The notes under the pieces are model-generated. The model saw only the letters and a program-made list of their open reading frames with translations, was not told the origin of the DNA and searched no databases. Of a stretch of 64,000 nucleotides of DNA, positions 1 through 64,000 are shown piece after piece; position 1 is the first letter of the stretch, and the number at the start of each line of letters is the position of its first letter. The position numbers and the translations under genes were made by a program. Origin of the DNA: Apophysomyces variabilis (Eukaryota; Mucoromycota; Mucoromycetes; Mucorales; Mucoraceae); assembly GCA_002749535.1 (NCBI GenBank), contig MZZL01000401.1, positions 296,796-360,795 of the forward strand. The letters run 5' to 3'.

Positions 1-1324
1 CGAATGCAACTCTGGCAAACAACTCATAAGACAGTTGTATTCTCCTTTATCCTTGTATTCGCGCATCTAATACCTAACACATCAGCATTTGCCTGCTCCT
101 CCACATGATATGTGCGGTAACTAACCAGACTTCCTCCATACACATTATAAATCCGACAGATAAGGTCAACCAGATGTCCAACAGGCACAGGTACGACAAC
201 AGATGTTTTGCAGCTACCGGTCAAAACTGGTTCATAAGCTATATATAAGTAACTTAGTAATACCTAATCATTATCGCAATGCACTCTGAAAGGTATCGGA
301 CTCGCTTGACCAGTATAGGGAAGGACTCAATATAATCTGGAGTAAGGGGAGGGAAAGGATAACTTGAAGGAAATTCTTCGACATCAAGATCTAATTCGAG
401 GTAAATATGCTATCTGGTCAAGCAATGCGCAGTATTTGTCTGTTTACCTTCATCTACAGTTCCAAATAATCGTGCAAGGGACTGATGGACGGATCCAATT
501 AAACGTAAAAGTGTATCTTTCCATTGAGTAGCCATATTTGTCTTTCCGGCAGTCTGGTATAGTGAGGCAAGGCAACGTCCGATACACTCATTCAAATTTG
601 GTTCTATATCAGATTCTCCATTAAGACAGTTCAAACATATTTTCAAGCAGTGATCAGCCACGTGCCGCGAAACGGAAGGGAATCGATCCATGTTCACTGT
701 GAGTGCCTTAAGCGTGGTTGGCTAACTAGGTATAAGCATTTTGAACAACAGTTAAAGTCGCCACGGACTTACTAAAAGTTCGCGACTCTGGCTTAGGGAG
801 ACAAGTGCTTGGTTAAACCGTGGCAAGTTTGGAGTGGTTACTTCGCGCTGAAGTTCAGGTCTGTCGACTGTGGACGCGAATAGAAAGGACAATGTCTGGA
901 TCGCTTCTTCATGAATCATCGTGGGTTCAGGTTTCTACCATGCGCGTCAGCCTAAGTTCGATCGCATAATGAGATAAGTTTGAACGTTTACCAGAACGAG
1001 CCCAAGAAGCTGTGCCGTCCATGCTCGAATATTGGCAAATAGAAGTGCTGGCGATTGTTCGCAAGTGATTCTAATCAGATTTATTGCTGCCCATCGAGCA
1101 GGCACGTGCTTTGACTGCAACAGAGTGTTTAGTCGCGCAACCCATTTTCTATGCACTACGTCTAAACCGGCTTGATCGGCTTTTTGACTGAGTAATTGAT
1201 GATTAACTAGGATCTCCACTACGAATGGGAAATTCTTATGAACAGTCGAGTCGTTTGAAATATATGAGCTTATAATATGGCTTAGAAGCTCCAAAGGCTG
1301 CGACGAAGACAAAGAGGTCGACAT
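1..1324 (-). CDS. RIX1: RIX1/PELP1-like pre-rRNA processing protein (partial)
   Basis: Rix1/PELP1 is the helical-repeat scaffold of the Rix1-Ipi1-Ipi3 complex, which acts in the nucleolus and nucleoplasm in ITS2 processing and late 60S maturation. The chosen start is the ATG at 1324 (MSTSLSSSQPLELL); a longer in-frame start exists at 1450. Exons continue leftwards: an N-terminal helical part with the family-like string KHVPARWAAINLIRITCEQ, then an exon reading IQTLSFLFASTVDRPELQRE (about 770-940), then RFPSVSRHVADHCLKICLNC (about 470-715), then a segment with EEFPSSYPFPPLTPDYIESF near 280-400, and a PVPVGHLVDLICRIYNVYG exon near 100-200. The C-terminus lies beyond base 1. The gene sits just downstream of the Munc13-type gene on the same strand. 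The family call rests on recognised sequence character, not on a search. Confidence 0.82.
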
Positions 1325-1449
1325 TTGGCTAGCGATCACTGTTGGCTTAAAGTCAATAGCAAGTGGCAAAAATGTTAATGGAGAAAAAATAGCAGTCCAT
1401 GCGCATTTTTTGATTTTCAAAGTCATAACAATTAAACGAGTGATTTCCA

Positions 1450-4400
1450 CTACAGCGGCAAGGTTTGCTCATCGGAACTGTTTTGCAATCAGAGCGTCAA
1501 TACAAAGAAGTGCATCCATAAAGAGTAAACTTACGGTGTAACAATATGTTCAGGCACAACAGGTAAAGGAACTTGGTCATTTTCGCCTACATGTGGATTT
1601 ACATCGTGAGGTGGTGGTACAGGTGGAGGTGGTACAGGGTTATTTCGCTTGTCAAATTCAGTTCGCAAAAATTCTTTCACTTTCTTTCCAGAACGCATAC
1701 GGAGAATGCGAAGGATAGTTTCACTATTCGGAAGTTCAATGGTTGTAGATTTACGTTCGGTTTTTCGTCTTCTTGCTGTATGTCGCGAATGGTATACTGA
1801 TTTACTTCTGTCAGCCTTTCGGCCACCTTGCAGTTTAATTTCCATCTGGTTCTTGAGGACTTCATGATAACTCTCAATCAGCTTATCTGTTTCAAGATTG
1901 TAGGCGACATTGATTGCCAGAAGAGCATAATATTGTGAATTTTCCAGCTTATCGATAGGAACTGCATCGCCATCTTCACCACCGTTGAAAAGTACTTTCA
2001 GTAGCTAAATTTCCGCATGAATACATACGTATTGTTCACTTCAAGCTGTACTTACTTCTAGCCATTTAAAGACAACATGGAATTCATAGTCATCTAGTGG
2101 TTTCAGGTCTGAAGGATGCTCGGACAACGGAGGCAACAAAACGCCCTCTAACGCTAAAAGAATTTCTTTCCATATCCTGAGGATCACAAGTTGCATATTC
2201 GTTTCCGATAAGTTGTCGTTCAAGATCTTAAGGTTCTTCTCTAAATAATCTAAAAGCGGAGCGATCGCATCCTCGCAATCCTGCAGACTGGGCTCCACAT
2301 GCTTGTGATTTCTACTAAAAGTAGAAAAGAAGCTTCTGTCTCGTCCAAGCAATTTATCCAGCGTTCGGCGAGAAAGACATTGACGCATGTATCTCCCCAT
2401 CTATCATGCATGTTAAATATACTTGGGTGCCTCAGTTATATCGTCGCACCTTATCTACGATCAATCCTGCAGCATCATTTTCTGCCCGTTTGAGCGTTCG
2501 GAAAGCTTTACCAAACCAAAATTGGATATCGTCCTTTTCGCCTTCCATGCTCACTCTGAGAACAAGTTTGCCCTGCGGATGGAGATTAAGAACCAGTTCA
2601 TGCGTTTGATAATCATCAAAATATTCGGGTGATAGCTTAAACCAGACGCCACCACATTCCTCGTTTGCACCGATTAGATCTTCGTCATATACAACGGCTA
2701 AAACGTCCACGGTCTTTTCATTCAGCCAAATATCAAACACTTGATCCCAGCGCGGACTCAATGTTTCGTACACTGTTCTTGTTCGCGTAATTTGCTTTCC
2801 GTCAATTTCTAATACAACGTATGGATCGCTCAAGCCATTATTATCCAGCGGCTGCAGGTTCTCCGCACGGACGATTTTGATGGAATATAGAAAGTTTGTT
2901 TGTTCGGTCTTTTCAACCACAGGTGCAGCGTTTTCACGCATAAAGACAGACACGTCGTCAACATCCATTATTTGGTATAACTTGTCCAATCTTGCCCGTG
3001 CTGCTTCGATATCATTGATTTTCACACAAAGCTAGTTTCATTAACTATTAGTTGAGTCGGGTTGGTGTCTATTGTCCATACCTCGGGTGTGAAATCGGAG
3101 GGTATATCGTCCGCTTTAGTAGAATGACGGGAGCCAATAAGCTGATTACGAGCTTTATTCAAAAATGTGCTCGATGCTCCTTCTTCTTCACGTTCAATCC
3201 GAGGGTAAATATCATCGGTGATCATTTCTTCAATGGTGTTTGTGTACTGTTCCAACGAAACGCTAATGACCTACAACGTAGAGTGTTATTCATGCCATGA
3301 AGAATAGACTTTTCATACTTTAGAAAGAACAGTCAGGAAACGGCACCGCTGAAGTTCGTTTGGCCATTGAAGATTTTGCACAAAGTCTACAGCTTCGTGG
3401 AACATTGTGAAAAGATCAACCACAGAGGACGAATGGTAAGCTGTGTCGTTAATGCGTTTGAACTGGATATTGAAAACAAAAGAAAGAGTTAGCAACAAAG
3501 CAAAGGAAGAAAGTGATTCCTATGGCTAACCTCGTCTTGCTTTATGGCATTTTCAACCCATGTTGGCGTGGCTGCGTTGGTGGTCTTAAGCCATCGTCTG
3601 ACGTGCTGCAAAAACCAAAACTCAACTTTGAATAGGGCGGTTTTGTTTCTTTAAAAGTTTCGGATCACTTAATGATTATAAATAAAGTTCAACAATTTGG
3701 GTACCTTTGTCCATGCTGATCATACAATCGCTTCAAACTCAGAACCTTGTGGTACAGTTCGAATGTGATTTCGATTGGCGCATCTTGAGCGTCTGGCAGA
3801 TATGCCCAATTTTCCATCTCCAATGCAAAGAAGGGCATCTGTCTTGCCATGACTATACCAGGAACGGATAGAATGCTAGTTTTAACCGGATTAAATAACC
3901 ATAACTTCTATTATCCAACTTGTACCCTTTGATAGGTGATTTGAATTTCCGTTTAGTCAGTGTCACAAGCTCCTTAATAAGCTTGTCCGCCATCGCCAAT
4001 AGATTCGTCAAATCGTCTTTCTCTGGATTATTGCATGCCTTCTCAATGCCGCGCCATCTTACAACAGCAGCTCCCTAGAAAGAAATTCTCATTATTGTTT
4101 TGTCTCCCATTTCAAGACGTAACTTCATACCTCCACTGTTTCCTCTAATTGTTCAAATGCCGACAACGGATTCGCATGATCCTCTAAATAAGCTGGGTTT
4201 TCGTAGATCCTGTCTAATAGGGAAACTATGTCTTGCACCCATTCAGGACTAATCGTCCAAGAAAGATGAAATGCGCATTAATAAGAATTGATCTCAATGC
4301 CTACAGCTACGTACTTTATCTTCCAGTACTCGGAGAGAGCGCCTGCCAGAGCATGGAGTAATGTATGGTTCAAACCTTCATAAACGCGAATTAAGGATTC

Positions 4401-5941
4401 GCGCTTCCTGAAATGTCATTACCTGAACCCACAAAACCGCTCATGGTACACTTACATCGTTGATTGTCCAGGATTGAATATCATTTTCCTTCAGTGCCTT
4501 ATCCAATGCTCGTACCGCATCCTTTACATCTTCAAAATCAAGCTCCTCTGCATCATAGCGGGTTTTAACCAACTCCACGTAGAGTAATGCTCGGAACGGT
4601 GTGGACAATCTCCACGTTTTCCAACACTCTCGCAGTAGCTCGTCTGACTGTTGTGACAAGACGCTCGTTTTTGCCCGCTCGGATTCTGGCGTCACATTGG
4701 TATCATAATCGATACACATATTCATAAGTAGGCGGAAGAAAGATCGTGGGTCGTTTGGAATAAACGTGAATGGTCCTTGGGAAAGACCAGAAGCATCGTG
4801 CAAATCGCCGTATACCGACCCACGCTTGCCTTCACTTGGCGAACGCATTCCCGAGAGAAGATTCGAACTACCCACATCCATTTCACTCGATGAATTCAAT
4901 GCCAGGTTGGGATTCATTAACATCAATGTTTTCATAAGCTCCGTTAACTGCTTTACTTCTCGTTTTTGCCAATTATCGTAAGTATGGGCATCAGCAAAGT
5001 CTTCGCGTCGTCCGGGAAAAGGTTGGTTGGTATGGACATTGTTAATGCATTGTTTTAAATCCATTAAAAGAGCCTATATGACCAGTTTAAGGTCCATCGG
5101 TCCATGATTCTCCGCTGACACTTACAGATTCTGTACAAATTGATTGTAGCTCCCTAAGCTTCCGACGATGTTCGATATCTGTAACTTGAAATAATTCTTG
5201 TACTGTCTTCACCATTGGAAAGTTTTCTAGCGCTTCAAAGGAATCGGACGCTGGCAGCGGTGATGCAGCTCCCGGAGACCCAGGCGGCGCTCGTCTATCT
5301 GAATGCTGACGGGTTGCTTTAGATGGACCAAGGAAGCCTCTTAACTTTTCCATGAGTTCTGGAGTAGCAGAAGAGGGGGCATCTTCTTGTATGGTTTGGA
5401 TAACTAGGCTGGTGAAACTGGCTATATAACGGTTTAAGTCTTCGTACCAAGCGGCGGGGTTGGGATTGCTTCGTTTCAGTTCAGCCTCACTCGTTTTGAG
5501 AAAGACTATGACCAGATCATTCACCGTTCCGGTCGGGCGAAAGCGATGCTGCTGTAAGTTTTTGCGAACCTGTGCAACAACTGAGACATAGCGCGGATCC
5601 TGATATTCCGGTTTGGATATGTCACGGCCTTTCCTGATATCGTCCATACGACGGAGCAAACCTCGGACAATCTCTCTTGTCAGTCTCTCAGGGTTTCTGT
5701 CCTCACCAAACTTCTCAGACAAGCTGGCAAGAGCTTCACTCACGCCAAGATGGACCGAATGTCTTTCCGTTCGTTCCTTTTTTACTTCTGTCGTCCGCTG
5801 ATTTCCGTTTTGTTCGAGACAAGCCCGGATGGCACATCGCAACGCGAAGTCGTATAAAACTACTGGATTCACCGTTCTGGCTGCTCTTTTTCCTGTACCA
5901 CCACCGCCTCGACGCAGAGTCGAGCCATTTTTGAGTTCCAT
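1450..5941 (-). CDS. Munc13/UNC13-type C2-MHD protein (Ync13-like)
   Basis: Fungal Munc13-family proteins (S. pombe Ync13 is the studied one) work at the plasma membrane in coupling exocytosis and endocytosis, notably during septation. The start is the ATG at 5941 (MELKNGSTLRRGGGG). Many exons follow: an N-terminal helical part (5087-5941), a long middle region of MHD1/MUN-like helices (3300-5064), a C2 domain (2432-3025) with the Ca2+-loop string DNNGLSDPYV and a second loop YDEDLIGANEECG, and an MHD2 region (2041-2400). A basic, proline-rich tail (PVPPPPVPPPHD) ends the protein. The last intron is phase 2: reading through its GTAAGT donor gives a stop at 1531, while splicing to the CAG near 1494 gives a tail ending in DEQTLPL at 1450. 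The 5' side shares a 199-bp intergenic region with AP-3 sigma. The exact borders of some middle exons were not resolved. Confidence 0.82.
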
Positions 5942-6140
5942 GGAGGCAAGTAAAAAGTTGTTGGTCTTAAAGTGGTAACGGGAATAAGAAAGGAAAGGAA
6001 AGAAAAGAAAAAGAACCTCACAGGTACAGGACGAGCGGGGAAAAAGGAAAGGGGAACAGACAAAGCGTGATCCAGAGGCGCTTCGAACCCAGCTTTTGCA
6101 TTTGCCTTTTATCTCACTTCGTCCGCTCTCATACCCTACA
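5942..6140. promoter_or_regulatory. shared divergent promoter, Munc13-type gene / AP-3 sigma
   Basis: These 199 bp separate the two start codons, which point away from each other, so both promoters must lie here or overlap the neighbouring exons. The Munc13-side half is purine-rich on the plus strand (runs of GGAAA/GAAAA). No clear TATA box is visible. The bidirectional function is inferred from geometry only. Confidence 0.5.
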
Positions 6141-6877
6141 ATGATAAAATCCGTGCTCATATTCAACAACCATGGCAAACCGCGGCTGATTAAATTTTAC
6201 CAGCAGATTGTAATACGGCTTTCTTTTTACGATTTAGGACTAAAAAGCTTTTGACGGAAACAGGACATCGCAACACAACAAGCATTGATTCAGGAAATCT
6301 TCTCGCTGGTCTCTAAAAGACCTGACACAGTATGTAACTTTTTGGAAGGGAGCCAACTCTTGGGAGGAAAAGACACAAGGGTTATATATCGTCATTATGC
6401 AACTCTATATTTCGTGTTTGTTGTGGACGAAAGTGAAAGTGAACTGGGGATTCTGGATCTTATACAGGTAAAAGAAAACAAACTATTACAGAATACAACA
6501 GCTAAAATGGAAATGATACGTAGGTTTTTGTCGAAAGCTTGGACAGATGTTTTGAAAACGTATGCGAACTCGATTTGGTAAGTAAAAAGAAAGAGAAAGA
6601 GGTGTTTGGACAACTCATGCGCTTTCATAGATCTTCCACTTTGATGAGGTAGGTTCGAGATATTCATTTATCAACCATCGCCATTCACCACAATAACAAA
6701 AAGGTGCATCACATCCTATCGGAAATCGTTCAAGGAGGCATGGTTTTGGAAACGAATATGAACGAAATTGTGGGAGCAATCAATGAGATGAACAAGGCGA
6801 AAAAGAAATCGAACGGTGGAGTGTCATCAGTGGGGTTACGAGCGACGGAAACACTTCGGAGCGGATTCCGTCATTGA
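6141..6877 (+). CDS. APS3: AP-3 complex sigma subunit
   Basis: This is the small (sigma) chain of the AP-3 adaptor, which sorts cargo from the Golgi/endosome to the vacuole. Exons by splice signals: 6141-6209, 6264-6467, 6524-6577, 6631-6648 and 6704-6877. They sum to 519 nt, giving 172 aa with a clean frame. The start MIKSVLIFNNHGKPRLIKFY is the longin-fold beginning typical of sigma-3. Family strings such as NFLEGSQLLGG, IYRHYATLYFVFVVD, SESELGILDLIQ and VFVESLDRCFENVCELDL follow, ending with GGMVLETNMNEIV and a variable basic tail. The fourth exon is only 18 nt (IFHFDE). Length is close to the family's usual 165-195 aa. It is transcribed away from the Munc13-type gene. Confidence 0.93.
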
Positions 6878-6949
6878 GAAAGGAAAAAGGAAAACAAAAG
6901 CATTTATTACTATAAAATGACAAAAACCATCGAAACTACTACAGTTACG

Positions 6950-8247
6950 TCAAACGCGCATTTTACCCTGGGCTTGAAGTGCCATCATCTTGTTGACACG
7001 ACGTGTGAGTAGCTGCTCGGTTCGATACTGCTCGTAGAAGCGCTCGTATGTATCGATTCGAAGCATATCGCGATGAGCCGATAATAGAGTAGATTTCAAC
7101 ATTTCAAATTCGCAGTGATCAGGATTGCAGCACTCAACAACGGCCCACGGATAGCGCCGACCTAGAATAGGCTTCTGGAGCTTGTCAGATTTCTTGCGTC
7201 TATTCCTAGAAGCAGGATAGTTTTTATTGCCATTGATGGGTGTGGGTGAACCGGGTTCTTCGATATCCGAGTCCGTAGAAGTTGTTTGGCTTTGATACAC
7301 TGGCCTGCCGGTTTCTCTATCTTCCTCATAACTAATCAATGTAAACGGTATATGCTCCAGATACTCGATCATCACGGCCGCATCTTGGTCATTGTCTTCT
7401 TCAACGCATTCTTGGAGCATATCTACTATCCGTTTAATGGTAACAGAACCTTGTAGTTCACCTTCAGCCTTCTTTGCTTGCTGTACGTAGCTTTCTCTCA
7501 TTTGATCATCCTGACTGGTGTTTTCACTACTTTCTTCCATCTGATCCTCGTCAGAATCACTAACATCCTCCTCCTCGTCTTCATCACCAGTTGAAATATA
7601 TCCATAGATAGGAATATGCATCACGTCAAATATCTCTCGCCGGAAACTTTTCTTAAGTGTTTCTCGCTGTGCGGTTGTTAATGTGTCGGCTTTCCCGATG
7701 ACCGGTATGACGTTGACTCGTGAACTGAGCAGACGAATAATATAGCGATCTACATCACTGAAGACACCTTCAGTCGTGTTGATAAAATATATGCAAGTAT
7801 GGATATGTGTGTCTAATGCTTTTGCATCACGATGCACTTTGGTTTCCTAACAACCGGAGATTAAAGTTCAGAGCGTTGTATCCAACATAAACAGGCAATT
7901 ACCTCAACCAGCGTGCGTTCAAATTGGTGGTCAATGTAGTTCGTAATATAACGTAGCTGTTGGTCCGCATCAGCACCGCTAGTTAAACCTGGCGTATCGG
8001 TTACTGTGAGAGCTGTCCGCTGTCCGTTCTCTTCTAACAGCATAGATATGCTATATAAATCTTCGGTCTTCTGCAACGGTTCCTTCATCGCGGCCAGTTT
8101 TGATTCCTTGTATGTTCCCTGGACAATATTGTGTTTCATGCGCTCATAAAGCGTTTTGACAAACGCAGACTTTCCAGAACCCGCCATGCCTACCACCATG
8201 ACATTCAAATGTGACACAGCATCTTTACGGGACTTTGTTTGGCCCAT
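6950..8247 (-). CDS. divergent septin-family GTPase
   Basis: Septins are filament-forming GTPases of the cell cortex that act in septation and hyphal morphogenesis. Two exons (7903-8247 and 6950-7846) give 413 aa with frame conserved across a 56-bp intron. The P-loop GMAGSGKS is at residues 20-27, the switch II DTPG at 84-87 and the GKAD specificity motif at 166-169; THIHTCIYFI around 128-137 fits the septin core. Unusual points are an acidic, Ser/Glu-rich insertion at about residues 202-230 (GDEDEEEDVSDSDEDQ), a basic stretch before the C-terminal helices, and no long C-terminal coiled coil. It resembles non-core (AspE-like) septins more than Cdc3/10/11/12, which is an inference. The start could instead be the ATG at 8277, but a CAG just before position 8247 suggests a 5'UTR intron acceptor there. 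Confidence 0.8.
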
Positions 8248-8808
8248 GAGCTTCTGAGAAAAAATATTGTATAGCATTTTCTGTATTGTTTCTTTTTTGC
8301 TGATTGGAAGAGAAGAAGAAAGAAAGACGCAGATAGTTATTAAGCCTATGCATTTATATCATGATTAAGGTAGTAATTAGGAACAAATAGTTCGCGTCAA
8401 ATTCCCAATGACATCTCGAAGTAATTATCAATCGATCTGTCAATATTTGTTACAAAATGCATGCTTTATAGAAATAAATTTTTGCAAACTATTATTCCAA
8501 AAAACAACGTTCGTTGGTTTGGTTAATATAGATTCATATTAATCACAACTATCACTTGACTGTAAATAACATTTATCGGGTCAAGTGGCAAATAACGTTT
8601 AGTGTTCATCTACTTATAGCATCAATATTTTTACTACCCTTCCGAGTATGCGTAGGTATTGAGGTGCATGACCACGTGTTGCAGAAATGAAAAAGTAAAT
8701 GGTTAGGTAAAATTGTTTACTATACGGCCCGTGCAAAGCAGCACAGCAATAGCGATCAGTTTACTACCCTTTTAGCTGATTGAGGTTCGGGAATTTATTG
8801 TTGAGCTA
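8248..8808. other. intergenic, septin 5' region / metacaspase 3' region
   Basis: AT-rich sequence of 561 bp upstream of the septin start and downstream of the metacaspase stop. A GA-rich tract lies just upstream of the septin gene, near 8305-8325. The short phrase TTTACTACCCTT(T/C) occurs near 8628-8641 and again near 8759-8772. No coding sequence or RNA gene was recognised. Confidence 0.4.
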
Positions 8809-10727
8809 TCAAATAATGAAAAGAAGGTTCACATCAATCGGATGAGATGATGATAACTGGGGCCGCTGAGAATATTTCTCTCTCAAGATCGTACGAACCG
8901 AATTTAACAACTGTAAATAGGATTGGTTACGGTTTTGACGCAGGGCAGCTGCACGGCAATTGTCAGAAATGCAAAACAGTAATGACAGTAAATGATAATA
9001 AACCAGACTTACTTGTAAAGGCATAGCTCATTGCCCCTGTGCTTCTTCCAGCTTCAAAGCTGTCGGCTGATGTCTGCTCATCTTTACAGCCAGAGAACAT
9101 AATCACATCAGCAGGTGAACTTTTGAATTGCTTCACACGGTCATCCACCGATCTTCCTTTGAGAAGCCTATTTCCCATGGACATCACGGAAGAGAGCGCA
9201 CCACCAAGATTGCCTCTGGCATACTGCATGCCAGCATTTAATAAACCGGAGCCGGCATCTTTAAAAAGACTTGTTTCTTTGATATTGCCTTGAGTAGAAT
9301 ATACGTAAGGCAAATCAAGAGCTGTTCCTGAATGACAGCTATCGAAAATAGCAGTAAGACGGCACCCAGGTGGCAATGGACGCACCATGATTTGATGCAT
9401 AACCTAAACAGAAACTTTGAGCTGCGTCTACTGGAAGATAGGTTCACCTACATCATCCACAATTTGTCCCGAGTTACCAGGATACATCTTGTGATCTACA
9501 GGATAGATTGTCTCATCCCAACCATCATCTTCATCACCATCACGATCTTCGACCTGAAACAGATAGGTTAACTTTTAGGTGAAGAAGGTGTAGTTATCTC
9601 GCTACTCACCCTTCCACCATGACCGCTAAAATGGAAAAAAAATCTACAGGGAACCAAGTACAAATTCAGTACAATTGTAACACTTGCATTTTGCTTTTTC
9701 TTACGAATCATTAGGACGTGCATCATGCACCAGCCATTGCATGCCCGAGATCATATTCTGTCGGGTTGGGATAAACCGAGGATTGGTTTGATCATCCGTC
9801 AAAATAACCATGTCTTCCTATTTCGCTAAGTCAGACAATACTTGTTATTTCCTCTTTTTTACCTCACGGAAATTATATAAGGATATCAAAAATTGTTTTA
9901 CGTTTTGCACGTCGTTAATACAGCCTACCTCACAACATTATATATATGACCTGCACCTTTTTTCCTTCCCTGGACCTACCTTTCAACTCGTTAGGGGATC
10001 GGAAATAATTGATACCGATCAGTAATGCTCGTTTACGTCCCTGGCCTATCATCCTCGTCAATAACATGAATACAAACTGAAGATTATCAGACTCACAGTT
10101 AGACAGCTGAAAGTTGGGAGGCGGTCGGTTCTGCATCATAGGGTTGACATGCATTACCAACTGATCAGTACCAGATGGAGGTGGACGGCCATAGGGAACT
10201 AGAAGTGCAAGCCTCAGATTACGTGTTATAGTTCTTTATTTTCTATTGTACCTGGATGAGGAGATTGATTATACGAAGAATGCGGTGGTTGCGGATAGTT
10301 GGCTTGTGCTGTCGTAGGATCAGTTGGTCTGAATACCGGATCAGGACCTGATGCAGATCAACTCTATTAAGCACGACGAAAAATGTTGTGGTATGGATCA
10401 GACATACCTGTGTACTGAGGTGGGCGAATATGCTCATTCGCCGGGTAAGGGCGATAGTTAGGTGAATTCACTGGCGGAGGAGGAGCATACTGCTTTGATG
10501 ACTTTTTAGATCGGCAACTTTAGGGCTGACGCAGGCGAGGTACTTACTTGTTGAGGTGGGGGTGGAGGATAGGCACCATATTGAATTGGATAAGTTTGGG
10601 ATGGGATAGGTGGCGGTGCAGCAGGATATTGACTGGGAGGCGGAGGATACTGTCCAGGAGGAGGGGGATAGGGAGGAGGATACTGCGGTTGCCTTCCAGG
10701 AGTACCGTAATTACCAGGATATGACAT
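8809..10727 (-). CDS. MCA1: type I metacaspase with proline-rich prodomain
   Basis: Metacaspases are caspase-fold cysteine proteases that cleave after Arg/Lys and act in stress, ageing and protein quality control. The start ATG at 10727 opens a Pro/Tyr/Gln-rich prodomain ([18 protein letters not shown]). At least eight exons follow. The core begins with [12 protein letters not shown] (about 10000-10040), then [29 protein letters not shown], the His-containing [11 protein letters not shown] (near 9610-9645), [18 protein letters not shown], and the catalytic Cys in [15 protein letters not shown] (near 9300-9360). The C-terminus is [16 protein letters not shown] ... [11 protein letters not shown], closing at 8809. 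His and Cys are both present, so the enzyme should be active. The last intron (8949-9012) was confirmed by codon completion (A|CT). Exact borders of the prodomain exons are less sure. Confidence 0.92.
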
Positions 10728-11205
10728 TCTGCTGCTTTGTCTAACAATGAACAAGTGTAACGGGTTTCGCTGCTTAAAAGTGGGAAAGGTTCAATGACGT
10801 CAGTACGTTCGTTGGATGGTACACTTCGTTTTGCATATAACTAGGCATTAAAAGTAATATCAAGTATGTTGAACAATGCAAAATATAAGCATATCTAAGT
10901 GGGGCACCTTGCAACAGATGAGCGATAGTAAAGTGATCCAATGGCATCCAAGGTAAAGAGATGCTTACTATCGGTGTTGTAATCCCCGCTTTCGGAACTT
11001 GAAAACGAGAGGAGACGAAGGGACGCGCCTACCACCTTACTGTTTATTGGACTACATTGCGCGCGATTATACATTCGCCTGTGCCATACCACCAGGCAGA
11101 TCAAGAATAACGCGCTTAGCGGATCGCCAAGTGAATCAGCTTTTAGCTGACTTCAAAACCTCTTGCCCACTCGAAGGTCACTTGGTCAAATAGGGCAATG
11201 ACAAG
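10728..11205. other. intergenic, no gene recognised
   Basis: The metacaspase 5' region followed by about 300 bp of unassigned sequence that leads into the LINE ORF1 relic. A CRE-like TGACGTCA element is visible at 10795-10802 (caaTGACGTCAgtac). Short open frames exist, but none has recognisable protein character. Confidence 0.35.
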
Positions 11206-11209
11206 GCTG

Positions 11210-12240
11210 ACCCACCCATGCCTGCCTTTCGCTCCAAGCACCTTATTATATCCAAGTGTACCAGTGTATCACTCAGGCCGCCGAAAACATTGGCGACGAC
11301 CAACCTGCCCCGACCACTACTCCTTTTGCCCTGGTGGTTGAGCACCAGGAAGCCCTGCCGGAATTTATGCAGACAATCATGAACGAACTGAACATACACC
11401 GCCAGCGCCTTGATAAACAAGGCCATCTGTACGATAAACTTGCCCAACTCACAAAACAACTGGAAACTGCCAAGGCCCGAATTGCGGAACTAGAAGAAAC
11501 TAACGCCCGACTAAATGAACAATTATCGAATCAAACCCCTATCACTCAGCCAAACAACATCGATTCCCCAGAATTGAACGGAACACAGGCTTCTCAGCAC
11601 GCTGTGTCAACCAAACGCATTGTCGGATACAGCACGTATGGCACGTATCCGTAGACCACCGGCAAAACTAAATCCATAACGTTCAGCAGCGACAAGCCTC
11701 AGCTGCCAAATGTTCACCCCACTCTCCTCCACTCACGGCTTCAGATATGTCTACTTCCCTGCCCGCGCCCGCATGCCTGCTGGCCAGGTCCGGAAATACT
11801 TCCGCCAACTTTGCATCGCTAATAGTAGGATCCTGGACATTCATTACTCTGAACCTCAAGCTATGACACTTCTTGTCCACAATGACTTCGCTAATGAGCT
11901 TAAACAAACTCTAAATAAATTTTGAGTTACACCAAATCCGGACTTTGACCCTCTCGATCAAGTACAGCTAAATGATCCCAAGTATGACAACCCACCAGAA
12001 AATGAACGTGCACAAAAGGCATTAGAGCACCACTTCTATAGAATGCTTAAAGCGGTGGAAAATATACGCCCTCCAGTGAGATATGCTGTCGCTAAATTAT
12101 TTCCTGACGAAGGATGGATTGCTACATAGGAAATGAAGAACCTTCTCAACCAGAACAACGCTCGTGTTAACAACCTGTTCGATCGCTCTTGATTGAATCA
12201 CTCCATGTCTTTCGATCGCACCACGACCTATGTTTCAACC
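11210..12240 (+). pseudogene. LINE ORF1 (gag-like) relic
   Basis: A broken coding sequence of the kind carried as ORF1 by Mucorales non-LTR (LINE) retrotransposons. Readable pieces are a coiled-coil segment (11256-11654; HRQRLDKQGHLYDKLAQLTK followed by LETAKARIAELEETNARLNE), then after an in-frame stop the string GFRYVYFPARARMPAGQVRK with ILDIHYSEPQAMTLLVHNDF (11710-11925), a further stop, and DFDPLDQVQLNDPKYDNP ... IRPPVRYAVAKLFPDEGWI (about 11940-12130). Stops after TLNKF and after GWIAT and a frame change near 11655-11700 show it is dead. It is on the opposite strand from the ORF2 relic 3 kb away, so the two belong to different copies. The family assignment comes from memory of similar Mucorales proteins and is moderately sure. 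Confidence 0.6.
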
Positions 12241-12587
12241 ATGAGCGCTATCGGCCATGATTTGGAATGCGAACCATGGTCCGGAGATCTTTGCAAATCT
12301 CACTTTCTCTCTACTTCCACCTAACGATTCTTTTCCTGTGTACCGACTCTTACTTATCAAACATTCCATCTATTCTTCCCTTTCCTTCCCCTTCTCTGTC
12401 TCTTCTCCCTCCTTACATCCTATAGTCTACTTTGTATTTTGCCTTTTCCTTTTTCCCTGTGATTGCCAGGGGGTTCTCATCTCTTTCTCTGTGACCGAGC
12501 TAGAGTGGACATGTTGGATAACCGCAGCACTCACTGGTTAAGTGTCAATGTGTTGATAATAATAAAATACTTACTTTGACCTAGGTT
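12241..12587. other. pyrimidine-rich tail of the LINE relic, unassigned
   Basis: This follows the ORF1 relic directly. It is C/T-rich (CTTCCC/TCTTCTCCCTCC tracts, 12340-12460) and ends in an AATAATAAAA stretch near 12560. It may be the decayed ORF1-ORF2 spacer or a 3' end of the element. No intact reading frame of note was seen. Confidence 0.3.
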
Positions 12588-13110
12588 TTCCTTGTTCTCA
12601 GACACGGATACTTACCGTTATTCCTTCGTGGTTGTGCCAACTGCCTGGAACGGTGTGTGCAATAAGAGATAGTTGAAGTATGTTGTCCAAGAGCTATTGT
12701 GTCTTGAAGTTATATGCCTGCATAATGCTAGCAAAAACCGATCTTGTCGTACCTTATTTCACCCGATGCTTCTCTTGCGAGATGCCTCTTGTTCTATGTT
12801 TGCGCATTTCCGGAAAGAAATATATTAGTGGATCATAATTTTTGTAGTAGTATTTGTTACCTTTCATTGGAAGTCTAGCATGTCATTCCGTATTGTTCTA
12901 ATTCCATACTTGAGAAACTGATTTAGTAAATTTGGATGATGTTTTTCGATAAATTTTCTAATGTTTGTGCATTTTGACTTGCGCAGCTAGTTTTATCATA
13001 CATTATATTGATGAACGTATTAATAAAGCATGTAATTGAAGATGCAGTAAGAGAGAAAGCCAAAACAAAGGACAACAGAGGACAACTGTATAGAGAAGAA
13101 GCTCCTGCCG
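12588..13110 (+). repeat. dispersed degenerate repeat, copy A
   Basis: This segment aligns by eye, with small gaps, to 57105-57625. Shared landmarks include CCTTGTTCTCA near the start, TCTTGTCGTACCTTA in the middle, GCGC/GTGCTTTGACTT, TAGTTTTGTCATA-like strings, and ATCATGTAATTGA-GAT-AGTAAGAGA near the end. Identity is roughly two thirds by inspection. No intact reading frame spans it. The element class is unknown. Confidence 0.6.
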
Positions 13111-14814
13111 AATTTCGACGTCAGTCGATATAAAGAAGCGACAGCCTTTCTTCAATCAAAAATAATCTACACCGTAACTCACTGATCCTTTACATTCCTT
13201 TTATTTTGTTTTGTTTTGTTTTTGATGTACAATTCCTATAGAACCAAGGTTCAGTCTCTGGATCGGCAGTAGTCCTCATCTTCATTAATGCGGGTTTAGT
13301 CGGACAGGCGTCTGACCGAAAGCTCTCAAAAAAAAAGGCATCAACATCTCTGCAGCCCCGAACCAAACAATAAACATCACATCCCGATGCCAAAAGCTTC
13401 ACGCGATATGGATTGTCCCCCTAGAACTTTCATCTTACGCTTGTAATTTGCTTCCTAGAAAACAATACGGTTTCCAAACAGCTGTATAGCACAAGTTCAT
13501 TGGTCATACAAGCATCGCAGATTTCCTAATCTAGCATTCATTGCGCACGGTCATCCGTGACGCCCATTCCCCCATCGGCAAGCGTAACCACTGATTACAG
13601 AATAGCACATAACTTTTAACTGTTGTCTTTTTGCATTACACTTTTTCTTTTGCGTATAAATTTGGGAGCAATGCAATGTTGAATGCGTACTTTGTTAATT
13701 GTAATGCGTGATGACGCAACGAAACGGAAATGAAGTTCTAATTCAAGTCAAGAAGCTGCATCTTTAACCGCTATTTCAGGCTACTGATTTCTTATTTCTT
13801 TATCTGCTGTATGATAATGAATATCAGTGATGCATTTATGCTTTATAACAGAGGCCTTTACTAGATTAAAGTTGTAAATGGCATCCGGTTTGCTTACTTC
13901 TACTGAGTCGATGTTATGCTGGTATATGATTGGCTGGCTGTAATAACAGCGAGGTTTATGCAGCCCTCCGTGGTACGACATATAGGTGCAAACGTTAAAA
14001 GAAGAGAAAAAGACGGTTTGTAAAGTGGAATAAAATGGTTTTATAAATAAAAGCCTTTTGTAAACGTGGTATGGAAAGGCATGTTATGCTTCTCGTGTGC
14101 AAATGCGCTTTGTGGAGCTAATGACGGCAAACAAAGCCCTTCAAATGACCGAAATGCGATTGGTTGCTATTTCGCAATCGACCAACACAGTGTCTGACTT
14201 CAAGTCAAAATGGACAGAATATAAAGAAAAAAAGAAGGGCTATAAAGTTGATGGGCAGTGCTACATATTGCATACGGTTGCGGCGTTACTGGTGCCTATG
14301 GTTTTAAGTTTTACTATGCATAAAGCGACGCGTTTATGCATGCTTTACAGGAACAAAAGTGATGTACTGCATCACTTCTTTGTTTCTGTTTCGTGCCCAT
14401 GCAAACTGATGCTAAGAATTACTTGTATAAAACATTCAACATTCTACTCTCATTAGACGAAGATTCGATCCGAACCACATTGCATAAGACTATACTCATT
14501 TTGGGTTGCTTTCTATTTTATTTTTTAATAAGAAGAAAGTACAACACGTACAAGCTAGAAATGAAACCTGGATCTATGCTAATCTGTGTCTGATCTGTTT
14601 TTGCTTGGAGTGGACCATTAGCCCATCACGGCCGCATAAATGCAAGTACCTCATTCACTTTCCATTTGTTTTGATTCCGTACATATTCTGTTCAAAACCA
14701 AAAGCAGTTACCTCGGTAATATACTAAATTCTTTTTCCAAATTTTTTATTGATGTTTTCATATAACGTTAACACTACTTCTTGCTACAGACCCTATCGGC
14801 CCTGCTAATGCAGC
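13111..14814. other. gene-poor AT-rich spacer
   Basis: No gene was recognised. Short open frames exist (a minus-strand 70-codon frame at 13190-13402 and a plus-strand 119-codon frame at 14097-14456), but they lack family character and codon-use evidence. The stretch is AT-rich with short A and T runs. It separates the dispersed repeat from the ORF2 relic. Confidence 0.4.
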
Positions 14815-15972
14815 AAATCGTTCAGTTGAAAATTGATTTTATTAGAATGCCAATGAGCACTTGCGCCATTCGGCCTATCTGCTCTAGCTAGATCGAAAAA
14901 AGAAGTAAAAAAGACTAAAGAGAAGAAAGAACTAAAAAATCCCTTGGGCTCTGAAGGGCAAAAAATGAGGAGAAAGGAATAGTGAAATAAGTAAGAGGAC
15001 CAGGGGAGCAACAATGGATAACATGGAGATATGGGGAAAGAGTGGAGAGTGTTAAGAGGACGAGTCAGGGAAAGAGGTGGTGGGGAGGAATGCCAGTGAT
15101 GCATTTGGAGGCTTGGATATCCATTGAAGAAAAGGGCTGGTTGTTGAGGATTCAGGGGTTATGTCATCCGGTGGGCGGCAGAGGCGGTCTATGTCGAGCA
15201 GTATGGAGGAGAGGGTGGGCCATATGCGTTGCCAGTGAAGTATTTGTTGTTGCGATTGAGGTGGGCGGGTGGGAAGCTGGTTTAGGGTGTAGGAGAGGGG
15301 GTCAACGACGACAACGGGCACGTTCAGTTTACTATGACACTGCAGACAAGATATCACGTGGGCACGAGAGAGCTGGGCTTGTTCAGGGCAGTTTCCACAA
15401 GGCCAAGGCTTGCCAGAAGGCATCCACCCGAGTCGCCAGCGGATACGTCGGCTGCGTTCGTGTCGAGTCATCGGTATCCATAGAATAGGGTCAATCCCTA
15501 GATAAGGCCGACAGGCTTTTAACAATACCATTTTTGGGCCTGTATAATTGTTCCAAAAGCGGTCGTGAAGAAAGGAGCGTATTTGGTTGCGAAGCAACTT
15601 AGCATCCACTGCCGAGGTGGAGGGAGGGAGTCGGCGCCAGAGGGGATTCTTTTTCAGTTGGGACCAGCGAGAGAGGCGGGAACAGTTGATGCGAGGGAGG
15701 AGAAGGGTAAGAAGGGCATCATCTGGAAGGTGTTGTGCCCGAGCTAGGAACTTTGTTTGTAGGATAGGAATCCGAGAGGACATGGCAGGAACATTACCTA
15801 AGTGGCACATAACAGCAGTCGACGAGCGACTGTGTCCGCCATATAGACATCTCAGGCAATTGTCTTGTGTGGTTTCCAATAGCTTGATTTGTGTCCCGGT
15901 CACTGGTTGAATAGCCATGCCATATTCCAGGATGGGCCGCAAGAATAAGCAAATCGTTCAAGGACAAGAGAG
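14815..15972 (-). pseudogene. 5'-truncated LINE ORF2 (reverse transcriptase C-terminus) relic
   Basis: The minus strand carries the end of a LINE ORF2 after the reverse transcriptase palm. It begins with the thumb-like RPILEYGMAIQPVTG near 15942, continues as ETTQDNCLRCLYGGH and SSRIPILQTKFLARAQHL, and has a Cys/His knuckle-like CGNCPEQAQLSRAHVISCLQC (cysteines near 15330-15380). The 3' end near 14815-14860 contains an ATAAAAT signal. Most of ORF2 (endonuclease and RT core) is missing, as expected of 5' truncation during target-primed reverse transcription. Sequence just upstream of RPILEYG shows frame breaks. The MULE transposon is inserted right at its 5' side. Confidence 0.72.
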
Positions 15973-15981
15973 ATAATCGAA
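15973..15981. repeat. target-site duplication, left copy (ATAATCGAA)
   Basis: The nine bases ATAATCGAA directly precede the first base of the MULE left inverted repeat and recur directly after its right end at 21231-21239. A 9-bp duplication is characteristic of Mutator-like elements. Confidence 0.9.
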
Positions 15982-16318
15982 GGGATTTGCCTCGGGCACT
16001 CCCCTCGGGCACTCCTCCCCCAAATTATTTGAGCGCCGTTATGATAAAGTGGACGCCGCTTGATATATAAGCCAGTAAGAATATCAAGAAATAGCGGAGG
16101 AATAAAGCACAGGTAGCATCCAAACAACTAATAAAGTGCCGGAGACATTAACAGGCTATACAAAGTATAAAACATTTACATGCTAATCTATATAATAGTC
16201 TAACTAACAACGTTATATAAAATAAAGAGAGGCTATGCATAAGAACTTTATTTAAGAAGTTGTTCAAGATATGAAGAGGGAGTGCCCGAGAAGGTAGTGT
16301 ATGAGAGAGGGAGTGCCC
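15982..16318 (+). repeat. MULE left terminal inverted repeat (337 bp)
   Basis: Read base by base, this segment matches the reverse complement of 20894-21230 with no mismatch seen. The outer end carries the decamer CGGGCACTCC twice (near 15993 and 16005). The inner end carries the opposite-strand form GGAGTGCCC twice (near 16279 and 16310). These are good candidates for transposase-binding sites. Confidence 0.93.
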
Positions 16319-17294
16319 CAGAATTCATCGGAGTGTATAATGGACTGCCTACCTTTCATTGGAGCTTTGGGAATAGGATCACCCCAGAAAGTGGTAGATC
16401 TCTAATAGTCAGATGCCCCAGACATCACTACAATGTCTAGAACTAAAGCATGTAAAAAATTAAAAGGTTCGGTTGGGTTTGATAATATGATAGATCCAGC
16501 ACAAAGCAAAACCTAAATTAAAGCTGCTTACTTTGTAAATGTCGCCTACCAAGTAGATCATATTTTCAATAGCAGGTTTAAGTATATATTTAATTTAGAC
16601 TTAGGTTTTCATTCAGTAATCGTAACTAATTACGGGTGTACTTGTAAATAGCACGATTAATCTTCTACGTCAAGTAAAACCAATAAGCAGCAAATAAATC
16701 GGTGATAATCTTTTCGGTTAATGTAACTAATACGACATAATAAGCGGCACTCAAAAAAAAAAGATACCTACACAATGGGGAAAACTTTTAAAAAAAAGAG
16801 AAAAAGAAAAGGCATTGTCCGAAGTTTTGGGGATATCTAGAATTAGTGCCATATGATATACGAACTAGCAAAGAAAAAAAGGAAACAAACAAAGTCTAAC
16901 TTTAGGATGCATGCAAAGATTGGTTATTTATACAACGACATGAGCAAAGGTCTGCAAGAGAAAGAAAAAAGGACAAATGTCTATCTCAGCGTCAAAAAGC
17001 TATGTTATAATAAGTAGCGAAAATCACAAACTACACGCATACATAATAAAGCCACTTCTAGCTGAAATCAAATACTATATACCATATAACCCCATAAAAA
17101 ATCCCCAAGTCGATCGGATCACTTATTGATCTGCGGCAGGCATTGTGTATAAATATAGGGGCAATGTTCAGCTAACTGGTCTTTGCAATTCTCGTTACAA
17201 ACTTATTTGATGTAAGTAACCGCTATACGTTTATTGGGAAGGAACTAATGCCGTGTAATGTTTTATATGCTTTCAGATTATTCCCGCTATTAAG
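16319..17294. other. MULE 5' internal noncoding region
   Basis: About 980 bp of AT-rich sequence between the left repeat and the start codon, holding the presumed promoter. A probable 5'UTR intron runs from the GTAAGT at 17212 to the CAG ending at 17276. No second gene was seen on either strand. Confidence 0.6.
17148..17157 (+). promoter_or_regulatory. TATA box of the MULE gene
   Basis: TATAAATATA lies about 140 bp upstream of the transposase ATG and about 60 bp upstream of the likely 5'UTR intron donor, a normal TATA spacing for a start site near 17180. Function is inferred from position. Confidence 0.5.
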
Positions 17295-20200
17295 ATGCTT
17301 GATTTGATCAATACTGTCTATAACACCAAAGCTGAAGTTCTTACAGCCGCCCAAGTAAAGGCAAAGGAGCATGGATTTGCTGTTGTGACCAAGAGAAGCA
17401 ATGACAAGTCCATCTACATCAAGTGTGTTCATGGTGGAAAGTATAAGAACTGCCATGGTGTTACTGAAGAAGACCGGAAGCTCAATCGATCTACTGTCAG
17501 ATGCGATTGTCCCTGGCAAATGCGCGCATCATTCACCAAGCCTTTGCAAAAGTGGGTGGTGCGTTTTGTTGAGCAGCCGGACGTTCACAATCATGACATG
17601 GCCAAGGACGTCAGAATCTATCATCAGCATCGCGTTGCTACTGACGAAATGCAAGAGAGAATGGTGTCTATGACCAAAAATGAGAACAGGCCGGCAAAGA
17701 TATATGAAGAGATTCGAGGTGACGATGGCCAGCCAGTATTGAATATGAAAGATATATATACTTTCAGACAAAAAATTTTTGCACAAGACCGTAACGGCCA
17801 ATTCAGCAAGTTGTTTACTTTTTTGATCAAGCATGATTACATAGTTCGGTACAATTTGGCAGATGATGAGAAGACGTTGGACGCGATATTTATTAGCCAT
17901 GCAAACGCTATCCAAAAGGCACGCTGCTTTCCCGAGGTGGTTTTGATCGATGCTACATACAATACCAGTTCCACCAAGATGCCCCTCGTTAACATAGTTG
18001 GAATCAGCAATCTAGGGTCTGAAAAGCTGCGAACATTTCTCATTGCCTCTGCGCTGGTGACAAATGAAAAACGAGAGTCGTATGCATACATTGCTCAGCA
18101 AATGCAATCCGTGATCTGGCAATCAGAAAATCCGGGACTCTTTGTAACCGATAACGAAAAGGCATTGATCGGCGCGCTCGAGGAGACATTTCCCACTTCA
18201 AACCATATACTCTGCGCATGGCATATGAAAATGCACCTAAAAGATCGGTTTAAGGGCAGTTTTAAAGACGATAGCGAGGAGTCAAAAGAACTGGAAGCTG
18301 CCATTAATACGATGCTATACACGCGCACGGACGAGAAATTTACAAAAGCGGAGGATAACTACCGTAGCTTGGCGAAGAAAGCAGCTAAAATTCAAGTTGA
18401 CAATGACAATGACAAAAAAAGAAAAAGGCAAAAGAAGAACCAGGGAAAGATGAGTAAGAAGCAGAAGCAAGCAGAGTCTAAAATCAGCAACGACGATTGT
18501 ACAACAGATCCAGAGAAAGTAGAAGACATTCAAGACAAAAGGAAGGAGAAAATAAAAAAAGAAGAGCGCAAAAAAGCCATTGCCAAGAAAGAAAAAACCA
18601 TCCTTGATTATCTTGACAGGTATGGAACAGATTTTTTTTGCTGTATCATTACTGCTTATTAACATAACAATTATTGCTAGTGTACTATTGTATAAGAAAA
18701 AGTGGGCAGGACCAGAAGCTGAGAAATATCTGCATTTGGGAGCAAGAACGACACAGCGTGCTGAGGGTACACATTGGCGTATCAAAGAAACATTACAGAG
18801 TACTGGAAACCTGCTAAAAACATTTAATGCGATCGATATCTGGATGCGCAAAACGGTATGTAGCGTTTTTTCTAATAAATACAGTGCAAAACTTGGTATT
18901 AATTATAACAAATTTCATGCTTCTAGGCTGAACAAGAGCGATGCGAATTTTTCACTGAAAAGCACAAGATGCCAGTTATCGATGAAGTACACCAAGAAGC
19001 GCTTAAACCTTTGCTGGGGAACATATCTTTCTTTGCAATTAACGTTGTAAAAAGACAACTTCAAAGGTTGCGGAAGGCCCAATCAAAGAATAAGGGAAGT
19101 TCTTATTCAAACCAGGAACCTTGTTCATGTTCAAAGCCTATCAACTATGGTTTACCTTGTCAACATATGCTCCCAGCAGCAGGGGCCATCCCTCTTGATC
19201 TTATTCCTGCTAGATGGCATTTATCAACTTCTGAATGTAAGTTCATTTGTTAAACATAAACAGGGCTATTTAATGATTAATAATACCTACATAGTTACCA
19301 CACTGCCACTGACGTCAAAGTCCTCGGATATGGACGTACAAGAAGAATGTTCTGCGTTGCTATATGATATTGAAAAGCTTCTTCAAGAAGCAGAAACCGA
19401 CCAACAACGTCTAAATCTGGTTTCTCAGCTAAGGTCATTTATGAAAACTACGTTGAAGTCTACTGCTCTGTCGGATATCACTCTCCTTGTGGTAAAACCT
19501 AAAGGACGTCCAAAATCAACCAAAGGAAAGAGAAAGGCTTCAAAATTCGAAGATACAGCTAAAAAAGCAGAGAAAGAAAAGAAGAAAAAGAAGAAGGAGA
19601 AGAGAGAGACAAACAAGCATACGTCAGATGATACAGAGTCAGCAAGAGGAGAAACAATAGAAGCAGACAAGGAAGATGATCTATTTGTACTTCCAGCAAA
19701 ACGGGATCTTGAAGACAAATACATAGAGGAATCTAGGCGTAAAAGGTTAGGAAGACTTCACTTCCAGTATTTCATGTTAACCATAGGCTCAATAGAAGCA
19801 AGGTCAACCCGCCGGTCAAAACTATTCACTTTAAGGTGAACTCGTCCATACCAATGGAGTGCTACAACGGTACAATTGATGTCAAATCAGACGGTTGGTG
19901 TGGCTTCCGAACAATTGCTTTGTTAGCAAAGGGTAACGAGGATGAATTTCCCGCAGTGAAAGCAGACATGATCAGAACGTTGGATAAGTATGCCGACATT
20001 TACAGAAAGATTTTTAACTACGATGTGGACGAGTTGCGAACCATTATTTCCTACGGAATCACTTTCCAGGAGCCATATCCACCATGCCCAATGGAATACT
20101 GGTTTATATCACCGTATTGTGTACAAATTGCTGCAGACACATACGAAACACCAATCGCCCTTTACTCAGATGACGAAAGCAGAAATGCAGCGGGGGACTT

Positions 20201-20492
20201 GATATATCAGCCGTTGCTTTACATGCCGCATATGCGCCCCAAAAAAGGATCAAGACCAATTCCATACATCATACATCATGTCAGTAACTGTCATTGGGCA
20301 ACCATCAAACTTAAAAGGAGTATAAAGATGACATGGCCGATGGTTGATCATTTTTGTGAAGAGGCCATTAAGCAGCTAAATCCAAAAAATCCCATAAGAA
20401 CATTTTGGAGATATCTCTCTATTCAAAAAAAGAAAAAAACAGATCAAGCTGTAGTAAATAGTGATAAATATATAGAAATTATTGAAGATTAA
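17295..20492 (+). CDS. MULE transposase fused to an OTU-type cysteine protease
   Basis: Five exons (17295-18619, 18681-18855, 18927-19236, 19295-19745, 19787-20492) sum to 2967 nt, giving 988 aa. Residues 1-110 are a FAR1/WRKY-GCM1-like DNA-binding region (C44, C53, C70, C72, H98, H100). The transposase core has D219 (VVLIDATYN), D286 (FVTDNEKAL), CAWHMKMH at 307-314 and E470 (TQRAEGTHWR); a Lys/Glu-rich insertion (about 362-435) lies before that Glu. A SWIM finger has C566, C568, C578 and H580 (GLPCQHML). A Lys-rich linker (about 655-750, with a KPKGRPK AT-hook-like string) leads to an OTU domain at about 780-930. Its DGWCGFR carries D789 and C792, and NCHWATIKL carries H923. Excision and insertion by the DDE core is established for the family. 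What the protease does for the element is unknown. The OTU part joins the transposase only through a 41-bp intron (19746-19786), so transcript data should confirm the fusion. Confidence 0.9.
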
Positions 20493-20818
20493 AAGCCTCT
20501 ACACTAAAAGCTTGCAAACAATATATAATATTTTTTAGTACACATTTTTAGTTATCTTCAATTATGGCTGTAGTGATTATCATGTAATCAGATTTTCTGT
20601 TTGATTTTTATTTCCAGACTTTTACAAAACTGCAAGTTATACATTGTTTATTTGCCTTAATTTTTAACTTGTTGGCACTTTTAGACATTCTAGTGATGGT
20701 TGACCTGATCTTACCGAATTGATTTATATGTGTAGCTGTAGCCATAATGGAAAGTAGCAGTTAGGTTTCTTAGCATTTTTATTAGGGCTTCCTACTTCTC
20801 CTGGGCACTCCGTTATAG
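20493..20818. other. MULE 3' internal noncoding region
   Basis: AT-rich sequence downstream of the transposase stop, with several T-rich tracts and one isolated CTGGGCACTCC near 20801. No coding sequence was seen. Confidence 0.5.
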
Positions 20819-20941
20819 ACACTACCTTCTCGGGCACTCCCTCTCTCACACACTACCTTCTGGGGCACTCCCTCTCTCACACACTACCTTCTCGGGCACT
20901 CCCTCTCTCATACACTACCTTCTCGGGCACTCCCTCTTCAT
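20819..20941 (+). repeat. 31-bp tandem repeat at the inner edge of the right TIR
   Basis: Four head-to-tail units (20819-20849, 20850-20880, 20881-20911, 20912-20941) share the pattern ACACTACCTTCTcGGGCACT followed by CCCTCTCTCAc; the last unit is one base shorter. The array crosses the inner boundary of the right inverted repeat, so the left end holds only about 1.5 units. Each unit contains the GGGCACTCC core that also occurs at the extreme ends. Confidence 0.9.
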
Positions 20942-21230
20942 ATCTTGAACAACTTCTTAAATAAAGTTCTTATGCATAGCCTCTCTTTATTTTATATAAC
21001 GTTGTTAGTTAGACTATTATATAGATTAGCATGTAAATGTTTTATACTTTGTATAGCCTGTTAATGTCTCCGGCACTTTATTAGTTGTTTGGATGCTACC
21101 TGTGCTTTATTCCTCCGCTATTTCTTGATATTCTTACTGGCTTATATATCAAGCGGCGTCCACTTTATCATAACGGCGCTCAAATAATTTGGGGGAGGAG
21201 TGCCCGAGGGGAGTGCCCGAGGCAAATCCC
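20894..21230 (-). repeat. MULE right terminal inverted repeat (337 bp)
   Basis: Reverse complement of the left repeat at 15982-16318, with no mismatch found by eye. It ends GAGTGCCCGAGGCAAATCCC and is followed directly by the right target-site copy. Confidence 0.93.
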
Positions 21231-21239
21231 ATAATCGAA
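21231..21239. repeat. target-site duplication, right copy (ATAATCGAA)
   Basis: Identical to the nine bases at 15973-15981. Together they mark the insertion point and the element boundaries. Confidence 0.9.
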
Positions 21240-21520
21240 AGTCCTTCCCTTTAGCCAGTCACATAAAGAAAAGTATAAAAGAACGTCGTTTCCTCGTTTC
21301 TTTTTCGCTTTGTCTACAGTTTAGTTACAGGTTAATTACAGGTTAGTTTTTATTTTCTTTTTTTCTTTTTTTTTCGTTTCTTTCGATCGTTTGATCCCGT
21401 TAACAATAAAGATCCTGAGGACCGATAGTGACTGTTAAGTTTTATTGTTGTCCTAAGTTCCAATTGGTCCCTCAAAAATTAATAAAGATCGCGGGGACTA
21501 GGGCAATAATAACTTTCAAG
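21240..21520 (+). other. LTR-like or promoter-like relic
   Basis: A TATA box (TATAAAA, 21274-21280) is followed by a short tandem GTTA(C/A)AGGTTA stretch, T-rich tracts and an AATAAAGATCCTGAGGAC signal near 21403. A weaker second version, AATAAAGATCGCGGGGAC, lies near 21482. TATA plus polyadenylation signal over about 150 bp is what a retrotransposon LTR fragment would show, but no second copy, clean ends or primer-binding site was found. Confidence 0.3.
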
Positions 21521-21633
21521 TGTTGTGGTTGGGTTTGGGAGCCGGATGGCTTGAGGTGGCGCGCAAGGGCAAGTGCGGCGCGCGGGTGCGGGGTGGCGTG
21601 GAGGACATGGGGGCAGTCTCATGTCAGTGCCAT

Positions 21634-21912
21634 GCCGAACTGCACCAGGTCCATGGCCGCACTTCGACCATTCGCCGTGCATGCCGAGCTGCACCACCTC
21701 GATGCCCCGATTTCCAAAAAATATGGGGAACTGCATCACCTCGATGTACCGATTTTAAAGGCATGCCGAACTGCAACACCTCTATGTTCGAATTTACAAA
21801 CGGCACGGGGTACTGCATCATTTCAATGTTGGATTTTAGGCGGATGGCGAACTGCATCAATTCCATGCTCCGATTAACAAAGCGCATGGGGAACTGCGTC
21901 ACCTTAGTTTTG
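21634..21912 (+). repeat. GC-rich degenerate minisatellite, about 40-bp period
   Basis: Six to seven diverged units begin with GAACTGCATCACCTCGATG-like text, at about 21634, 21684, 21726, 21768, 21810 and 21849, with a partial unit near 21892. Unit length is about 39-50 bp. The region is much more GC-rich than its surroundings. In the reverse frame the units give a repeated 13-14-residue pattern (MQFAIRLKSNIEM and similar), but no family was recognised. Confidence 0.65.
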
Positions 21913-21989
21913 GGGTTAATTGCGTGGCAAGACATCATCTGTCAGCCTGGCAACCGCAAACCAAGAAATACAGACTAAACCTGACGGTA

Positions 21990-23404
21990 GACCCGTCGCT
22001 CTTTGCCAGTCCGACGGCAGACAAACGGATATAGACGATACTGTAATATAAGCATTCATAAACGTTTCACAACTACATTGAACAAGAGACATAAGAAGAA
22101 AAAAGTGAGTATGCTGTAGACGAAAGATCACGAAGGTTAGTTAGTTACAGATGTATTGCATATACGACGGAGCGGGATCAGGCGAATATAGCCATTGCAA
22201 AGGAGTTGAAGCCGAACAGCAGAAATGCATTGCAGAAATAGACGTGAGAAGGCGGACACGTTGAGACGCATCTTTATACTGATGCTAAGGTTTTTCTAGA
22301 AAGATTTTATTGTTCTACTTTCATCTGTGTCCCGAAGCCAACCGTTCTGTTGACAAACTGATGTATAAAGACTATTTCTGGTTATGAATACGGTTGCTAT
22401 AACTAGCTACACAAAATATATCAAGCTATGTAATGGGTTTGATCTTTTGAATTTCGGATCTAGCTCGATTCTTCCTTAAGCTATTGTTTGCATGTGAAGC
22501 CATCAAATGTATAGTGTGTGACATTTTAACTCGATGTTTTTGTGAAAAAGGCTGCCAATTGTCATAATCAAGCGCTGATATATTGCTTCAATTGCTATTA
22601 CAATCAGCGAACTTTATCCACTTGCTAAGATCCTTGACAGCTTCTTATTCCTCACGACCTGCAAGCCTTTACTTACGGACCTGAATCTAATCTCAAGAAT
22701 TTTGTTTACTTTATTACCTAAGCCAACGGGAAACTATCCAGAAATGAGGGAAGTATCTTTTAAACATCTTGAAAAGTGGTCGCATTGTTTTTTATCCTGT
22801 TGTTGTTTGCTGCTACCAAATATCTCTTAGTAAACTTTGTGTCGCAGTGAAGCTTCAGGTAGAATTAAGATGTCTGATCGCATGCATCCATAGCTTCTTC
22901 CAAAGCAGATTTTCTTTCCACGAGCTTATCTGGGGACAAAGTAAATGGCGGGCACAGCAGAGATGGGTCTTCAGGTCCTTTTCCATGGCATTGCAACTTA
23001 AGGTTCTCTTTCCTTAAACGGCGTTCTTAAAGTTTCCCATATAATTCTTTCCTCATTGTACTTGTCTTTGCCATAGTTAATCTGGTTATAATTTTTGAGT
23101 CTACGCCTAAATAATGGGTTCAAAAACCCCTAACATGGACGAGCCCATTATTTGCTGTAGGAAAGGTCTGTCTGCTACCTATTATGAAAAGGTGCCCATT
23201 ACCCATTTTAAACCTCTATGCACCTAATAAACTGCCCAGGGGGGAATTTCAAATGCGTATAGACGAAGGTTTTGAGAGACTACCTTTAAATTTAATCAAC
23301 AAGAGTTATTCTACTAGTTACTAAAGTGGTATGTATCGATCATAACGTTGAAGAATTGTGCTGTTGTGTTTTCCATTTGTGTCTATTGACCTAAATCTTT
23401 GTGG
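21990..23404. other. gene-poor AT-rich spacer
   Basis: No gene was recognised. Only short open frames without family character are present (for example the plus-strand 82-codon frame at 22769-23017). Near 23105-23230 the phrase CCCATTA recurs in nearby contexts, which may be a small decayed repeat. Confidence 0.4.
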
Positions 23405-23695
23405 AAGATTGTTTTCATTGGACGTCATGAAACATGCTGCTCAAAAAATCAAAGTGGAAATGGATGTACAGCATGAAGAAGCAGAGCCATGGTCCAATCA
23501 TTGTCCAACATATGGATGGAAAGATATATGTCTGAATTAACAAGTGTTACACGTATGAATTGGCCAACATTTTTCATTAATCTATCAATAGTCGAAACCC
23601 CATGTCTTCTCCAGTCGTTGTCTATCCATGCTACAGTAATAGGTCATTCCGCCAGCTAATGTATCCTTCTGAACTGACCTAAAACTCTCCCTCAG
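23405..23695 (+). repeat. dispersed degenerate repeat, copy C
   Basis: Aligns by eye with 57670-57945. Shared strings include ATGAAGAAGCAGAGCCATGG, GTGTCTGAATxAACAAGTG (as ATGTCTGAATTAACAAGTG here), TTACACGxATGAA and CATGCTACAGTA. Identity is about three quarters by inspection. It extends the same family as copy A, because copy B spans both parts. Confidence 0.6.
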
Positions 23696-25383
23696 CCAGT
23701 GTAGATCGCGAGAATATAGTAACATGAATGAATTTATCGGCTGTTCCTATTCGTTTCCAATTTTAGTCGTTTGAACGAAGATTGTCATAAAGTACCAAAA
23801 GCATGGTACGTAATTGTTAACCATAGCTTAGATCTCGGCAAGTTTTGGACTATGTGCAGTAAAAGCTTCGCTTCTGTTTATTTGGACCTCGAGCATGCTG
23901 CCCCTCGGCATTATGTCAGCATCAAACTGTACTTCCCGTCAGCGCAAAAGCATTTTTCAATTAGCATAACTTCCGTTGCAAAAAGAAGTAAAAGCTGTAG
24001 GCGCATGGTTTCTTATACTAGCTCAATTGGCTAGTTTAGACGCTACGTTGGTATTACGAGATACGTTTAATTGACTATAAAGTCTATTGCATGAAATATT
24101 CCAATCCGGGCACTGTAATAGTATAATCGCTTTCTGTCAAACAGATCCTCTTAAACCCTGATCCTTGTCAGTTATATTGCCAAGGAATTGGTAAACAGCG
24201 CAGCGATGCATTAGCTGCTAATCATAACGTATGGGTATCACCGGTTACTGATGGCTTACAGTATGGCTTTGTTAGTCTATGGCATTATTAAAACTGCATT
24301 GTATACATAGTAAATGCACTAGATCAAAAACATATATGAGACACCGACGAGAGATAAAAGCAAAGGATAGTGGGGATACCCAAAACCAGCTATTGCATTA
24401 ACCATTTTCTCTTTTGCTCCAAGCATTTGTACTTTTCTTCATAATGCTGATGGAGTTGAGGAAGTCCCCAAAATCGGCTAATATCCCAACGAGTTATTTA
24501 CTGGTTTTTGCACCGAGTTAGTTGTTCTTTCAGATGCATATCTACTTGTGTCCAGATCAATAGGTTCAAAACATGTATTTTTGTTCGGCAGTTGCTGGTT
24601 TTACACGCAAAACGGTGAATCTAGGTGTTAGGAGTGGTATTAACGGGACACAGTTGTGGAGCAAGCAATCGGCCTTAGCCGCGCCAACGGTGACTAACAA
24701 TATCGCCTCGGTAATTGGTTATGTTTCTGCTTAGCTAAACTTTCAAAGGCTTACCAGAAGATGTTCATTCAAGCCGAGACGTTACACTTCGCTTTCTGGG
24801 TGTCAACTCAGCAATCTGCCCGATGCCAAGGAGATGGAGGGAATGCTTGCGGCGCTTACTGCAGACACGGTTCGAACTAAGGATACATCTTACTTTCGGA
24901 GATGTTTTAATATGTGCTGAACGATCAAGCTGTTTTCTTAGCGTAATAATAGGCACACGGATAGTTGATTACAGCAGTGGAAGCTCAAAGTCAGCAAATA
25001 GAATATTTTAGGTTCTGATAGCGTCAAACCAGGGTTTTCCCGCCTGCGTGGTGTAACCTTTGTCCTCCTGGCACAATAGGTTGATAGTTACTGTTCATCA
25101 AATGGTCGAGATAATGTGGCTCATTATGGTTCCCATGACAGTTTCCTTGTAGATTATAAGAAGTAATGTAGTATTTCTTGTGATGGAGAGGGAGCGTTGA
25201 TCCTCTTCTATCGGACCCTGCGTAAATATTTTGCCAGCCCCACACAAGGTTTCAAACCCGGAGATGATCACCCCACATAAGCGAACCACCGATGAACTAC
25301 TGTGACCCGATTAGAGCGGGTCTTGTCCTAAGGTTTGCTTACATACGTTATCACCCGTGTGAAGAAAAGCGGTCCTTGAACGC
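23696..25383. other. gene-poor spacer upstream of the PhyH gene
   Basis: No gene could be supported. A minus-strand open frame of 73 codons at 25024-25245 and frames on both strands at 24765-25011 have somewhat protein-like composition but match nothing recognised. The last 100 bp contain the PhyH promoter. Confidence 0.35.
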
Positions 25384-25384
25384 G

Positions 25385-25391
25385 TATAAAA
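25385..25391 (+). promoter_or_regulatory. TATA box of the PhyH-family gene
   Basis: TATAAAA sits 69 bp upstream of the ATG at 25454 in a GC-richer context (CGCGTATAAAACCCTCCC), with a pyrimidine-rich leader between. Spacing suits a short 5'UTR. Confidence 0.6.
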
Positions 25392-25453
25392 CCCTCCCTT
25401 GTCAGGGCCCAGTCCCTTTCTTTCTTTACTTCTCTTTACTCCGACCCTTCGAC

Positions 25454-26563
25454 ATGCTGACTGACATCAACAACGTTCCCATTGACGAAGCCATCAAACG
25501 CGATGGCTTTGTGATTGTCGACAACCTCATTCCTCCAGAAATGTTCGAAAAGCTCAAGGAAGCCTGTGACCGTGTGGTCGACAAAGCCAGAAAGGGTGAA
25601 TGGAAGTACCGGTAAGTCAACGGATGTCATATATATAGGATGGCGTGTAGTAACCAATAACGCTATAGACGACTTGTGGGCACTCAGTTTCCCCCTTGGA
25701 CGGAGGGTACTGATGTATGGGGTGTCCAGCACTTGATCCATCCAGAATTACAAGAACCCATCTTTCTGGAGTGGTACGGATCGTCCAAATTGCTCCAAGC
25801 TGTCTGTCAATTAATCGGGGCAAAGCCCGAAGAACTCCAACTTGGTATATTTCCTTTAGAAGTAAAAAGAAAGGCTCTCTCTTATTTTTTTTTTGTTAGA
25901 GTTATTCAATCTCTTGATTAATCCTCAGGATTCAGATTTCGATTTGACATGGCATCGTGATGCTGTTCCAGCAGAAACCTCAGAAGAAGAAGAAAAGGAA
26001 AAACTGACCATTCCTCACTACGGCACTCAGTGGAACACGTAAGACATTCTCACTGCTAGAAAGAGGATGTGTTTTCCTAAAAACGTGTTCATCTATAGGG
26101 CTCTGTATGAAGATGCTTGTCTGTATGTTGTGCCGAATTCTCATCGACGCGTCCGAACGCCGGAGGAGCGAGACATCACTATCAATGATCCAAAGAGTCA
26201 CAAGATGCCTGGCCAGCTTCAGGTGCGGTTGAAGCCTGGTCAGACTGTATTCTATGATAACAATATCCTCCATCGTGCGGCTTATGTCTGCAGTAACAAG
26301 CGTGCAACACTTCATGCGTCGATGGGAACAATCGAAGGTGGCCATCATCGAGCTTCTGTAAGTCATTCAGACCCTGTCAATCACCCATCCGTCGTCTAAA
26401 TACTTTATAGACTATTTTCCAACACGGCCTTGACTGGATGGCAACTGAAGAATTCCGCGCCACTCTTCCTGAATCTCTCAAGACACCTTATGCCAATGTA
26501 CGTGCTATGGCAGAACGCGCTGGATTGGAGAAAATGGAGATGCGTCCTATCCATGACAAATAA
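25454..26563 (+). CDS. PhyH (phytanoyl-CoA dioxygenase) family Fe(II)/2-oxoglutarate oxygenase
   Basis: Five exons (25454-25611, 25669-25844, 25900-26038, 26099-26357, 26411-26563) sum to 885 nt, giving 294 aa with every junction completing a codon. Enzymes of this fold hydroxylate small substrates using Fe(II), O2 and 2-oxoglutarate. The beginning reads DEAIKRDGFVIVDNLIPPEM, typical for PhyH. The metal-binding HxD lies in LTWHRDAVPA near residue 130. The distal region has GQTVFYDNNILHRAAYVCSN, with the second metal His (H of ILHRA), and RATLHASMG near it supplies the 2-oxoglutarate-binding Arg. No targeting peptide is visible. Many fungal PhyH proteins have no known substrate, so none is assigned here. 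A TATA box lies 69 bp upstream. Confidence 0.9.
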
Positions 26564-28044
26564 GTGTAGGAACTGGATATGACACACCATTGTACACCCT
26601 TAACTCCTTGTTCCGCTCTTCAGTAACATTATTGTAATAAATATAACATGTGTAATTGTATCTTTCCCTGAACTTTTTCTTTCTATCCTTAGTTTGTCCA
26701 AACTATAAAGTATCACTATCCACGTGCCGTTACCTGTCAAATCCTCGCTGTGTTCGTCCGATACTTCGGTAGCATGATTCTCAAGAGAAATAAAAAAAAT
26801 TTAGAAAGACCTTGTTGCCCAGTAGCCACCACGTGTAAGTGGTCAATAGGTGAGATTAGAGATAAGATCGTACATATAATGCATTACCCAAAGCATCTTG
26901 GTGCTTATGCGATGCTTGATCTACATTTACTTAAGTCGCGTCAGACGCAAAACCAATAGCAGGATCTATATAGACCGTTTCCGTTTAGGATGGCTGTGGA
27001 AAAAATATAGCGGAATTGTGATAAGCGATATCCAAGCGGTGCAGGACTATGGTAAAGCAGACATATGATTAACCAAAGCCATGTCCGAAACAACCGGAGA
27101 CACCTTGAGGCTAGTTATTCAGAAGAGCTTCTTACTTGATCCGAAATGAAACCTTGCCCGCACCCTGGTGAATTTGGAAAGATGGCGGAGTGCATACGTC
27201 AAAGTTCCGCATCGCACTAAAGGACACAAAAGGTGATTTCTGGTGACCAATAACAATCGCGATCCCGGTTGAACAGAGCTTAGGCAAACCTAAGTTGTAG
27301 TATTTGACTCGATGACAGTTCCTTTCCAATCTCGAAAGCGAATGGATGCCTTTTATCCGGTTACGTAATATATCGCACGCAGTAATAGGTTATCTGTACA
27401 GCAAACTATGTTGCATCTCAAGGAAGCATCAAGAATAAGTCTTGTTACACACTATTGTTCGACCGTGGTCAATCACGGGCCATGACTGTATCCTTAAACT
27501 ATAGCAACACATCTTTGCAAGCAGCTATTATGAACACGGTTGCTAACCTGTTTCCCCCCCCCCTTAGCAATGGCAGTATATCATGAGTATCATGCATATT
27601 CTGTTGAAGAAGTCTGACGAATGAGTCGCTATTCTTAAAAGGCATTTCAAATTACAATGTATTTCTTTTGGCAAAGAAACTAATACTAGATATTACAATT
27701 TAATGTGAGCCAATTTGCTAATGAGTCAAAACATAATGGAGTAAGGGCATTGCTGGGATTGAAAAGGCCAGAAAGGGAGGGTGTTCAGGAACCACGTCAG
27801 TAGTAGGTTTATTTTCAGGCACTTTTTCCAGAATTCCGGTATCTTGTTCAAATTCGAATCATAGGTTTGTCAGTCAACCAGCCCATAAGCTGATGATATA
27901 ACTCGTAATTACCTACCATAGTGGTAAAGATTAATTACGGGCAATTTTGATATTGTTTTCTTTTATCTTTTAGTTTGGGTTCTTTTGTCAAAAACCATAA
28001 TCCATTTCTCCCTCAGAACTCTACATGCAAAGCGGATTAGTTCG
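26564..28044. other. intergenic, no gene recognised
   Basis: About 1.5 kb between the convergent PhyH and bHLH genes. The PhyH 3' end has an AATAAA-type signal near 26636. A C9 homopolymer lies near 27557-27565. Small open frames (for example 27132-27329 minus) lack family character. Confidence 0.4.
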
Positions 28045-29201
28045 CTAGAACTGTAGGCGAAACCAAAAAAATAAAAAAAAAAAGGTAAAACATACGTCTT
28101 CGTCGGGACTAAAATAAGGTGATAAAGATGAGTAAGAGTTATTAACGAAAATAACTTTTGTAAATACGACTTACACTTCTCCTAACATAGTTTGAAGCTC
28201 ACGTACGCGGTCTGTTAAACCCTTTTTTGTGTCAATCAACTGCCGGATATAATCAGCCGCTAGAAAAAAGCATAAAAAATGATGAATCAGCTACAAATAA
28301 TGAAGACAGATACAGGAGAAGAAAAAAAATCAGAGAGAAGGATCTCACACTTTTGCAAAATCAAGGATTCACTTCGGTGGCTATGACTAAGTGTTGGTAC
28401 GATATCAACTAGCTGATCAAAACCAATTCGGATATTTGCCCTTCGTTTTTGCTCTGATGCAATGTGATTTGCCTTTTTCTGCTCTTCTGTCAATAATTCA
28501 TGAGGTGGTTTTCTTCCTCTTCCACCTCCCCTCGGCCTGGAGGCTGAAGTGGAATCTCCTTTTGTATCCGATTCCATTGCACTATCTGTACTTAATCTCT
28601 TTTGTAGAGGTTCATTGGCATTGGAAGATGAAGACATGGTGGGAGATGATCTAGGATATCTCGGATAGGGACTTGTACGCTCGACTGAACGGTATTTTCG
28701 TTTTTCGTTCCTGGATCTTTCGCCAGCAGAAGACTTGGAAGAGATGGATGGGGAGTCGCTAGCAGGAACTGGAAGGTGATGGATCGGTTGACCAGCGGAA
28801 GAAGCGAATGTGATGTTTTTGGAATATGGAGAGGATAAAAGCACAGGAGTAGGTGAGGCTTTCCGAGTGAATGAGTTCTTTTTTAATTCATCGGCAAATT
28901 CAGATTTGTCACCGGATTCTTTCCGCGGTTGGAAAAGAGTTCCTTCTCAAACTTACATTGTTGGTTATTGGGGTCAGCAGCACTGCTAGACGCATCGAGA
29001 TTATCTGTTTTGTCTAGCCCGTCTAAAAACGATTGCAACCGCTTCTGTTCTGCTCCGGAGAACAGACTATACTGTGAATCTAAGGGATCGACAGCGTTTG
29101 TAGAAACAGACGGTCAGTCACTGGTCATTGTCCTCTCACTGCCTACACGATCAAAGCGATCTGTCAGATTGCCTACCGGAATATTGCTGATCGGATGGCA
29201 T
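28045..29201 (-). CDS. bHLH transcription factor
   Basis: Six exons (29177-29201, 28957-29079, 28349-28858, 28175-28259, 28096-28108, 28045-28050) sum to 762 nt, giving 253 aa. The bHLH domain is C-terminal: the basic region KKANHIASEQKRRANIR carries the H/E/R pattern for E-box recognition, helix 1 is IGFDQLVDIVP, and helix 2 SLILQKSADYIRQLID is split by an intron. A leucine-containing tail follows (GLTDRVRELQTMLGEV). The N-terminal half is Ser/Pro-rich and disordered, with a basic Gly-Arg stretch (RPRGGGRGRKPP) before the domain. It resembles the single-domain Mlx/INO4-like bHLH factors of fungi; targets are unknown. The last two coding exons are only 13 and 6 nt. If the intron after GEV is retained, a stop follows at 28171 and the protein loses four residues. 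Confidence 0.85.
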
Positions 29202-29664
29202 AATCTCTAAGTCTGGTATGCAGCGGGTAAGATGAAGTAAATAGACGATATAGGTAAGAAAGTTAGGGAAAATGGAACAAGTCAAATGAGGAAAAAGCTG
29301 CCTTAGCAATACTCGCTTATTTTTTGTGCGGGGAGAGAAGAAACATGTGAAAACCAAACAACTGTTACACAAACTATCAATCCAATGAACGCCGCCTGTC
29401 ACATTGCAACTTTTGTCCTCTCACACTTACAGATCAACATCGAGTGAGCATGAAAACGCTTGCTTATACTGAATCTCACATCATTCCTTGGAGGAACATC
29501 TCACTAACATTTTTGTTATAAATGGCATATGCAATACTGCACCTAGTTAAATTCGAAGCAATAAACTGTCCCGTTCAGAATCCATTCTTCATACTAAATT
29601 ACGCAATATGAAATCATAAGACACTTCAACATATTTATTACAGCGTCGTGTAATGCATCATTCA
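29202..29664. other. intergenic between bHLH 5' end and MOB4 3' end
   Basis: 463 bp holding the bHLH promoter region and the MOB4 3' flank. It has AT-rich stretches but no distinctive element and no coding sequence. Confidence 0.4.
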
Positions 29665-30729
29665 TCAGCTCTGTTGAATTTCAGCTTCGCTGTTATCCTT
29701 GTTCTCATCGTTTACTGATCGGTCTTTGTTCATAAGGATCACGCTTTTGGATAACGGTGATTCTCCGCCATTGGTGGTTATATTCTCTTGTTCTTCTGCA
29801 GACTCTTTAGTTGTAGAGTTTGGGATGGTAATGAGGGATGGTGTGATCAACTCGTAAACTCGGGAAAGTAGAAGAAACCTTGCATATAATGAAGTTTCGT
29901 TCTGGTGACTAAATGTGAGTATGATTTTACCGTCTTCCTTGTTTCATGTCAAGCCTTCACCTCAAACGTCTCGTAGATTTCTCGGTGATGATAGTAAGCG
30001 TGTGCAAAAATACGGTAAAGTCTTCGTGCTATCGATTGAAAATGCTTTAACGAAGGTTCTGGCACTGATATCCTGATATAGAGAATAAGAGAATCATTCA
30101 GCTATTTCGAGTAGTTTATCTTTTGCATTTCTTACCTGCTAGGAAAATATTTCGAATTATTTAACAACATAGTGGCTCCGTCAAGAGTATGAATGATATA
30201 GTCAATAGCTGGGCACTTTCGGATGCAAAAAGTGTATGTTTAAATAGTCAGTCCCACATGAAAAATCCAAGCCTACCGACTGAGTTGATGGATGAGCAGC
30301 ACAAAGATAGAGCCAGCCGTCCGCTTTCATTTCCGGACAATTCTCTTTAGTACACTCCGGCTCTAAAGCGACCACAAGGAGGCTTAACTCTAGACAGACC
30401 TGTCTGCCTAACATTTAGATGATTGGTACAGATGAAGACATGAAGTACCTTAGATGTTCGTACTGCCAGACTTCTTTATCAACGCCTTCCGGTAATTCTA
30501 CAAGTCCCTCAACATTCCCTCTGTTGGTTCGTATCAGTTGCTGTAGGTATTCCTGGACATTAAACGATGATTCGAGCGCATCCAACGATTCCCAGGGCCA
30601 TGCAAACGTGGACTATGGATTATATGCATAAACAGACGTCATGTAGAGAACAAAGTCAACTATTTCTAGTACCTCTAAACGACTGCCAGGATAAAGTCGT
30701 CGAAAAACGGTATGCTCTGTCTCGGTCAT
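29665..30729 (-). CDS. MOB4/phocein-like MOB domain protein
   Basis: Phocein (MOB4) is a core subunit of the STRIPAK phosphatase-kinase complex, which in fungi governs hyphal fusion, septation and sexual development. The start [19 protein letters not shown] (30673-30729) is followed by five further exons. Family strings are [39 protein letters not shown], the zinc-associated [46 protein letters not shown], and [20 protein letters not shown] with the paired His residues near 30000. The core ends at [21 protein letters not shown] Ser/Glu/Asn-rich tail of about 60 residues follows (ending EAEIQQS), which is longer than usual for phocein. Splice junctions complete codons in the exons checked. Confidence 0.86.
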
Positions 30730-32097
30730 GTTAGATGAGATGTTTATGTTACCACCCAGTCGTTGTTTAGGGTTCATGCATCCCTTTTTTACTTTGAGAG
30801 GACTCGTAATTGACGTAAAAGGAAAATTATTTTTGAATGCCGCACTATCACACCTGTGTAGTATAAAAAGTATTCCTTTGCGGTTGTTTTACGCTCAATA
30901 TAGTTTTCATAGCATCTCAAACCTTTTTATCTTTATTTTTACTCCCCTTAATCTGAAATGATAGATTCTTCGGCTATTCAAGAAAAAGATCTCATTTAAT
31001 GGCTAGAGTATTGTTTCATGCTTCGAAGCATAGATAAACAATTACTGTTATGGTTTGCAACAACATACCATGCGTGATACAACATGACAAAAACACAACA
31101 CACAAATACTAACATTGTCATAAAAAAAAGTTGTTAACGGATAACAACGGAAGAATAATAAACCTGATGCGCGGTCTTCTACAAGGTAAATTCCGCTAGT
31201 TTTCTCAGTGTTTAACCTTCATGTCACTATAATGTAAGCTTTAAGTAAGCATAGCGTGTCGCCGTTAGCGTAGTTCTCTAGACAGAGGTGGGGGAACCTT
31301 GTTATAGCTCTATTTACGCACTTCCACCAACACAGTTTTACATCGTTCTATTAAATGGAGCGTAATGCAGTGGTTTTTAGACCTGATTTTAATGTCGTAA
31401 ACAAAGAACTGCTGCAATTCGAACGTAGAAAACTAACAGTAGTTGGGGTTAACGAACGTTATTTACACACACGCACCGTTGTTGCTGCATACGTATTGAA
31501 GAATGATATGTAAGTGCCGATACATAAACAACATTTTCTAATAGCAACCAAGCATGGAGAGTTATGCCATGGTTTATTCTATTCTGTGAAATATCGATAT
31601 CAAGGCAAGCGGACCAGTCTATGCGGCAATGATCAATGTAAAGAGAAATAGCTTTTTTGTTTAATCGCCGAGCCACCAATTAATTAGGGACGGGGAGTCT
31701 GTGATTACCAGCATATATCCTGTGTCTCTGTTCTAGTCTTTTTGTGCCCAATGGATGAGGATGGCTTTTCTTTTGCAACAGAGGACGAAGAACAACGAGA
31801 GTCTTGCTGAGTGATAGTTGAATGACATGATTTGAATATGGATGGTACAAAGGCTCTATATCATTTATAGTTGAAAGACGTATCACGATCCAAGTTGTGC
31901 ACATGACGAACCTTGTTTTCCATGGAAATTCAGTACTTGAAGTTGTTCGATGAACCCAAGTCAAAATTGAGCCTTTGTTCATATTTAGAGTCAGCTGCGC
32001 CAAAAATAAAATGCACGCTTTTTTTAGGTTACTTTGGTTTCGTATAAAGAACGGCCGGCATTTCCGTAATGATTCCTTTCCTTTTACCTTTCCCATT
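30730..32097. other. intergenic, MOB4 and GT49 divergent 5' regions
   Basis: 1.37 kb between two divergent start codons. It is AT-rich with no recognised gene. A minus-strand 160-codon open frame (31680-32162) overlaps the start of the GT49 gene on the other strand; it has no family character and is treated as chance. Confidence 0.45.
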
Positions 32098-33539
32098 ATG
32101 CCTTCCAATATCCGTATGCTTTTAGCCCAGAAATATGTTAAATTTATTGCCATTGTATCCATATCGCTCCTGCTCTTTGCCTGGATATCGGACCTTGCTA
32201 GGTTACGAAATCAACATATTGATACCGGTGTATGGCCAAGGTCAGCCTCAATCATTCAGGATAGATCTTCCTCAGCCCCTTTGAAAAATCAGTTTGAATG
32301 GAGTAGTGATAATGGTAATAATCAGGAGTGATACATCTCTGCTTATTCATAACATATTTCATCCACTGTAGGCATCTCACATTCGATTCCTACTGAACTG
32401 GCCTTTTCAAAACTGTTTTCGATATCCGGGTCTAACCATGTCTCTCCGTACTATTTCAAAGCAGAAAAGAACCCTATTGCTCACGATATAACTATTACTA
32501 CTCTGGTGACGCGCGACCGTATACCCAACTTGGCTAGACTGGCAACTCGCTATAAAGGTAACATTGAGGTTACCCATCTCTCGGTGTGTGTGTAACTTAA
32601 TCGGAAAAATGAAGGTCCTATCTCGGCCACTGTACATATATCAAACGATGAACAGGGAAAGGAGACAGTAAATCTCCTCAAACAAGCATTTGCAAGAAAC
32701 CCTGAGATGAGACAGTATGTGGACATCCATTTAGTACGCAATCAATTGGGTCGTCAGCTCAATATGTGGAGAAATGTCGCCAAGCTTTTTGCACGATCCA
32801 ACTACGTCATGATGCTTGACATTGATTTTTATCCCTGCACAGACTTCCGACATTCTATTATGTCTAACCCTACTGCCCTTGATCTGCTACGTTCTGGCCA
32901 ATCTGCTCTCGTGATCCCAGCGTTTGAATACTCTAAGCAAGAAGATGGCCTCGACTGGCGAACCTTTCCAACGAACAAGTCAGAGTTGGTGGATCTTGTC
33001 CAGGCCGGTACGATAGGGATGTTTCATTCCTTTTGGCAACCGGGTCACGGTCCAACTGACTACGAAAAATGGCTAAGTGCAGACGATCTGTACGAGGTAA
33101 CGGCGTATGAAAAGTCATACGAACCTTATATTATTGTACGGAAAGATCACTCCTCATGGTGTGACGAACGTTTCGTGGGATACGGTAGTAACAAGGCTGC
33201 TTGTTTATACGAATTGTATATTTCCGGCGTTGATTACCATGTCCTTCCTAATGATTTCATCATTCACCAAAACCATGCCTATCCTGATCGCATTCGAGAC
33301 GCCGAGGTAAGTTTGATTGAATCTGTCAGCAGCTTCATTCGCCACAGGTCTTAACCACCACTTATCTTCAGCGCAAATACAATCGCAGATTATATAATAA
33401 CTTCCGTGAAGAGGTCTGTATACGGTACGCCCGCCAATTTATGGCTGAAGGAGCGTGGGAAAGCCCCAAAGCACAGAATTTGAAGGATGAATGCTCCAAG
33501 CTGCCCAAATTTCGGTCATCGTTACGGAATCTTGTTTAG
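32098..33539 (+). CDS. GT49 (LARGE/B4GAT1-type) glycosyltransferase, type II membrane protein
   Basis: Four exons (32098-32314, 32372-32557, 32615-33306, 33372-33539) sum to 1263 nt, giving 420 aa. The N-terminus is short and basic, followed by one membrane anchor (FIAIVSISLLLFAWIS, about residues 16-31), as in Golgi type II transferases. The catalytic part includes RNVAKLFARSNYVMMLDIDF with the DxD metal site (DID), then a region typical of GT49 with SWCDERFVGYGSNKAACLYE and a nearby DFIIHQNHAYPD. Family enzymes add glucuronic acid or xylose to glycan acceptors. The fungal substrate is not known, though a cell-wall or secreted-protein glycan is likely. The C-terminal basic segment (RKYNRRLYNNFREE) matches GT49 ends. 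Length is complete. Confidence 0.85.
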
Positions 33540-34853
33540 CATGATCCATATACATCTATTATATACATCTAATCTCATTAATCATGTGAATACATAGAAC
33601 ACTTTCTGTACGAATAAGCCCGTCAAAGGTACACTGGGCTACATAGGCTTCTTTTGTGGTATGATAAATAAATGGTTGAATACAGATCTCAATTACAACG
33701 CCACTACCGCCAAGCAAAGCACAACGTTTGTGTAATATAAGACAACCATATAAAACCAAGTATCAGATAAGCATCCTCTAAATTTTTATATAAACAATGC
33801 AAGTCATTGCAATTAAGAGATTAGTAAACCACATCTGATCAGTTAGTAGCATCAGCTAGTAGTATAAGTAGGATTGAAAAAAGCTCTTGCCTTCGTTGCC
33901 GTTCAACAGCGTACTCATGTTTTTGTCTGTAGGAAACTCTGAGAATATGGACTATCAAGCACTGTGTTTCTTCCATAACTTGATGTTTTTTCCATATCTT
34001 CACTTCATCATCAAGCATTAAGCTTTTCAATATTGCATCTTCGTGTTGGACTAATTATGTTCGATTATGCAAGTAGACTTTCTCATGCTTTTCCGACATC
34101 ATCAGGATAGGAAATTGTGAAAGTTTATGCTGTAAATTCTTCCTTTTTCAGTAAATATTTAATTCAGACTCTCAGAGACTCCGAGATTTTAGCCTATGTA
34201 GCTGACATAGACAACAAGTAGGTTGGTAAGGAAGGAAAACGCGGCAGTATACAAAGCGAGCAGGTCTAGCTGGTAGATGTTTAAGCACCCTGCTTGTATG
34301 GGTTTGTTACACTCGCACGCTGATGGATTATGTACTTTACATATATAATTTAAGTTAGTGTTGTGATATGGCTAAAAGGCAAAACAAAAAAAAGAGGATT
34401 TGACAAAAGCAAAATAAATAATTGCTGGGGGCTTTGGAAGTTAAGCCATGCTGCTGGCATTGGACAAACAGAAATAAGTATCATATTGTTTGAACACATG
34501 TCGTAAATGTTTGTTAATTAGTCTACAGTCAATGCGCCAACTAATGCAAGTCTTTTTCTTAGTGTAACCTGCTTGCGGGCCACGTTTTTGGAGTGCGAAT
34601 GTCAATAAAGGAGACACAAAGGTCTATTTCGGTCGCGCCCATTCAAAGGTAAGAGGTACCCGATTGAATTTAGCCTAAGAGAGCTGTTATTTCTTTTGCT
34701 TTGTGTTACCAGTGGGTATGGCTGGTTGTTTCGGGACTGAAAACCGTGTTGGTTTGGTTACTGCTCCTTAAAACTCCGCGCGCTTAAAAGGCAACCAAAT
34801 CCGTTTGCGAGAAAAAAAGTTCTTCCCTGAATGTAAACTATACGATCGGCATC
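33540..34853. other. intergenic, no gene recognised
   Basis: 1.3 kb, AT-rich. It holds the GT49 3' flank and the CorA promoter region (an unusually GC-richer patch, CTCCGCGCGCTTAAAAGG, near 34770-34790). A minus-strand frame at 33839-34030 is Gln/Arg/Glu-containing but unsupported. Confidence 0.4.
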
Positions 34854-36580
34854 ATGGAGCAGGCCCACAACGCAGCTGGCCATTCTAAGGTTCCTGCTAA
34901 CGACGAATGTGTTGTTCATATGGAGATGCCTGCATCTGCTCTAACAAACGATCAGTCAATCCTCAAAAGTTCGGACTCATCAGCCGCAGAAGATGACAGT
35001 ACAAACGATGTCTGTTACCCCCTCCCAAAGCCACCCGTCTTTGACATTGATAATGCTCTTGTGGTTCAGACCGATGCTCTTTACTCGTTTATGAACAACG
35101 AAGACGGTGCATATGAAGCACACTACCCTATAGAACGCCAGCTGACCGCTAAACTGGATGACCTATTGGACACCAACCCGGGGAAGGTCACATTGGTCTC
35201 CAGTGCACAAAGTACAAAAGGCGAATATACCAAGGTAGCTTATCCGCTTGCAGATTTAGCATTCTTACATGTTTCGTTTCAGGAGTTTGTAATACAGAAA
35301 TCACTGATAGATCGTTGCACCTTCTATTCGGTCGATGTCGGCTCCATCAAAGGGCAATCTCTACGCGACTTGTTTAGGATGAGGGCTGAAAATAAGGAAC
35401 ATACTGTTTCGGAACTCTTAATTAATACCAGCTGCTGGTGGATCGATATCTTTTCTCCTACAAATGAGGAGATGCGTGCGCTCAGCAAGGTTTGTATCAC
35501 TGATCATCAGGAACTAATGATCTAATTTATAATAGATATTCAGAATTCATCCTTTGACTACCGAAGATATCCAGGCACAAGAATCACGAGAAAAATGTGA
35601 AATATTCCAAAACTATATGTTTGTCAGCTTCCGAAGCTTCGATCATGATATGCAGAGCCCAACGTATCTCGAAGCCGTCAATTTCTACATCATTGTGTTC
35701 AAGGATGGTGTTCTGACCGTGAGTGAAACACATATATAAATGATGCTTGATGTGCTAATGGCTTGGTTACTTAGTTTCGTTTCCAGCCGTTGCCACACCC
35801 TCATAATGTCCGTCGCCGTATCCACCAACTGAAAGATTTTATTCACATCACCCCAGAGTGGATCAACTACGCTCTGATCGATAGTGTCACAGATAGCTTC
35901 GCCCCGCTTATCCAGCAAACAGAGTTGGAAGTCGATTCAATTGATGATTTGGTCCTAGTTTTAGATGGATCAGAGCAAAGGGATATGTTACGAAGAATCG
36001 GAAGTTGCCGTAAAACGGTTATGCAGCTTCTGCGACTCCTTGGCCCAAAGGCTGATGTCGTCCGAAGTTTAATTAAACGATATGAAGACAAATCAAAAGA
36101 GTCTGGGCCGTTGGTCAAGTCTGTCGAACCGGTCGACGCTAATTCGACAGATGAATCCAAGATTCACCATGAAGTCATTCTCTACTTGGGTGATATTCAA
36201 GGTAACACAAGATCTCTCACACGAATGCCCTTCGATGTTGACAAAGCATTTTCATGTTTCCTTTAGATCACATATTGACAATGTTGCAAAACGTAAATCA
36301 TTATGATCTAACGCTTGGACGTGCGCATCGGAACTATCTGGGCCAGATTTCGATTGAAGTATCTCAAGCAGGAAATACTACAAATGAAGTAATCAATCGC
36401 CTAACTTTCTTCGCCACCATCGTCGTTCCGCTCAATTTAGTAGCTGGTCTATTTGGAATGAACGTTCAGGTTCCAGGGCAGGATAACCATGACCTGGTCT
36501 GGTTCTTTTGGATCGTTATGGGAATGATCATATACGTTGTAGTCATGGTCGCCATTGGAAAACGATCTGGATTCTTGTAG
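34854..36580 (+). CDS. CorA/Mnr2-Alr1-type Mg2+ transporter
   Basis: Four exons (34854-35489, 35536-35718, 35775-36201, 36267-36580) sum to 1560 nt, giving 519 aa. A long acidic/Ser N-terminal cytosolic region comes first, then the CorA soluble domain (ISTSCWWIDIFSPT-like text, read here as INTSCWWIDIFSPT; IFRIHPLTTEDIQAQESREK; DGVLTFRFQPLPHPHNVRRR). The stalk helix follows, then two C-terminal membrane helices. The signature GMN is in VVPLNLVAGLFGMNVQVPG near residue 475, the second helix being WFFWIVMGMIIYVVVMVAIG. PHPHNVRRRI is typical of the fungal Alr/Mnr2 branch. Pentameric CorA channels import Mg2+ at the plasma membrane (Alr1) or release it from the vacuole (Mnr2); which applies here cannot be decided. 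The next gene starts about 180 bp downstream on the same strand. Confidence 0.92.
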
Positions 36581-36759
36581 ATGCATGAAGCATAGAGAAT
36601 GTTGCATTCTATTGCGAGTCATTTCAATAAAAATAGAGAACACCGCATTTTTACTGTGGATCGAGGTACAGGATCCGTTACCCATAAGGCTTCCAAGCCA
36701 CAATAGGAGCTACGGCCAATTTTTGGGAGCGCATGGGCACCCGTACCTTCACCTCTACC

Positions 36760-37810
36760 ATGTGGTATGCCAAAGTATATGACCCCATCCAAGCAGGATC
36801 GATCGATGGGACGGATACTGTTCCTCATGACGCTGCGGTAGAAAGAGCTACTCATGTTAAATGTACAGCATTTGATCGTTTCACATTTGACCGACCTATA
36901 TTCCGTAGACAGACCAGCAAAGCGATTTAATACCGATCCTGCTAAAACTATATTTGTAGGAAGACTGAATTTCGATACCACAGAAGGTAATTTGATAATG
37001 AAAAGAAAGACAACAAACAACTGTTTGACATTCCCTACCTATTTCAGAAACTCTCTGCCATTTTTTCGAACAGTATGGTCATATAAAGAATGCACAAGTG
37101 ATTCGCAACCTTGGTACGTTATTAGCTTAAGAGATGAACAAAAATAACCAATTTGCTAAGGTTAATGTTTTGCTACAGTTACTGGCACTTCTCAAGGTTA
37201 TGCTTTCATTACCTTTGAAGATGCTCGTGCTGCTCGAGAGGCATACGAGCGAGCACATGAATCGGTATTGGATGACCATGTACTACTGGTCGATTATGAA
37301 CGCAGTCGATTGATGCCTGGATGGATACCGCGACGCCTTGGAGGTGGATTTGGTGGTAAAAAAGAAAGCGGCCAACTTCGATTTGGCGCGAGAGACCGAC
37401 CTTTCCGTCGTCCGATGTGAGTTAACTTTTTGTTTCTTCTAATGATACTAACCCTGTGAATCAAAAGAAACCTACACAGATTAGAACATAAAACCGTAAC
37501 CATTGATCCAGATCAACGTTTTCACGATAACTGGCGGTCAATTAAACGTGGTATCAACCAAACATCATCTGCGAGGCGTTCGGATGAAGTTACCGAGCAT
37601 CAGCAGGATTCTTGCCATCGCGAATCTCATGATGGACGTACGCAAACATATCGTTCTGGAGGTAGCCGGCATCATCACGATAGGTCACGTAGCAGAGAGA
37701 GAAAGAGGAGGAGGGACATCAATTACAAAGAAAGAGACAGGTATCATAAACGGAGAGATCAAGAACATCGTCACCGTTCGGATTGGTCACATAGCCGGAG
37801 AAGAATATAA
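36760..37810 (+). CDS. SNRNP35: U11/U12 snRNP 35-kDa protein (minor spliceosome)
   Basis: Five exons (36760-36862, 36909-36986, 37048-37113, 37179-37416, 37480-37810) sum to 816 nt, giving 271 aa. The protein binds U11 snRNP and is specific to U12-type splicing. The family signature start is [20 protein letters not shown]. The RRM has RNP2 [10 protein letters not shown] and RNP1 [10 protein letters not shown]. Just after it comes the diagnostic [20 protein letters not shown] followed by [11 protein letters not shown], almost the same as the animal and plant proteins. The C-terminus is Arg/Asp/His-rich ([18 protein letters not shown]), as usual for the family. The first intron (36863-36908, 46 bp) was placed by requiring the RRM frame. 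An upstream in-frame ATG at 36733 is an alternative start. Confidence 0.92.
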
Positions 37811-38861
37811 TTCTTCTGATAACCAAATTGACTTGCATAAAACCGGTGCGGCATGTGCTATAGTCATTCCTTTTTGGATCTATGCTTAGTTTGCTAATTA
37901 AGCATGGAGCTAAGTAACCGTGAAGTCCTAAGTGGATCACCATTTTTCCGTGGTGAAAGGATCCGGCAATGTTTGTCACTAAGCCTGTTGACGAGAAATG
38001 AGCATATTGTATAATGGACCATAAAGCATTCATAAGTTTGCATGCTACCGATCCTACGGAACGAGGAAAGCAGACGATACGAAATCAAAGACCTAGAGTA
38101 GTTATAACTGCAATAGATCAAACATTTAGATAAAATAGAACTTTGGAGTCAGTAAAATATCACACGTTGGTCCGACTTCGTATACCATAGACGAGCATTA
38201 TGTCTCTGCTGCTCATATTGACACTCGGCGGGCTACTACGGCATCTTACCATGTCTGGTGTGCAAGTTTCCGATCTTTGATATATTGTCCGTGATAACAC
38301 AGCGAAAACTTCGGCACACGACTGCATGATACAGGACACTCAGTTGACGGTAACTTTCTGCATCAAATTTCCCAAAACAGACATATTTAGATATTACTGA
38401 CAAAACAGCACAACCGAATTCGCTAGAAAAAGGGGACGAGAAATACAACAGATCATTTCAAACTTGGATATTACACGCAGCAGATGCCATTGACAAAGGG
38501 CATGGCCACTGTTTGAATTTAACAGCCTATTATTAGGCCTCCGCAAATCATATTTACTCTTTAGGAGCGACGCACAATGAAATAGCTTGTTAATCCGTAC
38601 AGATATGGTCAACATACAAGACATGTCACGGCAACGTTGCGTACGATCATATTTATAGGAATTAGAGCTTCAACCAATAGAGCTAGCAATACTGAGAAAT
38701 CAATATTTTCAAAGAGGGCTTTATCCTTGGCAATAAGAACTATCATTTGGATAAGCATGAACAATGACCAAAAAGGGGAGCGGATGTGCATCCAAAAATT
38801 AACAGCGACAACTTGACGTTGGAAGCCTTGTGTTCCTTTTTTACTTTATTTTATCTGTGTT
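37811..38861. other. intergenic, no gene recognised
   Basis: About 1.05 kb between SNRNP35 and the coiled-coil gene. Several short open frames on both strands lack family character. It contains the coiled-coil gene's promoter; the final 30 bp are T-rich. Confidence 0.4.
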
Positions 38862-41750
38862 ATGGTGGACAAAACGGTCAGTGGTGGAACGAAAACAGCA
38901 GCGACGACAACGACAGCCAAACGTAGGTCGGTGCTAGGCGACCTGGGCATTAAGCCCGGGGCAGGAAGCACAGCATCTAAACCTACCAATGCACCGCTGA
39001 AGCGAGCGAACACTGTAACAGGCGCTGCCGCTGCTCGCTCCACAACGGCAACATCGACGGCAAAGCCGGGATCAACACGGCCTCGGCCTCTGTCATTGGT
39101 CGCAAACTCACCCTCAGCAGCCATACCGGAATCACCTCAACGATCAACAAGCTCCTTGAGCCGAACAAGCAATTCATCAACTGGTAGCACTGCAAGCAAA
39201 CCAGGACGCAAAAAGCCAACAACCCCAGCAGCACTTTCCAGTACAGGTACTGCTACACGTAGCCCAGCAGTAGCCTCACCCACGTTGCCCAAACGCCGTT
39301 CTGTCGTGCCAACCGTCTCGGCTCAAAAGCCACCACAGAGTCCAACGGTAACCCGTCGATCCTCGGTTGCTGTTTCCTCGACAGCAACGACAACAAAACG
39401 CAAGTCTTCGCCTGCTGGGTTGGAGTCGCTCCAGGAGGTTAAATCACTTAAGGATAAGGTTTGAAGATATGAAATAGCTGCAGGAAATTAAAAAATCAGG
39501 ATCCGTTGCGATAGTTGGCGGAAAAAGAAGAGATGCTGGAGAAACAGGAGATGACGATAAAGGATTTGCGGAATACAGTGGATCGTCTGGAAAAGGAACG
39601 CTTAGAGCGGCAAACGGACCCAGAAACGCCACTATTGTCTTCATCATCTCATTTGATACCATGTGAATTATCCGTCGATTCCGAGAATCTTGATGAAAGC
39701 AAGGCGAAGACTGCGGTAAAGGAATATAGGCTGTTAAGTCGTATCTCACAAACAACGAAGAACCAAAAGGAATTGCTTCGGATGGAGAAACCGTCTCAAA
39801 ATGAAGGAACATGTGCACAAGAGGTAACCATCAAAGAAAAAGGAAGAAATAATTGAGAAGGAAAAGAGTCTAATTAAGTACAAAGTGTCGGCTGCTTACT
39901 GAGGAAGCAACTCGCAAACTGAAGGTACAGTTGCATAATCTTAACGCGTACATAGGTTTTGATCCCATAATACCAGGAGCAACTTAAAGAAGAGATGAAA
40001 GAAGAGGTGGTGCGATTGCGACAAGAAATGAATGAAAAAGAGAAACATTGGGAGGCGCTGCGATTGGAACAAGATCGACAGCTCGGTAAGCTGACGGCTG
40101 ACCATAAACAGGAGATAACGCAACTGCAAGAAGCACACGAGGTACACATAGTTGCTTTCGATAACCACGGTTTAGTTTCGTTGACGGTTTGTTTTAGAAA
40201 GCCTTGAAAGAAGCTTTAGAGTCATCTTGTCGAGAAAAAGATGCACTTATGGACCGTTTGAAAGAAGAACATGCAAACGAAAAATTGACACTAGAAAAGA
40301 GACTGGAAGAATCCGAGAAACTCCTGGAAGAGTCTCGAAATGCAGCACATATCCGAAAACTAGAGGAACAGCTTAATGAGGCGCATGCATTGTTTGAAAA
40401 GCACAAACGTGAAACGGAACAGAACACTGAGAATCTGGAGCGCCGATTCCGTGACGAGATTCAACAGCTTCAAAATGGAAGTGATGACACGGCTCAAGTA
40501 TGGCTAGAAAAGAACCGGGCAGCACAATTGGAAATCGATCGATTACATGATATGGTACGGCAGCTGACGGAGACGCATCAAAAACAACAAAGTGAGGCGG
40601 AAGAGAATCACGCAAAGACCTTGCAAGAATGGAAAGACAAGTGTGAAGCTTTGGAGACAGAGATAGATAATCAAGCACAGGAGATTACTTCGTTGATGTA
40701 TCAAGTCGAGACTCTTCAAAACTCTCTAGAAGCAGCTACGGCGCGCCTAGAAACGCACACATCTAGTTTGTCAAAGCCAAAGGAAGAACCTGGACGAAAT
40801 TCTGAAGAAAGCCATAGGGCTTGTGAAGAGCGACTGCAAGCTCGTCAGCAGGAATTACAGAATCGAATCAGTGAATTAAAAGAAGCACATGAAGCCCAAT
40901 TAAACCGATTAGGCAACGAAAAAGCGCGGGAATTACAAGACCTTCGTCGAGAACTAGAAGAGACTAAGAATCAGATGAACGCACAAGAGGTCAGTGTGTC
41001 AGTCCATAGTTATTGGTGATAAACCATACCATTTCTGATTTGCAGGAACGACTTCAGTCCATTGTGCAACAGCATAAGCGCGAAATTTCTGTGCTGTACA
41101 AACAGTATCAAGAAGAAATTGATGCTAAAAATCGTGAACTGGATGATTATGCTTATCGTGTCAGAGCACTAGCGACAGCAAAACAAAAGGAAATGGATCT
41201 GCTAAGGGTTGAAACTAGTGAGAAAATCGAAAAGTATGCTCAAGAAATCGAGGGCTATGAGGTGAGTTACCACACACATATAAAAAGAAAAAAAGGGTAA
41301 AAAGACACTTGCCCCATCCTCTTTGGTCTTTTCCTTTCACAACAACAACATTCTATTTATCTCTGTCTTTTCTTTCTTTTGTTTTTCCCTTCTGTGTGCG
41401 AAGTACTGCACTTTGATGATTTAAACTTTACGCGCAAACAAACTACTTTCTTTCTTTCTCTCCTGTTGTTTTTATACCCTATCTACCTTTCTTTTTCGAT
41501 TTTTATATTTTTTTTGTGTCTATAGAAACGTATCCGAGAATACAATGAAACTATCCAAGGCTGGCAGAACCACAAGCAAGCGAACGATCTGATCATAGAG
41601 AAACTGAAAAAGGATTATACCTCAAGTCGTCAGATGAACGATCAGTTAACTCAGTAAGCGATACTTACTCTCTACATGATCACTTTATGCTAACTTATCG
41701 TTTATTGACTCAGTTTGGTCAACCAGTTGCAAAATGAACTCCACAAATAA
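38862..41750 (+). CDS. long coiled-coil protein with basic Ser/Thr-rich head (unknown function)
   Basis: Not recognised by family. Eight exons (38862-39458, 39515-39823, 39904-39924, 39977-40141, 40198-40989, 41046-41261, 41526-41653, 41714-41750) sum to 2265 nt, giving 754 aa with a clean frame. Residues 1-185 are a basic, Ser/Thr/Ala/Pro-rich, disordered head (SVLGDLGIKPGAGSTASKP; several KRRS/TRRSS phosphosite-like strings). From about residue 190 to the end almost everything is heptad-rich coiled coil (LAEKEEMLEKQEM, EERLQARQQELQNRISELKE). A basic, low-complexity head plus long rod is common in microtubule- or cortex-associated scaffolds, which is the best guess. One exon is only 21 nt. 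Intron 6 (41262-41525) is 264 bp and strongly pyrimidine-rich, unlike the others at 53-80 bp. Confidence 0.85.
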
Positions 41751-41956
41751 TACCTACCCATAGAATGGAATAATACCCCTTTTAGCGTAATGGATAAAAA
41801 CTATGAGCTCTTTTCTAAAAACAAGAGCACTGCTTATATTACAATTTGGAGTGCAAGTTGAATATAAAGCACTTATACCAAAACCCCCCTTCGCTTATTG
41901 TGCATGTACGATGATATTGACTGCCATCCGCACTTCATATCAGTCTCAATCCATGT

Positions 41957-42705
41957 CTATTCAATCTTAACTTTGCCAAAAGCCTGTGAAATGATTCTGA
42001 AACTTTGGACAATCAAGGCAAATGGTACCTTTTGAGCCGAGGTTAAATTTCGTCTAAAGTTTTCTTGATCACCTACCAGTATCCAAGGTGAATTAAAGGC
42101 GACAAAGTATATCCAGAAATAGAAAGGATGTGGATCGCAATTCTTGAAGCCATCCGGGAAATCCATGACAAAGTATAATGAACAGCTGAACAGATGGGCC
42201 ATGGATACCAAGAGCTGCCATAAATACTGACTTGGAGAACGCTTCCACAGTGTCCATGCACATAGAAAGCATAATGGGCCCCATGCATGCTAAATTTTTT
42301 TCTTTCTGGTCAATGCACCTTGTCATTGAAAGATCAAGCCAAATTCCTTACCACAGTCAAAGTTTCAAGGGCAAGCAAAAGAGGATCGTTGTATAAGTAA
42401 CGAGAATCCCCATGAGCATATTCCTTCCAAAGTTCCGCCAAAATGTCAGAGCGACCAGCAACATTATCACGTTGGTACAACCAGTAGCCTTCGAAACCAC
42501 AATGCAAGATCCCACAGATGATGAACCAAGAAAGGCGAAGGGAGCTTAACCAGTCATGTTGTCTAGTTCTTGCCAAAAGAAAACTTCCTATACATATGAT
42601 ACCAAATACACCGCCAACGACCATGAGGAGTTCACCCATGGACCGCTGATTGGAAACATAATGAGGAAGATCTAATGTACGTGGGTAATAAGGATGGCTT
42701 GACAT
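41957..42705 (-). CDS. EBP-type sterol delta8-delta7 isomerase
   Basis: Three exons (42352-42705, 42077-42289, 41957-42028) sum to 639 nt, giving 212 aa. Emopamil-binding-protein isomerases shift the sterol ring B double bond in the ER. The N-terminus carries the expected SHPYYPRTLDLPHYVSNQ. Helices follow (ELLMVVGGVFGIICIGSFLL). The catalytic/ligand region has ICGILHCGFEGYWLY, with the conserved His and Glu, and LWKEYAHGDSRYLYNDPLLL. Then come HAWGPLCFLCAWTLWKRSP and HPFYFWIYFVAFNSPWIL. All match EBP in order and length. Dikarya usually rely on the unrelated ERG2 for this step, so use of EBP is a point of interest. The final helix is followed by a short basic tail. The ACT-domain gene starts 75 bp away in the same direction. 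Confidence 0.92.
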
Positions 42706-42779
42706 GGCCACACGGGTCAGGGAACGAAAAAGGCACAGGACGTCGGATTTCCCGATTTTCACTTTATTTGTACATTTGT

Positions 42780-43193
42780 TCAATCTACCACAGATTGTCC
42801 TGGTTTAAGTGTTATGTTTGTTACTGCATCCAAGACACCAATCGCTTTCTCCAAGGTATCTTTCTTCACTAACACATAATCCGTGTCGAAAGTACTGACA
42901 ACGAATACTGGTATCTGATGATCACGGAGAGGATCGACGATGGCCGCTAGAATACCAACCAAGCTAAAGTCCATTTGAGCATCTACTTGAAGACACCGCC
43001 ATCCAGATTCTTTCTTCGTTGCCTGAAGTAATTCTGGCGCAACACTGTCCGAGGGGACCAATAGAGACAGTTCTGATGCAGTCTTGGATATCGTGTACCA
43101 CGGTAAGTTAAGCAGGTCGTACGAAAGCTTATACTCTCTGCTCCATTGATAAAGGGTAAATTCGTCAGGCAATATTCGCAAGGTGATTGTCAT
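42780..43193 (-). CDS. small ACT-domain protein
   Basis: A single-exon gene of 137 aa. It reads MTITLRILPDEFTLYQWSRE at the start, then WYTISKTASELSLLVPSDSV, SGWRCLQVDAQMDFSLVGIL and IPVFVVSTFDTDYVLVKKDT. This is the pattern of the paired ACT-like folds (ACT_7 type, related to CASTOR amino-acid sensors), where the LVGILAAIVDPL loop forms the ligand site. Proteins of this size in fungi are usually annotated only as ACT-domain proteins. A role in binding an amino acid is likely but the ligand is unknown. It lies upstream of, and parallel to, the EBP gene with a 74-bp gap. Confidence 0.8.
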   Translation of the reverse strand: MTITLRILPDEFTLYQWSREYKLSYDLLNLPWYTISKTASELSLLVPSDSVAPELLQATKKESGWRCLQVDAQMDFSLVGILAAIVDPLRDHQIPVFVVSTFDTDYVLVKKDTLEKAIGVLDAVTNITLKPGQSVVD

Positions 43194-43539
43194 TGCTTAA
43201 GAACAGTAGGAGAAAGAAATGTAAGCAAGACGTCATTGGCCGAAATTCCCTTTTTTATAAGGCTGCTGCTGCGTGACATGGGCTAAAAGGCGAAGCAAAA
43301 AACGAAATTAGTCGCCCTTAATTTCAACTTGGATTTACAGTGTTTTTTTGTATTTGTCTGCGTGTTTCTATTTTTTTATTTGCGAACTGGGATTCAAGTA
43401 TTTGCGGAATCCAAAAAATGCTTTTGCATGATTGGATGAAAATATTTGCGGTCAGACTACCCTTCTTTGCGTACAGTCGTGTCCATGTTCACTATTTACT
43501 GAGATAGTTCATTTCAAACCACAGCAAGACGAGTTTATT
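43194..43539. other. 5' region of the ACT-domain gene
   Basis: 346 bp of AT-rich sequence between the ACT gene start and the transposase relic. T-rich tracts lie near 43340-43380. No gene is present. Confidence 0.4.
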
Positions 43540-43895
43540 TAAAGAAGTGGTTCTCTATTTTTACATCTAAGTAAAAAGCTCTCAGAGTGTCTGATCCATC
43601 TTTGACAGTCTAGGCGCTTTATTTTTTGCGCTGCTTGAACAATACGCTCTTGACGGTTATCGTCAACTTGTAAGGGCTCCCTTCTTACCCAGCTTTCACT
43701 TTGGCCCAAAACTCTCTTATTGGGTTGAGAAAGGGAGAGTAGGGAGAAAGATAGAGACATTCGTATCCTCTTTTTTCGACCAACTGCTTAACCTTGACTG
43801 GTGTATGGATGGGTACATTATCTATGACAAGATAATAACCGTTCATTCCGTGGCGATCCAATCTGTTGTGATTGCCTAATAGCCAAAGTTTAAGA
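43540..43895 (-). pseudogene. Tc1/mariner (DDE_3) transposase C-terminal relic
   Basis: The minus strand reads NRLDRHGMNGYYLVIDNVPI followed by HTPVKVKQLVEKRGYECLYL and then SPYSPFLNPIREFWAKVK. This is the end of an IS630/Tc1/mariner DDE domain, with the second Asp in VIDN and the Glu in REFW about 34 residues later. A frameshift follows the KVKAG string (near 43685) and the text continues in another frame as WVRREPLQVDDNRQERIVQA. The N-terminal two thirds are missing or unrecognisable upstream (43900-44250), and terminal inverted repeats were not found. It is a dead fragment. Confidence 0.82.
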
Positions 43896-45753
43896 TATAA
43901 TAGAAGAAAAGGAGAACATAGCTACATTCAGGGAAAATAAAAGTGGAATATAAGGCGATACAATTGAGCAGAACCGGGAACCGGATACCATTGCCCTGAC
44001 AGCTTCTGATGCCATAACTGACAGAAACGGATATGATAGTATCAATGACGTATAGAACGAACGAAGAGGGTTTATTTCCTCTACAGATGTTCCATTCTGT
44101 TCAAGACCTTCTATCAGACTGAGTCCATTTTTACTCTTGGGAGAATTGTTATCTTATCTCTGAATTATTGTCATCCATAAGACATCCATCGATTTTCTTA
44201 TCCATGACTGTGATTTTTGGTTTATAGTAATCACGTACTATTTAAAAGCGAAGGGACAACACCTTTTTGGCTCTTTGGCTCTGTTATCCAAAACATTCCC
44301 GGTATGTACTTCGCATTGATTATATGTACAGAATGACTGATGTCCCTCTTCTGTAACCTTTAGCCTGCATGACCTCTGTCCCGAACCACCTTGGTTGTGT
44401 GAGTAAGCTCCCTGCTCCACTCGGTAAGTGAAAACGAAATTTTATCTGTTTATGCACAGTGTCATTCATTATCTTCTGCTTCCAAGTCCTCGCCAGGTGT
44501 TGCATCGCTTCAAGTCCTCTGCAGTGCGTTACACTCTAACCGGCCAATCCATGGAAGCCGTGCCTCTCTCTCGCCGCCCCCACCGATACAGGTGCGGGGC
44601 CGGCCCCTACCTTTGGGTAGGATTACCCTTTGGAGATAAGTGAAAATAAAAAAGATGTCAAGCTATCCTTCCATTTACTAACCATGAACATTCTTTTACG
44701 CTGCTCGAATGAATTTTGTGTCCACGGAAGGGACAAGTTCACGTAAGTAAAATATATTTCCCGCATAATCCATTTACTAATGACGCATATTTCTATCCCT
44801 TTTAGCGCAAACTTGATCCTTGCATGGACGCAAAATTTATTTAGAGTAGCGTAAAAATTGTTGAATAAACAGTATGTGCAAACGCCAAAAGCAAATGTGT
44901 GAATTAATTATATGATCCTACAGCATTAGCACCAAAGTTTAGTATGGCCTGTTTCAAGACATGACTTATCACTGATAGGGGGGGTTAAAACCTGCATCTC
45001 ATCGAACCTGCTAGAGAAAACGCTCAAGCATACGGAGGCTCAGTGATACCCTCACAGCCAGCTCACCAAATTGATTGATGAACAAACATAGACTTAGAAG
45101 ACGTCCTATAACAAAAAGTTGTTTCCTTTTGTTTTCCTATGTTCGCTTTGCATTCTCACTTGAATGTTTCTTGCTTTGTTGTATATGCCTTCAGAAGCTG
45201 ATCCAGCACCACAACAGCGACTTTTCTGATAGTGCCGTATGTGGTTAATGTAAAGTTTGAATTGCAGTAAATGAAAAACACTTCAGAACGACAGTTTTAT
45301 TTCTGTTTGCTGCAGGCAAGCTGGGGCCAATCGAAGAACAAATTAGTTTTTCGGTAAGAGCAAATAGCATGCCAGGGAAAGCAAGCGCACCGAACCGGTT
45401 AAATCCTATTAATGTCAATCACAGATCTTTTAACGAAAGCAAAAGACGAGATCCGTGCCGTTTCTTTTCTGAGAGCCGACGGTTTGTCCCAAAACAAAAA
45501 AATCAGGGCTTAAACAGGTGACCAATCTAAGACACCTCTATAGGCTGTGTCACGTAACAGTATGGAGACACAAGCAGGAAAGAAATATTTCGTATACCAC
45601 CATATACTGTTTTTTTCTCTTCCTTTTCTACTTCCTTGTTAGTCAGGAAGTAAGAACAATAAAACAAAGTTAAACCAAACTAACCGATTATTGCAATCCG
45701 ATGCCACGTTATAAACAGAATATACCAAGTTCACCACACAATAAACGTTTGGT
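43896..45753. other. gene-poor spacer with possible transposon debris
   Basis: No gene can be supported. The first few hundred bases may be the decayed N-terminal part of the Tc1/mariner relic. A GC-rich patch lies at 44510-44610 (GCCGCCCCCACCG, GCGGGGCCGGCCCC) in an otherwise AT-rich region. A G7 run is near 44980. Open frames of 60-71 codons here are unsupported. Confidence 0.4.
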
Positions 45754-47085
45754 ATGGTCTCCACTGATGAAATCGACACGACTCCGGTTCCAAACAAGCG
45801 TGAATACCACGAAGTGGCGGACTCAACCTACTGGCTGCCCAAGGATGAAGAAGAACAGAGCCGACTTACCGGGGTAGGCCGACAAAGAAGTATGTAGTAA
45901 ATGATAGTAATCCACTCGGCCACTTGATCATAGCAACACTACGTCGTCAAGGAGATGTTCGGCGGGTAAAGTCAAAAACTTTTTCGCAATGTCTTAGCAT
46001 AAACTCAGTTATACTGAAATAATACGTTTTGAAAAGCAACAATGTTTTGCATAGTGTCTCCCAAGCTGTTCCACTTTCTCATGGTGCCAAAGTACTTGAT
46101 GTAGGCTCCGGTTCGGGTGCATGGTGTTTTGTATGTTATATATCTGATAAGAAATGGGAACGAGGTTTTCCATGCTAACTTGATAATACTAAAACCAGGA
46201 TATGGCTTCCGCATATCCCAATTCCACGTTTATTGGCGTAGACATTGTGCAAGTTGTGAATCCCACCTTAATGTCCGACAACGTCAGGTTCCAGTATGGC
46301 AATGTCCTCCATGGACTAGAATTCGAGGACAATACCTTTGATCTGGTTAATATGCGATTCTTCGTATTGGCCCTGAAGAGTGAAGAGTGGCCTGTCGCTA
46401 TAAAGGAAGTATTACGCGTGACTAAGCCAGGAGGTATCATTCAGATGATGGAACCTGAATTTAAGGTCAATCGGCGAAAGACAATGACAAATAAAAAATT
46501 TACTTTATTGATATAGATCCCTGAAAACGCGATTGTGCGAAGTGCGTTCACTGCAGGTCAGTGATACTAAAACAGCAATAGCAACAAAGCTTACAAAACA
46601 TAGTTATGGAATCATCGATTGCTCGTGGACAAGACCCGTACATTGTAAACAAGCTTGAGAAACACATAGAACAAACCGGAGCAAAGATAATTGAGCGTGC
46701 AGAAAAGACCGTTAATTTATGTAGGTATATGCGCTCGGTTTTCCCCTTATTAAGGATACATCTGCAGCATCACCAACGGCACTCGCTAAGAAGTGTACAT
46801 GGTCACGGATTCAAGGCTTAAAGAGCGTTTTACCCGTTGTTGGACCTAAACTTGGATTGCACTCGAAAGAAGACGAGCAACGATTTTTAGATGAGACGCT
46901 TAAGGCCATACAAACATCAAACGTCTACAGCAGTATAAAAGGGTTTGCTGTGCAGAAAACGGTGAGCATACGCAAATCAAACTCTTGGACTGCTAACTTT
47001 GATTTAGGAATGCATATAAAAGCTCTATTCGCCGAAAAGTGTTTGCCTGCCTCCACACAGTGATGGCAATAAAAAGTATGGTTGA
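45754..47085 (+). CDS. class I SAM-dependent methyltransferase
   Basis: Eight exons (45754-45873, 45934-45965, 46055-46130, 46199-46465, 46517-46556, 46604-46720, 46768-46961, 47023-47085) sum to 909 nt, giving 302 aa. Motif I is AKVLDVGSGSGAWCFDMA near residue 66. STFIGVDIVQVVNP is the acidic-loop strand, FDLVNMRFFVLAL is motif IV-like, and LRVTKPGGIIQMMEPEF is the post-motif strand. The layout fits Methyltransf_25/LaeA-like small-molecule or regulatory methyltransferases common in Mucoromycota, often many per genome. The N-terminal YHEVADSTYWLPKDEEEQSR is also typical of that group. The substrate is unknown. The last exon choice is uncertain: another acceptor would give a shorter end near 47063. 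Confidence 0.85.
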
Positions 47086-47360
47086 GTAAATACTATTATC
47101 TGTTGTGATTAAAGGACCCGTGGATAAGGAGAAAAAGGAGCATTTTTATAGAACAAGTGCAAAATCGCGCTTTGTTATACTAACTGGTGAGAGAATTTTT
47201 TGGTTAGTGTATGGGAAAAAAATTTGAGCTTTTTTTTTTCTTTTTTGGTGGTTCTCATTTTAACGTTGCGTGATTAATGACAAAGAAGAAAACAAAAAAC
47301 CCGCGAAAGCGTTCGCTTCAGTACGAATACTCTTGTTTCCGTTTTCCAACTTTTTGCTCT

Positions 47361-48648
47361 ATGTCTAAAGACTTTGTGTCGCACCTACCTACCGAACTAG
47401 TTCGTCACATCTTTTTAAATTTATCTTTCAGAGATTATCTTGTCTGTCTCTCCGTTTGTCATGGTTGGCGCTCTTGGACTCTTGCGTGGGCTGAATTCTG
47501 GGCAAATCTGGATTTCGCTACTTGTTTCCTCGTCCCTATCCGTATCACCTTGCAACAAATCATGTCTGTTCGTACTGGAAGATGTATCCGACGGTTTTCA
47601 GCGTATGCCCGACAGGAAGTTTTGAAATCAGCATTTGAAACGCTTATCGAAAACGAATGTCGGTCTCTGAAAACCTTGGGTAACAAGAAAAAACAGCTAT
47701 TTATCGAGAAAGCTTAAGAAACTTGTTCTTTCTCTCTCTCAAGAGCTGATTCAATGTGATATTCCACAAGAAACGTTCCTGTACATGACTCAAAGCATCG
47801 GGTTGCATCTGACTCATCTACGACTGGAAAGCTGCAAAGGTGTACCCCTAACGTTCGTCTTTGGGTCGGTGCTGGCAGCCTGTCCTCGGTTGAGCCATTT
47901 GTCACTCAAAGGTGGCGAAGATACTATGACAGAAGATATCCAGCAGAAAACAATTATTCCAGCAAACTTAATACTCCTTGACTTGTCGTGTCTTAGTAGT
48001 GGCTATCTTAGTCACCGTACCTTATCCAATATCCTTCCACGATGCACCGAGCTGAGGTATATCATGTTATATGGCAACAAAGTTGGAAGCACGGGTTCTC
48101 TCTGCAGGCTGATTCAGCAACATTGCCTATATATGCGAGAAGTATTCATCGATCCATACTACTTGGATGTAGAGAGTTTGGCATGGAAAGCATACCTTGA
48201 AGAGATACCCATCCTATCGGCTACAGGACTGACCAAGTTGATTTTGCGTGACGCAAGTCTTACCGACGAAGGCATTATACCGTTAGTTCAAGTTGCTCAC
48301 CTTAGCCTAGAAGTCCTTGATCTTGCTATGAATCGTGAAATAACAGAGAGATTTGCTCTTCTTCTGGCAAGTATAGGTGCGCCTCGACTGAGGGAGATCA
48401 ATCTGGAAAGATGCCCAAATATAACCGAAAGCGGACTATATGCAGTTCTTCAGGCGTGTCCAGCATTAGAGCTGGTTGACCTTTCCTACAACCCAAACGT
48501 CACAGATAATGTACTGAAATGTCTAGTTCAGCTCCAACACTTAATCAAACTGAATATCAGAGGGTGTTGTAACCTAGCAAGACCTAGCGTGCAAAAAATG
48601 ATAATGCAGACCAAACATCGGTCGAACTTTTCTATAAATTTTTCTTAA
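47361..48648 (+). CDS. F-box / leucine-rich-repeat protein
   Basis: Two exons (47361-47662, 47709-48648) sum to 1242 nt, giving 413 aa; the 46-bp intron was placed by frame closure (CG|A). The F-box is at the N-terminus (SHLPTELVRHIFLNLSFRDY then LVCLSVCHGWRSW). LRR units follow with the consensus of cysteine-containing LRRs (RLREINLERCPNITESGLYA; ALELVDLSYNPNVTDNVLK; HLIKLNIRGCCNLARPSV). Such proteins serve as substrate adaptors of SCF ubiquitin ligases, binding Skp1 via the F-box; the target is unknown. An in-frame ATG at 47277 would add 28 residues of basic sequence (KKKTKNPRKRS); the inner ATG was preferred because the F-box begins just after it. Confidence 0.85.
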
Positions 48649-48907
48649 ATAAAAAGGTTGAGGCAGCTATTTCAGCCTCTAAAAGATATTTATCACTAAA
48701 AATAATATCGGTTTTTGTCTAATGCATCCATCAATCGATCGGATTAAGCAGATGGGCATAACGAGCGTCAAATGAATTGAAGCTTAGGAATTGACATTGA
48801 GATTCCGTCCAAGTAATAGACAGTCACGAGAAACATCTTCGTGACCGATAAATTACTGGGAAAAAAAAGGTTCTTCTCCTTTTCACTCTGCGGCATTTTG
48901 CGTTACC
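48649..48907. other. short intergenic region upstream of bystin
   Basis: 259 bp holding the F-box gene 3' flank and the bystin promoter. There is an A9 run near 48860 and a T/C-rich leader (TTCTTCTCCTTTTCACTC) just before the ATG. Confidence 0.4.
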
Positions 48908-50505
48908 ATGGGTAAAGACAACACTAAGAAGACAAAAGTTCTACGCCACGACCCACTGCATGCACAGCTTTCGGACAGTCCTGGTCAAAGTTCGCATCGA
49001 AAAACACCGCGACAGAAGTTCATCGATCGCAATAACCATGAAGAAGAAATAGAGGTTAGGAACAGGTTAACAGTCACTGACATGTATGGTCCTGACTGTA
49101 CTATGTTAGGAATACTTGGATCCCAAACTGTCAAAGAAGATCTTGAAGATCGCTCGTGAGCAGCAGGCCCAGATCGAGAAAGTGAACGAAGATCCGGAAG
49201 AAGCACCGTGAGTAGCAAAAACAAAGATCTAGAAGGTTAGGTCTAACCTATTAGTTCAGGACGCCTAGTCGTAGACACAAAAAACACCCATTGGGCTTTG
49301 ATCCCAGCGATGAGGAATTGGAGGATATTGATAAGTATGGCGAATATGAAGAACTGGAGTTGGAAGACGAAGATGCCGATGTTTTAAACAAGTTCTTACC
49401 CAATGCGCCGAAAGAGAGAAGAACTTTAGCAGATATTATTATGGAAAAAATTAATGAGAAAAATGAAGCAGACGAACGAAAAAATAGTGGAGGTATGATT
49501 TTCTTCAGGAGGAAGAATTACTGTGATTTACATTATATGTAGACGACGATCAAGGACTGATGCCATCTGTGAATCCCAAAGTTGTGGAAGTCTACACAAA
49601 GTAAAGATATAGGTTATATAACGGAGCTGATCTGAAATTGGCTTGTTTTTAGGATTGGTGAGTTGTTAAGTCGCTATAAATCCGGCAAGTTGCCCAAAGC
49701 TTTCAAGATCATCCCATCCTTGGTCAATTGGGAAGAGATTTTATACTTGACTAGGCCAGAAACATGGACACCTCACGCTACATACGAAGCGACACGGATG
49801 TTTGTGTCAAATCTGAAAGGAAGTCAGACACAAAGGTAAATGTGTCTTATGAAAGTAAGAATAAGCTAACATTCATACAGATTCTTTTCGCTGGTGTTAT
49901 TGGACCGTGTACGAGAAGATATCCAGGAAAACAAGAAACTTGATTACCATCTGTACCTTGCGTTAAAAAAGGGCTTATACAGACCCGGTCCGTTCTTTAA
50001 AGGGATTCTCTTTCCATTGTGTGATTCAGGCACATGTACTTTGAAGGAAGCAGCCATTGTAGGCAGCGTTCTTTCTAAAGTGTCCGTTCCTGTTCTTCAC
50101 TCCTCTGCTGCCCTTATGCGTCTGGCGGAGATGGAGTATACTGGTCCTAACAGCTTGTTCATCCGAATCCTGCTTGATAAAAAATACGCTTTGCCATACA
50201 AGGTAGTGGATGCGCTTGTCGAACATTTTCATCGGTTTGAGAACGATCCTCGTGAAATGCCTGTTTTATGGCACCAGTCGCTACTGGTATTTGTACAGAG
50301 GTAAGGAAGGAGTTGAGATGTATTAGGAGTATTAACATCTATCAAATACAGATATAAGCAAGATCTAGTTCCAGACCAGAAAGACGCGATCCTTAGTGTT
50401 GTCAAAACAAAATATCATGCGGGCATCACCCCCGAAATACGGCGAGAAATCGCTCACTCCACAGCCCGAGATGAGATAGACGACGACATGATGATGGACC
50501 TCTAG
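48908..50505 (+). CDS. ENP1: bystin (40S ribosome biogenesis factor ENP1)
   Basis: Seven exons (48908-49054, 49110-49207, 49260-49492, 49543-49600, 49653-49835, 49881-50300, 50352-50505) sum to 1293 nt, giving 430 aa with every junction in frame. Bystin/Enp1 binds 18S pre-rRNA in the 90S and pre-40S particles and is needed for small-subunit export. The N-terminus is basic, then [20 protein letters not shown], an acidic stretch ([13 protein letters not shown]), [20 protein letters not shown], and the helical core. Conserved text includes [60 protein letters not shown] and [19 protein letters not shown]. Length is about the fungal norm. Strongly supported. Confidence 0.96.
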
Positions 50506-50757
50506 AGGTTTTTCTTGTCTATTAAAGATTTCGCTTTTTAAGGAAAAAAAAGGCTGGCCGAATGAGTACCAGATGCTGGTCTTGTTTTTTATAAGGGCTT
50601 TTTCTAGGTCAAGCTTTTCCATGCCATAGAGATAAAAGTTACAGATACTTTCCTTGTGCATATGAGAACTCCGTTTTAAAGGAGGTTATTAAGTTAAGCA
50701 TTCGAGTATAGAAGTTGTATCCAACTTTTATTCACCGGAGTCTCATGCTCCTGCTTT
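50506..50757. other. convergent 3' intergenic region (bystin / FAF2)
   Basis: 252 bp between two convergent stop codons. It contains both 3' ends; an A-rich run near 50543-50550 lies downstream of bystin. No gene. Confidence 0.5.
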
Positions 50758-52540
50758 CTAATTGTCATCATCTACCTCAGAATCCACGATGAGAGTCGCG
50801 CTAGGCCAAAGACTCCTTTCCTCGCGTATCAACCGTTGACTATCAGGATGATATACTGTTCGCGGGTAAGGGGAGATAATGGTGAATTGATATTGATGTT
50901 GATAATCACTAGGGGGAGCAGCGTCATCCGCCTGGGTTGGCGTATTCAGAAATGGATATGCTTCGACAAACTGATACAGAGCCTAAGGTATATACCACAG
51001 TGAGCGATAGGTGTTACGCATGGTCAGATATGGATATTGAGCCTTACCTCTATGCGATCCTTCCCTCGAAATTTTCGAATGACACGTTCACCATTAGCTA
51101 GTCGGAAACTTATCTTAGTCACATCATTTTGGTCATCCGCGGCAGGCTCTGCTGGTAAATGATTGCAAAGATAGCGAATATACTGTTCACGTAACTGCTG
51201 TTGTCGTTCTCTTTCTCGTTCTGCTTGTTGCTCCTCTTCTTGGGCTCGGACATAAGCTTCCCGCTCTTCTCTGGCCTTGCGTTCCTATACTCTGCGGTTT
51301 AAAACCCATAAAAGCTACATAATATCTACCTTTTCTTGATCTGCTTTCAAGCTTTCATGATACGCCCGATCCTGTTCTTCTCGCAACCGTCTCTCCATCT
51401 CCCTTTGATCCTGTTCCAGCTTCAAACGGTTTAGACCAGGTCCATACCGTTCTATGGCTGCTTCAAAACGACGAATAATGCTCTCTGATGTTGTCAAACC
51501 TTCGATACGGTCAACAACAGCCATTTTTGGCCCGGACGATGTTATATTCCCATTAGGCAGTTGTAGAGTAATAATTGCGAGAAAGGGGTATGCAGTGGCT
51601 TGAAGCGTGGAACTCACTGATATATAAAAACGTACTTTAGCCTTAGGTTCTCTTTTGCTTTTTTCCATGTCTGTTTCTTCACCTTGGAAAGCCTCTGCTT
51701 CACGCACGTTTCCTGCCCATATGAGCACCTGGTTGCGGTTCGTGAAATCGATTAAATCGGTTGAAGTCAAGATATTTCTAGTTCAATCTCAGTCTTTATA
51801 ATATCCATCCCCTTGTGAGCCTTACCGACAAAATTCCTCTGTATCGTCGTGTTCATCACTTTGTAGCACCACAAGCAAAAACTTTAACTCTTTTTTGGCC
51901 TTCTCTAGCGCTTGGGAGTAACCGCCCTGGAAAAAATTCAGGTGCGTCTCGCCATAGGATGATTCGAAATCACGCAAAAAGCGGGAGGCAATGGTACGTG
52001 GGTCTTGTCTCTGAGTATTAGTAATAGTGCGTCGAGAGAGAAGACGAGCTATTCAGCTGGTCAGTCGATGGCCTTTCGTTGGACGCAGTTGCACGGCAGA
52101 CTCACACGCAAGGGAAAGAAATGTCCACGTTATATTCCAGACAAGTCCAAAAGGCCAAGTGAATATGGAAAAAAGACGAAATTGTGTACGACGTGTTTGG
52201 GTTGGAGTAGACGGAGTCTGTGGGATGGAAGAAGTTTGCCTGGCTGTCGATGAGGTCGTTTTGTTGTCATAAACGTGCTGAATAGCTCTCTGTTAAACGG
52301 TACAAAACAAGAAGAACCTTAATCAGTTACATATATTTCCACATAGCAAGTTGTTCTTACTTCTAAATTCCAATTATGCTCCGTAAGTTTATCAATGGCT
52401 GCGACAATGTCTTCTGTATGTGTAATGGACTTTGACCATTTGCCATCAATTTCATTTAGGAGTTCTAATGGTATGTACTCACTTGAAATTGTTCCAATTT
52501 CTCTCTTTGGGATATGTCAAGCTTATCGAGAGCATCCATG
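50758..52540 (-). CDS. FAF2/UBXD8-like UBA-UAS-UBX protein
   Basis: UBXD8 (yeast Ubx2/Ucp10 relatives) recruits Cdc48/p97 to the ER and lipid droplets in ER-associated degradation. Seen in order: an N-terminal UBA-like helix set (QREKLEQFQSITHTEDIVAA, TEHNWNLERAIQHVYDN); a hydrophobic hairpin (FRLFSIFTWPFGLVWNITWT then FLSLA) for monotopic ER insertion; the UAS thioredoxin-like domain (GGYSQALEKAKKELKFLLVV, TSTDLIDFTNRNQVLIWAGN, FLAIITLQLPNGNITSS); and a charged coiled coil (REMERRLREEQDRAYHESLK; EQQAEREREREQQ). The C-terminal UBX domain (SFRLANGERVIRKFRGKDRI; ALYQFVEAYPFLNT; PRTVYHPDSQ) closes the protein, which ends in VDDDN at 50758. The start is the ATG at 52540 (MDALDKLDISQ). LSM3 is divergent, 196 bp away. 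Confidence 0.9.
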
Positions 52541-52736
52541 GCTAATTGGTCATATAATGGAACGTGTTGGCCACGTCAATTCGCCCATAGCCTGCCATTA
52601 ATCCGGAGTTTCAATGGAGTAGTACTCGTTGGTGACACGGAGATGTGCACGTGAATTCTCGTGACTGCAACGGTGGTGCAAAATGAAGCGGCGTGGCGCC
52701 TTGAGGACTACGCCTTGACATTGTACTGCTGGAATT
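52541..52736. promoter_or_regulatory. shared divergent promoter, FAF2 / LSM3
   Basis: 196 bp between two divergent start codons. There is no TATA box. The half near LSM3 is GC-richer (GAAGCGGCGTGGCGCC). Bidirectional promoter activity is inferred from geometry. Confidence 0.5.
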
Positions 52737-53199
52737 ATGACTGACGTTGCCGGTACCACCGATGTTGGCGCGGTAGAAGAACCTCTCGATCTTGTTCGGT
52801 TATCGTTGGACGAAAGAATCTATGTCAAACTCAGAGGCGATCGCGAATTACGTGGTTGTCTGCACGTAAGTAAAAGAATTGCCTCGCTCATCATTGACTT
52901 GACTGTTCTGGAAGGCATATGATGGGCATATGAATATGGTTTTGGGCGATGTGGAAGAAACAATAACCATTGTGGACGTTAACGAGGACACCTATGAGGA
53001 AGTGATTAGGGTAAACTCGTAGATATGTGGCTTGAAGTGTAGAAAGGCTCTAATCACGGTGGATAGACCGTCAAACGCAACTTTGATATGTTATTTGTAC
53101 GTGGCGATGGTGTTATTCTGGTAAGATTGATTGACACTTATTTTGTATTTTAGTTGTCTTATGTGATTATGCTAGATTTCTCCGCCATCCAGGGCGTAA
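52737..53199 (+). CDS. LSM3: U6 snRNA-associated Sm-like protein LSm3
   Basis: Four exons (52737-52865, 52915-53010, 53067-53120, 53176-53199) sum to 303 nt, giving 100 aa. LSm3 is one of seven subunits in both the nuclear Lsm2-8 ring on U6 snRNA and the cytoplasmic Lsm1-7 ring in mRNA decay. Sm motif 1 is [20 protein letters not shown] then [20 protein letters not shown], with the DGHMNMVL signature. DVEETITIV follows, and Sm motif 2 is [19 protein letters not shown]. The 24-nt last exon encodes ISPPSRA. Length and sequence match LSm3 closely. Confidence 0.96.
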
Positions 53200-54440
53200 T
53201 ATGAATTAAAGAAGAAAAAACTGTACAAAAAACAACAGAAAACCGTGCGACTTTTCCAATAACATGGAGATAGGATCTTTTAGTTTAACATACAGAAGAT
53301 ATATCTTTTATTGGATCTTTCCTTTTCTTCCTTGGCTTTATCAGCAATACCGTTTTCATCAACAGCAACAGCAATACCACTGCCGCCAGAAGCAATTGAA
53401 TCCCATATATCATATATATGCTTTTGTCATGCATCTAGGCATTACCTATATCTATGCTTTGTTGGCGTTTCTTAGAAAGCAAACAGACGCTTTATCACCA
53501 TTTGATGCTAACAGTGGTTCAGACGTACCTGACATCATCAGCAGCAGTGTTAGCCTTGTTATCAGCGTCGGTAGACAGGTACCGACAGGAATTTTTATGG
53601 TGACCTTCCATGAAAATTCTTCGTACATTAACCATAAAAAGCGAGTGTTCGGGTTGCTTGATCACGTCGAAATTTAGCTAGAAGATAACAGTATGTCTTA
53701 AAACAAAAAACTTCAAATGACAGTAACTGATGGGCATATCATGTTCAGGATGCAGTTAATGTACAAGACTATCTTGATTTTATGGAAATCATTATCCATC
53801 ATCACTATTTTCGGTCCTTCTATGCAGAAGAAGATTTCTTTTTTTTTTTTGAGTTACTAAAACCGTGTACACTAAGACGTCTTTCAGCGAAAGTGACTGT
53901 TATCTTCAAGGTAAGGAGAACATGCTGCTGTTGGATGTTGTATTTTGGACAATAAGGCCACGTAGATTGCTAACCATGCACGTCATCCTTTCGAGACTTC
54001 TCTCGTTTCCACAGTCTGTCGAACTCGTTTGGCTACTGTCAAACAGTCTTTGTACAGAAGAATAGGTATTATTTTGATGATCTTTAACAATGATGGCTTG
54101 TAAACATCGGACAGCCACGGCTACTGCTTAAACTTGCTAGACTTGTTGACCTGATTCTCCGTCGATCCCATGTAAACGTGCATAAACAAATTGTGACTAC
54201 ACTTGCGCGATCTGACGCGTTTATGGTGTTGCCGCAACATAAATAAGCAAACCGTATTAAAAGTGAAAAAAGAAAGAGGGAGAGGAGGACAGGGAGAATA
54301 TAGAGATAGAGATAGAGACGAGACAATGAAAAAAATTAAACATGCGGCGAATAATGCAAAACCTCCATTTCCATCCTCTCTCCCCATGTTTGGAGCAATA
54401 ATGTAAGTAAAAAAAAAGTACAAAGCTCAAGGACGCAAAA
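53200..54440. other. intergenic, unclear small open frames
   Basis: 1.24 kb. The plus strand has a 137-codon open frame at 53264-53677 rich in Phe/Tyr/Gln, and the minus strand has overlapping frames of similar length, so neither is convincing. A T10+ run lies near 53838. The end contains a (GATAGA)n-like purine stretch (54299-54320), just downstream of the zinc-finger gene stop. Confidence 0.35.
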
Positions 54441-56092
54441 TTAAACGTTACTATTATCTGGTAACCACTTTTCTCGTCGCATACGAAATTGCTGCTGGGA
54501 TGGCGATTGTATTTCATCCATGGCAAGTTGGAGGTTATGCCCTCGTGTGTGATGATATCGTAACCCATTCGCCGTTCGATATGCCTTCTTGCAACCTGGT
54601 ATTTGGCACTTAAATGGCTTGCCGCCTCCTCCATCCTCCCCAGCTAATGCGGGAGCGCCATGACCTGACGAACCTTTTGCTTCCCTGAGATGATACTGAA
54701 GTCCATTAATATTCTTATAACGCTTGGTGCAGTTAGGCATCGCGCAACGGTAAGGCTTGTCCACGCCCTCAAGGCTTGGATGGGCATTTTTCATATGATA
54801 GAATAGCCCATTAGATGCAGAAAAACTCGCATAACATCCAGGTACGTCGCATCCATAAGGATTTAGTTCGTGCATCTCTTGATTTTCATATTCTTGTGGC
54901 ATCCCGCGTCGCTCAACAGCGCCGGCAGAGTTTTGAAACTGGGCGAGGACTGAGGGATCCTGTTGAGCCATCGTATGGGAGACGCTTGGAGACAAAGAGC
55001 CACTATAAAACCTGACATCAACCCTACATATTCCTTATGATCACAATTATTTACCGCAACAACGCTTCTTCATCTGGTGCCCAGGTTTTATCTCTACCAG
55101 ATCTTGCCATCATAGCATGTTTTGCATGTTTCTGGTGGGTGGGAGACTGCGTCGATGGGGTCGCCATGTGAGAAGATGAGGTATTCAAAACAGTTGAGTT
55201 TAGCGGTGGTAACGTTGTCGGTAAGTCGGGCATAGATACCACTGGGCTATGTACAATACTACTTATATCGACTGGGTTGTAAACTGGAGGTACTGAATGC
55301 GTCGGCGCTAGACTTGCAACAATGTCTTGTTGTGTGTTTCCTACCTAACCATACCATTAAATATACTCGCCGATCACTGCGCCGTAACTTCATTTCGTAC
55401 CGAACCATATCCATTGTAGTGCTGACCGAGAGCCGCCCCTTCAGCAGATCGAGAAGCAATCATGGTAGCATTATGTCTTATATCGTTATATGGCTGTTGC
55501 GGTTGTCGCTGTGGTTGTGGGGGTTGTGGATGGTGCTGCTGTTGTTGTTGCTGCTGTTGTGGATGGTGCTGTCGTTGTTGAGCTGCTTGTGAATAGAGAT
55601 TTTGCTGATGGTGTGGTTGTTTCTGTTTTTGCTGGTGCTGCACCTGCCTCAGCATAGGCGATTGCATCTGTGGTGGATTCGACTGCGGTTGTTGTACAGA
55701 TTTATAATTACCGTAATTTTGGGGTACTGTGGGCACACCTTCTGCTTTCATTGGCATATTCGGCTGCATAGGATTATGTTGTTGTGACAGGTAGGCAAAG
55801 GCTGGTAAACCCTGCATTGAACTTGACCCAGGCGGAACATCCGATAAAGAAGAATATGATTCTTGGGGATATTGTTGCTTCGGAAAAGACTGTTGGGTGT
55901 ATGGAGATTGCTTCTGTTCCTGCGGCTGCTGTGACGACGGTGACGATTGCTGACCGTAGCTGTATAGATGATGATACTAAATAAGATAACCATCAGATCA
56001 ACACTTTAGAGGCAGTAAGGTGAACCGGATGTGGTTATGCAGTACAGACTGTAGCAGAAATGTTGCACGAGCTGCCAGTAAACACGTACCAT
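54441..56092 (-). CDS. SFP1/JAZF1-like C2H2 zinc-finger protein with Gln/His-rich N-terminus
   Basis: Four coding exons (56090-56092, 55401-55976, 55055-55344, 54441-55023) sum to 1452 nt, giving 483 aa. Residues 1-190 are low complexity, rich in Gln, Pro, His and Ser (a run of eight Gln, then HHPQPPQPQRQPQQP). A Ser/Pro/Thr-rich region follows, then three C2H2 fingers near the C-terminus: YGCDVPGCYASFSASNGLFY..H, YRCAMPNCTKRYKNINGLQY..H and FKCQIPGCKKAYRTANGLRY..H. The xxPxCxKxYKNxNGLxYH form is the SFP1/JAZF1 signature. Yeast SFP1 controls ribosomal genes under TOR; whether this protein does so is inferred. In this model the start codon is an exon of just 3 nt, followed directly by a GTACGT donor. 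Confidence 0.85.
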
Positions 56093-57104
56093 TCTTCTGC
56101 AAATACCGGAGGATACTCGGGAAATGGCAGAACAAAACTAAGTCTGGTGGAGAGAGAAAAGCAATTGCCCTTCAGCCAGCCATGAACAAAGTCACGGAGT
56201 CATCATCAGCCTGCTTTTTCCCACGTGGCTTGTGGGGGGACCCTGAGACACCATTACTTCAATGATACTTGCCATTAACAAGGGTAAGCAATATAGGATC
56301 AACTGAGAAAAACGTTTTGAATCTTTGGAAGACATTATATAGATAAAGATATCCACACAATATATAATTCAATAGGCCAAACATACACCACTCAATAATT
56401 AGGAAGGTTTCTGAAGACTCTTGTATGTCTCCGTTGTCAAAATATGATTTGCCTACTTAATCACAACGAGATGCTATTGAAAAGAACTAGACAAAGAAAA
56501 ACAGAAAGGGGATATGGAGTGCGTAGCAAAGCATTGAATGAATGAGTTTTCTTTTTACTGTGATAAGATGCTGTGAAACACCTGATTACTTCTTGTATTA
56601 GCCGATCATACTGTTTATGGAATGTAATTTTATGCTACCCTAACGGAAACTTCGCGTCCATTTGAAGATAGTTTGCGCTAAACATAAAATAAGTATGGCC
56701 CATTACTAAGTTATACCAAAAGTATATCTCGCTTACATGGAATTTGGTTTTCCAGTGAACGCAGAATTAATTAGAGCAGCGTAAAATATATAATGATATG
56801 GTTGATGTCTTCTACTTAGCCCGAAGGGTATCCCAGCACTCGGCTGGCTGCACACGTCGCACTAAATCTATGATGGGCTTGAGCGCAAAAGAGAGAAGTC
56901 CAGAAAGGTTGCATTCGACACAAAGAGCCCACCAACCCACCCAATTGAGAATGTTTTGCTTGCCTGCGTCGTTAGACCACAGAAAATTTAAACTTAGGAA
57001 TTATTGTAGCATTTTGTCTGGTTTGTTATCTTAGCGCTTAATTGGATTTCATCTGCCCGAAATCATCCAATGTTTCAAGTTGTCTTGGATGTCCGGAAGC
57101 ATAC
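56093..57104. other. gene-poor spacer
   Basis: 1 kb upstream of the zinc-finger gene. No gene was recognised. A 78-codon open frame at 56798-57034 is unsupported. It leads directly into the dispersed repeat. Confidence 0.35.
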
Positions 57105-57945
57105 GTTGTCCTTGTTCTCACAGACGGATACTTGCGCCAATTCACCATAATAGAGTCGTACAATGAAAGTTATTGGAATTGTATTCTTCAATATCTATTA
57201 TATCATGAGATTAGATTTCTGCATAATAGTAACAAGATTCAATCTTGTCGTACCTTAGTTCACACAATGCTTCTCTTAAAGATGCTTTGTGGATACTTTT
57301 TGTTCAGAGTTGTGTGCATTTTCTGGAAGAAATAGTGTTAATGGATGATAGTTGTTGCAGTAGTAGGAAATTAGCTTCTCTTCAGAGTCCAGCATGTTAT
57401 TCTCTATTCTTCTGATTTCATACATGGAAGATTGGTCTAACATACTGGAATCATGCGGTTAGGTAACCTTCTCATGTCTGTGCGCTTTGACTTACCAGGT
57501 AGTTTTGTCATATGTTGAAGTGATAAATATATCAATAGATCATGTAATTGAGGATAGAGTAAGAGATAGAGTTGAAACAAAGGATGAAAGAGGACAACAT
57601 GTCGTCTTATCACTGGAGAGGCGCGCCATGGTATGACGTGTTAATGGTGGGATAATCCGAGGAAATAGGGAAATTGTTGTTATTCAATATTGTGAAACAA
57701 GCTGCCCTAAAAAGAAATCCAAGAGGAATGGAAGCACTGTATGAAGAAGCAGAGCCATGGCTCCAATCGTGATGCCACATAACGATGGAATGATTACGTG
57801 TCTGAATAAACAAGTGTTACACGCATGAACTGGCAAACTTTTTGTCAATCCATCGATAACCGAAAGCCTATGTCTTTCCACTCATTATTTATTTATGCTA
57901 CAGTAGTAAGTCAACGTCCACCAGCTTATGTACCGTCCTTAACTG
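57105..57945 (+). repeat. dispersed degenerate repeat, copy B (longest copy)
   Basis: The first part (57105-57625) aligns with 12588-13110, and the last part (57670-57945) aligns with 23405-23695. It therefore links the two other copies into one family. All copies have stops in every frame. No terminal inverted repeats or target duplication were found by eye. Confidence 0.6.
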
Positions 57946-59943
57946 ATAGGAAAGTGGAGATCCCGTCAGTATAAAAGTATTTTCTAAGTAGCATATATTG
58001 CATTACAAAAAGCAGTATATATCTATTAGAGTACGTACCATCTCTATCAATAGCAAGACATATCTGGCGCATTATAGATTTTCGGCAAATGTCTTTTCTG
58101 CAAGATTGGTTTGGTAAGCACCCGTATAGACAGTAAGCAAACCGTAAGGATGCATGCATTACCATGATTCCACCCAGCATTGACCAATTTCTAAGGCAAT
58201 CCATCGATTGATCTGTTATGTACAGCAATAGTAAGCAAACGTTATAAATGACTTGCACAAATTTTTCAAGAAAACCTTTAGAGATTACATGCTGGGTACG
58301 CAGTTGTGCCACATAACTGATGGTCTAGAAGTTGAGTGATAGAGCTTAGTGTTATTATCCTGTCCTCAACCCTACGTAGTCCAGACTGAAAATTGCACAA
58401 ACTTACGATGTACTTAGATTGATGAATGTGTTAGTGTCAATGGTCAATATTTTCCATAAGAAATGAGGGATATCACGCTTAAACAGAGTAGCGCGCAGAC
58501 AAGTAGACACATTCGTCGTAAATCGCCATTCATTCACGGGTCTTCGAACACAACATCGCTAATTCAGTCAATAATCAGCAACGGCGTAGTAAAGACGGTT
58601 ACCTTTGTTCGGATGTAAGAACATCATTATCCACGAATCAAGCGAAGGAGCAACTGTGATATGAACGAACAATTTTTGTGTCTCATGGCATTGAATACCG
58701 AAGCAAAACTAACAGATGTACTTTCTCTTGAAACTTGAATTTATCGACCTTGAAGCAATTGAGCTTATGCCAAAGATGGGGATTGCGAAAATGGTTCTTT
58801 GACCAAACGCAAGGTAAAGTACACAGTAAATAATAATAGCAATGTAAATAATGATACCATAATATTCTTGCGAATGTCAATACGAAACAAATGTTGTTTT
58901 AACTATGGAAAACGTAAGATAACTGCACATGTCAGTCGATGTTTGTAAACGGCATGAATGTACAAGTAAACGTCCGTAACCAACTCACTGCGCCTTACAT
59001 ACCTGCTGCGAAAGCATTAGAACAGTCATGGCAGCGTAAAATACCAATATCCAGGTATTTCTACGGCTAGCACCGAGAGTAGTGGCTTTGTTGAAGCGAA
59101 TGAAGTTCCTGCAGGTAGGTTATACATTGATTAATTATGCTTTAGTGGACTTGTTTGTATGTTCTGGCAATAGTGTGCAGCAACCTTTTCTTCATTCAGA
59201 GATAAAGGGGAACGGTGTCACTCCTTGGTAACTGTGATATACCAGTCTAAATAACTTAAACTTACTCTGCTCTTGTATCCTCATATCCCAAAGAGACCGC
59301 GAGACGAACTTATCAGAAGAAAGGACAACTCCCTCAAATATTGGGGTTGCTAATAAGCGAAAAAAAAAAAAGCTTAAGCCAAAAAAATCTAACTATTCTC
59401 AGAACCTCTCATTTGATCCCCTTGATACAGTTCTCTAGCTAAACCAGCGTGAAATATATATAAACAAAGCAAGTTTAAAATGAAGAACATGATCTCTTTT
59501 GTACTGCTTATGAGGTGTCCTCTTACGTGTCCCACTGTATCTCGGAAATCGATTGTCAATTTAAGTCAAGTTGTCTGACAATTTTTATGTTTTTTTTCTG
59601 TTTGTAATAGGAATAGATGGACAAACTACAAGTTGAAATGGGGAGAATGGTATGTAGATACGCTCTGGACGATGCTAGTTGGGTTAGCCTGATGGGTTGT
59701 CGAATGGGCGTGCCATTGTGTTCATTTGCATAGATTACGCATAAATTATTCAGTTACACAAAGACCCCTGTTATGCTATTTGACGGGTGATCACACATCC
59801 ATTCCTTCCCCTTGCCCTAAGATCGATTACTGCGTCCACCTTTACGTCCATTTGTACTTTAAGTCGTCGCTTTGTGTGACTATACATAGTTTGGATGGTC
59901 ATGTACCTGTCCTCCTTGTGATAGACGTATCTTTCCAGTATAC
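57946..59943. other. gene-poor spacer
   Basis: About 2 kb, AT-rich. A 128-codon minus-strand open frame (57926-58312) has no recognised family and no splice-confirmed extension. An A11 run is near 59360. No RNA gene was recognised. Confidence 0.35.
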
Positions 59944-60877
59944 CTAGATCTTTTTGATACTACTTGTGCTTTCCTTGATGCCTCTTTCGATAGCCGTTAC
60001 AGCACTGCTTTCTTCGACTTTTTTAATTATTGATGCTGAAGCACGTGTCGACTTCTTCTTTCTTTTATTGTATCTTGACCTCACAACCTCTCTACTGTTT
60101 AGAACTATGCCTTGAATGGTCGCAGTGTGGTGCGGACTAACTTTGATGACATGAGCAAACCTGAGCCTATGATTTCGGTATGTGCAACTCAGCGCATTTA
60201 AATTTAAGAATGCCCCCATAACAAGTTTGGGTTATGGCTTGCATCTGGCAAGGTCTTAATTATATTTCCGTCGGGGTCGAAGACATCAAAACCATCCATA
60301 TCATTATCCTTGACATTGCATAAGACCTGGAATGTGGTCGTTTGATTTAGTACAAGCGAATAGATAGCTGAAGGACGCACTATAGGACAAGTAGAGCTAG
60401 AAAACTTCTTGCAATCAGTCACTGCAAAAATCGTGTTTGCAAGCAAGCCTAATGGCGCGTTCAACGAAGGGTGACGGTCGGCAGCAATTTCGTCGGTGGG
60501 GCAGAGAACAAATGGTTGCAGAAAGCAGTAGATTTCCTCCATAACCTTGCCTTTTAAGCGTTCAGATCAAGTTTAGTGAATCTTTTTTGCAAAGATTCGA
60601 CAGTTATACTGTATATGGAGAAGTTTTCTAATACTTGAACCTGGTTTATAGCTGTTGTCAGTCTTTGCAACCTGGAACAACTGGTTTCTTTGGACTTTTC
60701 CATCTTCTTTGCAGGTAACATCGATATTGTTACGGTTTCGAATCCACGCTTCGTCCCAATTTTGTAACTGGTCCGGCTGGGCGGCCTCTCCTCGCTCGCA
60801 TCCGAAGACCACTCCTTGTGCTCTATTTCTTCCTCTTCCTGACCATTGTACTCTTCCTCAACATCTTCAAGTGCCAT
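59944..60877 (-). pseudogene. decayed or frameshifted protein-coding sequence of unknown family
   Basis: Three adjoining minus-strand open frames lie head to tail in different frames: 60877-60554 (acidic start MALEDVEEEYNGQEEEEIEH), 60542-60204 (MEEIYCFLQPFVLCPTDEIA ... VLCNVKDNDMDGFDVFDPDG) and 60219-59944 (LSCTYRNHRLRFAHVIKVSP ... basic KKRKKKSTRAS). The composition is protein-like and the junctions overlap or nearly touch, so this reads as one former gene with two frameshifts, or a gene with unresolved introns. The family was not recognised. Upstream frames in the same direction (to about 61150) may be further pieces. Confidence 0.4.
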
Positions 60878-63629
60878 GTCTTCACTATTAATTAATATGT
60901 TTTTTCATATCAAAATCGTTTAATTCTCCATTAGATGCACTCTCTGGACGCTTCTTCTGCTTGTTTACATCAAGTTTTGTTGCGCGAGTAATTTCGATCT
61001 GGTTGATTTGAGATTTGCAATGATAATTGAAAGTTTCCGCATATGGCTATCATGAGGTTGTATCCGGCTTTTCATCTTTTCAAACCGACGAAATTGATAT
61101 TCGATACACCAATTAATTGTGGCAATTGACAGTCTGTTGTCACCATTGTACAATATAAAGTAAATGGGATTAGCTTTAAGTTGAAATCAGGAAGCAATGC
61201 TAACATTCTGTTTTTTCTTCCGCCTTTCCGACAGCGCAGAGTGTACACTTCTTTTTTGCGTTTTGGTGCCAATGAAAAACGTAATAAAAGCAACTCCAAT
61301 CTTTGAAGCAAGTAAGGAATCATTGAACCCGGCCAAATGTTCTGTCAATCGGTACTGTATTGCAGTAAATAAACCGCAATGTTATTACTCAGAGCATTTG
61401 CCAAAGGTTTCCTGGGGTAGTGATTTTGCACAGGAAATTCCATATTCCATAAAGGCTTGCTTGGTCAATACACGGGATCTAAAACCGCTCATATGGTGTG
61501 AAAGCAGGTGAGAATAAATAGTTTTGGGAAAGAATGTCATATGCGGCATCGTTTGAATTGCCTTTCTTCTCATGGACGACGAGGAGATTTTGTTGTACCT
61601 CGACTGTCGGTGGAGTCAGGATTAAAGGCAATGATAATTTCTCCCTCGCTGCATGAGATGGAAGCATTCTCTTTACGTCTATAAGGTTCCCTCCTCTGCG
61701 ATAGTGATGCGTTAAACATAACGAAGAAATAATAGGCAAAGCGATCACTTGCCAAGTGCGTTTATCGATGACGGCTTGCTTGGCAAGCAAATGACACCTC
61801 AAATAAGGAAGTCGTTAATAATTCCACTTTGTGTCTATTAGCTTCATTATCATCTCTACATCTGAGATTGCTACATCTTTCCCCAATGGATACATTGGCG
61901 CGTATTGGAATTTTTGATTAGATTGAAAGATCATCCGCCAATTGCTAAAGTACAAGTTGCCGAGGAGCGATTACCAGGGAGTAAAAAGCCAACATGCTCT
62001 GCCTGAATTCGAGGGATCAAATCTGTACAATGATTTGATTAATTTACTTCAATACAGTATGTCGTGTCCTGCGGCAATGGACAAAGCAATTCGAACCTTA
62101 AATTATCCTGAGAATTACCCATCCAGCTGCAGAGCTAGAATTCTGTTCGTCAAGCTCGATTATACAGCATTTGTGGGTATATGATTAACATATACACAAT
62201 ATGACATTTGAACTAACTCTTATAAAGTGTCGACTTAATGCTAGCACCGATGGCTGAGCGAACACGCGCTAGTTGAAAATTTATACCGCTTTTAAACAGC
62301 TTGCTCCGGCCACGTCTTGACGTAATAAAGTTTGAGTGGTAAGCTGATAGGTCCCTATTCCTCTGCCGTCACTAAAGTCTTTCCAGGATGAAAGTTTTAT
62401 GTTCTGGACGGGGACAACAAAGTGGGACGGTTGCATTACAGCTGTTGAAGATGAAGGCCCGCTCCGTTTTGCAGAGTTCGCAATGGGAACAAACAAAGCA
62501 CCCCACAAACAAGAGCAACATTATGGAATTAAAGATGTACCGCAAAGCCTACGATTTAGCGAGTGGTGGAAGAGATGAGCAGACACCAATTTACGTTAAA
62601 AAACGTAAATGGTAGAGTTGTCATGCAGTCGACTTTGAGCACATTCTGATTAATTACCGTAGGGCTCACGCTAAATTTCGAGACCCTCCGTTGTGTAGCA
62701 GTCCATGCTACAGATAGGTCTTTATGACCTTGTCTGCGCATTGGCCTGTATAGGCGACGATGGGTGATGACAATTTGAAGTGTACTTTACACGAGGGGTA
62801 CTTTCCACTACCTAGAATGCGAGGCACAAAGGGCCGAAACTAGTAGCCAGCAAGCACCCTTCTTGTCATGATGCCCAAGGGCTAAGCCGGTGACTGGTAC
62901 CTATTTTATGTCTATTGGAAGGAAGGACAGTGAAAATCTGCGTTTTTTTAAGCCATTAAGCAGAGATATTGATGAAAGTAATGCATCTGAGAATTCTTGG
63001 GCGTCCTATGTATTCCAAAACATCGACAGTTATATAGGATGAATGAGATCTATGCTCTGTTATGATTTAGTTAATTGTGTTCCAATATCTTTTGGGTCGA
63101 ACTAAGGCGGGCAAGTAATTTATCACAGATTGTTCCTGATGTCAGCCATGGCAGATCAACACAGGGCTAATGCTGGTAGGCTACAGCCTCATAAGCTGTG
63201 TCTCAAAGCTGGCCAGTGTGCTGTGCTTTATCCGTAGGCTAACTCCTCAAATTACTCTCTGTTTTTAATAGTATGTGCCGATTTATCGTAGACTTATACC
63301 TCATTCTGAAGGCAGATATAGCCGTTGGTGCACTAACCTGTCAGATCGCCTGTATTCGGCTCATCGGTATGTCATCTTACAGATACTGACCCTCTTCAGT
63401 TTATTTTATGCCATTTCTCCAATAAATATGCATTTGCAAAACGTTTTTTTAATGAATGCATCAAAAGTTTAAGCAAAATATATGCAAAAGTTCCAACCTT
63501 ATATGAGTGTTCCGTTGACTGAGAGGTGTTAAAAAGGAAGGAGTGAGATAATATCACGAGTCAAACAAGTTAACATCAGTGTTGTATTCTCCAGCGAGTG
63601 ACCGGTTAAAAGAAAATAAAAGTCCATAT
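60878..63629. other. gene-poor region with fragmentary open frames
   Basis: About 2.7 kb. Fragments with some protein character but broken frames include a minus-strand frame at 61479-61802 (LSLPLILTPPTVEVQQNLLV) and plus-strand pieces at 61942-62184 and 62388-62615. In that last stretch the phrase YVLDGDNKVGRLHYSC shifts frame into GPLRFAEFAMGTNKAPHKQE. This suggests decayed repeat-borne genes. No intact gene was seen. Confidence 0.35.
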
Positions 63630-64000
63630 ATGAAAGCTGCGGACAGATTTTGTTGTCATTTCTTTTTATTTTTCTTCAATCCCACAATAGATAAGCATAA
63701 AAACCGCAAAAGACCTATTGAAGAGGAAGATGATGACTTCCAGCCGCATATTGTCCTTCAACGCAAAACACATTCAGGTAAGCAGTAATGCTTTTATGAC
63801 CGTGGCGTATTGGCAGCTAAATTGCGATATGATTAAAGTTGGCCCCACTGCCAAAAAGAAGAAAGGAAAAGAAAAGGTTATAGACTCAGTCGATGTCGCG
63901 CAAAAGGATGCTTATGAGACAGTGAGTTCACTCCACAAATACACTGAAAGCATTCCTGAAGCAGGTACTTAACTTTTTCCCACGCTTTCGGGATCTTGCT
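63630..64000 (+). CDS. 5' part of an unrecognised gene at the right edge
   Basis: Tentative model with exons 63630-63651, 63691-63777 and 63839-63964, a donor GTACTT at 63965, and continuation beyond the window. It would encode MKAADRFYKHKNRKRPIEEE, then DDDFQPHIVLQRKTHSVGPT, a basic KKKKGKEK string, and VDVAQKDAYETVSSLHKYTE. The basic/acidic start suggests a nuclear protein. The first intron would be only 39 bp, and the frame is also open without it. The family was not recognised. Confidence 0.42.

Follow-up and report, generated by a model that had tools for sequence, protein, structure and literature searches.

Analysis of a 64,000-nucleotide stretch of the Apophysomyces variabilis genome (referred to as the window) revealed a complete Mutator-like element (MULE) of 5249 bp (positions 15982 to 21230, plus strand). 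Its gene, located at 17295 to 20492 within the element, joins a MULE transposase to a predicted OTU-like cysteine protease domain. The anatomy alone (element, gene, and domains) is close to certain. With slightly better than even confidence, we regard the whole as a recently active MULE, autonomous by its sequence, whose single gene product is a transposase with a tethered predicted OTU deubiquitinase that would protect the transposase/DNA complex.

The ends of the element were determined by alignment of its terminal inverted repeats (TIRs) and by comparison of the flanks. The left TIR (342 bp; 15982 to 16323, plus strand) is identical at 341 of 342 positions to the right TIR (342 bp; 20889 to 21230, minus strand), from which copies of a 31-bp minisatellite continue inward. 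A 9-bp target-site duplication (TSD), ATAATCGAA, is present on the left at 15973 to 15981 and on the right at 21231 to 21239; the two copies match at 9 of 9 positions, and the length lies within the 8 to 11 bp expected for MULEs. A second copy of the element was detected on contig C113 (L033), with a 9-bp duplication of its own, TAACAAGTG. The gene of this copy is identical to that in the window (17295 to 20492) at every letter, and over their full length the two elements differ only by a 62-bp insert and one base. The insert (969 to 1030 in L033, at window position 16319) consists of two extra units of the minisatellite, whose copy number varies at the inner TIR ends (window 16319 and 20800 to 20930). 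The identical gene and the near identity overall indicate recent movement. A TSD of 9 bp was found in the window copy, L033, L034, and L048. By our reading, it comprises 8 bp in L037 and matches at 8 of 9 positions in L050; it is not clear in L035, L038, L041, L043, and L044.

The surroundings of both elements were also inspected. L033 and L048 belong to different MULE-OTU families and adjoin each other at G000:C113:278631-288224. The duplication that flanks L048 (AGTGGTCAA) shares bases with the one on the right side of L033 (TAACAAGTG, with GTCAAG after it), which indicates that one element inserted beside the other. In the window, an open frame at 15052 to 15957 (minus strand) resembles, by reading and with no Pfam match, a LINE-type protein in its C-terminal portion. 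This DNA has copies elsewhere in the genome, and the best of these copies end at about window position 15946, 35 bp from the MULE. The window also contains a septin gene (6953 to 7843, minus strand; Pfam E value of 2.4e-33) and a gene for a leucine-rich repeat (LRR) protein (47671 to 48645, plus strand; Pfam E value of 1.1e-7).

The gene comprises five exons on the plus strand (17295 to 18619, 18681 to 18855, 18927 to 19236, 19295 to 19745, and 19787 to 20492) with a spliced length of 2967 nt. As the original prediction had stated, they join to a single frame of 988 codons plus stop with no internal stop codon, and the residues named in it (D219, D286, E470, C566, C568, C578, H580, D789, C792, and H923) were all found at their positions. 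Exon 1 encodes an AFT-type DNA-binding domain (residues 14 to 101) and the part of the DDE core with D219 and D286, exon 2 contributes E470 of the core, and exon 3 contains a SWIM-like zinc finger motif (C566-x-C568...C578-x-H580). Exon 4 encodes a lysine-rich linker with a GRPKS motif, and exon 5 encodes the predicted OTU-like domain (D789, C792, and H923) and the stop codon. The four coding introns (61, 71, 58, and 41 nt) are all of the GT-AG type. Five canonical splice pairs had been predicted: four are present in the coding part, and the fifth would belong to the 5' leader, where the window sequence alone suggests a candidate intron (GTAAGT...TTTCAG; 17212 to 17276, plus strand). In this leader, the upstream frame is closed by a stop codon, and no later ATG occurs there.

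A Pfam search with the full protein identified three families: the MULE core (PF10551; E value of 4.4e-22; 78.8 bits with a cutoff of 27.6), the AFT family at the N terminus (PF08731; E value of 1.8e-5; 25.4 bits with a cutoff of 21.6), and the RNaseH-like model of ZSWIM1/3, which overlaps the MULE core. AFT is a DNA-binding domain of the WRKY-GCM1 kind, which MULEs carry at the N terminus. Some plant MULEs, of the Kaonashi type, carry a ULP1-like SUMO protease; no Ulp1 match was present among the three Pfam families on the full protein, and no integrase match was obtained either. Pfam likewise revealed no SWIM domain on the full protein, in which the CxCx9CxH motif is present. Alignment with relatives placed D219, D286, and E470 in a conserved context. 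The SWIM-like cysteines and histidine are largely conserved in the related proteins P0001, P0002, and P0003, and the second cysteine is replaced by tyrosine in P0004 and by glycine in an Ascomycete set. By eye, the GRP-K motif of the linker was also recognized in P0001, P0002, P0004, P0017, and P0020, the last of which (named as from the oomycete Albugo candida, on a 912-bp contig) has a Mucorales-like linker and OTU, which may stem from contamination or transfer. The Pfam MULE match, the TIRs with 341 of 342 identical positions, and the 9-bp TSD support the predicted identity of the transposase. Membership in the Pack-MULE class, whose elements have no transposase of their own and carry host gene fragments, was ruled out by the intact transposase frame.

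Assignment of exon 5 relied on its relatives. Searching Pfam and NCBIfam gave no OTU match for the window exon, and searching the Protein Data Bank (PDB) with this exon alone gave no OTU and a single chance-level match, to Nesprin-1 (E value of 0.29). An OTU profile, A2, was built from 11 rows, i.e., the window exon, seven copies from the same genome, and three protein tails. The profile of the 11 relatives retrieved 12 PDB sequences up to an E value of 10, with OTUD5 as the best (E value of 9.5e-7). The matches comprised two OTUD5 entries (3tmo and 3pfy), OTUD1, OTUD3, VCPIP1, and seven viral proteins named polymerase, replicase, or papain-like protease, whose chains are presumably OTU or papain-like proteases. 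The D-G-x-C motif aligned with both OTUD5 structures, and with a second profile the alignment with 3tmo extended to the catalytic histidine. Pfam analysis of the 11 A2 rows gave one OTU match (E value of 0.16) and one C65 match (E value of 0.039), neither of which is significant. The domain is called OTU-like here because it lacks a curated Pfam OTU or C65 match. In the numbering of the OTU exon, D35 and C38 are invariant in two alignments (A1 and A2) and H169 is nearly so (at least 90% in A2). This conservation spans families of the same genome that are 36 to 65% identical to the window exon as well as other fungal proteins. With AlphaFold2, the mean pLDDT of the OTU exon was 58 when four rows were supplied and 77 (pTM of 0.76) with fourteen rows; in the model, the cysteine begins a helix and the histidine begins a strand.

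The prediction of an OTU-like cysteine protease domain in exon 5 is thus supported by the profile of relatives and by the conserved D/C/H residues; a Pfam OTU match of the exon itself did not materialize. That missing match could also mean that the domain has no activity and is retained for contacts, as a structural module or one that binds ubiquitin. The fairly close copy L008/L037, whose transposase also contains stops, has DSWC instead of DGWC and thereby lacks the G of the DG motif, as an inactive module might. We consider this improbable, since D and C are invariant and H is nearly so across the families of this genome and other fungal proteins, and the plant protein P0006 keeps both D and C.

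The transposase and OTU portions meet at a short intron of 41 nt (19746 to 19786, plus strand; phase 2, donor GTTAGG), and only the removal of this intron brings the OTU exon into frame with exon 4. Junctions were measured in six loci (window, L035, L042, L043, L045, and L050), selected by judgement as one per family among the listed junctions of 22 copies. In 6 of 6 families, a GT-AG intron of 41 to 65 nt occupies the same place, and phase-2 splicing leaves an open frame. In L042, L043, and L045, the short stretch tested reads open in a second phase as well, but it is phase 2 that yields the conserved protein. Counting against the fusion are the shortness of the window intron, its GTTAGG donor, and the decayed copy L040, which has AC at the expected acceptor AG. 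P0001, a protein of 983 amino acids (aa) from a 3037-bp contig that is genomic or RNA-derived, contains the DDE core, the SWIM motif, and the OTU domain in one uninterrupted frame. The shared phase-2 intron supports in-frame splicing, as had been proposed, and a chance join of transposase and OTU was rejected on this ground.

In maize MuDR, mudrB lies beside mudrA, and by analogy the OTU could be a separate second protein of the element that appears to be joined by chance. The OTU frame does contain an ATG at 19854, and the unspliced frame of exon 4 stops at 19839. However, a methionine is absent at the corresponding place in the 10 other A2 rows, the junction intron has the same place and phase in all six families, and P0001 combines all three parts in its single frame, all of which make a separate protein very improbable. 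A separate second OTU gene was rejected on the basis of the shared intron and the absence of the methionine from the other A2 rows.

To describe the spread of the fusion in A. variabilis, at least 84 matches to the OTU query were grouped into 62 clusters and at least 101 matches to the exon-1 query into 69 clusters. Among the matches listed, 40 of the 69 transposase clusters are followed on their strand by an OTU match at most 3.5 kb downstream, at a distance of 1.08 to 1.50 kb in 32 of these 40. Related MULE copies do carry the OTU part, whose absence from them would have spoken against the original prediction. Only three pairs show another arrangement, all of them neighboring tandem elements, and 23 OTU clusters have no transposase match in reach (both among the matches listed). 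Counting against a general association, 29 of the 69 transposase clusters lack an OTU within 3.5 kb among the matches listed, and 7 of the 29 were inspected. L053, L054, and L056 stop before the OTU, and L057 and L058 keep OTU remnants; L055 contains the linker, and an OTU match lies roughly 6 kb beyond it on that strand; L051 contains the linker, no OTU, and 50 N. No complete OTU-less element was seen among these seven clusters; an OTU-less branch of related MULEs may exist. At five other loci, the OTU sequence lies between the TIRs of its own element: L035 (TIRs of 329 bp, 99.1% identity), L048 (260 bp, 98.8%, with AGTGGTCAA on both flanks as a 9/9 duplication), L050 (226 bp), L043 (148 bp), and L041 (147 bp; OTU match ending at residue 891). 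A frame of 3991 aa with an OTU piece on contig C29 was discarded because a run of N had been read as open.

Comparison of the families revealed that the OTU and transposase halves diverge at similar rates and are under purifying selection. Identities to the window copy were 65% (OTU) and 71% (MULE) for L011/L035, 45% and 47% for L020/L045, and 46% and 41% for L042. Between families, pS ranged from 0.83 to 0.96 versus a pN of 0.18 to 0.40. Synonymous sites are saturated at this distance, and pS and pN are therefore given as such; a dN/dS ratio was obtained only for the closer OTU pair L016/L023 (pS of 0.32, pN of 0.10). MULEs are known to capture pieces of host genes, as stated in the available text of a MULE survey (PMC6446971), and the OTU could accordingly be a passenger fragment of the Pack-MULE kind, captured by chance. 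The chance of this is next to negligible: the domain occurs in many families, is under selection, and diverges in step with the transposase. Moreover, against A2, the two host loci that Pfam OTU detected reached 13.6 bits (L001) and no match (L002) versus 152 to 267 bits for four fungal proteins outside the profile (P0015 to P0018). This is a weak test of host OTU kinship, since introns or stops break up both L001 and L002. Recent capture by this copy was rejected, as the OTU is common to many families and under selection, and a capture long ago, at the base of the clade, remains likely.

The fused architecture was also found in P0001, in P0003 from Thamnidium elegans, in P0004 from Mucor mucedo, and in the plant protein P0006 from Vicia villosa. 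P0003 and P0004 are shorter annotated proteins in which parts of the transposase are missing and the OTU is present; in P0017, from Blakeslea trispora, the linker is joined to the OTU. P0001, P0003, and P0004 contributed rows to A2, and only the scores of P0015 to P0018 therefore count as outside evidence. P0006 contains the AFT-type and MULE Pfam domains and an OTU-like C terminus with the motif DGNCGFRA (29.8 bits against A2). The protein stops short of the matching histidine, and N replaces D286 and C replaces H580. A fragment from Vaccinium darrowii (P0024) reached 58.7 bits; both plant scores exceed those of the interrupted host loci L001 and L002. No significant OTU match was obtained in P0008 to P0012 (648 to 806 aa; Ascomycete plus one other), P0013, and P0014, which indicates that not all MULEs share the fusion. 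In P0002 (747 aa), the sequence ends in the linker and the OTU is absent; none was seen in the plant proteins P0005 and P0007 either. Searching with residues 755 to 988 within full-length proteins gave no match at an E value of 0.001 among 445 candidates; P0001 and P0003 exist and went unmatched, which we attribute to a word-filter limit.

In a phylogenetic tree with the Ascomycete set chosen as the outgroup, all other fungal rows formed one group (99/97), with the three plant rows next to it. Rows containing stops were read with X, and P0004 was left out. Together with the meeting of long branches and the choice of outgroup, this makes a single origin of the fusion common to plants and fungi only a lead, and the plant and fungal joinings could be separate events. 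The original prediction held that this element independently took up the protease. This was not supported: among the matches listed, the OTU accompanies 40 of the 69 transposase clusters, and it recurs in M. mucedo, T. elegans, P0001, and, more distantly, the plant proteins P0006 and P0024. Since the OTU is common to many diverged families, other fungi, and plants, the joining appears to be older than this element, and the comparison favors one old joining over acquisition by this element.

The fusion to the transposase, the conservation of the catalytic residues, and the selection on the domain argue for a use in transposition. In the mechanism that we propose, the N-terminal domain of the transposase would bind the element ends and the DDE core would perform cut and paste. 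The tethered OTU isopeptidase would strip ubiquitin from the transposase or from proteins of its DNA complex, and these proteins would thereby escape the proteasome during transposition. That the transposase itself or the proteins of the DNA complex are the preferred target has, in our estimation, not quite an even chance; second in rank is ubiquitin carried by chromatin, or by repair proteins, at the donor or target site. The ranking follows from the tethering and from precedent, nothing beyond. The role in protection from the proteasome is adopted from the part of PMC9741609 available to us, in which it is suggested that deubiquitinases of the VTD class in Helitrons might keep proteins required for transposition from being degraded by the proteasome. 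The available text of PMC2836005 suggests a connection with DNA repair.

Decay of related copies bears on a chromatin function. Relative to window positions 15982 to 21230, C>T/G>A changes account for 168 of 176 differences in L034 (G000:C79) and for 253 of 261 in L037 (G000:C42). In these two copies, respectively, 28% and 42% of the CpG sites are affected, compared with 8.5% and 12% of the CpA sites. A third decayed copy, L038, has a broader mutation spectrum. The bias suggests that the two former copies were subject to cytosine-directed mutation or methylation, and their decay appears to reflect either repeat-directed mutation or the deamination of methyl-cytosine at work in A. variabilis. 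An OTU fused to a transposase with a DNA-binding domain might deubiquitinate histones or silencing factors, either where the element lies or at its target, countering silencing or opening the target, and the almost exclusive C>T/G>A changes in L034 and L037, highest at CpG, would suit such a conflict. However, ordinary methyl-cytosine deamination may produce this decay with no need for counter-defense, and L038 departs from the pattern; we consider a chromatin function unlikely. The long lysine-rich linker between the two halves would suit a protease that cleaves the fusion and so sets itself free from the transposase, in the manner of viral polyprotein proteases; processing polyproteins is a frequent task of viral deubiquitinases, as noted in the available part of PMC9741609. 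Against this, the product is a single fusion and no polyprotein, which leaves self-processing quite improbable. The preferred reading remains protection of the transposase/DNA complex by its own predicted deubiquitinase. With two elements that share an identical intact gene and several diverged families, this genome is suited to testing whether a transposase needs such a deubiquitinase.

Comparison with known systems revealed partial counterparts, described here from the available portions of the cited papers. Ginger1 elements also encode a DNA transposase with a C-terminal OTU or Ulp1 domain and have TIRs of 44 to 270 bp, but their transposase resembles Gypsy integrases and carries a GPY/F motif, and the hosts tabulated are animals (PMC2836005). 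In contrast, the window element has a MULE DDE core, a SWIM-like motif, a 9-bp duplication, and a fungal host. MULEs with a Ulp1-like SUMO protease likewise combine the Mutator superfamily with a cysteine isopeptidase, which is Ulp1 and not OTU (PMC2836005). Helitrons and Helentrons with OTU and VTD domains share the principle of a transposon protein with a built-in deubiquitinase-type domain, but this protein is a rolling-circle RepHel and not a DDE transposase (PMC9741609, PMC6431247). According to the same portions, the activity of transposon OTU domains had yet to be assayed as of 2022 (PMC9741609). MULE-Mucorales elements are Mucoromycota MULEs with a SWIM finger and one open reading frame; by their table description, with which alone they were compared, they differ in a 10-bp TSD and a 40-bp TIR, and no OTU is named (PMC6446971). 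The term "otu" occurs 0 times in the main text of that survey (PMC6446971). OTUD5 (3tmo and 3pfy) has no transposase part, and its similarity to the window OTU is distant.

A literature search, with many journals outside its coverage, found no published MULE-OTU fusion. The OTU domains of Ginger1 and Helitrons and the Ulp1 of MULEs are already in print, as far as the available parts of these papers extend (PMC2836005, PMC6431247, PMC9741609), and the MULE-OTU pairing is apparently new. As a tentative proposal, held with more doubt than confidence, the MULE-OTU fusions may form one old, unrecognized clade that extends from Mucoromycota to flowering plants and in which deubiquitination in cis became a fixed requirement of transposition. 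Proteases for ubiquitin-like tags have joined transposon proteins repeatedly, as the available text describes for Ginger1, Helitrons, and plant MULEs with Ulp1 (PMC2836005, PMC9741609). If the proposal is true, then together with Ginger1-OTU, Helitron-OTU/VTD, and MULE-Ulp1 it would suggest that removal of ubiquitin-like tags is a general need of eukaryotic DNA transposons.
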